Positions 1-64,000 of a DNA stretch of 64,000 nt are shown here, piece by piece. The notes beneath the pieces are model-generated. The model saw only the letters and a list, made by a program, of their open reading frames with translations. It was not told the origin of the DNA and did not search any database. Source of the DNA: Clostridia bacterium. Its GTDB lineage: Bacteria; Bacillota; Clostridia; Oscillospirales; CAG-272. Position 1 is the stretch's first letter. Each line of letters begins with the position of its first letter. Where the stretch lies: contig JAFVXH010000019.1 in the NCBI GenBank assembly GCA_017501225.1, positions 186,001 through 250,000 of the forward strand, given 5' to 3'. The translations under genes were made by a program, and so were the position numbers.

Positions 1-968
1 ACGCCTTGCTTTCTTTCTTGCTTGTGTGCTCGTATTTTCCGTTTCGGCAAATACTACGGGACCGTATCCGACGGGATCGGATTTTGCTTGCGAGTCAGAT
101 CGGGGGCTTGCTTTGCTCCGCTCTCGGCATCTGGCAATATCTGTTTGACGATCTTCCGCTCCTTTGGGTGGACGTCAACCGCTTTTCCGATCTTGGCGGG
201 CGCGTGACTTCTTCCTTTACCAATCCCAATATCCTCTCGGTCTATCTGCTCTTTTTGCTGCCGCAGGCGCTTTCTGCGTGCCTTGGAGTCGGCGTAACCC
301 TCCCAAAACGTATTTTCTTTGGCATTTGCTTTGCTCTTGAGGTGATCTGTCTGGTTCTGACCTTTACGCGCGGCGCGTGGCTCGGTGCGCTTCTTGGAAT
401 TGGGATCTCACTGTTGCTGCTTTCAAAGAAAACAAGGGGGTGCTTTTTGTTGCTGCTTCCGCTTGTGATCTTGGCTTTTCCGCTGCTCCCAAGCAACGTT
501 TTGCACCGCTTTTCGAGTATTTCCTCGGTCGTGGATTCCTCTAACCGCTATCGACTTTACACCTGGCGCGGAATGCTCCGTATGATTTTGGAGCATCCGT
601 TCGGGATCGGCGGTGGGGAGCGTGCATTCGTTTCGGTATTTCCGCATTACGCCGTAAGCGGTACGGAGGGAGTGATGCACGCGCATCAGATCCTGTTGCA
701 AATTTGCGCAGAGCTTGGAATTCTTGGATTTTTCTGCTTTTTGCTCCTGATGCTCCTGCTTGTTTGCCGCGCCTGCAGAGGAGCTCGCTTTTGGGACGGA
801 GAGGCGCGTGCTTCGGCAGTCGGTGCTGCGGGAGCGCTGATCGGAATGCTGACAATGGGCTTGTTCGACCATATCTGGTATTATGCCGGCATGCTGCTGC
901 TGTTTTGGTTCTGCATTGCCATGCTGCAGGCGGTCCCAATCGAGGAACGCGAGGAGGCTGCGTCATGA
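1..968 (+). CDS. O-antigen ligase/polymerase-like membrane protein (5' partial)
   Basis: Integral membrane protein whose frame is open to the left edge, so the true start lies outside. Roughly ten hydrophobic segments are visible, with the central signature of the Wzy_C/O-antigen ligase family: an RGAWLG motif near residue 118 (counted from the first TTG at base 6), then a long extracytoplasmic loop with HPFGIGGGE and a later HAHQILLQICAELGILG stretch. Members join or polymerise undecaprenyl-linked glycans at the outer face of the membrane. It overlaps the next gene by 4 bases (ATGA), so it is co-transcribed with the two DUF4330-like genes. A flippase gene at about 6 kb would fit the same pathway. 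The polymer and the choice between ligase and polymerase cannot be told from the sequence. Confidence 0.8.
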   Translation, partial: ALLSFLLVCSYFPFRQILRDRIRRDRILLASQIGGLLCSALGIWQYLFDDLPLLWVDVNRFSDLGGRVTSSFTNPNILSVYLLFLLPQALSACLGVGVTLPKRIFFGICFALEVICLVLTFTRGAWLGALLGIGISLLLLSKKTRGCFLLLLPLVILAFPLLPSNVLHRFSSISSVVDSSNRYRLYTWRGMLRMILEHPFGIGGGERAFVSVFPHYAVSGTEGVMHAHQILLQICAELGILGFFCFLLLMLLLVCRACRGARFWDGEARASAVGAAGALIGMLTMGLFDHIWYYAGMLLLFWFCIAMLQAVPIEEREEAAS

Positions 969-1468
969 GAGAGCAAGGAAAGAAGGGACGCCGTTTCTCA
1001 ACTGTGGATGCTGTGATTGTTGCGCTGATGATCGCGGTGCTCGTCGGTGCCGTCACGGTTTTTGATCGGAACAGGGAAAATCGCGGAAACGACATTGAGA
1101 TCGAGTACCGTCTGCTATGGAGTGACGTGCAGATATACGAGGGCTTGGCAAGCCCATGGGAAAGTTGGCGGGCAGGGGATGCCGTTTACAATCAAAACGG
1201 AACCGCCGTGCTTGGAGCCGTAGAGTCCGTGGAGATCCTTGCACACCGAGAGCCGATCGTGCGGGATGGGAGGATTGTGCTTGAAGCGGTTCCCGATCGG
1301 GCAGATATCGTCGTCTCGGTCAAGGCACTGGCAATTTTTCGAACGGGCGACGGATTGCGTGTTCGGGATATTCGCATCGCAGCAGGCGGTGTCGGTGATT
1401 TTCAGATTCACTCCTGCAGGCTTGCGGGGGCGGAAATTTTAAGCGTTCGGGAGGTCGTGACGCCGTGA
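965..1468 (+). CDS. DUF4330-like membrane-anchored protein
   Basis: A protein of 167 residues with a Lys/Arg-rich cytoplasmic start, one transmembrane helix (about residues 12-35) and a mostly beta extracytoplasmic domain. The layout matches DUF4330-type proteins, which I associate with polysaccharide export clusters in Clostridia; their biochemical role is unknown. The ATG at 965 overlaps the stop of the O-antigen ligase-like gene (ATGA), and the stop overlaps the next GTG. The three genes therefore form one tightly coupled unit. An accessory role in glycan assembly is inferred from context only. Confidence 0.6.
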   Translation: MREQGKKGRRFSTVDAVIVALMIAVLVGAVTVFDRNRENRGNDIEIEYRLLWSDVQIYEGLASPWESWRAGDAVYNQNGTAVLGAVESVEILAHREPIVRDGRIVLEAVPDRADIVVSVKALAIFRTGDGLRVRDIRIAAGGVGDFQIHSCRLAGAEILSVREVVTP

Positions 1469-1938
1469 GAGTGAAAAAAAGGATCCATCCTTTGGATCTT
1501 TGCGTGATTTTGTTGATTATCTTATGTCTGCTGGGACTGTTTCTGCGTTGGAAAGATCTCTCCGCACGGGATACGGACGGTGCGGTCCGTTATGAGATCG
1601 TGATGGAGATGCCGGGTGTAGGATGGGAAACTGCCGCGTGCTATGACCCGGGAGAGACGCTTTATACCGAGGTCGGAGAGGTGTTCGGAAGCATTCGGCG
1701 CATCGAGCGTCAGCCTGCCAAGATCCGCGTGCCATCCGAGCACGGTACGATTTTCGGAGATTGGGGAGAGGAGAAGGTGGACCTTCGCTTTTACGTCGAT
1801 GCGGAGGGAGCGGAGAGCAACGGACGCTTTCTCTGGGACGGACGCCACGCGCTCCTTTGCGGGGAGCGTTATACACTTTATACAAAGCACGCACGCCTTG
1901 TTGGAACGGTGCTTCATTTTGAGCCGCAAATCGGTTAA
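1465..1938 (+). CDS. Second DUF4330-like membrane-anchored protein
   Basis: A 157-residue protein with the same plan as its upstream neighbour: basic N-terminus, one transmembrane helix (about residues 9-27), then a soluble beta-rich domain. The repeated architecture suggests an ancient tandem duplication, although the two sequences have diverged strongly. The start is GTG at 1465, whose last bases overlap the TGA of the preceding gene, indicating translational coupling. It is the last gene of the cluster. About 190 bases follow before ptsH, with an AT-rich stretch and the ptsH promoter. Function unknown. Confidence 0.55.
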   Translation: MRVKKRIHPLDLCVILLIILCLLGLFLRWKDLSARDTDGAVRYEIVMEMPGVGWETAACYDPGETLYTEVGEVFGSIRRIERQPAKIRVPSEHGTIFGDWGEEKVDLRFYVDAEGAESNGRFLWDGRHALLCGERYTLYTKHARLVGTVLHFEPQIG

Positions 1939-2030
1939 AAACGGCGCATTTTTTGTATTTTATTACTATTTTGTATGTATTTTGTACGAAAAGTTACACT
2001 CAGGATGCAAAAAATACGCTACATTGACTA

Positions 2031-2059
2031 TTGATTTTCCACAAAAGTTTTGTTATACT
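2031..2059 (+). promoter_or_regulatory. Sigma-A promoter of ptsH
   Basis: TTGATT at 2031-2036 and TATACT at 2054-2059 are separated by 17 bases. The start of transcription would fall near 2066, giving a leader of about 65 bases before the ptsH ATG. Confidence 0.75.
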
Positions 2060-2129
2060 AATATTACAAAGTAGGAAAAAGGTCCCGTATGAATTCTTAC
2101 GGGTGAATTCTTTAGTTGGGAGAATTGAT

Positions 2130-2396
2130 ATGATTTCACGCGACGTTACGATTACAAATGCAAGCGGACTCCACGCCCGCCCCGCAACGTTCTTTATTCA
2201 GAAAGCGAATTCCTATAAGAGTGCCATTTGGATCGAGAAGGATGACCGCAAGGTGAACGCAAAAAGCCTTCTTGGCGTGTTGTCGCTTGGCATTGCAAAG
2301 GATATGACCGTTACCTTGCTTGCGGACGGACAGGATGAAAATGCTGCCATTGCAGGCTTGATCGAACTGATCGATAGCGGTTTCTCGGAAGGTTAA
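2130..2396 (+). CDS. ptsH: HPr phosphocarrier protein
   Basis: An 88-residue protein of normal HPr length. His15 sits in the GLHARPA motif, the site phosphorylated by enzyme I in the phosphotransferase system. Ser46 sits in NAKSLLGVLSLGI, the site of HPr kinase in Gram-positive bacteria, where Ser-phosphorylated HPr acts in carbon catabolite repression. Having His15 distinguishes it from Crh, which lacks that histidine. The ATG at 2130 follows a GGGAG ribosome-binding site; upstream in-frame starts lie inside the promoter and are not credible. It stands alone between its own promoter and a terminator, away from ptsI. Confidence 0.95.
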   Translation: MISRDVTITNASGLHARPATFFIQKANSYKSAIWIEKDDRKVNAKSLLGVLSLGIAKDMTVTLLADGQDENAAIAGLIELIDSGFSEG

Positions 2397-2410
2397 GTCA
2401 AGATAAAAAT

Positions 2411-2457
2411 TAGCGGTGTCACGGCGGACGAAGGTTTGCGAGCACCGCTATTTTTTT
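2411..2457 (+). terminator. Intrinsic terminator after ptsH
   Basis: The 8-bp stem TAGCGGTG (2411-2418) / CACCGCTA (2443-2450) is followed by seven T. The 24-base loop is long. It separates ptsH from uvrC. Confidence 0.7.
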
Positions 2458-2479
2458 CACAGAAGGGAGGATGCGGAAT

Positions 2480-4318
2480 ATGGCGAATACCGAGCTGCAG
2501 GCAAAGCTGTTGCAAAAAGCCAATACCTTGCCGCTTACTTTTGGTGTTTACCTGATGAAGGATCGGCACGGGAAGGTCATCTACGTCGGCAAATCGCGCA
2601 AGCTCAAGAACCGCGTTTCCCAGTATTTCCAGAACAGCGAGAAGAACACCAAGACCGCGCGGATGGTTTCAAACGTAGCGGATTTTGATTATTATCTGTG
2701 CGACAACGAGATGGAAGCGCTCTCTCTGGAAAACAGTCTGATCAAGCAATATACGCCCAAATATAACATTCGCTTAAAGGACGCCAAGTCTTACCCCTAT
2801 ATCAAGCTGACGGGCGAGGAGTATCCCCGCTTTGTCTTCACGCGTACGCGCGCAAATGACAAAGCCAAGTATTTCGGACCGTATTCGGGTGTTTCGACTG
2901 CGTATGCGCTTTTGGAGCTTGTGCGCCGTGTACTGAAGCTTCCGTCCTGCTCGCGCGTGTTTCCGCGCGATATCGGCAAGGAGCGTCCCTGCATTTACTA
3001 CCAGATGAAGCGCTGTCGGGGGCTTTGCACGGGCAAGGTTTCCAGAGAGGATCATTTGCGCGACGTGCAGTACGCCGTGGATATTCTGAGCGGACGCGCG
3101 CATCTTGTCAAGCGTCGGCTGGAGGAACAGATGCTGGCGTTTGCCGAGGAGGAGCAGTTCGAGATGGCGGCTCGCTGTCGGGATACGCTGCAGGCGCTGG
3201 ATGCCGTCAGACAGAAGCAAAAGGTCGTTGCTTCTCCCGACGTAGAACAGGACGTCGTTGCGCTCTATTCGGATGAGCTCTGCTCCTGCGTGTCGGTGTT
3301 CTATATCCGAAACGGCATTTTGCAGGATAAGGAAGAATATTTTTACGGTGCGGACAGCATTCTGGAAGTAGAGGATATGAGCACGTTTTTGTGCAATCAC
3401 TATCAGGTCAGGCAGGAGATTCCGTCGCAGATCCTGCTTTCGTTTCCGATGGGACAAGAGGATGCTTCCTTGGTGGAGAATTATCTTTCGGGCCTCGCGG
3501 GCTATCGGGTGCATCTCCGCACGCCCGAACGGGGAGAGCTCCGCACCCTTTGCGATATGGTGGAAAAGAACGCCGCCGATCAGGCAAAGCTCTATCAGAT
3601 CAACACCGAAAAGAGGGAAGGAACACTCAGCCGTCTTGCGCAGATGCTGCAGCTTGAGGCATACCCTGAGCGAATTGAGGCTTACGATATTTCCAACCTC
3701 GGACGCGAGCATCTGACAGCGGGTATGATCGTTTGCAAGGACGGGAAATTCTCTAAGTCAGATTACAGAAGCTTTCGGATCCGCTCGGTGCAGGATTCCA
3801 CCGACGACTACGCATCCATGCGTGAGGCGATCGAAAGACGACTGGAGCATCTGAGTGATGCGTCGGGCTCGTTTTCCGAGCTTCCAGACCTGATTCTCTT
3901 GGACGGCGGTCGCGGACACGTTTCGGTGATCCGTGAGCTTTTGGCAGAGAAGGGGCTGGATATCCCCGTATTCGGTATGGTCAAGGACGATTATCACAAA
4001 ACGCGCGCGCTCTGCACCGATCACGATGAGATCAGCATCGCGCGGGAGCACGACGTCTTCTCCCTGATCTATCGCATTCAGGAGGAGGTACACCGCTTTA
4101 CGGTGGGCAAGATGGAGAACGCCAAGAGAAAGACCGTCAAAACCTCAACCTTGACAAAGATCAGCGGCATCGGTCCGACAAAGGCAAAGAAGCTGCTTTC
4201 CGCGTTTGGCGGAATGGCAGGTGTAAAAGCCGCAGATCGGGATGCGATCGCAGCCGTATCGGGAATCTCGGAAAAGGATGCCGAAGCGGTATGGGAGTAT
4301 TTTCATAGCAAAGCATAA
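2480..4318 (+). CDS. uvrC: Excinuclease ABC subunit C
   Basis: A 612-residue protein, normal for UvrC, which makes both incisions in nucleotide excision repair with UvrA and UvrB. Domains in order: GIY-YIG nuclease (about residues 20-95, with GVYLMKD and IYVGKSRKLKNRV), a Cys-containing linker, the UVR motif for UvrB contact (about 200-240), the RNase H-like C-terminal nuclease (about 385-540, including LILLDGGRGH) and helix-hairpin-helix DNA binding at the end (ISGIGPTKAKKLL). The ATG at 2480 is preferred to the ATG at 2471, because the latter abuts the GGGAGG ribosome-binding site while 2480 has normal spacing. rsmD follows 43 bases later. Confidence 0.96.
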   Translation: MANTELQAKLLQKANTLPLTFGVYLMKDRHGKVIYVGKSRKLKNRVSQYFQNSEKNTKTARMVSNVADFDYYLCDNEMEALSLENSLIKQYTPKYNIRLKDAKSYPYIKLTGEEYPRFVFTRTRANDKAKYFGPYSGVSTAYALLELVRRVLKLPSCSRVFPRDIGKERPCIYYQMKRCRGLCTGKVSREDHLRDVQYAVDILSGRAHLVKRRLEEQMLAFAEEEQFEMAARCRDTLQALDAVRQKQKVVASPDVEQDVVALYSDELCSCVSVFYIRNGILQDKEEYFYGADSILEVEDMSTFLCNHYQVRQEIPSQILLSFPMGQEDASLVENYLSGLAGYRVHLRTPERGELRTLCDMVEKNAADQAKLYQINTEKREGTLSRLAQMLQLEAYPERIEAYDISNLGREHLTAGMIVCKDGKFSKSDYRSFRIRSVQDSTDDYASMREAIERRLEHLSDASGSFSELPDLILLDGGRGHVSVIRELLAEKGLDIPVFGMVKDDYHKTRALCTDHDEISIAREHDVFSLIYRIQEEVHRFTVGKMENAKRKTVKTSTLTKISGIGPTKAKKLLSAFGGMAGVKAADRDAIAAVSGISEKDAEAVWEYFHSKA

Positions 4319-4361
4319 GCATTGACAAAAATCTTGAAAGCAAGGAAAGGAGCTGAACGCA

Positions 4362-4937
4362 ATGCGAGTGATCACGGGACGGGCACGCGGTGCCAAGCTG
4401 AACGCTCCGAAGGGCGAACGGACAAGACCTACCTCCGAGCGAGCCAAGGAGGCAGTTTTTTCCATGCTTCAATTTGATATCGCGGACAAATACGTTTTGG
4501 ATCTCTTTGCGGGATCGGGACAAATGGGCATTGAGGCGCTCAGCCGCGGTGCGCGTGGCGCGGTCTTTTGCGACGTGTCCAAGGATGCGGTCGCGGTCGT
4601 TCGGGAAAACCTGAAAAAGACGAGATTGGAAGCACTCTCCGAGATATATTCCATGGATGCTTTGGCGCTTTTACGCTCACTTTCCGGCAAAAAACGCTTT
4701 GGCTTGGTCTTTTTGGATCCGCCTTATGCGGCTGGACTGCTTCCGAAGGTCCTGACGCTTCTTTGTGAGCTGGAGCTTTTGGAGGACGGCGCGAAGATCG
4801 TTTGTGAAAGCGCTGCGACAGAGGACGTTTTTGCGGGCGACGAGGCGCTTGCATCACACTTTACGCTCCAAAAGGAGGTACACTACGGGATCGCTTGCGT
4901 GACCGTGCTCGGCTTTTGCAAGGGAGGGGAAACATGA
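4362..4937 (+). CDS. rsmD: 16S rRNA (guanine966-N2)-methyltransferase
   Basis: A 191-residue Rossmann-fold methyltransferase. It has the typical start (MRVITGRARG), a PTSERAKEAVFSML segment, the SAM-binding DLFAGSGQMGIEALSRGA motif and the catalytic DPPY motif (FLDPPY, about residue 120), as in RsmD, which methylates G966 of 16S rRNA on the 30S subunit. The start follows an AAAGGAG site. Its TGA overlaps the coaD ATG. The pair rsmD-coaD is a widespread bacterial neighbourhood, which supports both assignments. Confidence 0.94.
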   Translation: MRVITGRARGAKLNAPKGERTRPTSERAKEAVFSMLQFDIADKYVLDLFAGSGQMGIEALSRGARGAVFCDVSKDAVAVVRENLKKTRLEALSEIYSMDALALLRSLSGKKRFGLVFLDPPYAAGLLPKVLTLLCELELLEDGAKIVCESAATEDVFAGDEALASHFTLQKEVHYGIACVTVLGFCKGGET

Positions 4938-5434
4938 TGCATCTGGTAATCGTTCCCGGAAGCTTTGATCCGATGACGCTGGGACACCGTGAGCTGGTCT
5001 TAGCGGCGGCATCCCGGGCTGAACGCGTTGTGGTTGCGGTGATGAACAATGCCGCAAAGGAATATTTGTTCTCCATGGAGGAGAGAATGGAAATAGCGAA
5101 AAGGACACTGAAGGATCTTCCAAGCGTGAGCGTGATCGGAGATTCCGGCATGCTGATCGATCTGTTTGACCGCCTGCAAGCTGACGCGGTCATCAAGTCC
5201 TATCGCAACGAAGAAGATCTCCGGTACGAGGAGGACATGGCAGAATGGAATCGCGCGCACAATCCGCGCTTTTTCACCGTGCTGATCAAGGCGACGGGGG
5301 AGCTCTCCTCGCTTTCCTCCACGCAGGTACGCGATGCGATGGCGACAGGGAAAGACTTTTCCGCATGGGTCCATCCCGATGCGTATGAATTGATCGCGGC
5401 AACATTCAGCGAGAATGGGAGATGCGAAAAGTGA
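4934..5434 (+). CDS. coaD: Pantetheine-phosphate adenylyltransferase
   Basis: A 166-residue nucleotidyltransferase of the CoaD family, which transfers AMP from ATP to 4'-phosphopantetheine in coenzyme A synthesis. It carries GSFDPMTLGH near the N-terminus (the HxGH-superfamily form) and the C-terminal SLSSTQVRD motif that corresponds to the ATP-binding SSxxVR segment. The middle segment, AVIKSYRNEEDLRYEEDMA, is more acidic than in typical CoaD, where RGLR-type residues bind substrate. A related adenylyltransferase is therefore possible, but length and gene context favour CoaD. ATG 4934 overlaps the rsmD stop and follows a GGGAGGGG site. Confidence 0.88.
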   Translation: MMHLVIVPGSFDPMTLGHRELVLAAASRAERVVVAVMNNAAKEYLFSMEERMEIAKRTLKDLPSVSVIGDSGMLIDLFDRLQADAVIKSYRNEEDLRYEEDMAEWNRAHNPRFFTVLIKATGELSSLSSTQVRDAMATGKDFSAWVHPDAYELIAATFSENGRCEK

Positions 5435-5943
5435 CACTGAAAGGAAAGAAATTCTTTAACAGCGCAATCTGGCCTTGCTTGCTCGGATTTTTGACAGGGT
5501 TTGTTCTTATCCTTGTCGACCGTGTGTCCTTGATTTGGATCATTTTTTGGGTTCTGTGGCGCTTCACTGGGTTGTATATCTTGTTTGGTATCGCTACCGA
5601 TTTCGAGCTGACTAAAAATTTCAAAGCGTGGATTTCCATATTGGTCGTACTGTTTGCCGCGTATCTTATTAATAATACTGTCGTCCGCCGACTGAGCGCA
5701 CCGATTTTTATGATTCTTGGGGGCGTAATTTTGTTGGCTTTGCTGATTTTGCAGATCTTCGGCGTAAAGAACCGATGGAAAAAATTGATGATGCAGTTTC
5801 CCGTAATGCTTTTCAGTCTTGCGACGATTATGATGGCTCTCTGCCAGCCCACTGACAGGCTATTTGATACTGTCGGCTGGTGTATGCTGATCCTGACTGC
5901 GGTATATCTTATCGCAACGGTTCTGAGCATGCAAAAGAAGTAG
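5431..5943 (+). CDS. Small integral membrane protein of unknown function
   Basis: About 170 residues with five hydrophobic segments and few charged residues; no family recognised. GTG at 5431 is chosen because it overlaps the coaD stop (GTGA) and sits about 10 bases after a GGGAG site. The ATG at 5422 is almost in contact with that site. The gene ends in TAG, and the same frame stays open through 5944-5967 into a short calcium-loop-like reading frame at 5968-6075. An ancestral C-terminal tail may therefore have been cut off, or may be reached by stop-codon readthrough. Confidence 0.6.
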   Translation: MTLKGKKFFNSAIWPCLLGFLTGFVLILVDRVSLIWIIFWVLWRFTGLYILFGIATDFELTKNFKAWISILVVLFAAYLINNTVVRRLSAPIFMILGGVILLALLILQIFGVKNRWKKLMMQFPVMLFSLATIMMALCQPTDRLFDTVGWCMLILTAVYLIATVLSMQKK

Positions 5944-5967
5944 TATAAGACGGGGAACCGTACTTTT

Positions 5968-6075
5968 ATGGATGAAGCGGGTGACGGCAAGGTCGACACC
6001 GCTTCTATGGACGTTACGGGCGATGGAAAGCTTGATATTTCCAAGCCTTACCGAGAAAATCAGGAGAAGAAATGA
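5968..6075 (+). CDS. 35-residue ORF with two EF-hand/dockerin-like loops
   Basis: Short reading frame coding two copies of a D-x-x-G-D-G-K-x-D pattern (DEAGDGKVD and DVTGDGKLD), followed by a Lys-rich tail. The spacing of Asp and Gly resembles calcium-binding loops of dockerin or EF-hand type. Its TGA overlaps the flippase ATG (ATGA). A weak CGGGGA site lies about 12 bases upstream. It is in frame with the preceding membrane-protein gene, with only the TAG at 5941 between them, so it may be a remnant of that protein's C-terminus. Whether it is translated is uncertain. Confidence 0.35.
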   Translation: MDEAGDGKVDTASMDVTGDGKLDISKPYRENQEKK

Positions 6076-7490
6076 ATCGATACCGAAAGCTTTTTTCCAA
6101 CACGGTAATATTAGGAATCGGAACCTTTGCCTCCAAGCTGCTCGTGTTCCTCTTGATGCCGCTTTACACCGCGTTGCTCTCAACCGCGGAGTACAGCACG
6201 GCAGAGCTGATCATGGGTACGGCAAATCTGCTGATCCCCATTGCCTGCGTTGGAATCTCAAACGGCATCTTCCGCTTTGCTTGTGACAAGGCGCAGGATA
6301 AAAAGAAAATATTTTCATCCAGTGTCGCGCTTTTGTGCTGCGGTCTTGGAGGGTTTTTACTGCTCTCTCCGTTGCTGCTTTTGGCGGACTATCTGCGAGC
6401 GTACACGTGGCTGATCGTCGCGTACGTCTTTTTTGCCAATCTGCAGTCGGTCTGCGCGCAGTACGTGCGCGCGGTGGACAAGACCAAGCTCTTTGCGATC
6501 CAAGGCATTTTGAACACGCTTCTGACCGTCCTTTGCAACCTGCTCTTCCTGATCGTGTTCGATCTGGGTGTCGTGGGATACGTGCTCTCGGTCGTGGTCG
6601 GCAATATCGTCACGACGGTCTTTTTGATCCTTACGGCAAAGCTCTGGCAGGTCTTTTCCGTATCGAGCATTGATAAGGGAAGCATGGGAGAGCTGTTGCG
6701 CTTCAGCCTTCCGCTCATTCCTACCACACTGTGTTGGCTGATTACCGATCTGTCCGACCGCTACCTTGTCACCTATTTCTGCGGGGCAGAGGTCAACGGA
6801 ATTTACTCGGCGGCGTATAAGATCCCAACCGTCGTCACGCTCCTTTCGAGCATTTTTATGCAGGCGTGGCAGTTCTCCGCCGTGGCAGAGGCGTCGGACG
6901 AGGAGGAATGCAGTCGCTTTTATACCAACGTGTTCAGCGGCTTTATCTCCTTTGTTATGATCGGTGCGACGGGGCTGCTGCTTTTCTCGGGACTTCTGAC
7001 AAGGCTGCTTTTGAGCACCTCCTTTCACGGAGCGGTATTGTATATGCCGACACTTTTGATCTCTGCCGCGCTTGAGGCGCTGGTTTCCTTTTTGGCAACC
7101 GTGTATCTTGTACGCAAAAAGAGTATGCATTCCTTCCTGACGGCAATGGCAGGAGCAGTTCTCAATATCCTGCTCAACGTTTGGTGGATTCCCCTGTTTG
7201 ACCGCTTGGGCTATGCTGCACTTGGAGCGGCGATCGCGACACTGACCTCTTATGCCGCCGTGCTTGTGATCCGCCTGATCGACGCGCCCCGTTGGATCAC
7301 CTTCCGCAGATATACTCTGCGCGTAACCGGATCTGCCCTGATTTTACTGGGGCTTGGCGCGGTCGTGACCTTTTCCTTGCCGTATTCCATCCTTTGGATG
7401 ACGCTTTTGACGGTCGGTATGCTGGCTCTCAACGGCTATCCGCTCTGGAAAAGCGCGGCAGCACTCCTCAAAAAACGCGGTAACGGATGA
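6072..7490 (+). CDS. Polysaccharide flippase (MOP/Wzx-like)
   Basis: A 472-residue protein with about 14 predicted membrane helices, in the MOP exporter superfamily that flips undecaprenyl-linked oligosaccharides across the membrane. The N-terminal GTFASKLLVFLLMPLYTALLSTAEY segment is typical of Wzx/RfbX-type and polysaccharide biosynthesis proteins, and the C-terminal polysaccharide-synthesis domain is also present. The start follows CAGGAGAAGAA and overlaps the short frame upstream. It ends before a clear terminator. With the O-antigen ligase-like gene at the left edge it points to a surface glycan pathway. The substrate is unknown. Confidence 0.85.
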   Translation: MNRYRKLFSNTVILGIGTFASKLLVFLLMPLYTALLSTAEYSTAELIMGTANLLIPIACVGISNGIFRFACDKAQDKKKIFSSSVALLCCGLGGFLLLSPLLLLADYLRAYTWLIVAYVFFANLQSVCAQYVRAVDKTKLFAIQGILNTLLTVLCNLLFLIVFDLGVVGYVLSVVVGNIVTTVFLILTAKLWQVFSVSSIDKGSMGELLRFSLPLIPTTLCWLITDLSDRYLVTYFCGAEVNGIYSAAYKIPTVVTLLSSIFMQAWQFSAVAEASDEEECSRFYTNVFSGFISFVMIGATGLLLFSGLLTRLLLSTSFHGAVLYMPTLLISAALEALVSFLATVYLVRKKSMHSFLTAMAGAVLNILLNVWWIPLFDRLGYAALGAAIATLTSYAAVLVIRLIDAPRWITFRRYTLRVTGSALILLGLGAVVTFSLPYSILWMTLLTVGMLALNGYPLWKSAAALLKKRGNG

Positions 7491-7500
7491 CAGACAAATC

Positions 7501-7539
7501 AAAAAAGCAGGGTTCACTTCACCGAATCCTGCTTTTTTT
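7501..7539 (+). terminator. Intrinsic terminator after the flippase gene
   Basis: The inverted repeat AAAAAAGCAGG (7501-7511) / CCTGCTTTTTTT (7528-7539) ends in a T run. Confidence 0.8.
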
Positions 7540-7560
7540 GCGCCGTATAGCAAAATGTGA

Positions 7561-7588
7561 TTGACAGAGCAGCTTTTTTCCGTATAAT
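7561..7588 (+). promoter_or_regulatory. Consensus sigma-A promoter of the ABC-2 transporter operon
   Basis: Perfect TTGACA at 7561-7566 and perfect TATAAT at 7583-7588, 16 bases apart, about 48 bases upstream of the TTG start. Confidence 0.85.
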
Positions 7589-7635
7589 AAAATCAGACGG
7601 CTCTGTTACAAAGGACTGAAAAAGGAGGAACACGC

Positions 7636-8550
7636 TTGAAAAACATCATTGAAATCAGGCATCTGACAAAAAAATTCGGTGAGATCGTCGCGGTGAACGA
7701 TCTGAGCTTTTCGGTAAAGGAGGGCGAGCTTTTCGCTTTTCTCGGTATCAACGGCGCCGGAAAATCCACCACCATCAACATCCTTTGCAAGCAGCTTGCC
7801 AAGGATGCGGGGGAGGTGTTGATCGACGGAATCTCGCAGGATGTGGACTCGGCAATCACGAAGCGCGAGCTTGGTGTTGTGTTCCAAAATTCGGTTCTCG
7901 ATATGTCCCTGACGGTATTGGAAAATTTGGAAAGCCGCGCCGCCCTGTACGGCTTGTTCGATAAGGATTGCAAGGATCGCATCGAGGAGCTTGCACGTCT
8001 TTTGGATTTCTCGGAGCTTTTGCGCCGTCCCGTCGGAAAGCTGTCGGGAGGTCAGCGACGCCGCATCGACATTGCAAGGGCTTTGCTGCATCACCCGAAA
8101 ATCCTGATTTTAGACGAGCCGACCACGGGGCTGGATCCGCAAACGAGAAGCCTTCTTTGGCGTGTGATCTCGGATCTGCGTAAGAGCGAGCAAATGACGG
8201 TCTTTCTGACCACGCATTATATGGAGGAAACGACCGACGCGGATCATATCGTCATTCTGGACAGCGGCAGGATCGTGGCGGAGGGCACGCCGCTTTCCTT
8301 AAAGAATGCTTATACGGGAGATTTCGTTACCCTTTACGGCGTATCGGAGGAAGCGGTCAAGGCACTGGGATTCCCTTACACGAGTCATCCGGGAGGATAT
8401 CGGCTGATGCTTCCCAGCACGGGGAGCGCGACCGCGCTGATCATCGCGCACCCGGAGCTGTTTGTGGATTACGAGATCACAAAGGGGAATATGGACGACG
8501 TCTTTTTGGCGGCTACGGGAAAAAGCCTTGGAGAGGAGAGGGGAAAATGA
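7636..8550 (+). CDS. ABC-2 type transporter ATP-binding protein
   Basis: A 304-residue ATPase of the DrrA/NatA type. Walker A is GINGAGKSTT (near residue 39), the signature is LSGGQRRR, Walker B is ILILDEPTTGLDP and the H-loop is LTTHYMEET. A C-terminal extension of about 90 residues follows the nucleotide-binding domain, usual for this exporter class. The start is TTG at 7636 behind a strong AAAGGAGG site. It overlaps the permease gene by 4 bases, so the two form one transporter. Exporters of this class move drugs, lipids or ions; the substrate cannot be read from the sequence. Confidence 0.93.
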   Translation: MKNIIEIRHLTKKFGEIVAVNDLSFSVKEGELFAFLGINGAGKSTTINILCKQLAKDAGEVLIDGISQDVDSAITKRELGVVFQNSVLDMSLTVLENLESRAALYGLFDKDCKDRIEELARLLDFSELLRRPVGKLSGGQRRRIDIARALLHHPKILILDEPTTGLDPQTRSLLWRVISDLRKSEQMTVFLTTHYMEETTDADHIVILDSGRIVAEGTPLSLKNAYTGDFVTLYGVSEEAVKALGFPYTSHPGGYRLMLPSTGSATALIIAHPELFVDYEITKGNMDDVFLAATGKSLGEERGK

Positions 8551-9449
8551 AGATCGTTTTTGCACTGATCAAACGAAATATCAAGCTCTTTTTCAAGGAT
8601 AAGGCGATGTTCCTCACGTCGCTCATCACCCCCGCGATCCTGCTTGTACTGTACGCCACCTTCCTTGGAAACGTTTACCGCGATAGCTTCCTTGCGTTTT
8701 TGCCGGAAGGTCTGGTTTTGTCCGATCAGGTGCTCGGAGGCATTGTGGGCGGACAGCTGATGTCCTCGATTTTAGCGGTGTCCTGCGTAACGGTTGCCGT
8801 GTGCTCCAATTTTTTGACGGTTCAGGATAAGGCGAACGGAAGCATCCGCGATTTTCTGGTTTCTCCCGTTCATCCTGCCGCGCTGGCGGTGGGATACTAT
8901 ATCGCGTCCTTCTGTTCGACCATGATCATCTGCCTGTGCGCAGCGGTGATCTGCTTCGTTTATCTGGCATTTGTGGGATGGTATCTTGCGGTCGCGGACG
9001 TATTTCTGATCCTTCTGGATATTTTCCTCTTGGTTCTGTTTGGGACGGCACTTTCCTCGATCATCAATCTGTTCCTCTCTACAAACGGACAGATCTCCGC
9101 GTTTGGAACGATCGTCAGCTCGGGCTACGGCTTTGTTTCGGGTGCCTATATGCCGATCTCGCAGTTTTCGTCGGTCTTGCAAAACGTGATCGCGTGCCTT
9201 CCGGGAACCTATGGAACCAGTCTGATGAGAGGGCACTGTATGCAGGGTGCGATCTCGGAGCTTGCCTCGCTTGGCATTCCCGCAGATGCCATTGCGGAGA
9301 TCAAACGATCGTTGGATTGCAGCATTTCCTTTTTCGGACATGAGGTTTCAACCTTGGGCTCATACGGGATCCTGATCGGAACGGATCTCTTGCTGATCGC
9401 GGTCTACGTTTTGCTCAACGTTTACCGGATGAAAAAAGCAAAGAAGTAA
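8547..9449 (+). CDS. ABC-2 type transporter permease
   Basis: A 300-residue membrane partner of the preceding ATPase, with six predicted helices and the ABC-2 membrane-domain layout: an N-terminal helix after the basic IKRNIKLFFKDKAMF stretch, a large outer loop and a cluster of helices to the C-terminus. The IRDFLVSPVHP segment is typical of the cytoplasmic coupling region. The ATG overlaps the ATPase stop. A bidirectional terminator follows and separates it from the convergent murE operon. Confidence 0.9.
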   Translation: MKIVFALIKRNIKLFFKDKAMFLTSLITPAILLVLYATFLGNVYRDSFLAFLPEGLVLSDQVLGGIVGGQLMSSILAVSCVTVAVCSNFLTVQDKANGSIRDFLVSPVHPAALAVGYYIASFCSTMIICLCAAVICFVYLAFVGWYLAVADVFLILLDIFLLVLFGTALSSIINLFLSTNGQISAFGTIVSSGYGFVSGAYMPISQFSSVLQNVIACLPGTYGTSLMRGHCMQGAISELASLGIPADAIAEIKRSLDCSISFFGHEVSTLGSYGILIGTDLLLIAVYVLLNVYRMKKAKK

Positions 9450-9461
9450 ACAAACGCAAAA

Positions 9462-9494
9462 AAAGACGGCACCGCGGCTTGCGGTACCGTCTTT
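9462..9494. terminator. Bidirectional terminator between convergent operons
   Basis: AAAGACGGCACCGC (9462-9475) pairs with GCGGTACCGTCTTT (9481-9494) with one mismatch. A-runs precede it and T-rich sequence follows, so it can serve both strands. Confidence 0.8.
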
Positions 9495-9496
9495 GT

Positions 9497-10969
9497 TTAT
9501 GCTTGCAGGGAAAGTGCCGAGCGCACGATATCGCGCTCGCAGAACGGGCGCATTTCGCCTCCGATGAGCTGATAATCCTCGTGTCCCTTTCCCGCAAGCA
9601 CCAGAATATCGCCTTTTTCCGTTTGCCGAACAGCAAACAGAATGGCTTCCTCGCGGTCTGGAATGCAAAAATAGGGAGTGGAGGATCCTTCAAAGGATCG
9701 GGAGATCTGCGCAATGATCTGCTCGGGGTCCTCGTTTGCGGGATTATCCGAGGTCAGAATGCAAAGATCACAGAGTGACGCGGCGGCATCTCCGAGCTCG
9801 CTTCTTCTGATCTGCGTACGCTCACCGACAGAGCCGAACAGACAAAGAAGACGGGAAGGCTGATAAGCGCGTAAGGAGCGCAGAAGCTCGGTCAGGGATA
9901 CGCCGTTGTGTGCATAATCAATGACCACCCACGCGCCGTTTGGCAGAGGAAGCGCTTCACAGCGTCCCGCAACCGAAACGTCGGAAAGGGCATTGGCACA
10001 GTCCAAAAGCGGAATGCCGAACACCGCGTTTGCCGTAGCCAAGGCAAGCAGGGCATTGGATACGTTGATGCTGCCGAGCATGGGAAGTGTCATGGAAAGG
10101 CTTTTGCCGTCATGGCAAACGGAAAATCTGCTGCCAAGACCGTTGTACAGAAACGTGGGCTCGATCCTCTCGGCAGTGTAGTCCGCGCAAGCGTTTACAG
10201 AGCAGGACACGCGCGTTTGGATGGGAGAATCCGCAAGGATGCGCGCGGAGGCGTCATCGTCCGCGTTCAGGACGGCGCTTTGCGCGCCAAAGTCTTCAAA
10301 AAGGCGTTTTTTGCAAGCAAAATAGTCCTTGACCGATGTGTGCTCCCCGATTCCTACGTGGTCGTGAGAAAAGTTGGTAAAGAGCGCGCAGAAGACGCTC
10401 GTGCCCGTCAGGCGGTGCTGCAGGATTGCTTGCGAGGAAACCTCCAGCACAACCGCCTGCATGCCCGCCTCTGCCATTTCATAAAAGGTGCGTTGCAGCG
10501 TAACGGCATCGGGCGTGGTGTTCTTGGTTTGTTTCTGAACGCTTCCGTATGTAATTCCGTTGGTGCCGACGTATCCGCAAAAGATGCCTGCGTGATTGAG
10601 TATGCGGGTCAGCATTTGTGCCGTAGTGGTTTTTCCCTTGGTTCCCGTAATTCCGATGACCTTCAGCCTTTCCGACGGATTTCCGTAAAAGCGCGACGCA
10701 AGGATTCCAAGCGCTTTGCGGCTGCTCTTGACACGCAGAACGTGGGCATCCTTGGGGAGAGGTAATTCCTTTTCCGCAACAAAGCAACGGCATCCGTTTT
10801 CATATGCTGTCAGGGCATAATCGTGCCCGTCCGCGCGCAAGCCCCGAATGCATACGAACAGGGAATCGGAGTGCGCCTCGCTTGCACGCTCGGTCAGGTG
10901 TGAAATTTCGCGCTGCGGAACGCCTGAAAGATCGGTCACAAGGGGAGAAAGTAAATCCTTGAGTGTCAC
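9497..10969 (-). CDS. murE: MurE-type UDP-MurNAc-L-Ala-D-Glu ligase, lysine-type motif
   Basis: A 490-residue Mur ligase that would add the third amino acid to the UDP-MurNAc dipeptide. The ATP loop GITGTKGKTTT lies near residue 110, VLEVSSQ and TNFSHDH follow, and a lysine in YFACKKR fits the carbamylated site. The amino-acid pocket reads SDNPANEDP, not DNPR. The Arg marks meso-diaminopimelate enzymes, while DNPA is described for the L-lysine enzyme of Staphylococcus aureus. GTG 10969 overlaps the racemase stop (GTGA) and follows GGAGG. It lies outside any mur/fts cluster, so it may be the main MurE or a specialised paralogue. Confidence 0.88.
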   Translation of the reverse strand: MTLKDLLSPLVTDLSGVPQREISHLTERASEAHSDSLFVCIRGLRADGHDYALTAYENGCRCFVAEKELPLPKDAHVLRVKSSRKALGILASRFYGNPSERLKVIGITGTKGKTTTAQMLTRILNHAGIFCGYVGTNGITYGSVQKQTKNTTPDAVTLQRTFYEMAEAGMQAVVLEVSSQAILQHRLTGTSVFCALFTNFSHDHVGIGEHTSVKDYFACKKRLFEDFGAQSAVLNADDDASARILADSPIQTRVSCSVNACADYTAERIEPTFLYNGLGSRFSVCHDGKSLSMTLPMLGSINVSNALLALATANAVFGIPLLDCANALSDVSVAGRCEALPLPNGAWVVIDYAHNGVSLTELLRSLRAYQPSRLLCLFGSVGERTQIRRSELGDAAASLCDLCILTSDNPANEDPEQIIAQISRSFEGSSTPYFCIPDREEAILFAVRQTEKGDILVLAGKGHEDYQLIGGEMRPFCERDIVRSALSLQA

Positions 10970-11721
10970 GCAGGACCTCCTTTGGAGGACGCCATGAATT
11001 CCTCCTCAAAGCCGATGGGCTCCTTGCCGCAGGACAGAACGGTGTGATATGCCAGAACGTCCAGAGAATCCAGGAAGATCTGATCGTCAAGAGAGTGCTT
11101 TTTGAGCAGGGAAAGCTCGGTACAGCCCAGCACCAGGCGCTGAGCACCGCGCGCGATCAGTGCGTGTGCGACGGTGTAGAGCTTGGAAAGATCGGGCGCG
11201 CGGTTTTGCTTGATCTCATCATAAATGAGCGAGGTGATCAGCGCTTGCTCCTCCTTGGTGGGAATGAGGCACTTGGTCTTGCTCCCGTTGCAAAAATACT
11301 GATAAGAGCCCGACCTGACCGTCCCCTCGGTTGCCAGAAGCCCGAATTTTTCCACGCCTTGCTCGGTCAGGTGTCCGACCGTTTTTTCAATGATATTCAA
11401 GATCGGAACGGGACAATCGCGTTGCAGCTCCTCGTAAAAGGTGTGCGCGGTGTTGCAGGGAATGACGATCAGGGTAGCCCCCGCGCCAACCAAGCGATCA
11501 CGCTCCTGCTTCATCGCAGGGAGAGGGCTTTGATCGGATGTGCCCAATATGTAAGCGGTTCGGTCGGGTGTCGTGGCACGGCTGCTGATCAAAAGGTCAA
11601 TGTGTCCTTGATCTCCGTCTGCTTTTGTATGGGAGGTGAGAAGCTCGTAAAAATAGACGCTTGACATCGGTCCCAGACCGCCAAGCACGCCGAGTAAGGG
11701 TTTGTTTTTCTGACTGTCCAC
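10966..11721 (-). CDS. Aspartate/glutamate racemase family protein
   Basis: About 251 residues of the cofactor-independent two-cysteine racemase family. The catalytic cysteines are in IPCNTAHTF and VLGCTELSLL, and the N-terminus has GVLGGLGPMSS. The NTAH form is closer to aspartate or broad-specificity racemases (RacD/YgeA-like) than to MurI. The GTG at 11721 is preferred because a GAGGAGGAG site lies at normal distance. The ATG at 11739 overlaps the upstream stop but has no site of its own. Lying between an ATP-grasp-like gene and a Lys-type MurE, it may supply D-Asp or D-Glu for the cell wall; that role is inferred. Confidence 0.85.
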   Translation of the reverse strand: MDSQKNKPLLGVLGGLGPMSSVYFYELLTSHTKADGDQGHIDLLISSRATTPDRTAYILGTSDQSPLPAMKQERDRLVGAGATLIVIPCNTAHTFYEELQRDCPVPILNIIEKTVGHLTEQGVEKFGLLATEGTVRSGSYQYFCNGSKTKCLIPTKEEQALITSLIYDEIKQNRAPDLSKLYTVAHALIARGAQRLVLGCTELSLLKKHSLDDQIFLDSLDVLAYHTVLSCGKEPIGFEEEFMASSKGGPA

Positions 11722-11735
11722 CGTTGCTCCTCCTC

Positions 11736-12128
11736 TCATTCTTCGGTATTTCGATTGTTGATCTGTGCTTCCGTCCGGCGGTCTGCCAGAACGTACCTGC
11801 TTTCCAGTGCTTCCTGCTGATCCCAAAGAAAATCGACGTATTCCTCGGAGCAAGGGAAGAGATACAGGATGACGTCAGCATTTCCCATCTGCTCGGCAAA
11901 ATCCAACAGTGCCGTTGTCATTAAGAGTTGTCCGCGCGTTTTTCCGACCTTATGAAACCTGAGAAAGGCGGAAAAGCGGAGCGAGAGCGGAATTTTGTTG
12001 CAAAACACGTGAGAAACGACGCCGTACCGACGGAAGATCTTCAGGGAAAGCTCCGCCGTATGTGCCGAGCAACCGAGAAGAACGGGCACAAGCTCGCCCG
12101 ACAAAATTTCAGGCACAATAAAATCCAT
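11736..12128 (-). CDS. Short protein resembling a pre-ATP-grasp domain
   Basis: A 130-residue protein without signal peptide or membrane helix. The pattern PVLLG...HTAELSLKIFRRYG, a basic middle and an ILYLFPCSEEYVDFL stretch resemble the N-terminal Rossmann-like domain that precedes the ATP-grasp fold in D-aspartate-ligase-like enzymes. The ATP-grasp catalytic part is missing. It could be a truncated ligase, a free-standing domain or an unrelated protein. It is first in the operon with the racemase and murE. A TATAAT-like -10 lies on the minus strand at 12192-12187, though no good -35 was found. Confidence 0.45.
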   Translation of the reverse strand: MDFIVPEILSGELVPVLLGCSAHTAELSLKIFRRYGVVSHVFCNKIPLSLRFSAFLRFHKVGKTRGQLLMTTALLDFAEQMGNADVILYLFPCSEEYVDFLWDQQEALESRYVLADRRTEAQINNRNTEE

Positions 12129-12254
12129 CGCCGCATTCCTCCCGTTTTCGTTTTGTCGGATCCACCGTTTTTGCGATCTTCACTCTATTATAGCACATTT
12201 TTTGACAGAAAGAAAGAAGTTTATAAAAAACTCTTTGTTTTTTCAAAAAAAGAA

Positions 12255-12282
12255 TTGCATTTCTCGTCTTTTTTGATATAAT
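12255..12282 (+). promoter_or_regulatory. Sigma-A promoter of the acetyltransferase gene
   Basis: TTGCAT at 12255-12260 and TATAAT at 12277-12282 with a 16-base spacer. Transcription would start near 12289, which rules out the GTG at 12290 as translation start. Confidence 0.75.
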
Positions 12283-12316
12283 AGACCCAGTGGAAGAAAA
12301 CAAAAGGATGACTGTG

Positions 12317-12919
12317 ATGAAGAAAGAAAAGCTGTACCGTATATTTTCACATCTGCCCGAGCTTACGACAAAGCGTTTGACCTTGCGGAAGATTTTGGTA
12401 TCGGATACCGAGGACGTTTACGCGTACTCCTCCCGCCAGGACGTGACGCAGTATCTGACGTGGTATCCCCATCCCGACAGAGCCTACACCAGAGAATATC
12501 TGCAGTATCTGGGCAACCGCTATGCTGCGGGCATGTACTACGATTGGGCGATCTTTTACGAGCCCGAGGGACGCATGGTAGGTACCTGCGGATTTACCTC
12601 CTTTAACTGCACCTCGGACAGTGCCGAGGTCGGATACGTCTTAAATCCCGAATATTGGGGAAAGGGCATTGCGCAGGAGGCGCTTTGCCGTGTGCTCAAT
12701 TTCGGATTTGAAAAGCTCAACCTCAACCGCATCGAAGCGCGCTATATGGAAGGAAACGAGCGCTCGCGCAAGGTCATGGAGCGCGTCGGTATGACCTATG
12801 AGGGAACCCTTCGCCAGGGGATGCTTGTCAAGGGAAATTATATCGACGTCGGAATTTGCTCGATCCTGCGAAGCGAATGGGAAGCAAATCCAAACAAAAC
12901 GAATGCTTTTTTTGAATAA
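12317..12919 (+). CDS. GNAT N-acetyltransferase, RimJ/RimL type
   Basis: A 200-residue member of the acetyl-CoA-dependent GNAT family. The N-terminal LTTKRLTLRKI segment and the core G-x-x-G-x-G/A-x-E type motif (YWGKGIAQEAL) are characteristic of the RimJ/RimL branch, which acetylates protein N-termini, amino acids or antibiotics. The C-terminal NLNRIEARYMEGNERSRKVMERVGM is typical. The ATG at 12317 is chosen because AAAGGAT lies 9 bases upstream and the promoter excludes earlier starts. It is a single-gene transcript ahead of rubrerythrin. Substrate unknown. Confidence 0.88.
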   Translation: MKKEKLYRIFSHLPELTTKRLTLRKILVSDTEDVYAYSSRQDVTQYLTWYPHPDRAYTREYLQYLGNRYAAGMYYDWAIFYEPEGRMVGTCGFTSFNCTSDSAEVGYVLNPEYWGKGIAQEALCRVLNFGFEKLNLNRIEARYMEGNERSRKVMERVGMTYEGTLRQGMLVKGNYIDVGICSILRSEWEANPNKTNAFFE

Positions 12920-12932
12920 AGCGCCATATTTT

Positions 12933-12960
12933 GGGGAGATACTCTTTACGGGTTCTCCCC
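12933..12960 (+). terminator. Hairpin between acetyltransferase and rubrerythrin genes
   Basis: GGGGAGA (12933-12939) pairs with TCTCCCC (12954-12960), followed by a T-rich but interrupted stretch. It may be a weak terminator or attenuator upstream of rubrerythrin. Confidence 0.45.
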
Positions 12961-12982
12961 GATTCTTTATTTTGGAGGTATT

Positions 12983-13543
12983 ATGGCAAGCTACACAGAA
13001 ACGGGCGTGCTTTTGGAAAAGCTCGCGGGCACGCAGACCGAACGCAATCTGCATACCGCACTCAGCGGTGAATCTCAGGCGTATTTACGCTACAAATGGT
13101 TTGAAAAGAAGGCGAAGGAGGACGGATACGTTGAGATCTCCCAGCTCTTTCGCGATACGGCGGACAATGAAAAGGAGCACGCTGAGCTGTGGTTTAAGTA
13201 CCTTGGCGGCTGGTCCTCGACCGAAAAGAATTTAGAGGTGGCATCCAAGGGCGAAAATTTTGAGTGGTCCACGATGTACGCGGAGTTTGAAAAGACCGCA
13301 AGGGAGGAGGGCTTTGATGCCATTGCCGGACTCTTTGCGCGCGTTGCCTCCATTGAAAAGCAGCACGAGGACAATTATCAAAGGGAGCTGCAGCGTGTCA
13401 GGAACGGAGAGGTGTTTACCTCGCAGAGCGCGGACACCAAGTGGATCTGCCTCAACTGCGGATACGTGGTTGTCGGCAAGGAGCCGCCCAGGATCTGCCC
13501 GACCTGCATGCATCCGCAGGGTTATTTCAAGCAGCAAAGCTGA
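12983..13543 (+). CDS. Rubrerythrin
   Basis: A 186-residue protein with an N-terminal ferritin-like four-helix domain (about residues 10-145, with ExxH-type diiron ligands in SGESQAYLRYK, DNEKEHAELW and SIEKQHEDNY) and a C-terminal rubredoxin-like zinc/iron knuckle (WICLNCGYV and ICPTCMHPQGYF). Rubrerythrins reduce hydrogen peroxide in the cytoplasm of anaerobes using electrons from rubredoxin, which fits a strict anaerobe. A TTGGAGG site precedes the ATG. It is monocistronic, with a strong terminator just after the stop. Confidence 0.95.
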   Translation: MASYTETGVLLEKLAGTQTERNLHTALSGESQAYLRYKWFEKKAKEDGYVEISQLFRDTADNEKEHAELWFKYLGGWSSTEKNLEVASKGENFEWSTMYAEFEKTAREEGFDAIAGLFARVASIEKQHEDNYQRELQRVRNGEVFTSQSADTKWICLNCGYVVVGKEPPRICPTCMHPQGYFKQQS

Positions 13544-13550
13544 ACAGAAA

Positions 13551-13579
13551 AGCGAGGGAAGCGCGTTCCCTCGCTTTTT
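13551..13579. terminator. Terminator after rubrerythrin
   Basis: The stem AGCGAGGGAA (13551-13560) / TTCCCTCGCT (13566-13575) is followed by T-rich sequence. A-rich bases on the left let it also serve the convergent BofC-like gene. Confidence 0.85.
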
Positions 13580-13589
13580 CGTTTTCGGA

Positions 13590-14015
13590 TCAGCTTCCGT
13601 AATCCTGCATCCGCAAAAGAAGCTCCTCCAGGGTGCTGCACAGGATCCCCTGTCGGATCTCCTCACGCTCCTTGGCGGGTAGCGTGGATACGTGCGTGTC
13701 GCTTTCAAAAAGGAACTGCCCCTGGGCGGTATAGATCGCGATCTTACCGTTGATCTCCTTGATCATAAATTGCGACTCCTTTTGGGGTGCATCTACCAAA
13801 ATATCGGCATTTTCCAGGTCCGCTTCATCCTTGGCAGCCTGACTGAAAACGTCAACGTATCCGTCCAGCTGATCGATCAGCTCCTCCGCTTCCTCTACGA
13901 TCAGTCCGTTTTCCGCAATCGCGTTGCGCAGGGACGATAGCGTGGTAATGGACAGCGTCAGGCAAATTAAAAGGATCAATCCGCAAAGCGCGATCAGAAT
14001 TTTTGGTACATCCAT
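13590..14015 (-). CDS. BofC C-terminal-domain-like membrane-anchored protein
   Basis: A 141-residue protein with one N-terminal membrane helix (about residues 5-27), a short helical linker, and a C-terminal domain with FMIKEINGKIAIY, a conserved STLP and a GILCSTLEELLLRMQDYGS ending. This matches the BofC C-terminal domain of Clostridia and bacilli. In Bacillus subtilis, BofC acts in the forespore as a check on the SpoIVB protease in sigma-K activation. The clostridial versions share only the C-terminal part and their role is not established. It faces away from the PBP gene. Confidence 0.7.
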   Translation of the reverse strand: MDVPKILIALCGLILLICLTLSITTLSSLRNAIAENGLIVEEAEELIDQLDGYVDVFSQAAKDEADLENADILVDAPQKESQFMIKEINGKIAIYTAQGQFLFESDTHVSTLPAKEREEIRQGILCSTLEELLLRMQDYGS

Positions 14016-14133
14016 ACTCTTTCTCCATTCTCATTTTTTTGCAACGGGGGTAATGTTAGCATAACCCGCATGCCGTGTATTATGTAACGAATGTTGGAAT
14101 ACTATTTGCGAAAAGTCAAATGGAGGTCGATTT

Positions 14134-16560
14134 ATGGGAGGAAACACAAAAGGCAGACGTGCACTTCGTGTCATCGGATTGATTCTTTGCGTGGGGATCT
14201 TGCTTTGCGGATGTCTGGCAATTTTTTCGGGCGCGTATATTTTGCATCGCTTTTCCTTGCACGTGCCGACGGATTTCTTTCGGCTTTCCGCCAAGGGGAT
14301 CGCGCCGCGCTTTTACGTGTATCAGTTCGAGGATCGGGCAAATCGCTTGGGATGCTCACGGCCCATCTCGGAGGGATATGCCTCCTTTCCAAAAACCGAT
14401 TATCTTTCGTCGGCAGACATTCCAAAGCAGCTCTCGGATGCCTTTATCGCCATTGAGGATAAACGCTTTTACCAACACAACGGTGTGGACCTGAGAAGAA
14501 CGCTGTCGGCATCCCTGAACTGGATATTTGGCTTTTCGGACAGCTTCGGAGGCTCGACGATCACCCAACAGGTCGTCAAGAACGTGACGGGAAACGATCA
14601 GGTCACCGTCAGTCGGAAAATTCAGGAAATCCTTTATGCGTTGGATCTGGAACGGAATATGGATAAAAGCGAGATTATGGAATTGTATCTCAACGTAATC
14701 CATTTTTCGGACCGATGCGACGGGATCGTAGCGGCGGCAAGGCATTACTATTCCAAATCGGTCGGGGAACTGACGCTTGCGGAGTGCGCATCTCTGGCTG
14801 CCATTACGAACAGCCCGTCTTATTATAACCCGATCCGCCACCCGGAAAACAATCTCGCACGTCGAAATCTGATTTTGGATGAAATGCTTTCCCAGGGGAT
14901 GATCGATCACGACGCGCACGATGTCGCCGTCGCAAGCCCCTTGACGCTCCTTGTCAGTGAGGAGGAAAGCGGAGGGATCAATTCCTGGTATATCGATATG
15001 GCGATTGAGGATATTATAGCGGATCTGGAAAGAGAGTACGGTCTGAATCGAAGCGCGGCGTCAAGGCTGGTCTATTCGGGAGGGCTGCGGATCGATCTTG
15101 CTATGGATGAGGAGATCCAGCGCACCGTGGAGGAATGCTATCGCACGGCGATTTCCGTTCCAACGGGCGAGGATGGCACGCATGCGGAATCCGCCCTCAT
15201 TGTTTTGGATAACAAAACGGGGGACATCCTTGGAGTGGTCGGTTCCGTCGGACAAAAGAAGGGAAATCGGGTGCAGAATTTTGCAACGCAGACGCTCCGT
15301 CCGCCGGGATCCGCACTCAAGCCCATCACGGTGTACGCGCCCGCGCTTGAAAACGGCACGCTGACCTGGGGAAGTGTATACGATGACGTTCCCGTGGATT
15401 TCGGCGAGGGGGGAGAGATCTCTTGGCCCCGCAACGCAAACGGTCGTTATCGGGGACTTACTACCGCTTCCTACGCAATGGCACACTCCACCAATACGGT
15501 TGCGGTGCGTATTTTACAGCAGCTGGGGACAGAGCACTCCTTTGCGGTGGCAAGGGATCGCTTTCATCTGTCCGCCTTACGCCGTGACACGGCGGCAAAC
15601 GACTGCGATCTCGCAGCCCTCGCCCTCGGTCAGCTCAATTACGGAATCACTCTGCGGGAGCTGAGCACCGCTTATACGGTCTTTGCGGATCAGGGAATGT
15701 ATCACCCATGCCGTTCCTATTACCGTGTGACGGATTCGCAGGGGAATCTTCTTCTCTCACGCCCCGATTCCTCCGAGGTGGTTATGAGTGAGGGGAATGC
15801 CGCCGTGATGACGAAGCTGCTACAGGGAGTGGTGACAGACGGAAGCGGCGCGGAGATCTCCTTGCGTTCACAGATCGAATGTGCGGGTAAGACGGGCACC
15901 TCCAACCGCGAATACGACCGATGGTTTATCGGATACACGCCTGAATTGATCTGCGGCGTTTGGTTTGGATACGAATATCCCCAGCCCGTTACCAAGCGAA
16001 GCTGCGCCACCTCGGTCTGGGACGACGTGATGACGCAGATCGTAAGAAAAAAAGGATGCATGGAAGCATTCGAGGTTCCAAGTGACGTCATTCGGGTGTC
16101 CTATTGCAAGGATTCGGGACTCCTTCCGGCTTCTGCGTGTGAGCATGACGCGCGCGGAAGCCGTCGGGAGCTTGGGTGGTTTGTCAGGGGGACTGAGCCC
16201 AAGACAACTTGCACGTGCCACGTGCTCTGTGCCTATGACACCCAAAACGGTGGGATCTCTCACGGCAGCTGTCCGTCGCAGGACTGTGAGAGTGTCGGCT
16301 TGATTCGGGTGGAACGGCATTTCCCGATCCAGGTAACGGTGGATGACGCGCAGTACGTGTATCGCGTGCCGCCCGCGGAGCTCCCACCCGTCACGGATGA
16401 AAATGCTCCGTATTTTGCAAGCATTTTGACTGATTTCTGCGGTATTTCCAAAGGGAAGACGCAGTTCAACCGGTCCTGCCCGTATCACGCAGAGATATGG
16501 GAGGATGAGGATTGGAGATTCCTGATCCCGTTTGGAAGCGGCACGCGTAATCGGTCATAA
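14134..16560 (+). CDS. Bifunctional class A penicillin-binding protein
   Basis: An 808-residue peptidoglycan synthase with a short cytoplasmic tail, a membrane anchor (about residues 14-38), a GT51 glycosyltransferase domain and a transpeptidase domain. GT51 motifs include EDKRFYQHNGVD (catalytic Glu at residue 108) and GGSTITQQVVKN. Transpeptidase motifs are SALK (Ser393), STN and KTG (Lys586). The enzyme polymerises lipid II and cross-links stem peptides at the outer face of the membrane. After KTG there is a Cys-rich tail with repeated CxC pairs, which is unusual and might form disulfides. The start follows a GGAGG site. Confidence 0.93.
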   Translation: MGGNTKGRRALRVIGLILCVGILLCGCLAIFSGAYILHRFSLHVPTDFFRLSAKGIAPRFYVYQFEDRANRLGCSRPISEGYASFPKTDYLSSADIPKQLSDAFIAIEDKRFYQHNGVDLRRTLSASLNWIFGFSDSFGGSTITQQVVKNVTGNDQVTVSRKIQEILYALDLERNMDKSEIMELYLNVIHFSDRCDGIVAAARHYYSKSVGELTLAECASLAAITNSPSYYNPIRHPENNLARRNLILDEMLSQGMIDHDAHDVAVASPLTLLVSEEESGGINSWYIDMAIEDIIADLEREYGLNRSAASRLVYSGGLRIDLAMDEEIQRTVEECYRTAISVPTGEDGTHAESALIVLDNKTGDILGVVGSVGQKKGNRVQNFATQTLRPPGSALKPITVYAPALENGTLTWGSVYDDVPVDFGEGGEISWPRNANGRYRGLTTASYAMAHSTNTVAVRILQQLGTEHSFAVARDRFHLSALRRDTAANDCDLAALALGQLNYGITLRELSTAYTVFADQGMYHPCRSYYRVTDSQGNLLLSRPDSSEVVMSEGNAAVMTKLLQGVVTDGSGAEISLRSQIECAGKTGTSNREYDRWFIGYTPELICGVWFGYEYPQPVTKRSCATSVWDDVMTQIVRKKGCMEAFEVPSDVIRVSYCKDSGLLPASACEHDARGSRRELGWFVRGTEPKTTCTCHVLCAYDTQNGGISHGSCPSQDCESVGLIRVERHFPIQVTVDDAQYVYRVPPAELPPVTDENAPYFASILTDFCGISKGKTQFNRSCPYHAEIWEDEDWRFLIPFGSGTRNRS

Positions 16561-16603
16561 TTCGGTTTCCTTACGCATAAGGTGTTAGCGCAGGGTGCCG
16601 ACA

Positions 16604-16632
16604 AACAGCACCTTTGTAAGGGAGGTGCTGTT
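16604..16632 (+). promoter_or_regulatory. Hairpin masking the ribosome-binding site of the TspO-like gene
   Basis: A perfect 10-bp inverted repeat, AACAGCACCT (16604-16613) / AGGTGCTGTT (16623-16632), with a 9-base loop. Its right arm holds most of the GGAGGTG ribosome-binding site and ends one base before the TTG start. When folded it should block translation initiation, so it may act as a temperature, RNA or protein switch. The mechanism is inferred. Confidence 0.6.
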
Positions 16633-16633
16633 C

Positions 16634-17167
16634 TTGTATAAAAAGCGATACGGAAGGGTTACCGTGCGCGCGTGGCTGACGATGGAGCTGGAGCAATCCA
16701 ATCCGATTGTGATGCTGATCTTCGGGGCGCTTATGCTCTTTGCGGGACTTGCGGTGCGGTTTGTGGCGGGAACGCCTTATCGGATGCTGTTGGAAACCGG
16801 TATCGGAGATTTCGTTCCTCCGGCGTTTCTGATGTGCGTTGCATGGTCGCTTTCCTTTTTTATCATCGGGTGCGCTGCGGGCTTTATCCTGATGTACCGC
16901 TTAGGCGGATGTGACGCGGAAAAATATAAGGGCTGTATGTTCTTTGTTTTGCTTGCGGTTCTGGAGCTTTTGTGGTATCCAACCTTCTTTGCAAAGGGAT
17001 GGGTATTTTTGAGTATCCTTGAATGCATTCTCATTCTTTGTCTGGCGATCTGCATTACAGGATGCTTCTATCGGGTAAGTAAGTTTGCGGGTATGCTGTT
17101 TTTGCTCCACGATATTTGGCTGATCTATATGCTGATCCTCAATTTTGCGGTATTTTTCCGCATTTAA
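16634..17167 (+). CDS. TspO/MBR-related membrane protein
   Basis: About 177 residues with five predicted membrane helices. The pattern LWYPTFFAKGW followed by an alternating helix, and a last helix ending in LIYMLILNFAVFF, resembles TspO/MBR (tryptophan-rich sensory) proteins, which bind tetrapyrroles or lipids. Tryptophan content is low, so the match is distant. The TTG at 16634 fits the GGAGGTG site at 16621; the ATG at 16595 lies upstream of the regulatory hairpin and lacks a site, while ATG 16682 would remove an N-terminal basic segment. It is a single gene with its own strong terminator. Confidence 0.6.
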   Translation: MYKKRYGRVTVRAWLTMELEQSNPIVMLIFGALMLFAGLAVRFVAGTPYRMLLETGIGDFVPPAFLMCVAWSLSFFIIGCAAGFILMYRLGGCDAEKYKGCMFFVLLAVLELLWYPTFFAKGWVFLSILECILILCLAICITGCFYRVSKFAGMLFLLHDIWLIYMLILNFAVFFRI

Positions 17168-17170
17168 TCA

Positions 17171-17210
17171 AAGAAGGCAGACTGCCGTGCAGCAGTCTGC
17201 CTTCTTTTAT
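17171..17210. terminator. Strong bidirectional terminator
   Basis: A perfect 15-bp stem, AAGAAGGCAGACTGC (17171-17185) / GCAGTCTGCCTTCTT (17192-17206), lies between the TspO-like gene and convergent ychF. Confidence 0.9.
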
Positions 17211-17219
17211 GAAGTTCTG

Positions 17220-18314
17220 TTAAACGTTAAAACGGAAGAATACGATGTCGCCGTCCTGCATAACGTACTCCTTGCCCTCGCTGCGAAGCACACCTGCTTC
17301 CTTTGCGGCGTTCATGGAGCCGTACTTCTCCAGATCAGAGAAGGCAAGCACCTCGGCACGAATGAATCCGCGCTCAATATCGGAGTGGATCTTGCCCGCT
17401 GCCTTGGGGGCTTTCGTGCCCTTGCGAACGGTCCAAGCACGGCATTCGTCAGGTCCTGCCGTCAGGAAGCTGATCAGTCCCAAGAGGGAATAGCTCGTCT
17501 TGATCAGACGGTCAAGTCCGCTTTCCTCAATGCCAAGGTCTGCAAGGAAGAGTGCTTTTTCCTCTCCGTTGAGCTCCGCGATCTCCGCCTCGATCTGGCA
17601 GCAGATCGGAATGATACCCGAATGCTCGCTCGCGGCGTATTCCTTAAGAGTGAGATATGCCTCGTTGTCGAGGGGCTCGGTTCCCGCATAGTCCTCACTG
17701 ACGTTTGCAACGTACAGAACGGGCTTGCGCGTCAGAAGGGGAGTATCGTAAAGGCATGCCTCCTCGTCCGCATCCAGCTCAACGGTGCGGGCACATTTTC
17801 CTTCCTCCAGCGCGTGATAAAGCTTTTCGAACACCGCAAGCTCCGCGCCGTATTTCTTATCGGATTTCATCGCCTTGCGCGTGCGATCCATGCGACGCTC
17901 CAGAACCTCCATGTCCGAGAAGATCAATTCCAGATTGATGGTTTCCAGATCCCTTGCGGGATTGATCTGACCGTCGACGTGAATGATATTGTCATCCTCA
18001 AAGCAGCGGATGACGTGTACGATGGCGTCCACCTCGCGGATGTTTGCAAGGAACTGGTTGCCAAGTCCCTCTCCCTTGGAGGCGCCCTTGACAAGTCCCG
18101 CGATGTCCACGAATTCAATGGTGGCGGGGGTGAACTTGTTGGGATGATGCATGTCCGCCAGGAAATCCAAGCGCTTATCGGGAACGGTGACAACGCCTAC
18201 GTTTGGCTCGATGGTGCAAAAGGGGTAATTTGCAGATTCTGCCCCCGCATTGGTCAACGCGTTAAACAGCGTGCTTTTTCCGACGTTCGGAAGTCCTACG
18301 ATACCGAGTTTCAT
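17220..18314 (-). CDS. ychF: Redox-regulated ATPase YchF
   Basis: A 364-residue Obg-family P-loop NTPase of normal length. G1 is [10 protein letters not shown]3 is DIAGLV, and the family-specific [10 protein letters not shown] follows. The C-terminal TGS domain has [16 protein letters not shown] and ends in DIVFFRFNV. YchF/OLA1 proteins prefer ATP, bind ribosomes and take part in stress responses. The ATG at 18314 follows AAAGGAG; an earlier in-frame start lacks a site. It is transcribed alone from the promoter at 18383-18411 towards a shared terminator. Confidence 0.96.
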
Positions 18315-18382
18315 GTATATCGATTCTCCTTTGAATAAAAACTGAAGGCACAACGGTGCCTTTTCTGTCAGATTCTTTTGTC

Positions 18383-18411
18383 ATTATACCACACCGATGC
18401 GGATTTTTCAA
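18383..18411 (-). promoter_or_regulatory. Sigma-A promoter of ychF
   Basis: On the minus strand, TTGAAA (18411-18406) and TATAAT (18388-18383) are 17 bases apart, about 70 bases before the ychF start. Confidence 0.8.
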
Positions 18412-18502
18412 TAGCTCCGCTCCAAATAAATTGACGGAAGTACGCGTTTTATAAAATTTATAAATAAATTCTACAAAAAAGCAAAAAATGTTCCAAAACC
18501 AT

Positions 18503-18531
18503 TTGCAATATATTCAAATTTATGATATAAT
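18503..18531 (+). promoter_or_regulatory. Sigma-A promoter of the two-component operon
   Basis: TTGCAA (18503-18508) and TATAAT (18526-18531) have a 17-base spacer. Transcription would start near 18538, leaving a 175-base leader before the response regulator. The rest of the 18315-18713 interval holds only AT-rich sequence and the leader feature below. Confidence 0.7.
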
Positions 18532-18685
18532 AGGAGGAGGGAAGGATGTATCGTTGCCTTATGTGATGATTTCCGCCCGATTGTTCATTTTTGAGAAATG
18601 GAAAATACTTGAAAATTCATTTTTCCATCACGCAACCGCCCCCTTGATCGGGTATACTGATTTTAACAGCACGCCCGAAACATAA
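18532..18685 (+). other. Leader with possible short peptides upstream of the response regulator
   Basis: A strong GGAGGAGGGAAGG run is followed by ATG at 18546 and a six-codon frame (MYRCLM) ending in TGA at 18564-18566. An ATG at 18566 overlaps that stop (TGATG) and opens a 39-residue frame to 18685. Neither product resembles a known protein. The arrangement could be a translated leader controlling the operon, or the ribosome-binding-site-like run could be fortuitous. Confidence 0.3.
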
Positions 18686-18713
18686 CGATAGACACACTTT
18701 CAGGAGGTTTAAC

Positions 18714-19406
18714 ATGACGGATACGAAAATTCTGGTTGTAGACGATGATTCCAACATCAGCGAGCTTCTTAAGATCTATTTTGAGAACGAAGGCTATGAC
18801 GTCAAGGTAGCAAATGACGGCGTGGAGGGACTGAGCTATTTCAAGCTCTTTGAGCCCGATCTCGTTTTGCTGGATATTATGATGCCGAAAAAGGACGGAT
18901 GGCAGGTTTGCCGTGAGATCCGTGAGATCTCGTCCAAGCCCATTATCATGATCACCGCCAAGGGCGAGGTCTTCGACAAGGTATTGGGACTTGAGCTCGG
19001 TGCCGATGATTTTGTGGTCAAGCCCTTTGATATGAAGGAGCTCTCCGCGAGAGTCAAGGCGGTGCTGCGCCGTTATCAGACGCATATGCATCAGAATGAT
19101 GAGGAAGTCATCAAATACGAGAACATCGAGATCAGCCTGCAGAAATACGAGCTCAAGCTCAACGGCAAGAGCGTTGACATTCCTCCCAAGGAGCTGGAGC
19201 TGCTTTATTTCCTGGCATCTCATTACAACCGCGTCTTTACGCGTGATCAGCTTCTGGATAAGGTCTGGGGCTTCGATTATCTGGGCGATTCCCGCACGGT
19301 GGACGTCCACGTCAAGCGTCTGCGTGAAAAGCTGGAGGGCGTATCCGACAAATGGCTTCTCAAGACTGTTTGGGGCGTCGGATATAAGTTTGAGCTGCTG
19401 GGCTGA
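18714..19406 (+). CDS. OmpR-family response regulator
   Basis: A 230-residue regulator with an N-terminal receiver domain (phospho-acceptor Asp54 in LVLLDIMMP, acidic pocket at Asp10-Asp12, and a TAKGE segment near residue 84) and a C-terminal winged-helix DNA-binding domain (about 130-230, with VFTRDQLLDKVWGFDYLGDSRTVDVHVKRLREKL). AGGAGG precedes the ATG. The histidine kinase follows 38 bases later, then an HtrA-like protease, suggesting an envelope-stress or cell-wall-sensing system. The order recalls WalR-WalK-HtrA loci, but the accessory YycH/YycI genes are absent, so no symbol is assigned. Confidence 0.94.
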   Translation: MTDTKILVVDDDSNISELLKIYFENEGYDVKVANDGVEGLSYFKLFEPDLVLLDIMMPKKDGWQVCREIREISSKPIIMITAKGEVFDKVLGLELGADDFVVKPFDMKELSARVKAVLRRYQTHMHQNDEEVIKYENIEISLQKYELKLNGKSVDIPPKELELLYFLASHYNRVFTRDQLLDKVWGFDYLGDSRTVDVHVKRLREKLEGVSDKWLLKTVWGVGYKFELLG

Positions 19407-19444
19407 TATTCGTTTGCGTACATCAAGCACAGGAGGAAGGTAAC

Positions 19445-20935
19445 TTGTTCAAAAGCGTATTTGCAAAATACGTCACGGTCTTTATGACCATTATCACGTT
19501 CGGATTTGTGCTCCTGCTTTTGATCGTGACCTCTATTGTCAGTCATTACTCCGGTCAGGCGAAGAACGAACTGATGGATCAGGTCGCCCAAGTGATGCAG
19601 GGCGCGCTTTCGGATGACGTTCAGAATTCGGCGGCTTCCCTGGAGGAGCAGCTGAAGGGGAGTGCCGGCGATGAGCTGGACCGTCTGTTCAATACCTTTT
19701 CCATGAGCGGAAAAGACAATCTTTCCCTGTGGGTATCCGACAGTCAGGGCAAGGTGCTTTATGCCAAGGTGCTGGGGGATGAGGATACTCCTTATCGCGA
19801 GGAGCAGGCGTTTCCCGCACCGCTTGTTCAAGGCATTCAGACACAGCGGGAATATTCGGATACGGTTGCCTTTGACGAGGCAAATCATAAGGCGCTGATC
19901 CGTGCGCTTGGAGTCTATGACGAAACGGGCGCGCTTTGTGCCATCGTGGCGGTGGGCTCCACCAATATCCACTGGGGCATTATGGTCGAGGAGATCACGC
20001 AAACCGTCATTACGGCGGCACTGCTGGTGATTCTCGCTTCCCTCATCGCTGCATATTTTATCACCGAGAGAACGGTTCAGCCGCTTCGCGAGATGAACGA
20101 CGTCGTGCATGATTTTGCGGACGGAGATTTTGAAAAACGCGTCGTTGTCCGAGGAAAGGACGAGGTCGGTGAGCTTGCCGAGGCCTTCAATCAGATGGCG
20201 GAGTCTCTGGAAAACCTGGAAAAGATGCGCAGCTCCTTCATCGCCAACGTGTCGCACGATCTGCGAACACCCATGACGACGATCGCGGGCTTTATCGACG
20301 GCATCCGGGAGGGCGTGATCCCACCCGAGGAGCAGGATCATTACTTAGAGGTGGTTTCTCTTGAGGTGCACCGCCTCTCGCGCTTGGTGGCATCCCTCCT
20401 GGATCTTTCGCGTATTCAGGCGGGAGATCGCAAATTCGTGATGAAATCCTTTGATATTTGCGAAATGGCGCGCGTGATCCTGATCTCTTTAGAGCAAAAG
20501 ATTGAGGAAAAGCAGCTGGATATTTCCTTTGTCTGTGATGAGGAGCGCATTTTCGTGCAGGCGGATCACGACGCGATCTATCAGGTGTTTTACAATATCT
20601 GCCACAATGCGGTCAAATTTTCCAATCAGGGCGGCAAGCTTTCGGTCTGCATTGAGGAGATCCGCGAGAAGAAGGTTCAGGTGTCGGTTTATAACGAAGG
20701 GGCGGGCATCCCGAAGGATGACATTCCCTTCATATTCGACCGCTTTTACAAGAGTGATAAGAGCCGCGGATTGGATAAATCCGGTATCGGCTTGGGACTT
20801 TATATTTCCAAAACCATCATTGCCGCACACGGAGAAAAGATCTGGGTCAAGAGTGAAAGCGGCAAAAACTGTGAATTTACGTTTACTTTATCACGATCTC
20901 ATACAGCCGGAGCTCCTTCCTCCAAGTCCGAGTAA
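19445..20935 (+). CDS. Sensor histidine kinase
   Basis: A 496-residue membrane kinase partner of the preceding regulator. Two helices (about residues 8-32 and 182-204) flank an extracytoplasmic sensing domain of about 150 residues. A HAMP linker follows, then the HisKA domain with phospho-acceptor His271 in NVSHDLRTPMTT, and the HATPase domain with N-box NICHNAVKF, GxGIPKDDIPFIF and GIGLGLYISK. The TTG at 19445 lies behind AGGAGGAAGG. It lacks the PAS domain usual in WalK, another reason not to call it that. The ligand is unknown. Confidence 0.93.
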   Translation: MFKSVFAKYVTVFMTIITFGFVLLLLIVTSIVSHYSGQAKNELMDQVAQVMQGALSDDVQNSAASLEEQLKGSAGDELDRLFNTFSMSGKDNLSLWVSDSQGKVLYAKVLGDEDTPYREEQAFPAPLVQGIQTQREYSDTVAFDEANHKALIRALGVYDETGALCAIVAVGSTNIHWGIMVEEITQTVITAALLVILASLIAAYFITERTVQPLREMNDVVHDFADGDFEKRVVVRGKDEVGELAEAFNQMAESLENLEKMRSSFIANVSHDLRTPMTTIAGFIDGIREGVIPPEEQDHYLEVVSLEVHRLSRLVASLLDLSRIQAGDRKFVMKSFDICEMARVILISLEQKIEEKQLDISFVCDEERIFVQADHDAIYQVFYNICHNAVKFSNQGGKLSVCIEEIREKKVQVSVYNEGAGIPKDDIPFIFDRFYKSDKSRGLDKSGIGLGLYISKTIIAAHGEKIWVKSESGKNCEFTFTLSRSHTAGAPSSKSE

Positions 20936-20962
20936 GGAGAGCACCGCGCAGAAAGGATACGT

Positions 20963-22270
20963 ATGTTAGAAGAAGATCAGGCTCTGAAGCCGGAGGAAAA
21001 CGAGCCGGAGCCAAAGCAAGCAACTGAAGAGCAGCCGGAGCAGGTACAACCGGCACAAGAGCAAGAAAACACGCAAGCACAGGAGCAGGTACAGGGACAA
21101 GAACAAGTACAGGATCAAGTACAAGATCAAGTGCAGGTACAAGAGCCGATCTACCGCTATCATTGGGATTACGGCGCACAGAGCGCTTTTGATCGTAGCG
21201 TGCGCAAAAAGAATCCCGTAAAGGGAGTTCTGGTCTACGCGCTGATCCTTTGCACGGTAGTGCTGCTTTGCATGGGTGCTTTGATCGGAACGCTGATCTG
21301 GTATCAGACGGACGGCTTTGGAAAGCCCTCTCCGATTCTGACGACGACCGAGGTGTCCGAGCTGGTCAAGCCCTCCACCGTTCTGATCATGGCGTACCAC
21401 GGTAGCGCATACAGCTACGGAACCGGATTTTTTATCCGTGAGGACGGTTATATTGCAACCAATTATCACGTTTTGAGCGAGCACAACACCTATCGGGTAC
21501 AGCTGCTCTCGGGCGAGACGCTGACGGCGAAGCTCGTGGGCTTTCGCGAGGAGGAGGATCTTGCGGTCCTGAAGATCGACGGTAACGGTTATCCTACCGT
21601 CAAGATCGGAAACGTAGATGAGCTGCTGGTCGGAGAGACCGCGATCGCGATCGGAAATCCCGCAGGTGTCAGCGGCTCCTGGAGCACGACGCAAGGCATT
21701 ATTTCGGCACTGGAGCGTGTGATCATGGTAGAGGGAAGCGATCATTTCGCCGAATTGAAGATGATCCAGACCGACACCCCGGTCAATCACGGAAATTCGG
21801 GAGGACCCCTTTGCAACAACCGCGGAGAGGTGGTCGGGATCATAACCAGAAAGCTGACCGATTATGAGAATATCGGGTTTGCACTTCCCATCAACGGAGC
21901 GATGGAGCTTTTGAACGCGATCATTCAGAGCGGAAACGCAGATGACGTTGTAACGGATTTCTCCCGCGTGCGTCCGAAAATCGGCGTTACGGGCAGGGAG
22001 ATCGAGAAGGGAGCGCACTATCAGGCCGGTGGCAAACGGTACACCGCTACAAACGGCGGTATCCTTGTTGAAAGCATTGATAGAAAGAGTGGTGCGTACG
22101 GATTCTTATACGTAAACGATCTGATCATCGAGGCGGACGGAAAAACGGTTTCCGATCTGGACGATTTTTCGGAGGCACTCTACGGTCACAAAAAAGGGGA
22201 CGTCATTCAGGTCAAGGTCATTCGACAGGGAGTAGAGAGGACGATCCAGATTATTCTGGGATTGCAATAA
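20963..22270 (+). CDS. HtrA/DegP-like membrane-anchored serine protease
   Basis: A 435-residue S1C protease. An acidic, Gln/Glu/Pro-rich cytoplasmic region (residues 1-60, with degenerate QVQ and QEQ repeats) is followed by one membrane helix (about 88-113), a trypsin-like domain with His in TNYHVL, Asp in EEDLAVLKI and Ser in GNSGGPL, and a C-terminal PDZ domain (about 335-430). Such proteases degrade or refold misfolded exported proteins outside the membrane. It follows the kinase gene by 27 bases and is probably controlled by, or feeds back on, that two-component system. Confidence 0.93.
   Translation: MLEEDQALKPEENEPEPKQATEEQPEQVQPAQEQENTQAQEQVQGQEQVQDQVQDQVQVQEPIYRYHWDYGAQSAFDRSVRKKNPVKGVLVYALILCTVVLLCMGALIGTLIWYQTDGFGKPSPILTTTEVSELVKPSTVLIMAYHGSAYSYGTGFFIREDGYIATNYHVLSEHNTYRVQLLSGETLTAKLVGFREEEDLAVLKIDGNGYPTVKIGNVDELLVGETAIAIGNPAGVSGSWSTTQGIISALERVIMVEGSDHFAELKMIQTDTPVNHGNSGGPLCNNRGEVVGIITRKLTDYENIGFALPINGAMELLNAIIQSGNADDVVTDFSRVRPKIGVTGREIEKGAHYQAGGKRYTATNGGILVESIDRKSGAYGFLYVNDLIIEADGKTVSDLDDFSEALYGHKKGDVIQVKVIRQGVERTIQIILGLQ
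21046..21150 (+). repeat. Degenerate CAGGTACAA-type tandem repeats in the protease gene
   Basis: Runs of CAGGTACAA, CAAGTACAG and CAAGATCAA units encode the QVQ/QDQ/QEQ low-complexity part of the cytoplasmic tail. Repeats of this sort can change length by slippage. Confidence 0.55.
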
Positions 22271-22282
22271 GATCAAAAAACA

Positions 22283-22317
22283 CCCCGCAACGCATAGGCG
22301 TTGCGGGGAACTTTTTT
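22283..22317. terminator. Bidirectional terminator after the protease gene
   Basis: CCCCGCAACGC (22283-22293) pairs perfectly with GCGTTGCGGGG (22298-22308), followed by a run of T. A-rich sequence to the left also serves the convergent exporter operon. Confidence 0.9.
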
Positions 22318-22323
22318 GTATGA

Positions 22324-24213
22324 TCAGGTGCGCTGCTTGAGTTGCTCCTTGCTGTATTGCAGCATATAGAGCTGATGGTAGCGTCCCTTTTGGTGCAAGA
22401 GCTCCTGATGTGAGCCTTGCTCCAGAATCTGACCGTCCGAGAGCAGAATGATATTGTCGGCGTGCTGAATGGTGGAAAGACGGTGCGCCACGATCAGCAT
22501 CGTGCCGATATTCTTCATCTTTTCCAGCGAATCCTGAATCAAAAGCTCGGTTTCGGTATCAATGTTTGCGGTTGCCTCGTCCAGAATCATCACGGAGGGC
22601 TTGTGGATGATGGTGCGCGCAAAGCTGAGCAGCTGACGCTGACCCGCAGAGAAGTTGTTTCCGCGCTCACGCACGACCTCGTCAAGACCCGCCTCCAGCT
22701 TGTTGATAAAGGCATCGGCGTTGACGTATTTGCATGCCTGTATAATTTCTTCTTCCGTATAGGATTCCTCGCGGAGGACGATGTTGGAGCGAATGGTTCC
22801 CGAGAAAAGGAATACGTCCTGAAGCATCTGACCGAAATGGCGGCGCAGAGAGGATTTCTTGATATGTTTGATATCAATTCCGTCGATCAGGATCTGACCC
22901 TTCTGAATATCGTAGTTGCGGCAGATCAGGGAGAGAATGGTGGATTTTCCGGAGCCGGTCGCACCGACGAGTGCAACGGTCTGCATGGGCTCGACGTGGA
23001 AGGAAATGCCCTTGAGCACCCATTCACCCTCCTTATAAGCAAACCAGACGTCGCGGAATTCGATCTCGCCCTTGATTTCGTCCAGCTCGATTGCATCCTC
23101 CTCGTCCACGACCTGGGGCTCCATATCCAGAACCGTAAAGATCTTCTCGGCGGAGGCAAATGCGTTTTGCAGGAAGTTGAATTGCTCTGCAAGTGCCTGA
23201 ATGGGATTGAAGAAGCGGGAAATGTAGAGATAGAAGGTGATCACCGTTCCGCTGTTCATGGCTTGTCCGAACATGGTAATATCCTTGATGACTCCGCGAC
23301 CGCCAAGGTAGAACAGGCAGAGCACCGAGGAAATATAGAGCATATAGACCATGGGACGGAAAATGCCGAAGACAAAGATCTGATTTTGCTTCGCCTTGCA
23401 AAGCGTGTTGCTCTTTTCTAAGAAGTCCTCCATCTTCTGATCCTCGCGGTTGAAGATCTGTGTGATCTTGATTCCCGAAAGATTTTCCGAAAGATAGGTG
23501 TTGATGTCAGTGGTTCCGTCCTTGACCTTGCGGTATGCCTTGCGCGAGAATTTGCGGAAGATAATGGTGAAAAGCACCACGAAGGGAACAAAGCAGAGCA
23601 CCATCAGCGTCAAAGCGTAATTGAGCAGGAGCATTGCTCCCAGAATGCCCACAATCACGAAGACGTTTTTCACCATCGTGACGAGAATATGGGTGAACAT
23701 CATGGAGATCGCGTTGGTATCGTTTGTCACGCGCGTGACAAGCTTTCCGACGGGCATCTGATTGAGCTGATCGTGCGAAAGGCTTTCGATGTGCGCGAAG
23801 ATATCCATACGCATCGCAGACAGGATCTTTTGTCCGGTCTTTTGCAGGATGATCGCCTGAACGTAGGAGGCTGCCATGGAAACGACCAGGATTCCCGCAT
23901 AAAGTCCGACTGCAATAAAGAGGGGCTTGAGCTCAAAATCCTGCTTGATCAGCTCCTCGATATATCCGACGAACATCGGAGAGATCAGATCGTACGCGAT
24001 GGACAAGAGCATGATCAGGAGTACCAGAATGAAGCTCTTGTAATGGGGACGCGCGTATTTGAACAAACGCTTGATGATCTCGGTATCCTTCATGTTTCGG
24101 TCAAAGCCTATGGCTTCCTTTTTGTTTTTCATGAAGGCGTATGCTAAGATAAAGGCTGTTGAGAAGGTGGCGATGATCGCGCCAACGATCAGAATCGGTA
24201 AGTATTCACGCAT
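22324..24213 (-). CDS. Heterodimeric ABC exporter, subunit with the intact catalytic site
   Basis: A 629-residue half-transporter with a six-helix membrane domain and a nucleotide-binding domain. Walker A is VGATGSGKST, Walker B VMILDEATANID has the catalytic Glu, the H-loop is VAHRLST, and the signature reads FSAGQRQ in place of LSGGQ. An extra hydrophobic helix and a charged linker (residues 1-45) precede the normal core. It starts 8 bases inside the end of its partner gene, behind GGAGG. With its partner it resembles BmrCD/LmrCD/TM287-288-type multidrug or lipid exporters. Confidence 0.92.
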   Translation of the reverse strand: MREYLPILIVGAIIATFSTAFILAYAFMKNKKEAIGFDRNMKDTEIIKRLFKYARPHYKSFILVLLIMLLSIAYDLISPMFVGYIEELIKQDFELKPLFIAVGLYAGILVVSMAASYVQAIILQKTGQKILSAMRMDIFAHIESLSHDQLNQMPVGKLVTRVTNDTNAISMMFTHILVTMVKNVFVIVGILGAMLLLNYALTLMVLCFVPFVVLFTIIFRKFSRKAYRKVKDGTTDINTYLSENLSGIKITQIFNREDQKMEDFLEKSNTLCKAKQNQIFVFGIFRPMVYMLYISSVLCLFYLGGRGVIKDITMFGQAMNSGTVITFYLYISRFFNPIQALAEQFNFLQNAFASAEKIFTVLDMEPQVVDEEDAIELDEIKGEIEFRDVWFAYKEGEWVLKGISFHVEPMQTVALVGATGSGKSTILSLICRNYDIQKGQILIDGIDIKHIKKSSLRRHFGQMLQDVFLFSGTIRSNIVLREESYTEEEIIQACKYVNADAFINKLEAGLDEVVRERGNNFSAGQRQLLSFARTIIHKPSVMILDEATANIDTETELLIQDSLEKMKNIGTMLIVAHRLSTIQHADNIILLSDGQILEQGSHQELLHQKGRYHQLYMLQYSKEQLKQRT

Positions 24214-25987
24214 TGTGGTTGCCTCCTTCCTCCTCCAGCTTCTGCAGGTCTACCATCTTTTGGTAGTCGGGGCAGTCACGGTACAGGTCACTGTGATGAC
24301 CGATGGCTTGGATCTTGCCGTCGTCGATGAAGATGATCTTGTCCATTTTTTCAACGGTCGAGATGCGATGCGCGATCAGGATAGTGGTCTTTCCGCTGCG
24401 TGTCTTTCGCAGATTTTCCAGAATGCTTTTCTCGGTCTTGGTATCCACCGCGGAAACCGAATCGTCCAGAATGAGAATGGGCGCGTTTTTCATCAGTGCA
24501 CGCGCAATGGAGATGCGCTGCTTTTGTCCGCCCGATACGGTGACACCGCGTTCGCCGAGGACGGTCTGATATCCCATTTTGAATTCGCGGATATTTCCGT
24601 CCACGTCCGAAAGGATCGCGGCGTTCGTAATTTCCTCCTCCGTTCCGCCGGACACGCCGAAGGAAATATTGTTTGCAATGGTATCGCTGAACAGGAAGTT
24701 ATCCTGCGGCACGTACGCGCACATGTCGCGCAGACTGCGGATGGATACGGTATTGACGTCTGTATCGTCGACGAACAGCGTGCCGTTCTCCACGTTATAG
24801 GTACGGAGGATCAGGTCGACGAGGGTGCTCTTTCCGGATCCCGTCTTTCCGACAAGTCCGACGTTTTCTCCGGCGTTGATCACAAAGGAGATATCCTTGA
24901 GGGCATCGTATTCGCCGTCGGGATAGCGGAAGGTCAGGTTTCTGAACTCGATCTTACCGCGGACATTCTCGATGTCGCTGACGCCGGGAGCATCCTTTAC
25001 GGTCTGTTCCGCATCGAGAAGCTCACCGATACGGTGAAGCGAGGCGCGACCGCGGGAGGTCATATCGATCAGCTCCGAGATCGCCATGATGGGCCAGGTG
25101 GTCGTGGTAAAGTAGCCGATGAACTCCATCAGCTGTCCTGCGTTGAAGACGTCCGCATAGACGAGGTATCCGCCGTATCCCAAAATGACGCAAATGACGG
25201 ATTCGACGAACAGTCCGACTAAGATGCGGAGCAGGGTAGAGGCGCGGGTGTAGTCCACGTTCGCATTCTCGTTCTCCTCATTGAGCTTTTTGAACTCCCA
25301 AAGCTCCTTACCTTCCTTGACAAATGCCTTGATAACGGCAATGCCGGAAAAGCTTTCCTGCGAAAAGTCCGAAAGCTTGGAGAACGCGGCCTGTCTTGCG
25401 TCCCATTTTTTCATCATGAATTTTCCGATGACCGTGCTGACCGCAAGCAAGAGCGCCATCGGAATTAAGGAAAGTCCCGTCAGAAGCGGATTCATACGCC
25501 ACATTTTGATGATGGCAAGGCCGCCAAGGAGGATTGCGTCAAACATCATCATGATACCCGAGCCGAAGCACTCCTGAACGGTATCAAGATCGTTTGTGAA
25601 CAGGCTCATCAGGTTTCCGACCTTATTGACCTGATAGTATTCGCGAGAAAGATTTTTTGCGTGGTCAAACATTCTGTTGCGCAGATCGGTTTCCAGCTTG
25701 ATCGCGGATCCGAAGAAGCAAATACGCCACAAAAATCTGCCGACTGCCAAGGCAAGAATGATAACGACCATGGGCATACAGATGCGGTCGAGCAAGAAAT
25801 TCATGTCAAAGGGAAGCGTTTCCCCGTTGACCTCAACCACACCGTCGTTGATGCCGTTGATCAGCATCTGATATAGATTTGGGATAATCAACTGTAAATA
25901 GTCAACTGCTGCAAGTGTCAAAACACCGATAACCAGCACAACCGCAAACCGTTTGTAATAGCGGTTGATATGCTTACCGAATATCAT
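24206..25987 (-). CDS. Heterodimeric ABC exporter, subunit with a degenerate Walker B
   Basis: A 593-residue half-transporter, first gene of the exporter operon. Six membrane helices are followed by a nucleotide-binding domain with Walker A GKTGSGKST, a canonical VSGGQKQR signature and an H-loop in IAHRIST. Walker B reads ILILDDSVSAVD, with Asp where the catalytic Glu should be. That is the usual mark of the non-hydrolysing half of an asymmetric heterodimer; the partner has the Glu but an altered signature, which fits. A GGAGG site precedes the ATG and a sigma-A promoter lies just upstream. Confidence 0.93.
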   Translation of the reverse strand: MIFGKHINRYYKRFAVVLVIGVLTLAAVDYLQLIIPNLYQMLINGINDGVVEVNGETLPFDMNFLLDRICMPMVVIILALAVGRFLWRICFFGSAIKLETDLRNRMFDHAKNLSREYYQVNKVGNLMSLFTNDLDTVQECFGSGIMMMFDAILLGGLAIIKMWRMNPLLTGLSLIPMALLLAVSTVIGKFMMKKWDARQAAFSKLSDFSQESFSGIAVIKAFVKEGKELWEFKKLNEENENANVDYTRASTLLRILVGLFVESVICVILGYGGYLVYADVFNAGQLMEFIGYFTTTTWPIMAISELIDMTSRGRASLHRIGELLDAEQTVKDAPGVSDIENVRGKIEFRNLTFRYPDGEYDALKDISFVINAGENVGLVGKTGSGKSTLVDLILRTYNVENGTLFVDDTDVNTVSIRSLRDMCAYVPQDNFLFSDTIANNISFGVSGGTEEEITNAAILSDVDGNIREFKMGYQTVLGERGVTVSGGQKQRISIARALMKNAPILILDDSVSAVDTKTEKSILENLRKTRSGKTTILIAHRISTVEKMDKIIFIDDGKIQAIGHHSDLYRDCPDYQKMVDLQKLEEEGGNHNA

Positions 25988-26029
25988 GTGTCCTCACCTC
26001 CGTACGCGCGTGTTGTAAAAATTCGTTTT

Positions 26030-26058
26030 ATTATAGCATAGTTAACCTGCAAAAGCAA
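26030..26058 (-). promoter_or_regulatory. Sigma-A promoter of the ABC exporter operon
   Basis: Minus-strand TTGCTT (26058-26053) and TATAAT (26035-26030), 17 bases apart. Confidence 0.7.
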
Positions 26059-26109
26059 GGGCTTTGGAAAAAAATGTTGTGAATTTCGGGCGGAACACAG
26101 AATATTTTA

Positions 26110-26138
26110 TTGATATTTTTCTCTTTTTGCGTTATAAT
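26110..26138 (+). promoter_or_regulatory. Sigma-A promoter of dinB
   Basis: TTGATA (26110-26115) and TATAAT (26133-26138), 17-base spacer, 45 bases before the ATG. No LexA-type operator was recognised nearby. Confidence 0.8.
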
Positions 26139-26183
26139 GATAAAAACGGCGGATCTTGCCGATGAAAAAGGGGAGGAATACGG

Positions 26184-27425
26184 ATGAAGCGACTGATCTT
26201 TCACGTGGACGTCAATAACGCGTTTCTTTCCTGGGAGGCGGCAGAACGTGTCCGTCGGGGACAAGCGGATCTTCGTAAGATCCCGTCCGCCATCGGTGGT
26301 GACGAGGAAAGACGTCACGGTGTCATTCTCGCCAAATCCATCCCCGCAAAGCAAATGGGCGTTGTGACGGGTGAGCCCATCGTGCAGGCGCTCCGCAAAT
26401 GTCCCGACCTCTATCTTGCAAAGCCGAACTTTAGGCTTTACGAGAAAAATTCCCACGATTTCCTTGCAGTTTGCCGCAAATATGCCCCGATCGTGGAGCA
26501 ATATTCCATTGACGAGTGCTTTCTGGACATGAGCGGAACGGAGCGGCTGTACCCCGATCCCGTCGCGATCGCGCTTCATATCAAGAACGAGATCCGCGAT
26601 ACGCTCGGCTTTACCGTCAACGTGGGAATCGGAAGCAACAAGCTTCTTGCCAAAATGGCGAGCGATTTTGAAAAGCCGGATAAGGTCCATACCTTATTTG
26701 ACGGAGAGATTCGGACAAAGCTCTGGCCAATGCCCGTGCGGGAGCTTTTCTCGGTGGGGCGTGCCACTGCCGAACGCCTGGAGCGTGTCTATATCCGAAC
26801 GGTCGGAGATCTGGCATGCGCCGATCTTTCCTATCTGCAGGCGCTTTTTGGAGAAAAGCAGGGAACTCAGCTGCACTGCTTCGCCAATGGGCTGGACGAT
26901 TCCCCCGTACACGGGAAGCTTGAGGATGCAAAGGGATATAGCAATTCCACCACTCTGGCAAGGGACATTACGGATGCGGATTCCGCAAAGTCGATCCTTT
27001 TGGCACTTGCGGACAGTGTCACCTCACGCATGCGTGCCGACAAGGCGAAGGCGTTTTCAGTATCCGTTACGGTCAGAGGTGCGGATTTTAAGGATGCTTC
27101 GCATCAAAAGCGATTGAATACAGCGACCGATATTACCGACGAGGTGTTCGGGATCGCCTGTGCGCTGTTTGATGAGCTTTGGAACGGAAAAACGCCGATC
27201 CGTTTGCTTGGTCTTTCCCTGACGAATCTTTCCAAGGATGAGGAAGGGCAGCTCTCTCTGTTTGAAACAGAGGATCGGGAGCGCGCAAGGCAGCTGGACC
27301 GCGTTGTGGATTCCATCCGCAACCAGTTCGGCTTTGATACCATCAAGCGCGCAACGGTTTGCGATACGGAAAACGAGATCGGGAAAAAGCAACGCGCCAA
27401 GCGTGAGCAAGAGCGAAAAACATGA
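26184..27425 (+). CDS. dinB: Y-family DNA polymerase IV
   Basis: A 413-residue translesion polymerase. The N-terminal HVDVNNAFLSWEA supplies the first catalytic Asp, and SIDECFLD supplies the catalytic Asp-Glu pair. NVGIGSNKLLAKMASDFEKP is typical of DinB, and the little-finger domain follows from about residue 230. QLSLF near residue 352 fits a beta-clamp-binding motif, and the C-terminal tail is basic. The enzyme copies damaged templates with low fidelity at stalled forks. A GGGGAGG site precedes the ATG. trmO follows after 69 bases, possibly on the same transcript. Confidence 0.93.
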   Translation: MKRLIFHVDVNNAFLSWEAAERVRRGQADLRKIPSAIGGDEERRHGVILAKSIPAKQMGVVTGEPIVQALRKCPDLYLAKPNFRLYEKNSHDFLAVCRKYAPIVEQYSIDECFLDMSGTERLYPDPVAIALHIKNEIRDTLGFTVNVGIGSNKLLAKMASDFEKPDKVHTLFDGEIRTKLWPMPVRELFSVGRATAERLERVYIRTVGDLACADLSYLQALFGEKQGTQLHCFANGLDDSPVHGKLEDAKGYSNSTTLARDITDADSAKSILLALADSVTSRMRADKAKAFSVSVTVRGADFKDASHQKRLNTATDITDEVFGIACALFDELWNGKTPIRLLGLSLTNLSKDEEGQLSLFETEDRERARQLDRVVDSIRNQFGFDTIKRATVCDTENEIGKKQRAKREQERKT

Positions 27426-27494
27426 TTTTTTGCAAAAAAATGCGGAAAGTACCGAGAAAAAGGGAAGCTTGACGTAGTAAAAGGAAGGATAGAC

Positions 27495-28184
27495 ATGAAG
27501 GAATTAAAGGTCATTGCAAGGATCCGTACGGATTTTCCGACCAAGTTCGGCATTCCGCGGCAAAGCGGTCTTGCCGAGGGACTCAAGGCGGAAATTGTCA
27601 TGGAGCCCGCATATCGCGACCCCGTCGCGATGAGGGGACTTGCGGAATTTTCACATATCTGGCTCATCTGGGACTTCTCTAAGGTGGAGCGGGAAGGATG
27701 GTCCGCGACGGTGTGTCCGCCGCGTCTTGGAGGAAACCGCCGTATGGGCGTTTTTGCGACACGCTCGCCCTTTCGCCCCAATCCCATCGGTCTTTCCTGC
27801 GTCAAATTGGAGGGAATCGTCTTTGACAGCCGCGGAACGGTGCTTAAGGTCAGCGGAGCGGATCTGATGGACGGAACGCCGATTTTTGATATCAAGCCTT
27901 ACTTACCGATTGCGGACTGTAAGCCCGACGCCAAGGCAGGCTTTGCAGAATCGACTGCAGATCACGCTCTGAAGGTCATCTTTGACGAGGAGCTGAAGCA
28001 GAAGGTGCCTGCCGACAGACTTGCCGGGTTGATATCCGCCTTGGAGCAGGATCCGCGCCCCGCATATCAGAACGATCCCGATCGGGAATACGGATTTTAC
28101 TTCTTGAATTTCGACATTCGCTTCCGTGTCTGCGAAGATACTTTGACGGTGACAGAGATCGTTTTTAACGAGGGAGAAGGATAA
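27495..28184 (+). CDS. trmO: tRNA (t6A37) N6-methyltransferase TrmO family protein
   Basis: A 229-residue protein of the TsaA/TrmO family. It shows the family's N-terminal ARIRTDFPTKFGIPRQSG, an EFSHIWLIWDF segment, and the SAM-binding FATRSPFRPNPIGLS motif. In Escherichia coli, TrmO adds a methyl group to N6-threonylcarbamoyladenosine at position 37 of tRNA-Thr. The C-terminal domain (about residues 140-229, ending GFYFLNFDIRFRV...) is also of the usual type. AAAGGAAGG precedes the ATG. It ends at a very strong terminator. Confidence 0.9.
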   Translation: MKELKVIARIRTDFPTKFGIPRQSGLAEGLKAEIVMEPAYRDPVAMRGLAEFSHIWLIWDFSKVEREGWSATVCPPRLGGNRRMGVFATRSPFRPNPIGLSCVKLEGIVFDSRGTVLKVSGADLMDGTPIFDIKPYLPIADCKPDAKAGFAESTADHALKVIFDEELKQKVPADRLAGLISALEQDPRPAYQNDPDREYGFYFLNFDIRFRVCEDTLTVTEIVFNEGEG

Positions 28185-28216
28185 CGGAAGATACAAAAAT
28201 CCCCGTTTTTGCAAGG

Positions 28217-28262
28217 AAAAGCCGCTTGGCGGTTGCAATTCGCAACCGCCAAGCGGCTTTTT
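28217..28262. terminator. Very strong bidirectional terminator
   Basis: The 16-bp GC-rich stem GCCGCTTGGCGGTTGC (28221-28236) / GCAACCGCCAAGCGGC (28242-28257) is flanked by AAAA and a T run, between trmO and the convergent phosphatase gene. Confidence 0.95.
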
Positions 28263-28988
28263 TCAATCGTGTCTGGTATCATCCGTGAAGCACTCGCAGA
28301 AGCGCCCGGAGAAGGAGATGGGCTCGATTTCAAAGAGATGCGACGTATCCCCGATCGCCGAGAGGCGTATGGAGGCGATGCCCTTACGCCGTTCCTCCGT
28401 ATAAGCAGTGGTCACCGAGGTGGGGGCTAAGCAGGTATGCTGCCAGAGTGAATAAGGCGAGCAGAACATCAGGTGGGAAAGCAAAACGGCACCCAAGCCG
28501 AAATGGCAAGCCAACAGAATGGTATCGTGATTCGGTCTTTCAGCGCGATAAATGCGACCTTCGCGACGGTATCCGTGCGCCTCAAGCAGTGCGTCAAACT
28601 CGTGGCATACCCAATCGTAATCCGCAAGCTTTTGCGTTCCCTTGATGATCGGCGCCTCTCTCCATTCGGTGGGAGAATAGAGAATCTCGGATTCGTTCAT
28701 ATATTCGGGCAGAATGTCCCAGCCGCCACTTGGATTTTGCTCGTAGGGAAGCTGAATGTGGGAATAATTGAACTCCTTCAGCCAATCGCAAATGACCGCC
28801 TCTGTGCCGAGTGCGCGAAGCGTTGGTGCGATCGTTGCCCTTGCGCGTCCTAACGGGGAGCAGTAAAAATGATCAATCTTCTCTTTGCACAGACGCTTTG
28901 TCAGGAGCGCAACCTCACGCGTACCCTTTTCCGTCAGGCCGTCAATTTCATAGTTTGGATCTGCGTGACGGACGATTAAAATTCTCAT
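28263..28988 (-). CDS. Histidine phosphatase family protein
   Basis: A 241-residue protein of the phosphoglycerate-mutase-like superfamily. The phospho-acceptor His lies in LIVRHADP at the N-terminus (an RHA variant of RHG), and the second conserved His is in LLACHFG near residue 162. An SPLGRARAT segment contributes a conserved Arg. Such cytoplasmic enzymes dephosphorylate sugars, nucleotides or other metabolites. Substrate not predictable. It is monocistronic, with a near-perfect promoter at 29111-29140 and a 9-bp hairpin in its leader. Confidence 0.88.
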   Translation of the reverse strand: MRILIVRHADPNYEIDGLTEKGTREVALLTKRLCKEKIDHFYCSPLGRARATIAPTLRALGTEAVICDWLKEFNYSHIQLPYEQNPSGGWDILPEYMNESEILYSPTEWREAPIIKGTQKLADYDWVCHEFDALLEAHGYRREGRIYRAERPNHDTILLACHFGLGAVLLSHLMFCSPYSLWQHTCLAPTSVTTAYTEERRKGIASIRLSAIGDTSHLFEIEPISFSGRFCECFTDDTRHD

Positions 28989-29043
28989 TTGTTATGTCCT
29001 TTCGTTTTTTTTGCTGCAAAATTGTTTGGGGAAAATGACGAAT

Positions 29044-29069
29044 CCCTCATTTTTGGATTGAAATGAGGG
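29044..29069 (-). promoter_or_regulatory. Hairpin in the leader of the phosphatase gene
   Basis: CCCTCATTT (29044-29052) and AAATGAGGG (29061-29069) form a perfect 9-bp stem with an 8-base loop. There is no T run on either side, so it is not a terminator. Its place in the transcribed leader suggests an operator or RNA-level element. Confidence 0.4.
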
Positions 29070-29110
29070 GAATGTGAGATCATCCTGCAAAAATGAATTC
29101 GATTGACACC

Positions 29111-29140
29111 ATTATACAAGGCTTTTTTTGAGATTGTCAA
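29111..29140 (-). promoter_or_regulatory. Sigma-A promoter of the phosphatase gene
   Basis: Minus-strand TTGACA (29140-29135) and TATAAT (29116-29111), both perfect, with an 18-base spacer. The gap 28989-29396 otherwise holds only the hairpin above and the plus-strand promoter below. Confidence 0.85.
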
Positions 29141-29306
29141 GCATTTTCTTGCAATTTTTTTGAATCAGCGGTCATATTTTCCGTTTTTGGAAGATTAGGC
29201 TTTCGTCAATTGTTGCAAAATAGAGAGATTGGCTTTGCATGACAGTAAAGGAATTTAATAAAAGTGACGAAAAAATAGTGATTTTGTCAAAAACGAAAAT
29301 TTGAGG

Positions 29307-29336
29307 TTGTTTTTATGGGTGACTTGGTGTTATAAT
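29307..29336 (+). promoter_or_regulatory. Promoter of the RDD gene
   Basis: TTGTTT (29307-29312) and TATAAT (29331-29336), 18-base spacer, about 60 bases before the ATG. Confidence 0.6.
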
Positions 29337-29396
29337 ATATACGGCTATGTTTGTCCTACGACATAGATTCACGTCGGGAAGGGAGGAGACACCGGA

Positions 29397-30158
29397 ATGA
29401 ACGAAGTGCAAACGGCGGGAATGTGGAAGCGTATTTCCGCAGCTTTATTGGATCTTGTTCTCTTATTTGCGCTTGCCATTGGTGTTGCGTGGTTCCTTTC
29501 CTGGGCGCTCGGGTACGATGCGAACGTGCAAAAGCTGGAAAGCACCATCCAATCCTACGAGCAGACCTACGGCGTGGATTACGATATTACGCAGGAGGCC
29601 TTCGATGCTCTGACCGATGCCGAGCGTGCCAAATATGATGAGGCAAGCCGGGCGTTATCGCAGGATGCAGAAGCAAATCGTCTGTATTCGTTGCTGTTTA
29701 CCCATACGCTGCTGATCGTGACCTTCGGTCTTTTGGTTCCGACAGTCCTGCTGGAATTCGTCGTTCCGCTTCTGTTCAAGGACGGTCGCACGCTTGGCAA
29801 AAAGATCTTCGGCCTTGCCGTGATGCGTGAGGACCGTGTCAGGATCACCCCCACACTGTTATTTATTCGCGCAATTCTCGGAAAATATACGATTGAGCTG
29901 ATGGTTCCCGTTCTGGCGATCTTCATGATGATCTTCCTGGGAATGGGACTGGTCGGCGTGATCATTCTCGGCGGACTTGCGGTACTGCAGATCCTGCTTC
30001 TGTGCAGCAGTCCTACACGTCCCGTCATTCACGATAAGCTGTCCCGGACGGTTGCGGTGGACTATGCAAGCCAAAAGATCTTTGATACCTACGAGGATCT
30101 TCTGGAATATCAAAAACGCATTCACGCAGAAGAGGTCCGAAATGACCAGTCTGCCTGA
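29397..30158 (+). CDS. RDD-family membrane protein
   Basis: A 253-residue integral membrane protein. The N-terminal GMWKRISAALLDLVLLF matches the RDD domain start (conserved Arg, Asp). A soluble charged insert of about 65 residues (40-105) follows the first helix, then LGKKIFGLAVMRED and three or four more helices. RDD proteins are poorly characterised; some have been linked to ion exchange. A GGGAGGAG site precedes the ATG. It lies 60 bases upstream of the ABC transporter operon in the same orientation and may be co-transcribed with it. Confidence 0.8.
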   Translation: MNEVQTAGMWKRISAALLDLVLLFALAIGVAWFLSWALGYDANVQKLESTIQSYEQTYGVDYDITQEAFDALTDAERAKYDEASRALSQDAEANRLYSLLFTHTLLIVTFGLLVPTVLLEFVVPLLFKDGRTLGKKIFGLAVMREDRVRITPTLLFIRAILGKYTIELMVPVLAIFMMIFLGMGLVGVIILGGLAVLQILLLCSSPTRPVIHDKLSRTVAVDYASQKIFDTYEDLLEYQKRIHAEEVRNDQSA

Positions 30159-30217
30159 TGCGCATAAGCTTGTATCTCAAAGAAATTTATATATGACTGA
30201 GTGAGGAATGAGGAACC

Positions 30218-31309
30218 ATGAAAGTTGAATTGAGAAACCTGACAAAAATCTTTCCGAGCCGAAACAAAAAAAGCAACGACGTCGTTGTGGCTGTAAACGA
30301 TTTCACGTTTACCATCCCCGACGGAAAGCTGATCGGTCTTCTGGGCCCCTCCGGCTGTGGAAAGAGCACCACGCTGTACATGATCAGTGGCTTGCAAAAG
30401 CCGACCGGCGGACAGATCTTCTTCGGTGACGATGACGTAACCGAGCTTTCCGCGGAAAACAGAGGCATCGGTCTGGTGTTTCAGAACTACGCGCTTTATC
30501 CCCACATGACCGTTCGTCAGAACATCATGTTCCCCTTGCAGAATCTCAAGGGCGTGGATAAGCTGACCAAGCAGGAAATGCTGGATCGTGCGGAAAACGC
30601 CGCAAAGCTCGTGCAGATCGACGAGCTGATGGACCGCAAGCCCTCCGAGCTTTCGGGCGGTCAGCAGCAGCGTGTTGCCATCGCGCGCGCACTGGTCAAG
30701 ATGCCCAAGGTTCTGCTTCTGGACGAGCCGCTCTCCAATTTGGACGCAAGACTCCGTCTGCAGACCCGTGAGGAGATCCGCCGCATTCAGAAGGAAACCG
30801 GAATTACCACGATCTTCGTAACGCACGACCAGGAGGAGGCAATGAGCATCTCCGACATCATCGTGGTTATGAAGCTGGGCGTGGTTCAGCAGATCGGTGC
30901 TCCTCAGGAGGTTTACGATAGCCCCATCAACCTCTTTGTTGCCAAGTTCCTCGGTACGCCTCCCATCAACGTATTCAAGGGGCGCGTCGAGGGAGAGAAG
31001 CTTTACATCGGTGGCACAGCCGTTCTGGATACTCCCGGAGTCAAGGACAGAGCCGTTACGGTCGGCATCCGTCCCGAGGGCTTTATTCTGGATGCAAACG
31101 GTCCTCTGGAATGCAACCTCAGCGGTGTTGAGGTCATGGGACGCGACGTCAGCGTGGTTTCTACGCACGGAGAGTCCCTCAATCCTACGGTCCGCTCCAT
31201 CATCAACTCTGATAATAAGGTAGAGGCTGCGGCAACAGTCCGTTACTCGCTCAAGTCCAACAAGGTGTTCCTGTTTGATACGGAAACCGAAGAACGCATC
31301 CTGTTTTGA
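30218..31309 (+). CDS. CUT1-type ABC transporter ATPase (UgpC/MsmK-like)
   Basis: A 363-residue ATPase. Walker A is GPSGCGKSTT, the signature is LSGGQQQR, Walker B is VLLLDEPLSNLDARLR and the H-loop is VTHDQEEAM, followed by the C-terminal regulatory OB domain (from about residue 240) found in MalK, UgpC and MsmK. It would power the two permeases and binding protein that follow. CUT1 systems import oligosaccharides, polyols or glycerol-3-phosphate-like compounds. Here nuclease-type lipoproteins share the operon, so a nucleic-acid-derived ligand is possible. It is followed after 11 bases by the first permease. Confidence 0.93.
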   Translation: MKVELRNLTKIFPSRNKKSNDVVVAVNDFTFTIPDGKLIGLLGPSGCGKSTTLYMISGLQKPTGGQIFFGDDDVTELSAENRGIGLVFQNYALYPHMTVRQNIMFPLQNLKGVDKLTKQEMLDRAENAAKLVQIDELMDRKPSELSGGQQQRVAIARALVKMPKVLLLDEPLSNLDARLRLQTREEIRRIQKETGITTIFVTHDQEEAMSISDIIVVMKLGVVQQIGAPQEVYDSPINLFVAKFLGTPPINVFKGRVEGEKLYIGGTAVLDTPGVKDRAVTVGIRPEGFILDANGPLECNLSGVEVMGRDVSVVSTHGESLNPTVRSIINSDNKVEAAATVRYSLKSNKVFLFDTETEERILF

Positions 31310-31320
31310 GGTGAGACGGT

Positions 31321-32265
31321 ATGGTAGAAAGTAAACATAAATGGAAAGCGTGGCTGTATTTATCGCCCGCTATCGTCCTGCTTTTAATTTTTACGGTTTG
31401 GCCGATCATCAACACACTGCGCATGGCAATGCTGGAGGGCTACAACGGCACAGCGGAGCTTGGCGGTGCGGCATTTAATTTCGGCATTGGCAACTTCGTC
31501 AAGGTCGTTCAGTACGCAAAGTTTTTGACCTGCCTGAAGAATACGCTTCTTCTCTGTGTTCTGACGGTTCCGCTGTCTACCGTGATCGCGCTTTTGATCG
31601 CGGTTTGCCTCAACTCCATCAAGCCCCTGCAAAGACTTTTGCAGACCATCTTCTTCCTGCCTTACGTTACCAACTCCATTGCAATCGGAATGGTATTCGC
31701 GACGATGTTCAACATCATCGGTAACAACATTGGGGGAGAGAACCAGCTGATCACCACGGCAGGCGTTATCAACAATTTCATCGGTCTGTTCGGTGTGGAT
31801 CCCATCAACTGGATCAATGCCGGCTCGGCGTATTGGGCAAACATTACGGTCCTTGTCATCTACATCGTCTGGGACGCGCTGCCCTTTAAGATCCTGATCT
31901 TCCTTGGCGGTCTTCAGAGCATCAATAAGCAGTACTACGATGCTGCCAAGATCGACAGTACGCCCAAGATCCGCGTCTTCACGAGAATTACGTTACCGCT
32001 TCTTTCTCCTATGGTTGCCTATGCGGTCATCACCGCGTTTATCGGCGGCTTTAAGGAGTATTCCAGCATCGTCGGTATTTTCGGCGAGAAGATGGGACCT
32101 GCCGGTGACCAATTCCGCTTGAATACGATGGTTGGATTTATTTACGATTCTCTTGCTTCCAATCAGCAGGGATTGGCAAGTGCCGCGGCACTGATCCTGT
32201 TCTGCATTATTTTTGCGGTTACGATGGTCAATCTCTACGTCAGCAAAAAGAATACACACTATTGA
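31321..32265 (+). CDS. CUT1 ABC transporter permease (MalF/UgpA-like)
   Basis: A 314-residue permease with six predicted helices and the EAA coupling motif in the cytoplasmic loop near residue 210 (YYDAAKIDSTPKIRVFTRITLPLL). The N-terminal WKAWLYLSPAIVLLLIFTVWPI is typical of the MalF/UgpA class, and an extended loop of about 50 residues between helices 3 and 4 is longer than usual. It pairs with the next gene. A GAGGTGA site precedes the ATG. Confidence 0.92.
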   Translation: MVESKHKWKAWLYLSPAIVLLLIFTVWPIINTLRMAMLEGYNGTAELGGAAFNFGIGNFVKVVQYAKFLTCLKNTLLLCVLTVPLSTVIALLIAVCLNSIKPLQRLLQTIFFLPYVTNSIAIGMVFATMFNIIGNNIGGENQLITTAGVINNFIGLFGVDPINWINAGSAYWANITVLVIYIVWDALPFKILIFLGGLQSINKQYYDAAKIDSTPKIRVFTRITLPLLSPMVAYAVITAFIGGFKEYSSIVGIFGEKMGPAGDQFRLNTMVGFIYDSLASNQQGLASAAALILFCIIFAVTMVNLYVSKKNTHY

Positions 32266-32280
32266 TGGGGGGGAAGAGAT

Positions 32281-33171
32281 ATGACGAATAACGTAAGCAT
32301 GGCAGAAAAAGACATTCAAAAGGTTTCTGCCCAACAAAGAGTCTTAAAGATTCTCTCTCAGGTGCTGGTTTATGCGTTCCTTTTGACAGCAGCCCTCACC
32401 GTTTTGTTTCCTTTTTATTGGATGCTGATCTCCTCGGTCAAGAGCCTTGCGGAATACGAGCTTGCAGTTCCGACGTTCTTCCCGAGAAAATTCCAGTTCT
32501 TCAACTACGTTGAGGCGTTCAATACCGCAAATCTCGGAAGACTCTTCCTCAACACTCTGTTCGTAGGTGTTGTTTCCACGGTGCTTTCCCTGATCATCAC
32601 CGTGCTTTCCGCGTTTGCGTTTGCAAGACTGGAGTTCAAGGGTAAGAATGCGCTTTTTGCGGCACTTCTTGCAACGATGATGATTCCCGGTGAGCTCTTC
32701 ACCATTACGAACTACCTGACCGTGGACGCCTTCGGTTGGATGAACACCTTTACGGCGTTGATCGTACCGTTCCTTGTCAGTGTGTTCTACATTTACTTGC
32801 TCAAGCAGAACTTTATGCAGATCCCCAACGAGCTTTACCTTGCCGCAAAGGTAGACGGAACCACCGATCTCAAGTATTTGTGGAAGGTTATGATCCCGTT
32901 GGCACTGCCCACGCTCATTTCGATCACCATTCTGAAGATGATGGGTGCGTGGAACTCCTACATCTGGCCGCGCTTGGTTGCGAACGATCCGGACATGCAG
33001 CTGATCACAAACGGATTGCGCAACGCGTTTACCGACGTCAACAGCGGCAAAACCAACATCCCCGTGCAGATGGCGGCGGTCGCCATCGTATCCTTCCCGT
33101 TGTTCTTGGTATTTATCTTCCTTCGTAAGTACATTATGAAGGGTGTATCAAGAAGTGGAATTAAGGGTTAA
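32281..33171 (+). CDS. CUT1 ABC transporter permease (MalG/UgpE-like)
   Basis: A 296-residue second permease with six helices and a MalG-type EAA motif (ELYLAAKVDGTTDLKYLWKVMIPLALP). A cytoplasmic N-terminal tail precedes FPFYWMLISSVKSLAEYE, a characteristic MalG-family segment. Together with the preceding gene it forms the transmembrane pore. GGGGGGAAGAG precedes the ATG. A separate promoter follows before the binding-protein gene. Confidence 0.92.
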   Translation: MTNNVSMAEKDIQKVSAQQRVLKILSQVLVYAFLLTAALTVLFPFYWMLISSVKSLAEYELAVPTFFPRKFQFFNYVEAFNTANLGRLFLNTLFVGVVSTVLSLIITVLSAFAFARLEFKGKNALFAALLATMMIPGELFTITNYLTVDAFGWMNTFTALIVPFLVSVFYIYLLKQNFMQIPNELYLAAKVDGTTDLKYLWKVMIPLALPTLISITILKMMGAWNSYIWPRLVANDPDMQLITNGLRNAFTDVNSGKTNIPVQMAAVAIVSFPLFLVFIFLRKYIMKGVSRSGIKG

Positions 33172-33187
33172 TTCCGCGGAAATTCTA

Positions 33188-33216
33188 TTGATATCAAATT
33201 TATATTTTGATATAAA
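33188..33216 (+). promoter_or_regulatory. Internal sigma-A promoter for the binding lipoprotein
   Basis: TTGATA (33188-33193) and TATAAA (33211-33216) are 17 bases apart. Transcription would start near 33223, only about 14 bases before the ATG. It would let the binding protein and lipoproteins be made in excess over the permeases. Confidence 0.6.
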
Positions 33217-33236
33217 ATCACGAAAGGACAACAAAG

Positions 33237-34667
33237 ATGAAAAGAATGAAAAGAGTTCTCGTATCCATGCTTCTCATTGCCGCAATGCTTCTGAGTGTGC
33301 TTTCCCTGGCAAGCTGCCGTAAGGAAATGCCCAACTTCGAGATGCCTGAGGGCGGTTATGACGGAAGCGAGGTCACCATCGTTTTCTACCATACGATGGG
33401 ACAAGCCCTGCAAGGCATTCTCAACAGTGCCATTGCACACTTCAACGAATACTACCCCAACATCCACATCGAGCATACGCAGATCGGTGGCTATGACGAC
33501 GTGCGCGATCAGATCAGCACTGAGCTGACCGCACAAAGACAGCCCAACATCGCGTACTGCTATCCCGACCACGTAGCGCTTTACAACACCGCAGGTGCTG
33601 TTGTTACGCTGGATCAGTTCATTACCAGCACGCAGGAAATTACCCGTGCCGACGGTAGCAATGATATCCTGGGTCTTACGCAGGCACAGATAGACGATTT
33701 CGTTGATGGTTACTGGAATGAGGGTAAGTCCTTCGGTGACGACAAAATGTACGCGTTGCCTCTTTCCAAGTCCACCGAGCTGCTGTTCTACAACAAGAGC
33801 TTCTTTGACCAGCACGGTCTGAGCGTTCCCACCACCTGGGAGGAGATGGAAGCGGTTTGCCGTCAGATCAAGGCGATCGATCCCAACTGCATCCCTCTGG
33901 GATATGACTCCGAGGCAAACTGGTTCATCACCCTTTGCCAGCAGTACGGCTCTCCTTACACCACTCTGGACAAGGAGAATCACTTCCTCTTTGACAACGA
34001 TACCAACGTTAACTTTGTAAAGGAGCTCCGCTCCTGGTACAAGGAAGGTCTTGTTACCACCCAGGAGATCTACGGTGCTTACACCTCTACGCTCTTTACC
34101 GCACAGGGCGAGGGCGAGGTTAAGAGCTATATGTCCATCGGTTCCTCCGGCGGTACCGTTCACCAGCTTCCTTCCCAGGACGGTGACGGCAAGTACCCCT
34201 TCGAGGTAGGCATTGCTTCCATTCCTCAGGTGAACCCCCAGAAGGCTTACGCGATCTCTCAGGGTCCCTCTCTCTGCATCTTCCAGAACGAGAACCCTCA
34301 GGAGGTTATCGCTTCCTGGATCTTCATGAAGTATCTCACCACTGACGTTGGCTTCCAGGCTGACTTCTCCATGGCTTCCGGATACGTTCCCGTAATCGAA
34401 TCCGCGAAGAACGACCCCTATTATCAGAACTTCCTTTCCAAGGCAGACGGCTTTGACCACATCGCAGCTCTTGGCGCAAGCATTTGCTTGGCACAAAAGG
34501 ATGCTTACTTTACCTCTCCCGCATTCAACGGCTCTACCGTTGCACGTGAGCAGGTAGGCGCACTCCTGCAGAAGTGCATGTCCGCCGAATGGAGCGAGGA
34601 TAAGGTAGACGCGGAGATCAGAAAGGTCTTTAAGGACGCGATCGACGAATGTAAGTACCGCTCCTGA
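33237..34667 (+). CDS. ABC transporter solute-binding lipoprotein (UgpB-like)
   Basis: A 476-residue extracellular binding protein with a lipoprotein signal peptide: basic start, hydrophobic core, lipobox LASC with Cys27. The mature part begins with an acidic linker, then VTIVFYHTMGQALQGILN, similar to the first strand of the UgpB/MalE-type (family 1) fold, and a long two-lobed domain. It captures the ligand for the permeases upstream. Similarity to UgpB hints at a phosphorylated ligand, but that is weak evidence. Codon use is strongly biased, as in highly expressed genes. The nuclease lipoprotein gene follows after 18 bases. Confidence 0.92.
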   Translation: MKRMKRVLVSMLLIAAMLLSVLSLASCRKEMPNFEMPEGGYDGSEVTIVFYHTMGQALQGILNSAIAHFNEYYPNIHIEHTQIGGYDDVRDQISTELTAQRQPNIAYCYPDHVALYNTAGAVVTLDQFITSTQEITRADGSNDILGLTQAQIDDFVDGYWNEGKSFGDDKMYALPLSKSTELLFYNKSFFDQHGLSVPTTWEEMEAVCRQIKAIDPNCIPLGYDSEANWFITLCQQYGSPYTTLDKENHFLFDNDTNVNFVKELRSWYKEGLVTTQEIYGAYTSTLFTAQGEGEVKSYMSIGSSGGTVHQLPSQDGDGKYPFEVGIASIPQVNPQKAYAISQGPSLCIFQNENPQEVIASWIFMKYLTTDVGFQADFSMASGYVPVIESAKNDPYYQNFLSKADGFDHIAALGASICLAQKDAYFTSPAFNGSTVAREQVGALLQKCMSAEWSEDKVDAEIRKVFKDAIDECKYRS

Positions 34668-34685
34668 TTCCCCAAGGAGGATATC

Positions 34686-36047
34686 ATGAAACAGAATCTT
34701 ATGCGCATGATATCTTTGGTTTTGCTTGTGTGCACCGTGGCGCTTTGCTTCTCCGCATGCGGGGATGGCAAGCCCGAGCACGTTGACTATGCCGCAGAGC
34801 ACGTCTTTGACCCTGCCTCCACCGATACGGTGAAGGCAGAGGTCACGGTCAAGAACTTTGTCGACGGTGACACCACGCACTTCTTTGTGCCGACCACCAT
34901 TGCGGAGTCGGGTGTCCTGAAGGCAAGATACCTTGGCATCAATACCCCCGAATCCACGGGTCAGATCGAGCCTTACGGTAAAAAAGCTGCAAGCTTTACC
35001 AAAGAAAAGCTTTCCAGTGCTACCTCTATTTATATTGAGTCCGATAACACGACTTGGAATCTCGACTCCACAGGTGCCCGCCACCTCGTTTGGGTCTGGT
35101 ACAAGACCGCGGACAGCGAAACCTATCGCAACCTCAACCTTGAGATCATGCAGAACGGTCTTGCTGTGCAGTCCAACTCCGCACAGAACCGTTACGGCGC
35201 CTCCTGCGTTGCCGCTTACAATCAGGCAGTTGCAGAAGCACTGCACGTTCATTCCGGTGTGAAGGATCCCGATTTTTACTACGGCGAAGCGATCGAGCTG
35301 ACTTTGAATGCTTTGCGCTGCAACATTGCCGACTACGTTGGCAAGACGGTTGCCTTTGAGGCAATTGTCGTCAAGAACAGCGGTCAGGATGGCGTTTACG
35401 TGGAAGCGTACGATCCCGAAACCGATATGTACAACGGTATTTACCTCTACTATGCCGCCAACGCAACGCCTGCTGTGCGTGAGCTGCTCAAGATCGGTAC
35501 GCGTCTTCGCGTAGCGGGGAAGATCTCCGAGTTTAACGGCTCTTACCAGATTTCCGACGTCAGCTACTCGCACTATCATCCTTCCGCGAAGGATCTGCAG
35601 AAGCTGGACGACGAGCTTCACGAGGCTTCCTACACGCTGACCGATCCCAAAACCTTTAAGACAGGGAAGGTCGATATCCTGACCGAGGACGCAAAGGTTA
35701 CCTATGATTATGCCGCGCTCGCGCTGCATTCCTCGATTTCCTTTGAGAATCTCAAGGTCGTCAGAATGTCTACCACCACCAACCCCACAAGCTCCTCCAA
35801 GGGAGCGATCACGCTCTACTGTCAGGCTCCCGACGGCACCGAGATTACGGTACGCACGGCAGTTCTTTACGACGAGAGCGGAAACCTGATCACGCAGTCC
35901 TATTTTGAGGGCAAAACGATCAACGTCAAGGGAATCGTGGATTACTACGATCCCAGCAACGGCGATGCCGAGGATGTAGAGAGCAACGGATTTTACTATC
36001 AGGTCAAGCTCCTCTCTTTGAGCGACGTTACTATTTTGGAATCCTAA
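34686..36047 (+). CDS. Lipoprotein with staphylococcal-nuclease and OB-fold domains
   Basis: A 453-residue lipoprotein (lipobox FSAC, Cys25). Residues about 50-180 form a thermonuclease-like domain: VKNFVDGDT, ARYLGINTPES and TGARHLVWVWY keep the two catalytic Arg and the Glu of staphylococcal nuclease, while the Asp before TPE is Asn, a variant I believe is common in clostridial relatives. Residues about 195-300 look like an OB-fold (VGKTVAFEAIVVKNS ... LRVAGKISEFNGSYQISDVSY), and a second beta-rich OB-like unit ends the protein. It would cut DNA or RNA at the cell surface. It lies between the binding protein and the giant OB-fold lipoprotein. Confidence 0.85.
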   Translation: MKQNLMRMISLVLLVCTVALCFSACGDGKPEHVDYAAEHVFDPASTDTVKAEVTVKNFVDGDTTHFFVPTTIAESGVLKARYLGINTPESTGQIEPYGKKAASFTKEKLSSATSIYIESDNTTWNLDSTGARHLVWVWYKTADSETYRNLNLEIMQNGLAVQSNSAQNRYGASCVAAYNQAVAEALHVHSGVKDPDFYYGEAIELTLNALRCNIADYVGKTVAFEAIVVKNSGQDGVYVEAYDPETDMYNGIYLYYAANATPAVRELLKIGTRLRVAGKISEFNGSYQISDVSYSHYHPSAKDLQKLDDELHEASYTLTDPKTFKTGKVDILTEDAKVTYDYAALALHSSISFENLKVVRMSTTTNPTSSSKGAITLYCQAPDGTEITVRTAVLYDESGNLITQSYFEGKTINVKGIVDYYDPSNGDAEDVESNGFYYQVKLLSLSDVTILES

Positions 36048-36092
36048 AAAAAATATATAAAATAAAAAAATATATAAAAAAGGAGAAAACCA

Positions 36093-39000
36093 ATGAAAAG
36101 ACTACTCGCATTGACTCTCGCTTTGCTGATGTGCCTTAGCTTCCTCGCAAGCTGTGGCGGCGGCAAGGACGGTCTTGAGGGTGCCAAGGAATACTTGGAT
36201 ACCATCATGAAGGCCGGCTCAGAGAACACCCCCGCCGATTACACCGTTCTGAACAAGATCGTAATCGGCAAAGATGAGTACACGATTACATGGTCAGTCG
36301 ATGTTACTCAGGACGTTCTGGTTACCGTTGCCGATGACGGCACCGTTACCATCGACGTCAACGAAAGAGCCGCTGCAGACGTTGCATACGTTCTGACTGC
36401 GACCATCAAAAACGCCAAGGGCAAGACCATCACCACAAGCTACAACCGCAAGCTTCCCGCATTCAAGGAGCTGACTTGGGCTGAGTTCGTTGCAACCGAG
36501 GATGATCAGGCTGTTGTAATCAGCGGTATCATCACCGGTATCATCAACACCGACACCAAGCACGAGCTCTACCTTGAGGATGCAGACGGCGGTTACTACG
36601 TTTACAATCTCGCTGCTGAGAAGATGAACGGCTTGCAGATCGGCATGAAGATCCGCGTGCTCGGTATCCGTGACACCTACTACGGAGTCAACCAGGTAAT
36701 CGACGCAAACGTTGAGATCCTCGATGCTACTCCCGCACCCGTTGCCGCTAAGGATATCACCGACCTTGTAAAGGCTGCACAGAGCTTTAAGGCTGAGGAG
36801 CTTCTCGCGCTCCAGTCTACTCTGGTAACCATCAAGAACGTTACCGTTCTGGGTCAGGATTCCTCCAACAACACCTACTACAACTTCGCAATTGACGGCA
36901 AGCAGTCCTACATCCGTATTTCCGGATCCGCAAACATGCTGAGTGCTGAGGATACTGCAACCTTCAAGAGCAACGTGGCAGCGAACATCGGTATGAGCGC
37001 AACCGCTACCGGTATCGTTTCCATCTACAACAACCAGATCTATCTGATCCCCGTCACTGTTGATGCTTACGCAGACTTTGCAATTCTGAACCGCACTCCT
37101 CAGGAGCAGGTTGAGTTTGAGGCAAGCCTGATGGATGCTCTCGGCACCATCACCGAGTCCGGTAATATCACTCTGACCACCGATGCAAAGCTCTATGATG
37201 GCGTTACCATCACATGGACTCTTGCAGAGACCACCGTTGCAACCCTTGAGGGCAACGTTCTTAACATCGCAGTTCTTCCCGATGCAGCTTCCGAGATCAC
37301 TCTGACTGCAACCCTGACCAACGGCGATGCAAGCACCACCAGAACCTTCACCGTAAAGGTAAGCGCTGCTCCTACGCTGGTTCCCGAGAAGGTAACCAAT
37401 CCCGTGGCTGAAACGCTTTACAAGTTCTACCTCAAGCAGTACAACACCAAGCAGACTCTGTATTTTGCAGGCTTTGAGGGCACTACCTTGACGATCACCA
37501 CCGATCCTACCAAGGCAGTTGACGTAGGTCTTGAGGCAGTTGAAGGCAAGCCCGGCGAGTACTACTTCTTCTACATGGTTGGTACCGCAAAGGCTTACAT
37601 CACGGTTTCCGACGTGGACGGCAAGTATCAGCTGGCTTCTTCCAGATACAACACCGGCTCCAACACCTACGTTTACAACGCAGAACTCAACATGCTCTGC
37701 ACCACCGTTACCATTGGCGGAGCAGAGAAGACCTACTGGTTCGGTACCTACAACCAGAATGAGAAGATCGGTATTTCCGAGATTTCTTACATCAACGCAG
37801 GCAACGTTGACGTTAACCAGTTCCCCGCACGCTTTGCTACCATGATCGACGTCACCACCAAGACCGACGCCGAGAAGGTTGCAACCGAGAAGGAACTCCT
37901 CAACATCCCCACCTCCTTTGATAGCGTTGGCGGCACCGTTGCGCTTCCCACCACCGGCGACCTTTACGCAAAGGTTACCATTACCTGGGCAGTTGACGAG
38001 GCTGATACCACCGGTGCTATCGTGATCGAGAACGGTGTTCTGACTGCAGTTCCTCAGAAGGACGCAGCTACCGTAAAGGTAATTGCTACCATCGCACACG
38101 GCACGGTCACCGAAACCAAGGAATTTACCATCACCGTAGACAAGGCTCCCACCGTGGCTCCTTCTCTCATCACTTCTCCCGTTGTCGGAACCGCATACAA
38201 GCTTGCGATCACTCAGGACAACCTGGGCAAGTTCATCTACCTCAACGGTGAGATGAAGAACACCTACTACTTCGCAACCACGCTTTCCTTCGAGGAAGCA
38301 ATCGACGTTTACCTTGAGGCTGTTGACGGTGGATATCACCTCTATCACCTGAAGGATGGCGTAAAGGTTTACATCAACGTCGTTGTCAGCGGCACGCACT
38401 TCAATGCGAAGTACGAGACTCTGGCAGAGAACGCAACTCCCAGTGTTTGGACCTTTGATACTGAGAAGAACATCCTGGTAACTGATATCAGCGGTACCGC
38501 TTACGTCTTCAACTCCTATGGCACTTACGACACCGTAAGCCCCAGCGCAGTCAGCGGCGCAAGCTTCCTCGCTCACCTCTACGAGATGGTGGATTCCTCC
38601 AGCATTTCCGATGAGGTAAAGGCAGAGACCGAGAAGAACGCTCTGAACGTTAACACCACCGTTACCGAGGCAGGCGAGATCACCCTTCCTCTCGCAGGCT
38701 CTACCTACGCTGACGTTGTTATCACCTGGGCAGTCTCCGAGAACGCTTGCGTAACCATCGAGGGCGGCGTACTTACCGTAACCCTTCCCACCGATGCAGA
38801 TGCAACCGTTACCCTGACTGCAACCGTCAAGGCAGGCGAGGTTACTCTGACCAAGGAGTTCACCCTTACCGTCAAGATGCTTCCCACCGAGCCTACCGTG
38901 GCAACTCCCATCGTAGAGCTCAACAAGATCACGGAAGAAACCAACGATGCAACCGTGAAGTACCTGGTTCATGGTCTGATCACCGAGGTCAAGAACACCA

Positions 39001-39920
39001 CCTACGGCAACGTTTACATTACGGATGCTGCAGGCAATACCATTTATATCTACGGCTTGAACGATGCAGAGGGCAACCGTTACGATGCAATGGCATACCA
39101 GCCCAAGGCAGGTGACTATATTGCCGTTATCGCAAGCGTAGGCTTCTACAAGGGCAGCATTCAGCTCACCGGCGCAATCGTGAAGGGCGTTGCAAAGGAA
39201 AACACCATCGTTGAAGTGAACAAGTTCACCGAGGAGAACGCTCCCGAAGATGTTTTCGTGATCACCGGTACCATTACTGAGATCAAAAACGATAAGTACG
39301 GAAACGTTTACATTGCAGACGCAGAGGGTAACACCATCTACGTTTACGGTCTGAACGACGAGGCAGGCAACCGCTACGATGCAATGGCTTCCAAGCCCGC
39401 AGTGAACGACACCATTACGATCCTTGCAGAGATCGGCTTCTATAAGGGTACGATCCAGCTCACCGGTGCAGTGGTTCTGAAGTGCGAGGCCAAGACGGAA
39501 ACCGAGGACCCTGTGGACCCTGAGCTCCCTGGCGAGAAGACTGTAACCATCAGCTTTGCTGACAAGGCAAACCGTACCGAGTATGATGCAAACCACCAGA
39601 TCTGGGTACAGAACGGCATCACCGTGACCAACAACAAGGGCGCTTCCACCAGCAACGTAGGCGATTATGCAAACCCCGGTCGCTTCTACAAGAGCTCCAC
39701 TGTGATCGTTGAGTGCAAGGGTATGACCAAGATCGAGATCAACTGCAAGGGCTTGGACGCAAAGTACGTTGACGGTTGGCTCAACGTTCCCGCAGGTGCG
39801 ACCGCAACCAATGCAGACGGTATCGTTACCATCGTATTTGAGTCTCCCGTAGATTCGATTACTTGGGAAGGCCTGTCTGCACAGTCCCGTGCATACGATA
39901 TGACCATCTACTGCGCTTAA
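36093..39920 (+). CDS. Giant modular lipoprotein with OB-fold-like and Ig-like repeats
   Basis: A 1275-residue surface lipoprotein (lipobox LASC, Cys21). Visible modules: four Ig-like units of the atrophied bacterial-Ig type (ITWxV / TLTATxxxG patterns at about 70-125, 350-430, 590-680 and 845-925), OB-fold-like units at about 130-210 and 225-335 and a tandem pair at about 930-1090, two related beta-rich units near 440-575 and 690-830, and a C-terminal beta-sandwich starting VTISFADKANRTEYD. No enzyme motif is obvious. OB-folds commonly bind nucleic acid or oligosaccharides, so ligand capture beside the nuclease lipoprotein is plausible. Codon bias is very strong. A run of A/T precedes its GGAG site. 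Confidence 0.75.
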   Translation: MKRLLALTLALLMCLSFLASCGGGKDGLEGAKEYLDTIMKAGSENTPADYTVLNKIVIGKDEYTITWSVDVTQDVLVTVADDGTVTIDVNERAAADVAYVLTATIKNAKGKTITTSYNRKLPAFKELTWAEFVATEDDQAVVISGIITGIINTDTKHELYLEDADGGYYVYNLAAEKMNGLQIGMKIRVLGIRDTYYGVNQVIDANVEILDATPAPVAAKDITDLVKAAQSFKAEELLALQSTLVTIKNVTVLGQDSSNNTYYNFAIDGKQSYIRISGSANMLSAEDTATFKSNVAANIGMSATATGIVSIYNNQIYLIPVTVDAYADFAILNRTPQEQVEFEASLMDALGTITESGNITLTTDAKLYDGVTITWTLAETTVATLEGNVLNIAVLPDAASEITLTATLTNGDASTTRTFTVKVSAAPTLVPEKVTNPVAETLYKFYLKQYNTKQTLYFAGFEGTTLTITTDPTKAVDVGLEAVEGKPGEYYFFYMVGTAKAYITVSDVDGKYQLASSRYNTGSNTYVYNAELNMLCTTVTIGGAEKTYWFGTYNQNEKIGISEISYINAGNVDVNQFPARFATMIDVTTKTDAEKVATEKELLNIPTSFDSVGGTVALPTTGDLYAKVTITWAVDEADTTGAIVIENGVLTAVPQKDAATVKVIATIAHGTVTETKEFTITVDKAPTVAPSLITSPVVGTAYKLAITQDNLGKFIYLNGEMKNTYYFATTLSFEEAIDVYLEAVDGGYHLYHLKDGVKVYINVVVSGTHFNAKYETLAENATPSVWTFDTEKNILVTDISGTAYVFNSYGTYDTVSPSAVSGASFLAHLYEMVDSSSISDEVKAETEKNALNVNTTVTEAGEITLPLAGSTYADVVITWAVSENACVTIEGGVLTVTLPTDADATVTLTATVKAGEVTLTKEFTLTVKMLPTEPTVATPIVELNKITEETNDATVKYLVHGLITEVKNTTYGNVYITDAAGNTIYIYGLNDAEGNRYDAMAYQPKAGDYIAVIASVGFYKGSIQLTGAIVKGVAKENTIVEVNKFTEENAPEDVFVITGTITEIKNDKYGNVYIADAEGNTIYVYGLNDEAGNRYDAMASKPAVNDTITILAEIGFYKGTIQLTGAVVLKCEAKTETEDPVDPELPGEKTVTISFADKANRTEYDANHQIWVQNGITVTNNKGASTSNVGDYANPGRFYKSSTVIVECKGMTKIEINCKGLDAKYVDGWLNVPAGATATNADGIVTIVFESPVDSITWEGLSAQSRAYDMTIYCA
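38926..39480 (+). repeat. Tandem duplication of an OB-fold-like unit
   Basis: Two successive units of about 85-95 residues are near copies. Both contain YGNVYI-x-DA-x-GNTIY, then YGLND, GNRYDAMA and a GFYKG-x-IQLTGA ending. The duplication is visible in DNA as well as in protein. Confidence 0.8.
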
Positions 39921-39981
39921 GCACAGAACGGCTTCTTCAAAAAGAAGACGAAAATTAACAGAAGTTAATTGAACAAACAAA

Positions 39982-40011
39982 AAAAGCGGTGAGCTTCGGC
40001 TCACCGCTTTT
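39982..40011. terminator. Terminator after the lipoprotein operon
   Basis: GCGGTGAGC (39986-39994) and GCTCACCGC (39999-40007) enclose a TTCG tetraloop, with A and T runs on the outside. Confidence 0.9.
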
Positions 40012-40058
40012 GATTATGTAGTATTCCTCCGTTTGATAGGGATTTTCTTGCGCGTTCC

Positions 40059-40087
40059 TTGACAAAACCGTGATTTTCTGATATAAT
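40059..40087 (+). promoter_or_regulatory. Consensus sigma-A promoter of the flavoprotein gene
   Basis: Perfect TTGACA (40059-40064) and TATAAT (40082-40087) with a 17-base spacer. Confidence 0.9.
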
Positions 40088-40153
40088 AGATAGGTAAGAG
40101 CGCGGCTCGATTTGCGCTCGTGGGTAGCGGAGGCTACTCGGATGGAGGATAGA

Positions 40154-41527
40154 ATGAAGTACGACGTTATCATAATCGGAGCGGGTCCGGGCGGTATTTT
40201 TTCAGCATATGAGCTGATCAAAAACGATCCGAAATGCAGGATCGCCGTGTTTGAGATGGGACACCCTCTTGGGAAGCGCATCTGCCCGATTGTAGCAGGG
40301 AAGACCAAGTCCTGCATTCACTGCAAGAGCTGCTCGATCATGAGCGGTTTTGGCGGTGCGGGGGCTTTTTCGGATGGAAAATATAACATTACCAACGATT
40401 TTGGCGGAACGCTCTACGAATACGTAGGAAAGCAGGAGGCTCTGGATCTGATGAAATACGTGGATCAGATCAATCTGCAATATGGCGGGGAAGGTACAAG
40501 GCTTTATTCCACCGCAGGTACTGCTATCAAGCGCACCTGTATTCAGAACGATCTGCATCTTTTGGATGCCTCTGTGCGTCATCTGGGAACCGATATTAAC
40601 TATATCGTTTTGCAGAATCTTTACAATGAATTATCAAGCAAGGTCGATTTCTTCTTTGACACACCCGTCAAGTCCATTCAGGCTAAGAAGGACGGAAGTG
40701 GATATCTCGCCATCTGTGAGGATCAGGAATACGATTGCCGCAGGATGATCGTGTCGGTCGGACGCAGTGGAAGTAAGTGGATGGAGCGGGTCTGCCGTGA
40801 GATGGGGATCCCAACCGAGAGCAATCGCGTGGACATCGGCGTTCGCGTTGAGCTTCCCGCAACGGTTTTTTCACACCTGACGGATGAGCTTTACGAGAGC
40901 AAGATCCTTTACAAAACGCAAAAATATGGAGATAAGGTTCGTACGTTTTGCATGAATCCCCGCGGTGTAGTCGTAACGGAAAATACCAACGGTATCATTA
41001 CGGTCAACGGACACAGCTATGAATCGGCGGAAAAGCAAACCGATAATACAAACTTTGCCTTGCTGGTCGCGAAGCATTTTTCCGAGCCCTTCAAGGATTC
41101 CAACGGATACGGTGAAAGTATTGCGCGGCTTAGCAACATGCTGGGCGGCGGTGTGATCATTCAACGATTTGGCGACCTGATCCGCGGTCAGCGCTCGACC
41201 GAGCAGCGTATCAGGGAGTCCTTTGTAACGCCGACCTTGAACGCGACGCCCGGTGATCTTAGCCTGGTGCTTCCCAAGCGGATTCTGGACGGCATTATCG
41301 AAATGATCTATGCCTTGGACAAGGTGGCGCCCGGAACTGCCAACGATGACACGCTTCTGTACGGCGTGGAGGTCAAGTTCTACAATATGGAGGTCGAGGT
41401 AGACAGGACCCTGCAGACCAAATATCCCGGACTTTATATCATCGGAGACGGAAGCGGCATTACGCATTCGCTCTCCCATGCATCCGCAAGCGGTGTCTAC
41501 GTCGCAAGAAACATTCTGAACGCATAA
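40154..41527 (+). CDS. FAD-dependent dehydrogenase (COG2509-like)
   Basis: About 457 residues. The N-terminal dinucleotide-binding motif is DVIIIGAGPGGIFSAYEL, and the C-terminal FAD contact region is PGLYIIGDGSGITHSLSHA, with Cys-rich CPIVAGKTKSCIHCKSCSIMSGFGGAGAFSDGK between them. This is the pattern of the uncharacterised FAD-dependent dehydrogenase group; substrate unknown. The ATG at 40154 is chosen because GGAGG at 40144-40148 is at the right distance, while the ATG at 40142 overlaps that site. It is transcribed alone between two terminators and separates the transporter operon from the nucleoside operon. Confidence 0.85.
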   Translation: MKYDVIIIGAGPGGIFSAYELIKNDPKCRIAVFEMGHPLGKRICPIVAGKTKSCIHCKSCSIMSGFGGAGAFSDGKYNITNDFGGTLYEYVGKQEALDLMKYVDQINLQYGGEGTRLYSTAGTAIKRTCIQNDLHLLDASVRHLGTDINYIVLQNLYNELSSKVDFFFDTPVKSIQAKKDGSGYLAICEDQEYDCRRMIVSVGRSGSKWMERVCREMGIPTESNRVDIGVRVELPATVFSHLTDELYESKILYKTQKYGDKVRTFCMNPRGVVVTENTNGIITVNGHSYESAEKQTDNTNFALLVAKHFSEPFKDSNGYGESIARLSNMLGGGVIIQRFGDLIRGQRSTEQRIRESFVTPTLNATPGDLSLVLPKRILDGIIEMIYALDKVAPGTANDDTLLYGVEVKFYNMEVEVDRTLQTKYPGLYIIGDGSGITHSLSHASASGVYVARNILNA

Positions 41528-41531
41528 GAAA

Positions 41532-41566
41532 AAGCACAAGGAAGAAATTCCTTGTGCTTCTTTTTT
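41532..41566. terminator. Bidirectional terminator between the flavoprotein gene and surE
   Basis: AAGCACAAGGAA (41532-41543) and TTCCTTGTGCTT (41548-41559) form a perfect 12-bp stem with a GAAA loop and a T run. It probably ends the long minus-strand nucleoside operon too. Confidence 0.9.
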
Positions 41567-42285
41567 TACTGCAATGCTTTGAGCTTTTCAAACGCGACAA
41601 AATCCGTTCTGGCAGCAGTCATGGGTGTGATTGAGATGTAGTTGTGACGGATCGCATCAATGTCCACTGTCAGATCACACGTATCGTATTCGATCGGTGC
41701 GCCTACCTGAATGTATTTGTCGTTTCCGCGATATTCAAAATCATCGGAGTAGAACATACCGCCCTGGCGCGTGATGGCAAAGCCCTTGACTGTGTGCGGA
41801 ATGTTGATGTTATAAAGGGAATGATGGGATAGAAGCGCCTTTTCCTTTAAGAAGGCGTAGATCGCATCCCAATGCGCAAGGGAAGGGATGAGATTGTCAA
41901 AATCCGTCGACAGAGCGATTCCCCTCAGTCCTAAGCGCGCGCCCTCAAAAATGGCACCGATGGTACCGGAATAGACGATATCGTCGCCGAGATTGTAGCC
42001 CTTATTGATACCGGAGATCAGAAGGTCGTATTCCTTTTTCAGTCCCGTAACACCGAAGCGAACGCAATCGGCAGGCGTGGAATCCATGGCGTAAGCCTCG
42101 ACGTTCGGGGCAAGGTCCACGCGCTTGATCTCAACCTCTCTGCTAAAATCGATCGCCTGACTCATTCCGCTTTGCTCCATCTTGGGAGCGACCACGGTTA
42201 CTTTACCGAGCTCTGAGAGCTTGGTTGCCAGCAGGGGAAGGACGGGAGAGGAGATGCCGTCGTCGTTTGTAATCAGAATTCTCAT
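41566..42285 (-). CDS. surE: 5'/3'-nucleotidase SurE
   Basis: A 239-residue metal-dependent phosphatase with the N-terminal ILITNDDG metal-binding motif, an EQSGMSQAI segment and STPADCV near residue 78, as in SurE. The enzyme removes phosphate from nucleoside 5'- and 3'-monophosphates and can trim short polyphosphate. It is the last gene of the minus-strand operon and overlaps the DHH gene by 4 bases. In this context it would turn mononucleotides released by the DHH enzymes into nucleosides for the phosphorylases encoded upstream. Confidence 0.93.
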   Translation of the reverse strand: MRILITNDDGISSPVLPLLATKLSELGKVTVVAPKMEQSGMSQAIDFSREVEIKRVDLAPNVEAYAMDSTPADCVRFGVTGLKKEYDLLISGINKGYNLGDDIVYSGTIGAIFEGARLGLRGIALSTDFDNLIPSLAHWDAIYAFLKEKALLSHHSLYNINIPHTVKGFAITRQGGMFYSDDFEYRGNDKYIQVGAPIEYDTCDLTVDIDAIRHNYISITPMTAARTDFVAFEKLKALQ

Positions 42286-43262
42286 ATCCAGCCCTCGTGC
42301 GTACGCTTATATTCGCCGAGCAGCGCGTCCGCTTCCTTGATCAGTGCGTTCATTTCCTTGCGGCTCTTAACAGTTGCACCGCTTGCACAATCGTGTCCTC
42401 CGCCACGGTAGTGCTCCGCAACGGTGTTGATGGGCAAGAAGCGAGAGCGCAGACGCACGCGGGTAGAGCCGTCGGGGGTGTCGATAAAAGCGATCCAGAT
42501 CAGGCTCCCCTTGATGGAATCCATATGTGACACCGATGCGGAGGCTTGCTCGACGCTGATACCGAATTTCTGGCGGATCTTATCGGTGATATGGAAATAC
42601 GCGACGCCGTTTTCCGTGATTTTCATGTGAGAGTAGAGATAAGCCTGAAGCTTGAAGGTTTCAAACTCTCGCATATAGAGGTTGGCATACAGATGTTCTA
42701 CGTCAATCCCTTGATCCATCAGCATGCCGGCGTAGCGCAGGGTGTCGCCCGATACCGAGCGGAAGCGGAAGCGTCCCGAGTCGGTCACCATACCGGCGTA
42801 CAGATATGTTGCCGCCGCCTCGTTGATTTTGAGCTGATCGCGGAAGGTGTGATAGAATTCCGCGACCATTTCGCAGGTTGAGGATTTATGCTCCTCCACC
42901 CATTCATAGGTGGCATAGGACTGCACCGGAATATGGTGGTCGATCTTGACCGTTTCGCGGCAAAGTGCGTACAACGGATTGGAGATGCGATCCTTGGTTG
43001 CGGTGTCGAGCACGATGCCAAGGGCGTCCTTGTATTCCTCCTCCGCAATGGGGGCGTCCTCCTCGCCAAGGAACGCGGTATAATCCGAGAAATCCGCATT
43101 GATCAAAAGGACCGTCTTGTCTGGATAGGTCAGGCGCAAAATTTCGCGAAATCCCTTGGTCGATCCTACTGCATCTCCGTCGGGACGGATGTGGCGGAAC
43201 AGGATGATTTTTTGATATTCCTTGATCTTATCAAGGATGATGTTCATTTGCTCAAGATTCAT
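42282..43262 (-). CDS. DHH/DHHA1 phosphoesterase, NrnA-like (copy A)
   Basis: A 326-residue two-domain phosphoesterase. The DHH domain has HIRPDGDAVGS, a VLDTA segment and the IDHH motif; the DHHA1 domain ends with GGGHDCASGA. This is the NrnA type, which degrades short oligonucleotides (nanoRNA) to mononucleotides and can dephosphorylate pAp. AAAGGAG precedes the ATG at 43262, and it overlaps the upstream paralogue by 11 bases. Two such genes in tandem are unusual and may differ in substrate, for example DNA versus RNA or length of oligomer. Confidence 0.9.
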   Translation of the reverse strand: MNLEQMNIILDKIKEYQKIILFRHIRPDGDAVGSTKGFREILRLTYPDKTVLLINADFSDYTAFLGEEDAPIAEEEYKDALGIVLDTATKDRISNPLYALCRETVKIDHHIPVQSYATYEWVEEHKSSTCEMVAEFYHTFRDQLKINEAAATYLYAGMVTDSGRFRFRSVSGDTLRYAGMLMDQGIDVEHLYANLYMREFETFKLQAYLYSHMKITENGVAYFHITDKIRQKFGISVEQASASVSHMDSIKGSLIWIAFIDTPDGSTRVRLRSRFLPINTVAEHYRGGGHDCASGATVKSRKEMNALIKEADALLGEYKRTHEGWI

Positions 43263-44202
43263 TTGTATTCTCCTTTGAAAGGGAATTGAGATCCTCCAGA
43301 AGGAGCATGGCTTCCTCTCTGTTTTTCAGTGTCGCACCGCTCGCCTTTGCATGACCTCCGCCCCCGTATTTAACGGCGATCGGATTGATGTTGTAGCGTC
43401 CCGAGCGGATCTCACACAGTACACCGTCCTCGGACTCGGTAAAGTTGACCCAGCTGTCAATACCGCGGATGTCCGACATGACGTTCACCATTCCGCGGGA
43501 GAGGGTAAAGGTATCTGCATGATATCCCGCAGCCTCCTCCTTGGTGGTGTAGATGTAGGCAACGCGATGTGGTGTGGTATTGATTTTTAACGTAAATTTG
43601 GCGCGCAATTGAATGAAATGCAGCTCGTCCGCATAGAGGTTGCGGTAAATATCCGCGGTGTCAAATTTACGTTCCATCAAAAATGCCGCGATGCGGAAGG
43701 TCTGGGAGCTTGTGGAATCGTAGCGGAAGCGTCCGGAATCGGTAATCATACCCGTATAAAGCGACTTCGCGGCAATGGGGGAAACGGTCAGCCCGCATTC
43801 CATGGCAAATGCCGCAACGAGAGAGCAGCAGCTTTCATAGGAGGTATCGGTTACCTCCACGTCCGCGATCTTTTCACAAAAGATGTGATGATCCATGCGA
43901 GCGGTCGCGTCAGCAAGGGGATACCTGTCGTCACTGATCAAGGCTTTGGCAGAGGTATCCAGAATGATGGCAAGTGCGCCTTGATAGAGCGTGTCACTAA
44001 GCGTATCCATGCCGCCGTCCTCCATAAAGGCATAGCGGGCATTGCTATCTCCCACAACGTAGATCTCCTTTGTAGGGAAGGAGTCCTTGAGAATATGCTT
44101 GAGTCCGATCTGCGCGCCCATCGCGTCACCGTCGGGATTTTTGTGACGGTGGATGATGATGCGCGGATACTTCAGGATCAGCTCCTTGATTGCTTCAAAC
44201 AT
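43252..44202 (-). CDS. DHH/DHHA1 phosphoesterase, NrnA-like (copy B)
   Basis: A 316-residue paralogue of the next gene in the operon. It has HRHKNPDGDAMGAQIG, LDTSAKAL, a DHH motif in ARMDHHIF, and GGGGHAKASGA at the end. All metal ligands expected for the DHH fold appear to be present in both copies. Identity between the copies is low, so the duplication is old. The AAAGGAT site lies upstream. It probably acts in the cytoplasm on short oligonucleotides or on cyclic-dinucleotide breakdown products. Confidence 0.9.
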   Translation of the reverse strand: MFEAIKELILKYPRIIIHRHKNPDGDAMGAQIGLKHILKDSFPTKEIYVVGDSNARYAFMEDGGMDTLSDTLYQGALAIILDTSAKALISDDRYPLADATARMDHHIFCEKIADVEVTDTSYESCCSLVAAFAMECGLTVSPIAAKSLYTGMITDSGRFRYDSTSSQTFRIAAFLMERKFDTADIYRNLYADELHFIQLRAKFTLKINTTPHRVAYIYTTKEEAAGYHADTFTLSRGMVNVMSDIRGIDSWVNFTESEDGVLCEIRSGRYNINPIAVKYGGGGHAKASGATLKNREEAMLLLEDLNSLSKENTNES

Positions 44203-44205
44203 GAT

Positions 44206-45441
44206 TTATCCTTTCTTGGCGGTATTTTCCATTGTTTCCTCATCGAAATAGCCTTTGTATTCGACACGGATGGGGCTGTTCGGGAAGAGATACGCGTGCA
44301 GATCGATGAAGTAATTATCGGTCATGCTTGCGATATAGTCCACCACGATATCGTTCGGCTCTTCTGCCTCGTAGGGAGTTTCTCTCTTGCGGTGGAAATT
44401 GCTGTTGACGTAGTCGATGTGGTGCGTAAAGACAGGGGAGTACTTGTTTCCCTTTTTCAGATCCTCCAGGAGCTGTCCGTAAATATTTTCCATCATCGGC
44501 TTGATCGATGCACTCAGCTTGGACACCGCGGCGGCGCGGTTGTAGATATAGGAGTAGTTGTCCATCTTGGATTTGCGCAACGCCTCAAAGTGCGCGGCAT
44601 CCAACTTGATATAGGGCTTTTCATAGCTGTTTTCAATGACGTTGACCACAAGATTGTTGATGATTTCCGAATTGATGGATCCAATGTCCGTATTGGAATA
44701 CATGGTCACGGGTGTCAGCTTGGTAAGGGCTGCGTCCTGACGGTCCTTGCCAAGGTAGGCGATGATATCCGAAAGGCGAACGACGTTTGCCTCCAGCGTG
44801 GAGGGCATCAGGCTCATCATATACGCCTTATCCTCGTAGCAGCGGCGGATATCGCGGTCAAACTCCTCAAAGGAGTGCAAGGGACGGGGATAGTATTCCT
44901 CACATTCCAGCTCTCCGTTATGCGTGGCAATTCCGTCGAGCGTTTGCAGGGAAATGTTATAGGGGAAGATTCTATCCAACACGCGTACCGAATGGATGTT
45001 GTGAGAAAAGTGAAGACCGGTTTGCGCATAATACAGCTCGTCCAAAAACACCTCGCCCGTGTGTGCAAAGGGGGTATGTCCGATATCGTGACTCAAGGAG
45101 ATTGCCTCGATCAGATCCAAATTCAGATGAAGGGCAGCTCCTATGGTACGCGCGATGCGGGATACCAGCTGTACGTGCAGACTGCGACGCGTCAGGTCGT
45201 CGTTTTTATAGAGTGAAAAGACCTGCGTTTTGTCGGTATAGCGGTTATAGTACGGGCAATGCATGACCTTGTCAATATCATGCACGAAGGAGGGACGCCA
45301 TACGCTGTTCTGATCCTTCGCAATATTTTGGCGTCTTATCACGCGGTCGTTCGGGAAGGCGACCTGCGGATGATTGCCCGTTCTTTGTGCGTATTCTATT
45401 TTTTCGGTGAGTTCCTGAGAGAGAACTTCAAACTTAGGCAT
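44206..45441 (-). CDS. HD-domain dGTPase-like triphosphohydrolase
   Basis: About 411 residues of the dGTP triphosphohydrolase-like HD superfamily. RYTDKTQVF near the N-terminus, the first His in RSLHVQLVSRIARTIG, the HD pair in SLSHDIGHTPFAHTGE and the final Asp in VRLSDIIAYLGKD are all there. Family members remove triphosphate from dNTPs or hydrolyse other nucleotides. The ATG at 45441 is chosen for its GGAGG site; the frame extends 7 codons upstream without one. It lies between udk and the DHH pair, which supports a role in nucleotide turnover. Confidence 0.88.
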   Translation of the reverse strand: MPKFEVLSQELTEKIEYAQRTGNHPQVAFPNDRVIRRQNIAKDQNSVWRPSFVHDIDKVMHCPYYNRYTDKTQVFSLYKNDDLTRRSLHVQLVSRIARTIGAALHLNLDLIEAISLSHDIGHTPFAHTGEVFLDELYYAQTGLHFSHNIHSVRVLDRIFPYNISLQTLDGIATHNGELECEEYYPRPLHSFEEFDRDIRRCYEDKAYMMSLMPSTLEANVVRLSDIIAYLGKDRQDAALTKLTPVTMYSNTDIGSINSEIINNLVVNVIENSYEKPYIKLDAAHFEALRKSKMDNYSYIYNRAAAVSKLSASIKPMMENIYGQLLEDLKKGNKYSPVFTHHIDYVNSNFHRKRETPYEAEEPNDIVVDYIASMTDNYFIDLHAYLFPNSPIRVEYKGYFDEETMENTAKKG

Positions 45442-45458
45442 AATTACCTCCGTTAAAA

Positions 45459-46091
45459 TCAAATTTCTTCTTTTGGAGCCTGAAGATGCTCGGTAATACG
45501 GCCGATGATCATTCCGTACGCGACGGGGTTGTTACCGCCCTCGGGAATGATGATATCGGCGTTCTTTTTGCTGGGCTCGACAAATGCTTCATGCATGGGC
45601 TTTACGGTGGTGAGGTATTGCGAAACCACGGATTCGAGCGTTCTTCCACGCTCCTTGACGTCCCGAACCAGACGGCGCAGAATGCGCACGTCTGCGTCGG
45701 TGTCTACGTAAATTTTCATATCCATTCTGGAGAGAAGCTCTTCGTTTTCAAAAATCAGAATGCCTTCAAGTAAAATGACGTCCGTGCTGCACACGTGACG
45801 CGTATCAGCACTTCTGTCGTGCACGGTGTAGTCATAGATCGGGCAGTCGATATCCTTTCCCGACTTCAGCTGATCAAGATGCTTGATCAGAAGCTCGGTA
45901 TCAAAGGCATCCGGATGGTCATAGTTGAGGAGCGCGCGCTCCTCTTTGGACAGACTGCTTTGCGATTTGTAGTAATCATCATGTCGAAGGACGGAAATTT
46001 GTCCCTCGAATCTTTGAAGGATATTTTCGGTCAGAGTGGTCTTTCCGCTTCCGGAGCCACCCGCAATTCCGATCAATAAGCGTTTTTTCAT
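45459..46091 (-). CDS. udk: Uridine/cytidine kinase
   Basis: A 210-residue P-loop kinase with GIAGGSGSGKTTL, DDYYKSQ and a PIYDYTVHDR motif, followed by LLEGILIFENEEL, as in uridine kinase. It phosphorylates uridine and cytidine to UMP and CMP using ATP or GTP. The ATG at 46091 follows GAGGT; the frame's earlier start has no site. Having both a salvage kinase and catabolic phosphorylases in one operon suggests the cell can either reuse or burn incoming nucleosides. Confidence 0.92.
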   Translation of the reverse strand: MKKRLLIGIAGGSGSGKTTLTENILQRFEGQISVLRHDDYYKSQSSLSKEERALLNYDHPDAFDTELLIKHLDQLKSGKDIDCPIYDYTVHDRSADTRHVCSTDVILLEGILIFENEELLSRMDMKIYVDTDADVRILRRLVRDVKERGRTLESVVSQYLTTVKPMHEAFVEPSKKNADIIIPEGGNNPVAYGMIIGRITEHLQAPKEEI

Positions 46092-46108
46092 GATGATACC
46101 TCGCAAAG

Positions 46109-47410
46109 TTATCGAATGATTTTATAAAGAATGGGCTGCTTTTCGACGGGAGCTTCGGAGTAACGGATCGCATCGGTCACCATCCGTTCGGCATCGGAAA
46201 GCATCTCCTTTCGCTCTGTGTAAAGCGTTGCGATGACGTCGCCGCGCTTGATCGCGTCGGAGGGCTTTTTGTGAAGCACGATTCCCGCAAGAGGATCGAT
46301 CGTCGACTCCTTGGTTTGCCTGCCGGCACCGAGAATGGCAGATGCCGTTCCGATCATCTCTGCATTGCAGGAAAGGATGTAGCCATCCTGTGCGGCAAGC
46401 ACGTCTTGCCTGTATTTCGCATCTCCAAAGAGTGCGGGGTTCTTGGCGTAGGTCGCGTCACCGCCCTGCAGCTCGATCCACTGACAGAACTTCTCATATG
46501 CCGCGCCGCTTTCCAGCGTTTGTGCCGCCCGTTTCTCCGCCTCTGCCTGCTCAAGACCGCAGGAGAGCGAGATCATCAAGGAAGCAAGCGCAAGACATAC
46601 CGTGCGCAGATCCTCGGGGCCTTTTCCTTGCAGGACGTCGATCGCTTCCTTGATTTCCAAGGCGTTTCCGATGGCGTGCCCCAAGGGAATATCCATATTG
46701 CTGATGATGGCGGCGGTGTTTCGACGGTGCGACTCGCCGATCCTTACCATCATGTTTGCCAGGATCTCCGCCTGCTCGGCATCGCGCATAAAGGCACCGC
46801 TTCCGCACTTGACGTCCAGCACGATGGAGCGTGTTCCCGCGGCGAGCTTTTTGCTCATGATGGAGGATGCGATCAGGGGAATGGAATCGACCGTCGCGGT
46901 GACGTCGCGCAGAGCATAAAGCTTTTTATCGGCGGGGGCTAAGTCCGCACTTTGTCCTACAACGGCAACACCGCAGCTCTGTACCTGGGAAACGAATTGA
47001 TCGGGAGAGAGGGAAACCTCAAAGCCCGGGAAGGATTCAAGCTTATCCGCAGTGCCTCCGGTGTGTCCAAGACCGCGACCGGTCATTTTTGCAACCATAC
47101 CGCCCGCAGCCGCTACGATAGGCGCGACGATCAGCGTCGTTTTATCTCCGACGCCACCGGTGGAGTGCTTATCCACGCTTCGGTCGCCAAAGGCGGAGAG
47201 ATCGACCGTATCTCCCGAGGTTGCCATCGCCTCGGTCAGATCGAAGATCTCACGGTCAGTCATTCCCTGAAAGCAGACCGCCATCAGGAATGCGGACATC
47301 TGGTAATCCGGAATTTCCTCCTTGGTATAAGAGGTGATCATGGAAAAGATCTCGTCGCGGGTTAGCTCTCCACCGTGCTTTTTCTTTTCAATCAAGTCAT
47401 ACATTCTCAT
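46109..47410 (-). CDS. pdp: Pyrimidine-nucleoside phosphorylase
   Basis: A 433-residue enzyme of the thymidine/pyrimidine-nucleoside phosphorylase family. The conserved phosphate-binding KHSTGGVGDKTTL and the family signature MTGRGLGHTGGTADKLES are both visible. It splits uridine, thymidine and deoxyuridine with phosphate to base plus (deoxy)ribose-1-phosphate. The C-terminal domain (about 345-433) is complete. It sits between cdd and udk, so cytidine deaminated by Cdd can be cleaved at once. AAAGGTGAG precedes the start. Confidence 0.95.
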   Translation of the reverse strand: MRMYDLIEKKKHGGELTRDEIFSMITSYTKEEIPDYQMSAFLMAVCFQGMTDREIFDLTEAMATSGDTVDLSAFGDRSVDKHSTGGVGDKTTLIVAPIVAAAGGMVAKMTGRGLGHTGGTADKLESFPGFEVSLSPDQFVSQVQSCGVAVVGQSADLAPADKKLYALRDVTATVDSIPLIASSIMSKKLAAGTRSIVLDVKCGSGAFMRDAEQAEILANMMVRIGESHRRNTAAIISNMDIPLGHAIGNALEIKEAIDVLQGKGPEDLRTVCLALASLMISLSCGLEQAEAEKRAAQTLESGAAYEKFCQWIELQGGDATYAKNPALFGDAKYRQDVLAAQDGYILSCNAEMIGTASAILGAGRQTKESTIDPLAGIVLHKKPSDAIKRGDVIATLYTERKEMLSDAERMVTDAIRYSEAPVEKQPILYKIIR

Positions 47411-47419
47411 AGATCGTTC

Positions 47420-47845
47420 TCACCTTTCCTCGGGGTCAAGAAGCCCGAACCGCATCGGCAAAAGCTCGCCAAGAGTAAACGTGCGCACCGTTTTTCCGTC
47501 ATAGAGAATGATGGAAAAATCATCCTTGCAAAACTCCGACATGACCTGACGGCAGACGCCGCAGGGAGGACAGTGGAAGGAAACGTCCTCCCGACTGTCA
47601 CCGCCCACGATGGCAATCGCGGAAAAATCGCGCTTCCCGTCATGGACTGCGGAGAAAAAGGCAACGCGCTCGGCGCACACTGTGGGGGTATGCGAGGAGC
47701 ATTCGATATTGGCACCCGTATAGCACGAGCCGTCGCTTGTCAGGAGTGCCGCACCGACGGAAAAGGAGGAATAGGGGCAATAGGATTTTTTACGCGCTTC
47801 AAGAGCTTTTTCAATCAGCATCTCTGCCGTTTCCCGATTTACCAT
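47420..47845 (-). CDS. cdd: Cytidine deaminase
   Basis: A 141-residue zinc enzyme of the small tetrameric type. Catalytic Cys-Ala-Glu lies in TVCAERVAFF and the two further zinc Cys in PPCGVCRQ; the NIECSSHTP segment is also conserved. It deaminates cytidine and deoxycytidine to uridine and deoxyuridine. The start follows GGAGG and overlaps the end of deoB by 7 bases, so the two are translationally coupled. Confidence 0.95.
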   Translation of the reverse strand: MVNRETAEMLIEKALEARKKSYCPYSSFSVGAALLTSDGSCYTGANIECSSHTPTVCAERVAFFSAVHDGKRDFSAIAIVGGDSREDVSFHCPPCGVCRQVMSEFCKDDFSIILYDGKTVRTFTLGELLPMRFGLLDPEER

Positions 47846-48978
47846 ACAGCCTCCTCGTTTGTTAAGAATTGATAAGCGGCTTTGCCTACGTGATCAAATC
47901 CCGTAAGCGTGCCGAGATTGCAAGCGTCCTTGTCGATCTGATATTGCAGATAGGGGACCGCTTCACGGGTGTGGTCGGTGCTCTCGTCGGTCGGGTCGCA
48001 GCCGTGATCTGCGGTGATCAGCAACAGATCATCCTTGCCAAGAAGCGGCAAAAAGTCCTTTAGCCAAGCGTCAAACTCATTGAGCGCGTTTGCATACCCA
48101 ACGGCATCCTGACGGTGACCGTACAGCATATCGAAATCCACGAGATTGATAAAGCAAAGACCGTTAAAATCCCGGAAAGCAAGCTCCTTTGCCACACTCA
48201 TTCCCTCGGTATTTCCGTGCGTGGGATGCGTTTCGGTAAGTCCACTCATGACGAAAATATCGCCGATCTTTCCCACACCGATGACGTCGTATCCTTTTTC
48301 CGAAAGACGGTTCAGGATCGTTTTTTGTGGGGGAACCAAGGAAAAATCACGCCGATTTGCCGTGCGGGTAAAGCCACCCTCGGCAGTTCCCACAAAGGGG
48401 CGCGCGATCACGCGACCGACGGCATGCTCACCCTGCAGGATCGAACGTGCGATCTCGCAAATGCGGTAGAGCTCCTCGATGGAAACGAGCTCCTCGTGTG
48501 CCGCAATTTGGAAGACACTGTCAGCAGAGGTGTAGACGATCAGCTTACCGGTGCGCAGATGCTCCTCGCCGTAGTCACGGATGACGTCTGTTCCGGAATA
48601 GGGCAGATTGCAGATCACGCCGTACCCGGTTTTGCGCTCGAATTCCTCCAGAACCTCCTTTGGGAAGCCGTTTGGATAGGTTGGCATGGGAGCGTGGGAA
48701 ATCAGTCCCATCATTTCCCAATGTCCCGTGGTGGTGTCCTTGCCAAGGCTCTTTTCCAAAAGTCTTGCATGCGTTGCAAGCGGTGCGGAGTCGGAAGGCA
48801 AGACGGTTACGCCGTCAATATCACCAAGCCCCAGGGAGGTCATGGTGGGAAGATGCAGGATCCCCGTTTTCGAAACACCCAGAAGGGTGTTCGCGTTTTC
48901 ATCTCCGAAGTTTTTGGCATCCGGAGCAGGACCGATACCAAAGGAATCCAGAACGATCAAAAATACTCTTTTATTCAT
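47839..48978 (-). CDS. deoB: Phosphopentomutase
   Basis: A 379-residue alkaline-phosphatase-superfamily mutase. VFLIVLDSFGIGPAPDA supplies the first metal-binding Asp, TTGHWEMMG is the DeoB-specific segment with the phospho-acceptor Thr, and LLITADHGCDPT near the end carries further metal ligands. It converts (deoxy)ribose-1-phosphate to the 5-phosphate, linking the phosphorylases to DeoC. The ATG at 48978 begins one base after the deoD stop, with no clear ribosome-binding site, so translation is probably coupled to deoD. Confidence 0.95.
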   Translation of the reverse strand: MNKRVFLIVLDSFGIGPAPDAKNFGDENANTLLGVSKTGILHLPTMTSLGLGDIDGVTVLPSDSAPLATHARLLEKSLGKDTTTGHWEMMGLISHAPMPTYPNGFPKEVLEEFERKTGYGVICNLPYSGTDVIRDYGEEHLRTGKLIVYTSADSVFQIAAHEELVSIEELYRICEIARSILQGEHAVGRVIARPFVGTAEGGFTRTANRRDFSLVPPQKTILNRLSEKGYDVIGVGKIGDIFVMSGLTETHPTHGNTEGMSVAKELAFRDFNGLCFINLVDFDMLYGHRQDAVGYANALNEFDAWLKDFLPLLGKDDLLLITADHGCDPTDESTDHTREAVPYLQYQIDKDACNLGTLTGFDHVGKAAYQFLTNEEAVW

Positions 48979-48979
48979 G

Positions 48980-49699
48980 TTACATCGAAATTGCAACGTT
49001 GAGTGCAATGGTCATCATATCGGTAAAGGTGTTCTGTCTTGCATCGGCATCAAGTGCCTCACCGCGCAGGATGTGGTCGGATGCGGTGCAGATCGCAAGC
49101 GCGCGCTTTTTGGCAGCTGCGGCGTTCATATAGAGAGCGGCAGCCTCCATCTCTACGGCAAGCACACCCATGTTCGCCCAACCGTCGTTGAATTTGGGAT
49201 TTGCGTTGTAGAACACGTCGGAGGAAAGGAGATTGCCGACGTGATAACGCACGCCGAGCTTTTCTGCTTCCTCAACGGCGCGACGCAGAAGGGTAAAATC
49301 CGCGATGGGCGCAAAGTTGCCTCCAAGATTGTATTGATCCTGATAATTGGAATTGGTGCAAGCACCCATTGCGATCAGGATATCACGAAGCTGCACGTTA
49401 TCGGCAAGTCCTCCCGCAGAGCCGATGCGGATGATGTTTTCCACTCCGAAGAAGTTGTAAAGCTCATAGGAATAAATGCCGATGGAGGGCATACCCATAC
49501 CGCTTGCCATGACCGTGACGGGAACACCCTGATAGGTGCCCGTATATCCTTGAATTCCGCGGATGTTGTTGATCAGACGCGCGTCCTGCAAGAAGTTTTC
49601 CGCTACGAATTTCGAGCGCAGAGGGTCACCGGGCATCAGGACGGTTTTGCCAAAGTCCGATTTGTCGGCACGAATGTGGGGAGTAGCTTGTTGACTCAT
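48980..49699 (-). CDS. deoD: Purine-nucleoside phosphorylase, DeoD type
   Basis: A 239-residue hexameric-type phosphorylase. TVLMPGDPLRSK provides the phosphate-binding Arg, MGMPSIGIYSYELYNFF is the family signature, and EMEAAALY plus CTASDHI contribute the purine and ribose contacts. It cleaves purine (deoxy)nucleosides to base and pentose-1-phosphate. The ATG at 49699 follows AAGGAGG; a start 11 codons earlier has none. Confidence 0.95.
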   Translation of the reverse strand: MSQQATPHIRADKSDFGKTVLMPGDPLRSKFVAENFLQDARLINNIRGIQGYTGTYQGVPVTVMASGMGMPSIGIYSYELYNFFGVENIIRIGSAGGLADNVQLRDILIAMGACTNSNYQDQYNLGGNFAPIADFTLLRRAVEEAEKLGVRYHVGNLLSSDVFYNANPKFNDGWANMGVLAVEMEAAALYMNAAAAKKRALAICTASDHILRGEALDADARQNTFTDMMTIALNVAISM

Positions 49700-49709
49700 A
49701 GTATCCTCC

Positions 49710-50378
49710 TTAATAACCGCTTTGCGCGGCATCGTTCTTTGCGATCTTTACGATGCGGCTGGTTCCCAGACGCGTAGCGCCGAGCGCGATGAAGTCCTCG
49801 GCATCTGCAAGGGAAGAAATTCCGCCTGCTGCCTTGATGCGGACGTTCTTGCCAACGTGCTTTGCAAAGAGCGCGACGTCCTCGCGAGTAGCACCTCCGG
49901 TGGAAAAGCCCGTGGAGGTCTTGATGAAATCCACGCCCGCCTCGGTGACGAGCTCGCACATCTTGATTTTTTCCTCGTCGGTGAGCAAGCAGGTTTCGAT
50001 AATGACCTTGAGGATCTTTTCACCGCAAGCAGCCTTGAGCTCCTTGAGCTCGGAGAGGATCTCGTCGTAGCGGCCTGCCTTGAGGAAGCCTACGTTGATG
50101 ACCATATCGATCTCGTCGGCACCGTTTGCAAGCGCATCGCGGCACTCAAATACCTTTGTCGCCGTGGTAGAGTAACCGTTGGGGAAGCCGATGACGGTGC
50201 AGATCTGGAGCTTGTCGCCAACGTATTCCTTCGCCGCTTTTACGTAGCATGCGGGAATGCAGACGGATGCAGTGGAAAAACGAATTCCGTCGTCACAGAC
50301 GGCGCGGATATCTTCCCAGGTAGCACTTTGCGCAAGGAGGGTGTGGTCACATTTGGAAAGGATCTCGGAAAGTTTCAT
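49710..50378 (-). CDS. deoC: Deoxyribose-phosphate aldolase
   Basis: A 222-residue class I aldolase. The Schiff-base lysine lies in [16 protein letters not shown], and the second conserved Lys is in RIKAAGGI. It splits 2-deoxyribose-5-phosphate into glyceraldehyde-3-phosphate and acetaldehyde, the step that makes DNA a carbon source. Having deoC with deoB, deoD and pdp is strong evidence for deoxynucleoside catabolism rather than only salvage. Confidence 0.96.
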
Positions 50379-50392
50379 TGTCGTTACCTCAC

Positions 50393-50989
50393 TTATTTAT
50401 TAGTATCGTTTTGTTTTTGAAGATTGATCTTTTTCCGCCAGCACTTGTGGCACATGGCAATGTAGCGGTCGTTGCCGCCAAGCAGGACCTGCTCGCCCTC
50501 GGTGATGACGTTCATGTTCTCATCTACGCGAGCGTTGACGGTTGCTTTTGCGCCGCAGGAGCAAATGGTCTTGATCTCGGTGATGGAGTCGGCAACCTCA
50601 AAGAGTCGGCGGCTTCCACTGAACAGATGGGAGAGAAAATCGGTGCGAAGTCCAAAGCAGAGAACGGGAATGTTGCATTCATCCACGATCCTACGCAGAG
50701 AATCCACGTGTGCCTCGGTGAAGAATTGGCATTCATCTGCAATGATGACGTCCGCCTGCGGATTCTGCTTGGAAAACATGCTGAAAAGATCGTCGTGCTC
50801 CGCAACCGTATCGCAGGTGGCGGAAAGGCCGATGCGAGAGCGAAGCACGGTTTCACCGTCGCGATCGTCAAGAGCGGGCTTGATCAGCCAGACCCTCATC
50901 CCGCGCTCCTCATAATTGAATTTGGTGATCAGCGCTTGCGCAGTCTTGGAGGAGCCCATCGCTCCGTATTTGAAATAAAGCTTTGCCAT
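50393..50989 (-). CDS. tdk: Thymidine kinase
   Basis: A 198-residue type II thymidine kinase. The P-loop is GAMGSSKT, an atypical form of the usual GxMxSGK. The DECQFF motif holds the catalytic Glu, and CSCG plus CHKC form the zinc site. It phosphorylates thymidine to dTMP. It is first in the 11-gene operon that runs to surE. Several overlapping AT-rich -10-like elements lie upstream at about 51011-51040 on the minus strand, so the promoter cannot be placed exactly. Confidence 0.94.
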
Positions 50990-51138
50990 ACTAACACCTC
51001 ACTTTTTCCTATTATAATATTCTATCATATTTAATTATAAAAGAAAAGGGGTTTTTTGATTTTTTTACGGAATAGATACAAAATCTTTTTCCACGGTAAA
51101 CAAAAAACGGTGTTTGTACCGAGTTTTTTATTGATGAC

Positions 51139-51167
51139 TTGACAGAGATTGCTTTTTTCGTTATAAT
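51139..51167 (+). promoter_or_regulatory. Consensus sigma-A promoter of the DUF1653 gene
   Basis: Perfect TTGACA (51139-51144) and TATAAT (51162-51167) with a 17-base spacer. Confidence 0.85.
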
Positions 51168-51201
51168 AATCATATAGCAATTGATTCACAAGGAGTGCCG
51201 T

Positions 51202-51426
51202 ATGGAGATCAAGCTCGGGAAATACCGCCATTTTAAGGGAAACGAATACGAGGTTTTGGGAGTGGTCAAGCACTCCGAAACCTGCGAGGAGATGGTGCTC
51301 TACCGCGCGCTTTACGGAGAGGGAGAGATGTGGGTGCGCCCCATTTCGATGTGGCAGGAAACAGTTACAAGAGAGGGGAAGACGCAGCCCCGTTTCGTAT
51401 ACCTTGGAGAAGACGCGGAAGCCTGA
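51202..51426 (+). CDS. DUF1653 domain protein
   Basis: A 74-residue protein with the typical start KLGKYRHFKGNEYEVLGVVKHSET, central MVLYRALYGEGEMWVRP, and MWQETV ending, matching the small DUF1653 family. The function of the family is unknown. The ATG at 51202 is chosen for the AAGGAG site; the frame extends 7 codons further upstream without one. It is a single-gene transcript divergent from tdk. Confidence 0.85.
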   Translation: MEIKLGKYRHFKGNEYEVLGVVKHSETCEEMVLYRALYGEGEMWVRPISMWQETVTREGKTQPRFVYLGEDAEA

Positions 51427-51480
51427 TTTTTGCGGAATGGAAGCAGATGTAAAAAATGTTTGCAAAAATAAAAAAAGGAC

Positions 51481-51509
51481 TTGCAAACGCAAGACGGATG
51501 TGTTATAAT
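51481..51509 (+). promoter_or_regulatory. Promoter of the tRNA-Ser region
   Basis: TTGCAA (51481-51486) and TATAAT (51504-51509) with a 17-base spacer. Transcription should start near 51516, at the foot of the hairpin below. Confidence 0.7.
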
Positions 51510-51514
51510 AGACT

Positions 51515-51549
51515 GCGGTGCAGGGTTTTGTGCCTGTGCCGCTGTTTTT
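51515..51549 (+). terminator. Hairpin with T run immediately after the tRNA promoter
   Basis: GCGGTGCAGG (51515-51524) pairs with CCTGTGCCGC (51533-51542) using two G-U pairs, followed by TGTTTTTA. It looks like an intrinsic terminator but begins at the predicted transcription start, so it may be an attenuator or a structured 5' end. Confidence 0.45.
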
Positions 51550-51555
51550 ATATGT

Positions 51556-51694
51556 GGAGAAGTACTCAAGTGGGGACGTTTGCGAGCGCTGCCGGTGGCA
51601 GAGTAAGCGAGCAATAAGGAGTGGCAGCGGTCAAAATTTGGCGAAGCTTTAGCGAGCAACAAATTTTGGGAACCGCAACAGGATCGAAGAGGCG
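51556..51694 (+). pseudogene. tRNA-Ser fragment split by a structured insertion
   Basis: Bases 51556-51573 are identical to the first 18 bases of the intact tRNA-Ser downstream, and 51684-51694 match its next 11 bases (TCGAAGAGGCG). Between them lie 110 bases absent from the intact gene. The insertion contains the hairpin CTGCC/GGCAG (51589-51601) and a larger one, CAAAATTTG (51632-51640) with CAAATTTTG (51660-51668), extended by GCGGT/ACCGC. After 51694 the similarity ends, so anticodon and T arms are missing. Confidence 0.6.
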
Positions 51695-51751
51695 ACGCCG
51701 AATCGTGCGTTTCTGCGAGGGTTTTCTATATAACAAATTCAATATTTTTAC

Positions 51752-51842
51752 GGAGAAGTACTCAAGTGGTCGAAGAGGCGTGACTCGAAATCTCGTAGGG
51801 CGTTAACGCGTCGCGTGGGTTCAAATCCCACCTTCTCCGCCA
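51752..51842 (+). tRNA. tRNA-Ser(CGA)
   Basis: A 91-base tRNA with encoded CCA. The acceptor stem is GGAGAAG/CTTCTCC, the D arm CTC...GAG, the anticodon loop CTCGAAA (anticodon CGA, reading UCG), a long class II variable arm, and the T arm GTGGG-TTCAAAT-CCCAC. The anticodon stem has one apparent T-T mismatch. A terminator hairpin follows immediately. Confidence 0.95.
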
Positions 51843-51962
51843 AAAATCGACAAGTTTCGAGAGAAGCTTGTCGATTTTACTTTTTCACTCTTCACTCTTC
51901 ACTTTTCACTAATTCCTTGTCGATTTTTGGCGGAAGTAATAAGTAATAGTGAATAGTGAAAA
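51837..51962. repeat. Inverted repeats and TTCACTC tandem units after the tRNA
   Basis: The 18 bases at 51837-51854, which include the tRNA CCA tail, recur as a perfect inverted copy at 51916-51933. Between and beyond them, TTCACT heptamer-like units at 51884-51910 face AGTGAA units at 51934-51962 in inverted orientation. The layout resembles a small non-autonomous element. No protein gene is present. Confidence 0.6.
51843..51885 (+). terminator. Terminator after tRNA-Ser
   Basis: AAAATCGACAAG (51843-51854) and CTTGTCGATTTT (51867-51878) form a perfect 12-bp stem followed by ACTTTTT. Confidence 0.85.
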
Positions 51963-52074
51963 GGTGCTGATGTAGCTTTTCTCCTTTTGGTCGAAAAGCA
52001 ATTTGTTATAAAACGAATACACGACAGTTCAAGCCCAAACAAAAAGTGACGAGAATATCTTTTTTATTGACCCT

Positions 52075-52118
52075 TCACAGGAAATACCCTTGCGGTGATG
52101 CCTGTGTTTTTTTTGTTG
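52075..52118 (+). terminator. Terminator-like hairpin with a T run, orphan
   Basis: CACAGG (52076-52081) pairs with CCTGTG (52101-52106), with an inner ACC/GGT pairing, followed by a run of T. No gene precedes it within 200 bases except the tRNA region, so the transcript it ends is unknown. Confidence 0.5.
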
Positions 52119-52125
52119 AAAAAAC

Positions 52126-52154
52126 TTGAATTGGTCACATCCTTGTGCTATAAT
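52126..52154 (+). promoter_or_regulatory. Sigma-A promoter of the isochorismatase-type gene
   Basis: TTGAAT (52126-52131) and TATAAT (52149-52154), 17-base spacer. Confidence 0.8.
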
Positions 52155-52200
52155 GATATTCGTATGAAAACAGATCACAAATTCTAAGTACGAGGAGATC

Positions 52201-52719
52201 ATGATGTCAAAGATTTTAGTTGTTGTAGATATGCAAAACGACTTTATTGATGGGGCGCTTGGCACGAAAGAGGCGGTAGCGATCGTACCCTACGTAAAGA
52301 AAGTGATTGAGTGCTTTGACGGCAAGGTGTTCTTCACACGGGACACGCATTTTGAAAACTACCTGCAGACACAGGAGGGAGAAAATCTGCCCGTTCCGCA
52401 CTGTATCAAGGGTACGGACGGTTGGCAGATACGAGCCGAGCTCGATGCGCTGCGTTCGACCGAATCCATCGACAAGCTTACCTTCGGATCTTCGGCTCTG
52501 GTGGACGTATTGAGAGCGGAGGGCGATATTGAAAGCATCACCTTCCTCGGACTTTGCACCGATATTTGTGTGATCTCAAACGCAATGGTGGTCAAGGCGT
52601 TCTTTCCCGAGCTCCCGCTGATCGTCGATGCCAAAGGATGTGCCGGTGTTACGCCCGAGAGCCACTTAAGAGCGCTTGAAGCGATGAAGGTTTGCCAGAT
52701 AAAGGTGATCAACGAATGA
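52201..52719 (+). CDS. Isochorismatase-family cysteine hydrolase, nicotinamidase-like
   Basis: A 172-residue hydrolase with the catalytic Asp in VVVDMQNDFIDG, a RDTH metal/oxyanion segment, and the nucleophile in GLCTDICVISNA, as in nicotinamidases and related cysteine hydrolases. PncA-type enzymes deamidate nicotinamide for NAD salvage. The short length and the FTRDTHFENY segment fit, but other amidases of this family cannot be excluded. Either ATG 52201 or ATG 52204 could be used with the GAGGAG site. It is monocistronic between promoter and terminator. Confidence 0.82.
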   Translation: MMSKILVVVDMQNDFIDGALGTKEAVAIVPYVKKVIECFDGKVFFTRDTHFENYLQTQEGENLPVPHCIKGTDGWQIRAELDALRSTESIDKLTFGSSALVDVLRAEGDIESITFLGLCTDICVISNAMVVKAFFPELPLIVDAKGCAGVTPESHLRALEAMKVCQIKVINE

Positions 52720-52740
52720 ATTTCAAAATAACCAAACGAA

Positions 52741-52766
52741 GGGCTACCTCACGGTAGCCCTTTTTT
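52741..52766. terminator. Terminator between the hydrolase and the aldo/keto reductase
   Basis: GGGCTACC (52741-52748) and GGTAGCCC (52753-52760) flank a TCAC loop, followed by six T. Confidence 0.9.
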
Positions 52767-52790
52767 CATCGTTCATGTATCTTGTTGTTA

Positions 52791-53798
52791 TTATTTTCCC
52801 ATAACCGTGGCAGCTTCCTTCAGCATCTGACGGATGGGAAGCTCGTAAGGGCATCTGGTTTCGCAAACGCCACAGCCGATGCAGTCCGAGGCGGTTTTGG
52901 ACATGGCAGAATAGCGTGCCTGCGCCCAATCCTTCAGATCATAGCGGCTGTAATATCCCTCAAACAGAAATACGGCGGGGATGTTGATCCCGACGCTGCA
53001 CGGAGCGCAATAATTGCAGCGACGGCAGAAGTTGGTGCCAAGGCTTGCGCGGATCGATGCGACCTTCCTCTGTTCCTCGGCCGTCAGTGGGGAAGTGTCC
53101 GAGGCGGCAGATACGTTCTGCTCGATCTCCGCGACGTCCGCCATTCCGGGGATCACCACGCTGACGTTTTGGTTGCTGACGATAAATCGCATAGCGGTGA
53201 CGGCATCCTCGATCGCGCCGCCTGCCAAGGGCTTCATACAAATAAATCCGATGTTTTTGCGCGCACACTCCGCGATCAGAGCCTCACCCTGCGTTTCTAC
53301 GATATTATAGGGGAACATGATGCTTTCCACCCAATCGAGCCCGACTGCTTTTTTGAACAGATCCGCCGAGTGAAGCGTGATGCCGATATGTCCGATCTTT
53401 CCCGCCGCCTTTGCTTCAAGGAGGGCTTCCAAAGCACCGCCGACGGTCGTGACCTGATCGAGATCCTTTGCGCTTGGGTTGTGTACCTGATAAAGGTCGA
53501 TGTAATCGGTGCGCAGATTGTTCAGACTGATTTCGATATCCTTCTCCATGGCATCCTTTGTGCGCGACATGCTTTTGGTGGCAAGCACGAACTGATCGCG
53601 AACACCCGCAAGGGCATACCCAAGATATTCTTCACTGACCGTGTATCCGCGTGCGGTGTCAATGAAATTGACGCCCTTTCGGAGCAGCTCACCGATCAGC
53701 GCTTTTGTACCCTCGGCATCGATCTTTTGAATGGGGATTCCGCCAAGACCGATCCGTGAAATATGCAGTCCCGTTTTTCCCAATACTCTGTATTCCAC
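52791..53798 (-). CDS. Aldo/keto reductase with C-terminal ferredoxin-like domain
   Basis: A 335-residue fusion. The N-terminal aldo/keto reductase barrel shows GKTGLHISRIGLGG, a NFIDTARGYTVSEEYLG segment with Asp and Tyr of the catalytic set, VLATKS and the later YQVHNPS. The C-terminus (about 270-335) has Cys groups CRRCNYCAPC and CIGCGVCETRCPY, the second of [4Fe-4S] type. Such proteins are frequent in anaerobic Clostridia and may take electrons from ferredoxin in place of NADPH; substrates are unknown. GTG 53798 follows AAGGAG. Transcribed from 53832-53860. Confidence 0.88.
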   Translation of the reverse strand: MEYRVLGKTGLHISRIGLGGIPIQKIDAEGTKALIGELLRKGVNFIDTARGYTVSEEYLGYALAGVRDQFVLATKSMSRTKDAMEKDIEISLNNLRTDYIDLYQVHNPSAKDLDQVTTVGGALEALLEAKAAGKIGHIGITLHSADLFKKAVGLDWVESIMFPYNIVETQGEALIAECARKNIGFICMKPLAGGAIEDAVTAMRFIVSNQNVSVVIPGMADVAEIEQNVSAASDTSPLTAEEQRKVASIRASLGTNFCRRCNYCAPCSVGINIPAVFLFEGYYSRYDLKDWAQARYSAMSKTASDCIGCGVCETRCPYELPIRQMLKEAATVMGK

Positions 53799-53831
53799 AA
53801 TCTTGCTCCTTACTCTGAATTTGATAGGATT

Positions 53832-53860
53832 ATTATATCACATCTCGAAAGGGAATGCAA
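53832..53860 (-). promoter_or_regulatory. Sigma-A promoter of the aldo/keto reductase gene
   Basis: Minus-strand TTGCAT (53860-53855) and TATAAT (53837-53832) with a 17-base spacer. Confidence 0.75.
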
Positions 53861-53906
53861 CCTTCTGATAGGATCTTGTTGGAATGTGTCAAAAAATGGA
53901 GCTCTG

Positions 53907-53915
53907 CATACAATA
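53907..53915 (+). promoter_or_regulatory. Mother-cell (sigma-E/K) type -10 of the Cys-rich gene
   Basis: CATACAATA matches the sigma-E -10 (CATACAAT) and the sigma-K -10 (CATA, three bases, TA). No sigma-A -35/-10 pair with proper spacing was found in the 48 bases before the ATG. The -35 is not distinctive. Confidence 0.45.
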
Positions 53916-53962
53916 TTATAGACAGAGACCCCTCTGAATTTTTGACAAAGGAGATTATCAAT

Positions 53963-54808
53963 ATGGCGGAAAACAGATTCCCATGTGCATCTTCCTCCCG
54001 TGACACCGTTTGCATCGAGACCAACCGTGTGTTGGACTCCTGCCGTGACCGTGACTGCTTTGAGGATGTACGAGTCTATCTTTCGAATTTTGGATGCGAT
54101 CTGCTCGACCGTACCAGTGCCATCCGTGCAAAAAGCGCACAGATCGTTTGGGCTTGTATCGGTATTGAGGCAATTCCGTTCAACCGCGGCTTTTATGCGG
54201 TCAACATTCGCTTTTACGTCAAGCTTCAACTGGAGGCATGCGTTGGCTGCGGTCGCACGCAAGACCTGGAAGGAATGTCCGTGCTGGAAAAGCGCGTGAT
54301 CCTCTATGGCGGTGAGAGCAACGTCAGCATCTTTAAGAGCCAAGGCCTTGGCGACGGATTTTGCTGTGAGCCTCAGTTCAACGCCGGTGAGAAGAACGTT
54401 CCTATGGCGATCATCGAAACGGTCGAGCCTGTGGTTCTCGGCGTTAAGATCATGGAGCGCGCAACCGATTGCAACTGCGTTTGCTGCTGCTGCGAGAGTG
54501 ACGTTCCCGAATACGTTGCGGCAACTCTTGAGTCCCCTCTGGTGTTTGACAACGAGGACAACGGAAAGCGCATCCTGACGGTATCCCTCGGTATCTTCTC
54601 GGTGGTTCGTATCGTGCGCCCCGCACAGTATCTGATCCAGGCAACGGAATATTGCATTCCCGAAAAGGAGTGTTGCGTTGTGGAAGAGGAGGATCCTTGC
54701 AAGATCTTCCGCTCCATCCCGTTCCCGGCAGGTGAATTTTGTCCCGCGAACAACGCGCCAACCATTGGCAACGAGCGCCCAAACGGGCGCTGCGGCTGCG
54801 GAAGCTAA
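53963..54808 (+). CDS. Conserved Cys-rich protein, possibly sporulation-related
   Basis: A 281-residue soluble protein with about 24 Cys, including a CNCVCCCC cluster near residue 175 and a Gly/Cys tail (GRCGCGS). The N-terminal half has RDTVCIETNRVLDSCRDRDCFEDVRVYLS, a pattern I believe is conserved in spore-forming Clostridia but for which I know no function. Residues about 55-150 look beta-rich (FYAVNIRFYVKLQLEACV). The ATG at 53963 follows AAAGGAG. The sigma-E/K-like -10 and the high Cys content suggest a spore coat or mother-cell protein; that is inference. Confidence 0.6.
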   Translation: MAENRFPCASSSRDTVCIETNRVLDSCRDRDCFEDVRVYLSNFGCDLLDRTSAIRAKSAQIVWACIGIEAIPFNRGFYAVNIRFYVKLQLEACVGCGRTQDLEGMSVLEKRVILYGGESNVSIFKSQGLGDGFCCEPQFNAGEKNVPMAIIETVEPVVLGVKIMERATDCNCVCCCCESDVPEYVAATLESPLVFDNEDNGKRILTVSLGIFSVVRIVRPAQYLIQATEYCIPEKECCVVEEEDPCKIFRSIPFPAGEFCPANNAPTIGNERPNGRCGCGS

Positions 54809-54818
54809 GCAAATAAAA

Positions 54819-54848
54819 AGTGGGATAGGATGTTATCATCCTATCCCA
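54819..54848 (-). terminator. Terminator of the trmH-glucosaminidase-dat operon
   Basis: TGGGATAGGATG (54821-54832) and CATCCTATCCCA (54837-54848) form a perfect 12-bp stem; the T run lies on the minus strand. It may also weakly stop plus-strand transcripts. Confidence 0.85.
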
Positions 54849-54854
54849 TCTTGA

Positions 54855-55697
54855 TTATGCTTGGGTCCTTTCGAGGAAGTCCTTTTGCAGAAAATCCTGC
54901 AATTTCCTTGCAGTTTCCGCATTTTTTCCGCCAATCGGTACGCCGTCGAGCTCTGTTACACACATGCAAAGGGCAGAGGCGGAGGTGATAAAGATCTCAT
55001 CCGCATCCCGAAGTTGATCGAGTGTATACGGGATCTCCTTGACGGGAATCCCGATTTCGCGGCATGCGAGCATCAAGTGCGCGCGTCCCGTACCCGCCAA
55101 AATCAGCTCGTTTGCCGGGTGGGTATAAAGCACGCCGTCCTTTAAGATTGAAATATTGGAATGCGCACATTCGGTCACGGTGCCGTCGCGATGGAGGACG
55201 CATTCGTCTACGCCCGCTTCCTCTGCGGCTTGTGTCGCAAGAACGCTTGGAATGAGATTGAGCGTCTTGATGTTGCAGTGTAAGAAGCGTGTATCGGGCA
55301 TGGAAATACATCGCATCGGTCGGTAGGTATCCTTGATCTTGGCAGGTCTTAACATGATCCAAAGATTTGCTGTTGCGTCCTTGGGAAAGGCGTGATTTCT
55401 CGGAGCCGTACCTCTTGTGGCTTGCATATAGACCCATTGTTCGCCATCGTCCAATTTTTTGACCAGATCGGAAAGCAGGTCGCAGAGCTCTGATACAGAA
55501 CAGGGAAGCGTGATCTTTAGCAGTGCCGCACTTTGAAAGAAGCGCTCCACGTGCTCCTCCAGAGCGTAGATGCGATAGTTGCGGCTGTAGGTGACGTCGT
55601 AAACGCCGTCGCCAAAATAGCAGGCACGGTCCAGCATGGGAACGCTCATCTTTTCAATTTCATCAATCTTTCCGTTGTAGTATCCCAATGTCTTCAT
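54855..55697 (-). CDS. dat: D-amino acid aminotransferase (class IV)
   Basis: A 280-residue PLP enzyme of fold type IV. The PLP lysine is in NIKTLNLIPSVLA, the exact context seen in D-alanine transaminases, and the C-terminal half has ECAHSNISILKDGVLYTHP and TGRAHLMLA. DRACYFGDGVYDV near residue 23 is also typical. It would interconvert D-Ala, D-Glu and their keto acids for cell wall or spore needs. Branched-chain aminotransferase is less likely given the short length. It follows the glucosaminidase-like gene by 21 bases. Confidence 0.87.
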   Translation of the reverse strand: MKTLGYYNGKIDEIEKMSVPMLDRACYFGDGVYDVTYSRNYRIYALEEHVERFFQSAALLKITLPCSVSELCDLLSDLVKKLDDGEQWVYMQATRGTAPRNHAFPKDATANLWIMLRPAKIKDTYRPMRCISMPDTRFLHCNIKTLNLIPSVLATQAAEEAGVDECVLHRDGTVTECAHSNISILKDGVLYTHPANELILAGTGRAHLMLACREIGIPVKEIPYTLDQLRDADEIFITSASALCMCVTELDGVPIGGKNAETARKLQDFLQKDFLERTQA

Positions 55698-55718
55698 ATC
55701 GGAAACAATCCTTTCAGA

Positions 55719-57932
55719 TTAAGATAGAACATTGCCTGCGATCTCTTGCAGAAGCTTTCTGACAGAGGCGCTGTAGGTGTACGTTGTATCGGCAAGTGCA
55801 AAAGCAGCCACCTGACGCGCGGTGCGAGTAAAGGGGGCTCCTTGCGCATAAATTTGCTTGCTTGAGCCGTTGTCATAGGTGACGGTGGCAACAAAGCGAA
55901 CTGCGAAGGGAACGTCGTATTCCTCGGCAGTCAGCGCGCGTGTGGAAAGCTGCAATCGACAATGCCCCTCCGCACTCTCAAACGGTGCGGGAACAAGCCC
56001 GGTCTTGAGCTCCTCATGCCCGTTTTCCGTTAACAGCGCACCGAAGGACAGGCATTTTGCGTCCTTTAATAAAAGGTAAGTATCCTGATTCAATGCGGCT
56101 GAAAAACGGAGTCTTGGTTGACCCAGCACCGAAAGCGAGGCTCCCGTCAGTTGGTCAAATTCCAAAAACAGAGCCTTGCAGGAAAGCGAATCCGTAAGCT
56201 CCACCGGTTCCTCGGATGCGAGCAAACGGTGATCCGACGTCCACCATCCCACAAAATCCTCCGCATCGCACTTTGGCAGCCTTACGGTGGTGCCGGAAAG
56301 ATAGGTTTTGTTGGTGGTCTGATCTCCGGCACTCAAGGAGAGTGTCACCTCGGATGTTGTAACCTGAATATAAAATACTGCGCAAAGGAAGTGATAGCTG
56401 CCTTTTTTATTGGTGTTATCGTTATCGAAGGCGGCCCTGCCTCTTACCGTCAGTATATGCGAGCTATCCTTCAAAAAGTCATTGGAAAGCAAAAACGAGA
56501 AGCTTCCGTTGTCCGACACGCGGATCCAATTGCCACCGTCGATCGAATATTCGATGCCTGCTACCCCGTAAGAGTGCGTGGCAACACCGGAGACGGTGAT
56601 ATCCTTGCCGTAAGGAATTTCAAGCGTGCGGTAGTAGGGCGTGTTCTTCACGGTTTTGCTCTCCGGAGCGGAGAAATTGACGCCAAAATCATATCGCTCG
56701 TTCGCAGGCAGCGTAGACGGACAGGTCTTGTTTGCGGGATCGGCACAAGGCTTTGTCGGCATACCTCCGTAAACGGGAATGAGGAAGGAGAGCGGAAGAT
56801 CCAGCTGTCCGATTGCGGCAAAGGATGCGTAAAGGGAGCGCCCCTCGCTCATAGCCCCCGTGATGCTTTGCATGTACTGATATTGGAAATTGCGGTCACC
56901 GGCACGGCTGTCAACGTTGAATTTTTGTAGGTAGATATTGGGCTGATAGCAGTCGATGTAGCTGTTCTTGAGGAAATAGGTACCTCCGTAGATTGCTTTC
57001 CAACGCGTATCCCACGAAGGACTGCCGCCCCATTTGGATGCCATCTCCTCGGTACCCTTAACCGCGCGCTTCATCGCATTGTAATAAATGGAAAAGAGTC
57101 CGTCCCCGGAGGCTCCGACGTTGAAATGGTTGTAATAGCCGTCCAGCGCCTTCAACTCCTCCTTCGTGTGTCCTGAGGTGGGAGGGAGAATTGGGTTTCC
57201 TTGGGTTGAGGTTTGCGTCTGATTGACGTAGTAATCCGCCAAGAGCCTACCGCAGCTTCCGGAAATGATGGGAGAGGTACCGCGCACGCCTTGCTCGTTT
57301 CGGACTTTCGCCGCAAGGTAGACGGGACTGACTCCCAATGAGGTGCCAACCTCACAAAAATAGTCCGCATAGGTTTTGCCGTTTTCCAGCTTGGCGTTCT
57401 CCATGAACGTGCCGTTCAGAATGGCAACGACCGCATCTTTGACGCTTCCTTCATTGGAGGAAAGCGTATAGAACTGAAAAATATCGGTTTCGTTCAGGAA
57501 ATTGCGGGGATCCATGAAATATTCCACAGCGCTTACGGATGCCTGATAGTGAGAAGCATCGTAAAGCGACGAATTGAGCGGATGGCGGTATGCTAAATAT
57601 TGCTTTGCGCTTGAGATCAGATTTGTTTTGGGATCTTCGGTTTCTTTTTCGATGATATAATCCCAAGTATAGAGCGATTCTTGCTCGGTGATCAGCAAAG
57701 GAGTAAAGCTCCAGGTCGGGTGCAACAGATGCAGCTCAGTCAGCGAGGAGGCATAATCGGCAGGGAAGCCCTTCTTTCGCAAGGACTGATAATATTCCTC
57801 GGCTTCCCCTTCAAAAAAACGCGTGCTTCCGCCGGCACTGAACACAGAGCCCAGCACCAGGGTCAGAATAAAGCTGACGATCAGCAAGGCGGACAGGGAA
57901 ATCCCGATCCATTTTTTGCGTGACTGTTTCAA
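55719..57932 (-). CDS. Exported glucosaminidase-like cell-wall hydrolase
   Basis: A 737-residue exported protein. A basic start and one hydrophobic segment (residues 9-32) form a signal peptide or anchor. The FPADYASSLTELHLLHPTWSF motif (about 57-77) and the domain up to about residue 370, with VYLAAKVRNEQGV and YNHFNVGASGDG, match the N-acetylglucosaminidase (LytG/LytD-like) exoproteins of Clostridia; the Glu in RNEQG is the likely catalytic acid. The C-terminal half is beta-rich with an Ig-like region (about 440-540) and other modules, probably for wall binding. TTG at 57932 lies behind AAGGAGG. Confidence 0.82.
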   Translation of the reverse strand: MKQSRKKWIGISLSALLIVSFILTLVLGSVFSAGGSTRFFEGEAEEYYQSLRKKGFPADYASSLTELHLLHPTWSFTPLLITEQESLYTWDYIIEKETEDPKTNLISSAKQYLAYRHPLNSSLYDASHYQASVSAVEYFMDPRNFLNETDIFQFYTLSSNEGSVKDAVVAILNGTFMENAKLENGKTYADYFCEVGTSLGVSPVYLAAKVRNEQGVRGTSPIISGSCGRLLADYYVNQTQTSTQGNPILPPTSGHTKEELKALDGYYNHFNVGASGDGLFSIYYNAMKRAVKGTEEMASKWGGSPSWDTRWKAIYGGTYFLKNSYIDCYQPNIYLQKFNVDSRAGDRNFQYQYMQSITGAMSEGRSLYASFAAIGQLDLPLSFLIPVYGGMPTKPCADPANKTCPSTLPANERYDFGVNFSAPESKTVKNTPYYRTLEIPYGKDITVSGVATHSYGVAGIEYSIDGGNWIRVSDNGSFSFLLSNDFLKDSSHILTVRGRAAFDNDNTNKKGSYHFLCAVFYIQVTTSEVTLSLSAGDQTTNKTYLSGTTVRLPKCDAEDFVGWWTSDHRLLASEEPVELTDSLSCKALFLEFDQLTGASLSVLGQPRLRFSAALNQDTYLLLKDAKCLSFGALLTENGHEELKTGLVPAPFESAEGHCRLQLSTRALTAEEYDVPFAVRFVATVTYDNGSSKQIYAQGAPFTRTARQVAAFALADTTYTYSASVRKLLQEIAGNVLS

Positions 57933-57943
57933 TGGGAACCTCC

Positions 57944-58726
57944 TTACTTGGATTTTCGATTTTGACGCAGGATCTCAAACGCCATCACCGTTGCCGCAGA
58001 GGCGGCAGAGAGTGAGCCTTTGAAATTGCGACCGTAATCAATGCGAACGATCTGATCGGCTTTTTCCAGCATTTTTCGGGAAATTCCCCGTTTTTCTCCA
58101 CCGATGACCAGGAGAACCGGCAAAGGGAAGTCCGTATCAAAGATGGATACCGAATCCCGAATTCCCGAGCAAAGAATGGTATATCCGCATTTTGAAAAGC
58201 ATGCGGCAACCTCCTCGGCATTGGCAACCATCATGGGGATGAGCTCACTGCATCCTGCGGAGGCTCGTGCTACCACGCCTGCGGCGCTCATCCAGTTTCT
58301 TTCAGGCAAGATGATCCCGTCAACGCCTGCGGCGTAAAGAGAACGAACGGTGTATCCAAAGTTATAAGGATCCTCAATGCCTTCCAAAAAGACGTAAAAT
58401 CCATCTTTTTTGATAGCTTCCACCGTCAAAGCGGGCAGATGACGCTCGCCGCAAAACGCAAGAAACCCGCCGTGCGTGCTTCCGATGGAGAGTGCATCAA
58501 TTTCACTTCCGTCTACGAATTCGAGCGCAAACCCACGTTCCTTTGCCTTAGCACTTAAAAAGGAGATCTGCGGAGCCTTCGTTTTTTGATTTTTGCGGTC
58601 AACAAGGATCCTCTCGATCGTTCTGTCGTTTCCGCAATTTGAGTTGAGAAGTGCCGAAATAGAGGTCATACCCTCAAAAATATTGGAATCGGAAAATTTC
58701 TGTTCTTCCTTGATTGCTTTTTTCAT
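57944..58726 (-). CDS. SpoU-family RNA 2'-O-methyltransferase (TrmH-like)
   Basis: A 260-residue protein with an N-terminal substrate-binding region and a C-terminal SPOUT knot. The motifs are VFLEGIEDPYNFGYTVRSLYAAGVDGIILPERN, VIGGEKRGISRKM and RIDYGRNFKGSLSAASAATVMAFEI, that is, SpoU motifs 1 to 3. It methylates ribose 2'-OH in rRNA or tRNA with SAM; the site cannot be assigned. The start has only a weak ribosome-binding site (ACGGAT). It diverges from spoIIID. Confidence 0.9.
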   Translation of the reverse strand: MKKAIKEEQKFSDSNIFEGMTSISALLNSNCGNDRTIERILVDRKNQKTKAPQISFLSAKAKERGFALEFVDGSEIDALSIGSTHGGFLAFCGERHLPALTVEAIKKDGFYVFLEGIEDPYNFGYTVRSLYAAGVDGIILPERNWMSAAGVVARASAGCSELIPMMVANAEEVAACFSKCGYTILCSGIRDSVSIFDTDFPLPVLLVIGGEKRGISRKMLEKADQIVRIDYGRNFKGSLSAASAATVMAFEILRQNRKSK

Positions 58727-58745
58727 ATGTTTTTCATCCGTTTTA

Positions 58746-58775
58746 TTCTAAATTTCCGCATACTCCGCATACAAT
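58746..58775 (+). promoter_or_regulatory. Sigma-E-like promoter of spoIIID
   Basis: CATACAAT at 58768-58775 is a full match to the sigma-E -10. A TCTAAATT-like -35 lies 13-14 bases upstream at about 58747-58754. spoIIID is a sigma-E gene in Bacillus subtilis. Confidence 0.55.
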
Positions 58776-58816
58776 GAAGTATCAAAAAACAGTTCAGTGT
58801 TACAAGGAGGATGGAC

Positions 58817-59086
58817 ATGATAGCGGATTGGAATGGCAGGGAGCGATGCGTCATTTTGGGAGAATATCTTTTGGAGCATCAGTCCACGGTGCGCTCGGCG
58901 GCGCAGGTTTTTGGGATCAGTAAAAGCACGGTTCATAAAGACGTGACGCAGAGCTTAAGGCACGTCAATAAAGCGCTTTACATAGAGGTTCGTGAGCTGT
59001 TGCAGAAAAATAAACAGGAAAGACATTTGCGCGGCGGTGAAGCGACGCGTCAGAAATACAGCGAGATGCACGGGGAATCGAAATAA
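58817..59086 (+). CDS. spoIIID: Sporulation transcription factor SpoIIID
   Basis: An 89-residue DNA-binding protein. Its helix-turn-helix (about residues 25-48) reads STVRSAAQVFGISKSTVHKD, followed by RHVNKALYIEVRELLQKNKQERHLRGGEATRQKY, which is the hallmark SpoIIID C-terminal basic helix. SpoIIID directs mother-cell gene expression with sigma-E and helps turn on sigK. Its presence shows the organism belongs to a spore-forming lineage. The ATG at 58817 is favoured over 58811, which touches the AAGGAGG site. Divergent from trmH. Confidence 0.96.
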   Translation: MIADWNGRERCVILGEYLLEHQSTVRSAAQVFGISKSTVHKDVTQSLRHVNKALYIEVRELLQKNKQERHLRGGEATRQKYSEMHGESK

Positions 59087-59103
59087 TTTTGTATAATTGG
59101 GAA

Positions 59104-59820
59104 TTAGGACCTCCAGAAGCTTTGATTGCCGTGAAGAAGCAACTGATATTCCATGGGTGTCAAGGCACTTCTTATGCAGTCCAGATAATGACTTTGCTCA
59201 TAGAAATAAATTTTTTCTCTTTGATCAAGTCCTGTTCCGAGTAAGACGGTGGCGTGATCGGACAAGAGTGTCTTGATATAGCTCGTCAGTCTTGGATCGG
59301 TAAAGGCGCGGAAGTTGAACTGATATACCGCCTCCGGAACACGCAACAGGCGCGCAAGAACCTCGGACGGATAAAAGACGGCATTCAATTCAAAGGATAA
59401 AAAGAGCAATCGAATATGCCGCTTATAAAGCAGACGGTTTAGCTCGGCATCCATCCATTCCTGATACGCACCGGGTGGCATGAGAAGCGGAAGGCAATTG
59501 TGGTGCGGCAATAAGAGCCGCTCGAGCTCTGCTTCCTCAGACAACCCCTCGTACAGGAGAGCCGGCGTGGCAAAGCAAACGGAAAGCTGACGCGGCGAGG
59601 ACGCCATCAGATGATCCTTCAGGATGCGTTGTTCCAAAAGAAAGATCGGCAGGCTGTGATTGGAGCCGTCGTATACGCGGATCAGACAGAAGCGATCAAA
59701 GCCATGGATTTCGTGAAGCGATGATAAGGAAGACAGACATTCCGTAGCCGCTTGCTTTTGATTGCTCAGCGTGGGAAGAAGCCGACAGTTCCAATCTGTG
59801 TAAAAGTCCAAGAGCATCAC
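59104..59820 (-). CDS. Unrecognised protein, possibly a degenerate PHP/CpsB-like domain
   Basis: A 238-residue soluble protein; no family recognised with confidence. The outline (an N-terminal DFYTDWNCRLLPTL, several alternating helices and strands, YQFNFRAFTD and LLSDHATVLLGTGLDQREK near the end) loosely follows PHP-type tyrosine phosphatases such as CpsB, where the corresponding segments are DIHCHILP and SDAH. The metal-binding His residues would all be lost, so catalysis by that mechanism would not be possible. A GAGGTGATG site precedes the start. It ends 18 bases from the end of spoIIID. Confidence 0.35.
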   Translation of the reverse strand: MMLLDFYTDWNCRLLPTLSNQKQAATECLSSLSSLHEIHGFDRFCLIRVYDGSNHSLPIFLLEQRILKDHLMASSPRQLSVCFATPALLYEGLSEEAELERLLLPHHNCLPLLMPPGAYQEWMDAELNRLLYKRHIRLLFLSFELNAVFYPSEVLARLLRVPEAVYQFNFRAFTDPRLTSYIKTLLSDHATVLLGTGLDQREKIYFYEQSHYLDCIRSALTPMEYQLLLHGNQSFWRS

Positions 59821-59847
59821 CTCAAATGAAATGTGAATTGTGCGCGG

Positions 59848-60777
59848 TCAAAAGATCCCGGGCAAAAGGTTTGCAACGAAGATTCCTGTGACAAAGGATA
59901 TCGCGTTGGCAACAAAGGCGTATATCACGTAAAAATACGTTGGTTTGTCCTTGCTTGCAAGCTTTTTCAGTGCAACGGAATAATAGAGCGCCTCCATGGC
60001 AAATACGGCGAATTCAAGGCCGATATAGCCCGCTATAAATGCCCATGAACCCGAACGGAAATTGATGAGGTTCAACAGCAGATTTAACGGGATCTGCGTT
60101 AGTACGTTTGCAACGGCAAGAAGCAGAAGGATCTTCTTTCCTCGGAAGCCAAACAAAAGTGCCACGCCCATTTCAATGGCGATCGTGATAAAGATGCGCG
60201 CAACGAGAGAGAGCATTTCTTGCCGCCATTGGTAGGATTTGTAGGCGTTGAGGCGACTGTTCCCGGAAAGCTCCTCGTTGTAATCGACCGAGCCCATATC
60301 CGTGCCCGCCATGTCAACGGTGTAATAGGTATCAAAGGCGTATTTTTGACAGATTCCGCTGACCGCGTATTGATCCGTTCCGGGGTAGTACAGGAGGATC
60401 TTGAAGCTGTCGGGGGGATAATAGGTCCAGGCAAGCTGCTTGCTCTCGTTGACTTGCCAGATCGCCTCCTGAAGAAAGTGATATCCATCGGGATCCTCGT
60501 AGTATGTAAAGGCTCGCCACAAATCTTTGCTGATCCCAACGTTATCCAGACGATCAAAGTCCATACGTTCTTCGTTGCCGTCCCAAGCAGAATACGGACC
60601 CGTGGAAGGAGTTGCCGAAAGCAGTGTGCCGTAACACAGCTGATCTCCCATATTTTCAAAGGTGATGCGTACCGATGGCTTCGGACCCATATCCGCACAG
60701 ATCGGAAAGGATAGCAAAGTCAGCAGAAGGAAACAACAAAGCATAAGATAAAACGTTTTTCTTACAGTGCGCGTCAT
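59848..60777 (-). CDS. Membrane protein with signal peptide and multi-helix C-terminus
   Basis: A 309-residue protein; function unknown. A signal peptide (residues 1-28) leads to an outer domain (about 29-185) beginning ADMGPKPSVRITFENMGD, a start I associate with clostridial exported proteins. The C-terminal third has four or five membrane helices (about 190-305). It is encoded just upstream of the 59104-59820 gene in the same direction and the two probably form a transcription unit from the promoter at 60840-60868. Its leader contains the palindrome CCAAGGCCTTGG. Confidence 0.55.
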   Translation of the reverse strand: MTRTVRKTFYLMLCCFLLLTLLSFPICADMGPKPSVRITFENMGDQLCYGTLLSATPSTGPYSAWDGNEERMDFDRLDNVGISKDLWRAFTYYEDPDGYHFLQEAIWQVNESKQLAWTYYPPDSFKILLYYPGTDQYAVSGICQKYAFDTYYTVDMAGTDMGSVDYNEELSGNSRLNAYKSYQWRQEMLSLVARIFITIAIEMGVALLFGFRGKKILLLLAVANVLTQIPLNLLLNLINFRSGSWAFIAGYIGLEFAVFAMEALYYSVALKKLASKDKPTYFYVIYAFVANAISFVTGIFVANLLPGIF

Positions 60778-60839
60778 CGTTTCAACCTCCTTTGAATCAC
60801 GCCAAGGCCTTGGTCAAAAGCCGATATCCGTATATTTCT

Positions 60840-60868
60840 ATTATAGCATCTAAAAGACGGCTCGTCAA
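60840..60868 (-). promoter_or_regulatory. Sigma-A promoter of the membrane-protein gene
   Basis: Minus-strand TTGACG (60868-60863) and TATAAT (60845-60840), 17-base spacer. Confidence 0.8.
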
Positions 60869-60927
60869 CCAAAAAAAATAAGAAACCGGCGATTTTCACG
60901 CAAAAAACGTCTTTTTTACTCCCCCAT

Positions 60928-60955
60928 ACTGTACAAAATCTGCATTTTGTATAAT
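60928..60955. other. dif-like 28-bp palindromic site, candidate prophage attachment site
   Basis: Left arm ACTGTACAAAA, 6-base centre TCTGCA, right arm TTTTGTATAAT. The arms contain a perfect TACAAAA/TTTTGTA inverted repeat. By eye, the right arm agrees with the XerD side of the Bacillus dif (TTATGTAAACT) at 8 of 11 bases, and the left with the XerC side at 6 of 11. It lies about 100 bp beyond the last phage-like gene. Many inoviruses integrate at dif by XerC/XerD. The proposal is inference. Confidence 0.35.
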
Positions 60956-61025
60956 TGGATCGGTATCATAAAAAGGACCTGCATCCTGCTACTCTGCTCT
61001 GTTTGATGCACCATCCAGTGAATTA

Positions 61026-61055
61026 ATGATACCACAAGATAGTTTGCTTTGTCAA
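61026..61055 (-). promoter_or_regulatory. Leftward promoter at the end of the Zot-like gene
   Basis: Minus-strand TTGACA (61055-61050), overlapping the stop codon of the Zot-like gene, and TATCAT (61031-61026), 18-base spacer. It would transcribe the 60780-61020 interval, in which no ORF was recognised, towards the membrane-protein gene. Confidence 0.55.
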
Positions 61056-61876
61056 GACCTTTTTTTTCGTTTTATACGAATTTTTTCGTCAAGCTTCAAG
61101 ATCAGGCGCTTTGGCAGACGGAGGATATCCAGCTTTGTCATACTTTTATAACGCGAGATCTCCAGGGACTCCTCTACGTAGTCGTACCGGGGAGCGTAGC
61201 AATAGGTATCGTAGCGGCGGAACAACGGCATAAATCCAAACAACGTTGTCATGTTGTCCTCTGTATGCTGTTGCTCTACCGTTTTGATTTCCTCTGATAC
61301 GGAGATATTCCGGACTTTGACGGTATAGAACAGCCAAAACCACTTGCGGAAACCCATAAGGTTATAGACAGTATTCAGACGTCGGCGAACCTGGAGGACG
61401 ATATTCTCCGAGCATTGATCATTGCACACCAGGTAACCGCCTTTTGTGTAATGGCGGTAGAAGCGGACAAATTCATCGAAAACATCGGTATTCGGTGCTC
61501 TATAGTCGAACTGCGAGCAGAACGAGCCTATCTCATCGATGAATACCACGGAATTCTGGACGATCTTTTCCTCCAGGAGCAGATGCTTATCCGTCAGGAT
61601 GATGGCATTTTCCTTGCTTGAGATCTTGACGGGGATAGAACTGTACAGCTGCGGCGTTGGAAGCTTGTTCCCTTTTCTGCGGAATAGGTTTTTCCAGCGC
61701 ACTTTTCTACGCATCTTTTTGAGAAGCCGAATAGACATCTCCACGGACAAAAGGGATTTTCCGCTACCAAGACCACCCGTGAAGGCTATGATCGTATCGT
61801 AACGGTTGATATGGTACGATTTCCATACGCGCCAGGCTACGATGCATAGCGCTACAATGATTAAGAGTTCAAACAC
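61052..61876 (-). CDS. Zot/pI-like filamentous-phage assembly ATPase
   Basis: A 274-residue protein with an N-terminal membrane helix (residues 2-18) and a P-loop ATPase domain: Walker A GGLGSGKSLL (about 34-43), Walker B VVFIDEIG, and a FYRHYTKGGYLVCNDQ segment that matches the RH...Q stretch of the Zonula occludens toxin/gene I family. The C-terminus is highly basic. Gene I proteins drive extrusion of filamentous phage particles through the membrane. Unlike Ff gene I protein, the anchor is at the N-terminus and there is no large extracytoplasmic C-terminal domain, which could suit a single-membrane host. GTG start behind AAGGAGG. Confidence 0.8.
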   Translation of the reverse strand: MFELLIIVALCIVAWRVWKSYHINRYDTIIAFTGGLGSGKSLLSVEMSIRLLKKMRRKVRWKNLFRRKGNKLPTPQLYSSIPVKISSKENAIILTDKHLLLEEKIVQNSVVFIDEIGSFCSQFDYRAPNTDVFDEFVRFYRHYTKGGYLVCNDQCSENIVLQVRRRLNTVYNLMGFRKWFWLFYTVKVRNISVSEEIKTVEQQHTEDNMTTLFGFMPLFRRYDTYCYAPRYDYVEESLEISRYKSMTKLDILRLPKRLILKLDEKIRIKRKKRS

Positions 61877-61888
61877 ACGATACCTCCT

Positions 61889-62227
61889 TTATGTACCAGG
61901 GATGGGATAAGGCTCTGCATGGAAATCCGTATAGTATACGTAATTTCCGATATCCAGCTGCGTAATAGCCCATATAACATCAGTCAGATATCCTCCGAGC
62001 AGCTGACCAAGATATGCGAAAGGATTATCTGAATAGCTTGGATCTGAAACATCAGGAGGACCAACCTCCTGACCGCACAGCGCGGCAATAGTAGGTAATA
62101 CTCCGTTATTTACCCATGCAACCCAATCCACCGCAAAATGCTGACCAGGAGGAATATCCCGACTTACAATCGCGAGCGGGATGGACAACAGAACTACTAC
62201 CATTATAATCGAAATGATTTTAGCCAC
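61889..62227 (-). CDS. Small membrane protein of the phage module
   Basis: A 112-residue protein with an N-terminal hydrophobic segment (signal or anchor, residues 3-22) and a mostly neutral, Pro- and Asp-containing remainder with a second weaker hydrophobic segment. No family recognised. GTG at 62227 follows GGAGGT, and the gene overlaps the previous one by 25 bases. Its position between the pIII-like and Zot-like genes corresponds to minor coat protein genes (such as VI) in known filamentous phages; that role is inferred from order only. Confidence 0.55.
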   Translation of the reverse strand: MAKIISIIMVVVLLSIPLAIVSRDIPPGQHFAVDWVAWVNNGVLPTIAALCGQEVGPPDVSDPSYSDNPFAYLGQLLGGYLTDVIWAITQLDIGNYVYYTDFHAEPYPIPGT

Positions 62228-62409
62228 GGCAAAATACCTCCGTCATGTTTGATAAGCTTCATAAAAAGTCGATAAGGAACGCAGACCAGGAAATGCGTCA
62301 CACACAACGAAACCGCGACCCAGAATATCGTTGTAAACAACTTCAATTCATACGGCGGGATCTCTCCGATGAGCGGCAACAGCCATTCAACAATCCATTC
62401 ATACAACAT
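62203..62409 (-). CDS. Small hydrophobic protein of the phage module
   Basis: A 68-residue protein with one long or two short membrane helices (about 5-16 and 24-48) and a basic C-terminal tail. It starts behind AAGGAGG and overlaps its downstream neighbour. Size and place fit a minor structural protein of a filamentous phage, but no sequence similarity was recognised. Confidence 0.55.
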   Translation of the reverse strand: MLYEWIVEWLLPLIGEIPPYELKLFTTIFWVAVSLCVTHFLVCVPYRLFMKLIKHDGGILPWLKSFRL

Positions 62410-62422
62410 TTTTTACACCTCC

Positions 62423-63556
62423 TTATATAAATCTGCGCAAGATCTTGAAGCAGAACGAACCAATCAAGACAGCAATCAATGAGCCGATCAGCATTTTAAC
62501 CAGGCTAAAAATACTGATACCGAACAATTCAATGTCAAGCCATGTTACAAAGAAACGATACGGTGCTTCAAACATATGAGATACCGTTCGCAATACGACT
62601 TCGCCTGTGTCAAAAGCGTCCTGCATGCCCGCATTAAATCCCTGCGTATAATATTCCTCGCTCGTATCGTTCGCACCCTGACGATATCCGAGATCGTACA
62701 TCATGCCGTTCTTTGCAGAAACATATCCGTCCTTATACGCTGTAAGGTCATACCAGCGGAGATCAGGAAGATCTGCATCGTCTAACTGATTGAGATTCGC
62801 ACCCATTGCCAATAAGAGATTGATATATTGTGGAGCTGTCGGAAGCAGGTTGCGGAATCCGATCGTCACATAATAACGGCCATACGTATTTGATACGGTA
62901 GACTGAAAGCTGAAGTTTTTTTCAAGTCCTACAGAATCATATCTCTTAAACCAAGAGCCACCCGAAAGAAAGTACCGATCGGTATATCGAACAGCCTTCC
63001 AATACATCATATAATCCGTAATATCGCCCCTAGCAGCAGGGATCGGATTTGTCAAACTGAAATAAAGCCTAACAGGACGATACAACTCCCCGGTAGCCGC
63101 TTGCTGTTCAGCTCCAAGTTGCAAACAAACAGACGAGCAATCTCCTGTATATCTGCTAAGATTGCCTGTACTGTTTGGAAAACAAAACTGAAAGAAGGCA
63201 CTCGTCGACAATTCCCATTCAAAAGAATCACTCGGTGATAAATTATCCCATTCAGGCATACGGAAGTCAAGGCGCTCGCCAGGATCTATACGCGAAGAAA
63301 GAACCGAAGAAAACTCCTCTATCTGATATCCAGCATTGTATACCGCAGGGACGAAATGCTCGTTTTCGCCATATTCACCGAGCCACTGCTCCAAGCCCTC
63401 CTCAAGAGTGGGAACGCCGCCTACGTCCATTGCACCGTCAGGATCATACGCCGCCGCACACGGCACTAGGAACGCAAACGAGAGCATCAGAACGAGCGCG
63501 AACACGGCAAGGATGCGCTTAAGAATCCCCTTCTTTTTCTTCAAAATCTGCTTCAT
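62423..63556 (-). CDS. pIII-like surface protein with signal peptide and C-terminal anchor
   Basis: A 377-residue protein with a basic start and signal peptide (about residues 1-37, cleavage after AAA), a large outer domain, and a C-terminal membrane helix (about 345-370) followed by a short basic tail (KILRRFI). That architecture is the one shared by inovirus receptor-binding proteins (gene III type). A Gly/Tyr-rich stretch, LGYRQGANDTSEEYYTQGFNAG, precedes the anchor. The ATG at 63556 is preferred because GGAGG is at the right distance; a TTG two codons earlier is possible. It starts inside the end of the 55-residue gene. Confidence 0.65.
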   Translation of the reverse strand: MKQILKKKKGILKRILAVFALVLMLSFAFLVPCAAAYDPDGAMDVGGVPTLEEGLEQWLGEYGENEHFVPAVYNAGYQIEEFSSVLSSRIDPGERLDFRMPEWDNLSPSDSFEWELSTSAFFQFCFPNSTGNLSRYTGDCSSVCLQLGAEQQAATGELYRPVRLYFSLTNPIPAARGDITDYMMYWKAVRYTDRYFLSGGSWFKRYDSVGLEKNFSFQSTVSNTYGRYYVTIGFRNLLPTAPQYINLLLAMGANLNQLDDADLPDLRWYDLTAYKDGYVSAKNGMMYDLGYRQGANDTSEEYYTQGFNAGMQDAFDTGEVVLRTVSHMFEAPYRFFVTWLDIELFGISIFSLVKMLIGSLIAVLIGSFCFKILRRFI

Positions 63557-63686
63557 GGACAACCTCCTTTTCCTCTGCAGCTTCTTTCAATTCCTTGCGA
63601 AGCTTGATTTCCTTACGCACGGCAAGAACAATGCCGACAACAAAACCGACCGCCAACACGATCGCATACAATGTCAAAAAATTCAT
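63519..63686 (-). CDS. 55-residue single-helix membrane protein
   Basis: Short gene on the minus strand: one N-terminal membrane helix (about residues 3-22), then a highly charged Lys/Glu tail (KEIKLRKELKEAAEEKE). ATG at 63686 follows an AAAAGGAG site, and the end overlaps the pIII-like gene by 38 bases, so the two are coupled. It is below usual size cut-offs but has the site, spacing and coupling of a real gene. In a filamentous phage this position would suit a small minor coat protein (VII/IX type). Confidence 0.65.
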   Translation of the reverse strand: MNFLTLYAIVLAVGFVVGIVLAVRKEIKLRKELKEAAEEKEVVHEADFEEKEGDS

Positions 63687-63704
63687 TTTTTACTCCTTTT
63701 CATA

Positions 63705-63734
63705 ATAAAATAAGGGGCTACAACACGTAGCCCC
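63705..63734 (-). terminator. Terminator downstream of the coat-like gene
   Basis: On the minus strand, GGGGCTAC (63734-63727) and GTAGCCCC (63721-63714) form an 8-bp stem with a 5-base loop, then TTATTTTATT. A terminator directly after the major coat gene is a known feature of Ff phages, where it keeps coat mRNA abundant. Confidence 0.75.
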
Positions 63735-63747
63735 AGGGGGATGGTTC

Positions 63748-63981
63748 TTATCTGTGGGCTACGCCACGGATAAGTCCAAAAATACCGGTAAGCAGACCCA
63801 TGCCGAGAACAACGCCGCCTGCAACGAACAAGAAGATCACGAGAGGAGACCATTCCTTTGTAGCGCCCTCAGGATCTACGTAAATCAGCTGCAGAAAAGC
63901 CTCTTTCAGACCGCCTGCCATACCGCTGATGACAACGGTAAACGTGGAGAACATTTCCTCAACGAGCGTGACAAAACTCAT
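63748..63981 (-). CDS. Small membrane protein, candidate major coat protein
   Basis: A 77-residue protein with an amphipathic N-terminal half, a short acidic middle (DPEGATKEW) and a strong membrane helix (about 48-70) ending in a basic tail (RGVAHR). Acidic-hydrophobic-basic order is the layout of filamentous phage major coat proteins. A cleavable signal peptide is not obvious. It starts behind GGAAGGAGG and is followed by the terminator. A VirB2-like or other small membrane protein is an alternative. The rest of the element would lie beyond the right edge. Confidence 0.6.
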   Translation of the reverse strand: MSFVTLVEEMFSTFTVVISGMAGGLKEAFLQLIYVDPEGATKEWSPLVIFLFVAGGVVLGMGLLTGIFGLIRGVAHR

Positions 63982-64000
63982 TCTCTTTTCCTCCTTCCCT

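Follow-up and report, generated by a model that had tools for sequence, protein, structure and literature searches.

The stretch of DNA analyzed here (the window, 64,000 nucleotides, G000:C18:186001-250000 of a 1.74 Mb genome in 23 contigs that is 95.5% complete) carries three minus-strand genes in the order p130, racemase and murE2. With moderate confidence we favour the reading that MurE2 is an accessory second MurE, likely making a minor L-Lys (or L-Orn) stem peptide, and that its operon is a reduced form of a D-Asp bridge operon. The words family, genus and order refer below to the group codes of the genome set (f1, g1 etc.). All three genes lie where an initial annotation, which described a DNPAN-type MurE, an Asp-type racemase and a short ligase-like gene, had placed them. 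The features of the locus are the following.

9497..10969, minus strand: murE2, second MurE-type Mur ligase of 490 amino acids, its GTG start overlapping the racemase stop (open reading frame, Pfam, NCBIfam)
9734..9748, minus strand: DNPAN codons, residues 408-412, with Ala in place of the Arg of DNPR (alignment, sequence)
10966..11721, minus strand: Asp/Glu-family amino acid racemase of 251 amino acids from the likely GTG (Pfam, NCBIfam, sequence)
11736..12128, minus strand: p130, 130 amino acids, free-standing counterpart of the N-terminal (pre-ATP-grasp) domain in D-Asp-ligase-like ATP-grasp proteins (profiles, model, synteny)
9462..9494, minus strand: terminator-like stem of 14 pairs plus a T run, directly 3' of murE2 (terminator scan)
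12187..12192, minus strand: extended -10 box TGCTATAAT, 58 nt upstream of p130, with no good -35 (promoter scan, sequence)
12290..12919, plus strand: GNAT acetyltransferase, divergent neighbour and synteny anchor outside the operon (named by eye)
6072..7490, plus strand: flippase-like membrane protein, anchoring synteny on the opposite side and common to G153 (41%) (named by eye)

Of the 22 genus relatives in which a MurE2 locus was read, 20 have the three genes side by side, the exceptions being G021, which has no racemase, and G004, where the locus is interrupted by a contig end; hence the grouping is not due to chance. In the window the spacing and -10 letters of the box before p130 read TGC-TATAAT. 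The box, having no good -35, is absent from the list of a stricter promoter scan, and TGn-TATAAT or TGn-TAGAAT is found 24-58 nt upstream in 13 of the 18 genus operon loci examined. The interval 9300-12400 contains five terminator-like sites, against a mean of 5.0 in shuffled sequences, and the stem following murE2 is by far the longest. The -10 box, the gene overlap and the terminator stem therefore make the reading of p130-racemase-murE2 as an operon well supported, and the three genes would be expressed together from their own promoter-like site. Outside it, a rubrerythrin-like gene (named by eye; 12983-13543, plus strand) adjoins the GNAT gene, and the two are again neighbours of the locus in several genus members and in G272.

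The genome contains another MurE (MurE1, C18:68584-69996, MurE by NCBIfam) with the motif DNSRGED, located in surroundings that by eye are dcw-like (mraZ, rsmH, a PBP, murE1, murF, ftsW, murG and ftsZ); MurE1 should be the housekeeping enzyme. Both ddh and lysA are present above their curated cut-offs, so that meso-DAP and L-Lys can both be made. Of the two genes for which the initial annotation had suggested a search, lysA was thus found in this genome and dapF was not. Among the 34 genus relatives, lysA occurs in 29, ddh in 30 and dapF in six, two of these six being weak or partial matches. The racemase was also considered as a substitute for the missing DapF, an idea rejected as needless with ddh present. 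The location of a DNSR-type MurE1 in the dcw cluster, together with ddh and lysA, therefore makes the MurE of the window an accessory second one.

MurE2 has the N-terminal, middle and C-terminal domains of Mur ligases, scores 400.7 bits with the murE model TIGR01085 (cut-off 257.3) and keeps the catalytic motifs GTxGKT, DYAH and GKGHE. The initial annotation was right that the arginine of DNPR, which binds the DAP carboxylate, is missing from its pocket. DNPAN is itself rare, the fourth residue of the motif being nearly always Gly in the genus and Asp in many sister genera; the conserved trait is the absence of Arg and not DNPAN. The DAP-ligase model NF001126 of NCBIfam is passed by the window protein (418.4 bits, cut-off 373), and its best PDB matches are DAP enzymes (8f5d, 8e-80; the S. 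aureus enzyme 4c12 follows at 4.1e-60). The L-Lys model NF010628 (cut-off 536) is reached neither by this protein (304.8 bits) nor by the MurE2 of an intact cluster, L098 (359.3 bits), whose best PDB match is the L-Lys enzyme of S. aureus (4c12, 1.3e-74; E. coli, 2.8e-69). According to an account of the S. aureus MurE (PMC3829189), the epsilon-amino group of Lys is contacted by Asp-406 and Glu-460, the enzyme has no Arg to bind the second carboxylate of DAP, and the substitution A409R gained no DAP activity, the DNPA motif not being the sole determinant. Residues D408 and E464 of MurE2 align with Asp-406 and Glu-460. They fit a diamino acid and cannot separate Lys from DAP, because canonical MurE has both. 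L-Lys or L-Orn would most likely be the substrate of MurE2.

The racemase probably starts at the GTG at 11721, behind AGGAGG, the mechanical open reading frame reaching 11853. It matches Pfam Asp_Glu_race, TIGR00035 (182.9 bits, cut-off 93.1) and the CuyB model NF052483 (195.9 bits, cut-off 190), and both Cys motifs, PCNTAH and GCTE, are present. Its earlier description as an Asp-type racemase agrees with these matches; the predicted substrate of this Asp/Glu-family enzyme is Asp, Glu or cysteate. It could also be imagined that MurE2 adds a residue other than Lys or Orn, or serves a product outside the wall, with the racemase supplying a D-amino acid. The overlap of the racemase and murE2 genes, which remain paired after the loss of the ligase described below, and the drift of the fourth motif residue among G, A, D and N would suit such a role. 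However, MurE2 still has the amino-group ligands D408 and E464, as fits a diamino acid, and it occurs without the racemase in G021, G253 and G272, which makes this alternative quite unlikely.

A full-length second MurE close to that of the window is found in 22 of the 34 genus relatives, and G007 and G026 have a partial one, cut off by contig ends. The remaining 10 show no MurE2, hence the system is dispensable. MurE2 is also found in other genera of the same family. Position 4 of the motif is not Arg in the MurE2-type enzymes of 38 of 39 family genomes, while Arg is present in MurE1 (22/22) and in the same-subtype MurE of Lachnospiraceae (16/16 genomes); for these counts the subtype was assigned by DYAHN versus other letters, which leaves a degenerate copy of G272 outside it and places third-type enzymes of G192 and G097 inside. 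The subtype marks SSQ and DYAHN are common to MurE2 and the Lachnospiraceae type, MurE1 having mostly SSH and DYAHT. A tree of 106 rows was obtained by a quick search with SH-aLRT alone as support; part of the named MurE loci were dropped, not all third-type MurE-like enzymes are included, and G272 forms a very long branch. In this tree a branch with SH-aLRT 97 sets apart the family's Arg-less enzymes together with the named L145, L149 and L198, which border on the Lachnospiraceae type and are distant from MurE1. On the simplest history, the Arg-less enzymes would derive from a Lachnospiraceae-type MurE by loss of the Arg that it carried. An origin of MurE2 as a recent copy of MurE1 was rejected, since the tree groups the MurE1 of the genus with the canonical MurE of the order.

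Several unusual MurE forms were seen in the course of this comparison. In G127 a DapF-like part (identified by eye) and a MurE are fused in a 786-aa open frame (L259:5071-7428, plus strand) with the motif DNPRW; it adjoins a separate canonical MurE1, and no other family enzyme of the MurE2 subtype carries the Arg. The MurE2-like protein of G272 (L101:1837-3312, plus strand), beside a 120-aa relative of p130, is devoid of DYAH and GKGHE and looks like a pseudoenzyme. A third MurE-like type (L261:952-2463, minus strand; L266:5641-7218, minus strand; L104:141-1652, plus strand), with motifs EDSGE, DDPGY and DDPQY, sits near AsnB or ATP-grasp ligase genes.

The origin of the operon is suggested by gene order in relatives. 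A profile built from 20 p130 proteins matches the N-terminus of open frames of 408-449 aa in 19 other genomes of the order, and 18 loci of these ATP-grasp matches were fetched. Five of them (L096, L097, L098, L102 and L107) have the order AsnB-ligase-racemase-MurE2, the genomes with this intact cluster being G224, G180, G060, G153 and G262, all of sister genera. L099 is without AsnB and L100 without the racemase; in L106 and L108-L112, which come from other families of the order, the ligase, the racemase and AsnB occur in varying order and MurE2 is absent, and the remaining five (L101, L103-L105 and L113) differ or are hard to read. The full cluster is also present on JAFXKJ010000140 (L149; Clostridia bacterium RGIG6494, sheep rectum). 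The ATP-grasp proteins, of about 410 aa, match known ATP-grasp families weakly, and it is their gene context that points to D-Asp ligases. Gene order in G153 runs flippase, MurE2, racemase, ligase, AsnB and GNAT, and in the window flippase, two ABC genes, MurE2, racemase, p130 and GNAT, the GNAT neighbour standing beside most genus loci. Therefore, p130 stands at the former place of the ligase. Reduced forms of a related kind are also seen in G035, G253 and G272. The aspartate-ammonia ligase AsnA adjoins MurE2 in G036 (L056:7439-8443, plus strand) and the ATP-grasp ligase in G123 (L105:4379-5383, minus strand), and lies near a p130 that stands alone in G028 and G016 (L125 and L127); AsnA might be a replacement of AsnB.

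The initial annotation had proposed a wall with L-Lys in the stem peptide and D-Asp in the bridge, and the intact cluster shows that machinery of this kind exists in sister genera. The Arg-less motif, the Asp-type racemase and the ligase N-terminal domain point in the same direction. The organism of the window itself does not bear the proposal out. The observation named as contrary to it, a second DNPR-type murE in the mur cluster, was made in the form of MurE1, which has its Arg in the motif DNSR. The full-length ATP-grasp ligase that the annotation had thought worth seeking in this genome did not appear: a ligase profile matched p130 only, with no full-length ligase and no catalytic ATP-grasp domain, and no full-length ligase was found in the genus. 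An AsnB homologue (E<=1e-60) was found neither in this genome nor in any of the 34 genus relatives, and FemAB was found in one relative, weakly, and not in this genome. Hence no known enzyme would build a bridge in the genus, and the L-Lys-D-Asx bridge set of this genome is incomplete, the racemase being present, the ligase truncated and an AsnH-like amidase not found. The completeness of 95.5% leaves a possible gap, yet the genus agrees. A D-Asp bridge in this organism is thus unlikely, and a wall made of L-Lys stems bridged by D-Asp very improbable. In another part of the order (G037-G059) FemAB occurs in 15 of 23 members but neither in G049 nor in G058, the only ones with a full-length ATP-grasp ligase; the numbers are small, yet the two bridge systems may be mutually exclusive.

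The preferred reading, an accessory MurE2 in a reduced operon, would start from an ancestral AsnB-D-Asp ligase-racemase-MurE2 cluster that built L-Lys stems and joined them by a D-Asp/D-Asn bridge. In the genus of the window AsnB and the ATP-grasp domain of the ligase would have been lost in place, and the ligase N-terminal domain, the racemase and MurE2 would have been retained under a vegetative-looking promoter.

The p130 protein has no match in Pfam or NCBIfam. The profile described above matches 22 of 245 genomes in all, this one included, and in the reverse search a profile of 15 ATP-grasp proteins matches p130 with E 6.5e-11 in this genome. The likeness to the N-terminal domain of D-aspartate ligase noticed at first reading is thus supported in both directions, and so is the absence of the catalytic part, p130 ending after the N-terminal domain. 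A ligase split into two genes was discarded, no second half being found in this genome. Against PDB sequences the p130 profile gave only a chance-level catalase match (E 0.11), and in viral contigs patterns were matched with no relative confirmed. A structure model, made from a three-row alignment, is of low confidence (mean pLDDT 64.9) and shows alternating strands and helices; a fold search with it retrieved many Rossmann-like folds, including PurT, PurD, biotin carboxylase and PylC, none with E <0.001. The structure prediction suggested in the initial annotation is therefore no more than consistent with a pre-ATP-grasp domain. By the profile matches, p130 is the N-terminal domain of a D-Asp-ligase-like ATP-grasp protein, standing alone.

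The operon could also be a decaying remnant of the cluster with no present function. The family does show a stepwise loss, from the full cluster to a form without AsnB and with a truncated ligase, then to p130 alone beside the same GNAT gene in G016, G028, G030 and G031 (four of the 10 genus relatives without MurE2) and finally to nothing detected; the G272 protein without DYAH and GKGHE points the same way. L128 (G004) was dropped as a further orphan p130, since it is at a contig end and the racemase and MurE2 of G004 are at the end of another contig (L048). However, MurE2 and the racemase of the window retain their catalytic motifs, and the promoter box, the ribosome sites and the gene overlaps are likewise preserved. 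Moreover, of the 14 closest pairs of p130, the ten whose dS is usable have dN/dS of 0.08-0.24, the orphan pair G028/G016 with 0.24 included; looser orphan pairs, in which dS is high, give 0.27-0.37. These ratios indicate purifying selection on p130, also where it is alone, so that it would not be junk, and decay is decidedly unlikely. Since four orphan genomes keep p130, it probably has a role that needs neither the racemase nor MurE2. The residues SHxFC...H are invariant in the p130 of the genus, kept in the orphans and missing from the ligases. That p130 could be an adaptor or regulator of Mur ligases is a guess.

A different partition of labour would be two walls in one life cycle, one MurE serving the vegetative wall and the other the spore cortex. 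The SpoIVA ATPase is encoded in this genome, which is probably spore-forming, and in 29 of the 34 genus relatives, and both MurE types occur together in genomes across the family; judged by the sigma-A-like extended -10 box before its operon, MurE2 would be the enzyme of vegetative growth. Nevertheless, it is MurE1 that the dcw cluster holds, genus members such as G013 and G030 (95 and 97% complete) have SpoIVA and no MurE2, and a search of open-licence literature brought up no paper on such a gene pair. Two walls of this kind are unlikely. Somewhat more plausible, though less likely than not, is an extension of the accessory reading in which two stems are made in one cell line of a spore-forming family, MurE1 adding DAP and MurE2 Lys, and in which the truncated ligase has been recruited as a regulator or adaptor, p130, that outlives the pathway.

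A bacterium is usually described with one MurE. In the open-licence literature no title was found on a clostridial D-Asp ligase cluster that includes a second MurE, and Clostridia are described with a DAP wall (PMC4015370). A family with two MurE types, one of them tied to a D-Asp bridge cluster, makes the two-stem-peptide cell directly testable, including its timing. DAP and Lys muropeptides differ in their sensing by NOD1 and NOD2 (a point on which PMC11382707 touches), and MurE2 bears on which muropeptides such bacteria shed to host sensors. In addition, p130 looks like a non-catalytic ATP-grasp domain held by selection after the loss of the enzyme.

One of the nearest described systems is that of L. 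lactis (PMC4155827), where racD and aslA belong to a common operon and the D-Asp bridge, once added, is amidated by AsnH; the sister genera hold the same three activities in one cluster. The same source places asnB1 of L. plantarum, which amidates DAP, next to murE, and AsnB near a MurE is therefore no proof of a D-Asp bridge by itself. In contrast to L. lactis, MurE is here part of the cluster, and in the window the ligase is reduced to its N-terminal domain, AsnB is gone and a DAP-type MurE1 coexists. With the S. aureus MurE (4c12, as presented in PMC3829189) MurE2 shares the DNPA motif and the aligned Asp and Glu ligands of the epsilon-amino group; it differs in being of the Lachnospiraceae-like subtype (SSQ, DYAHN), in falling below the L-Lys NCBIfam cut-off and in being a second copy. 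The Lachnospiraceae-type MurE (Robinsoniella L150, Roseburia L154) has the same subtype marks and occupies a neighbouring tree clade, but carries the Arg at motif position 4 that MurE2 is without. Lysinibacillus sphaericus builds a dual wall, with Lys-D-Asp in growth and DAP in the cortex, and the likeness to the system proposed here would lie in the use of two stem-peptide diamino acids by one spore former.
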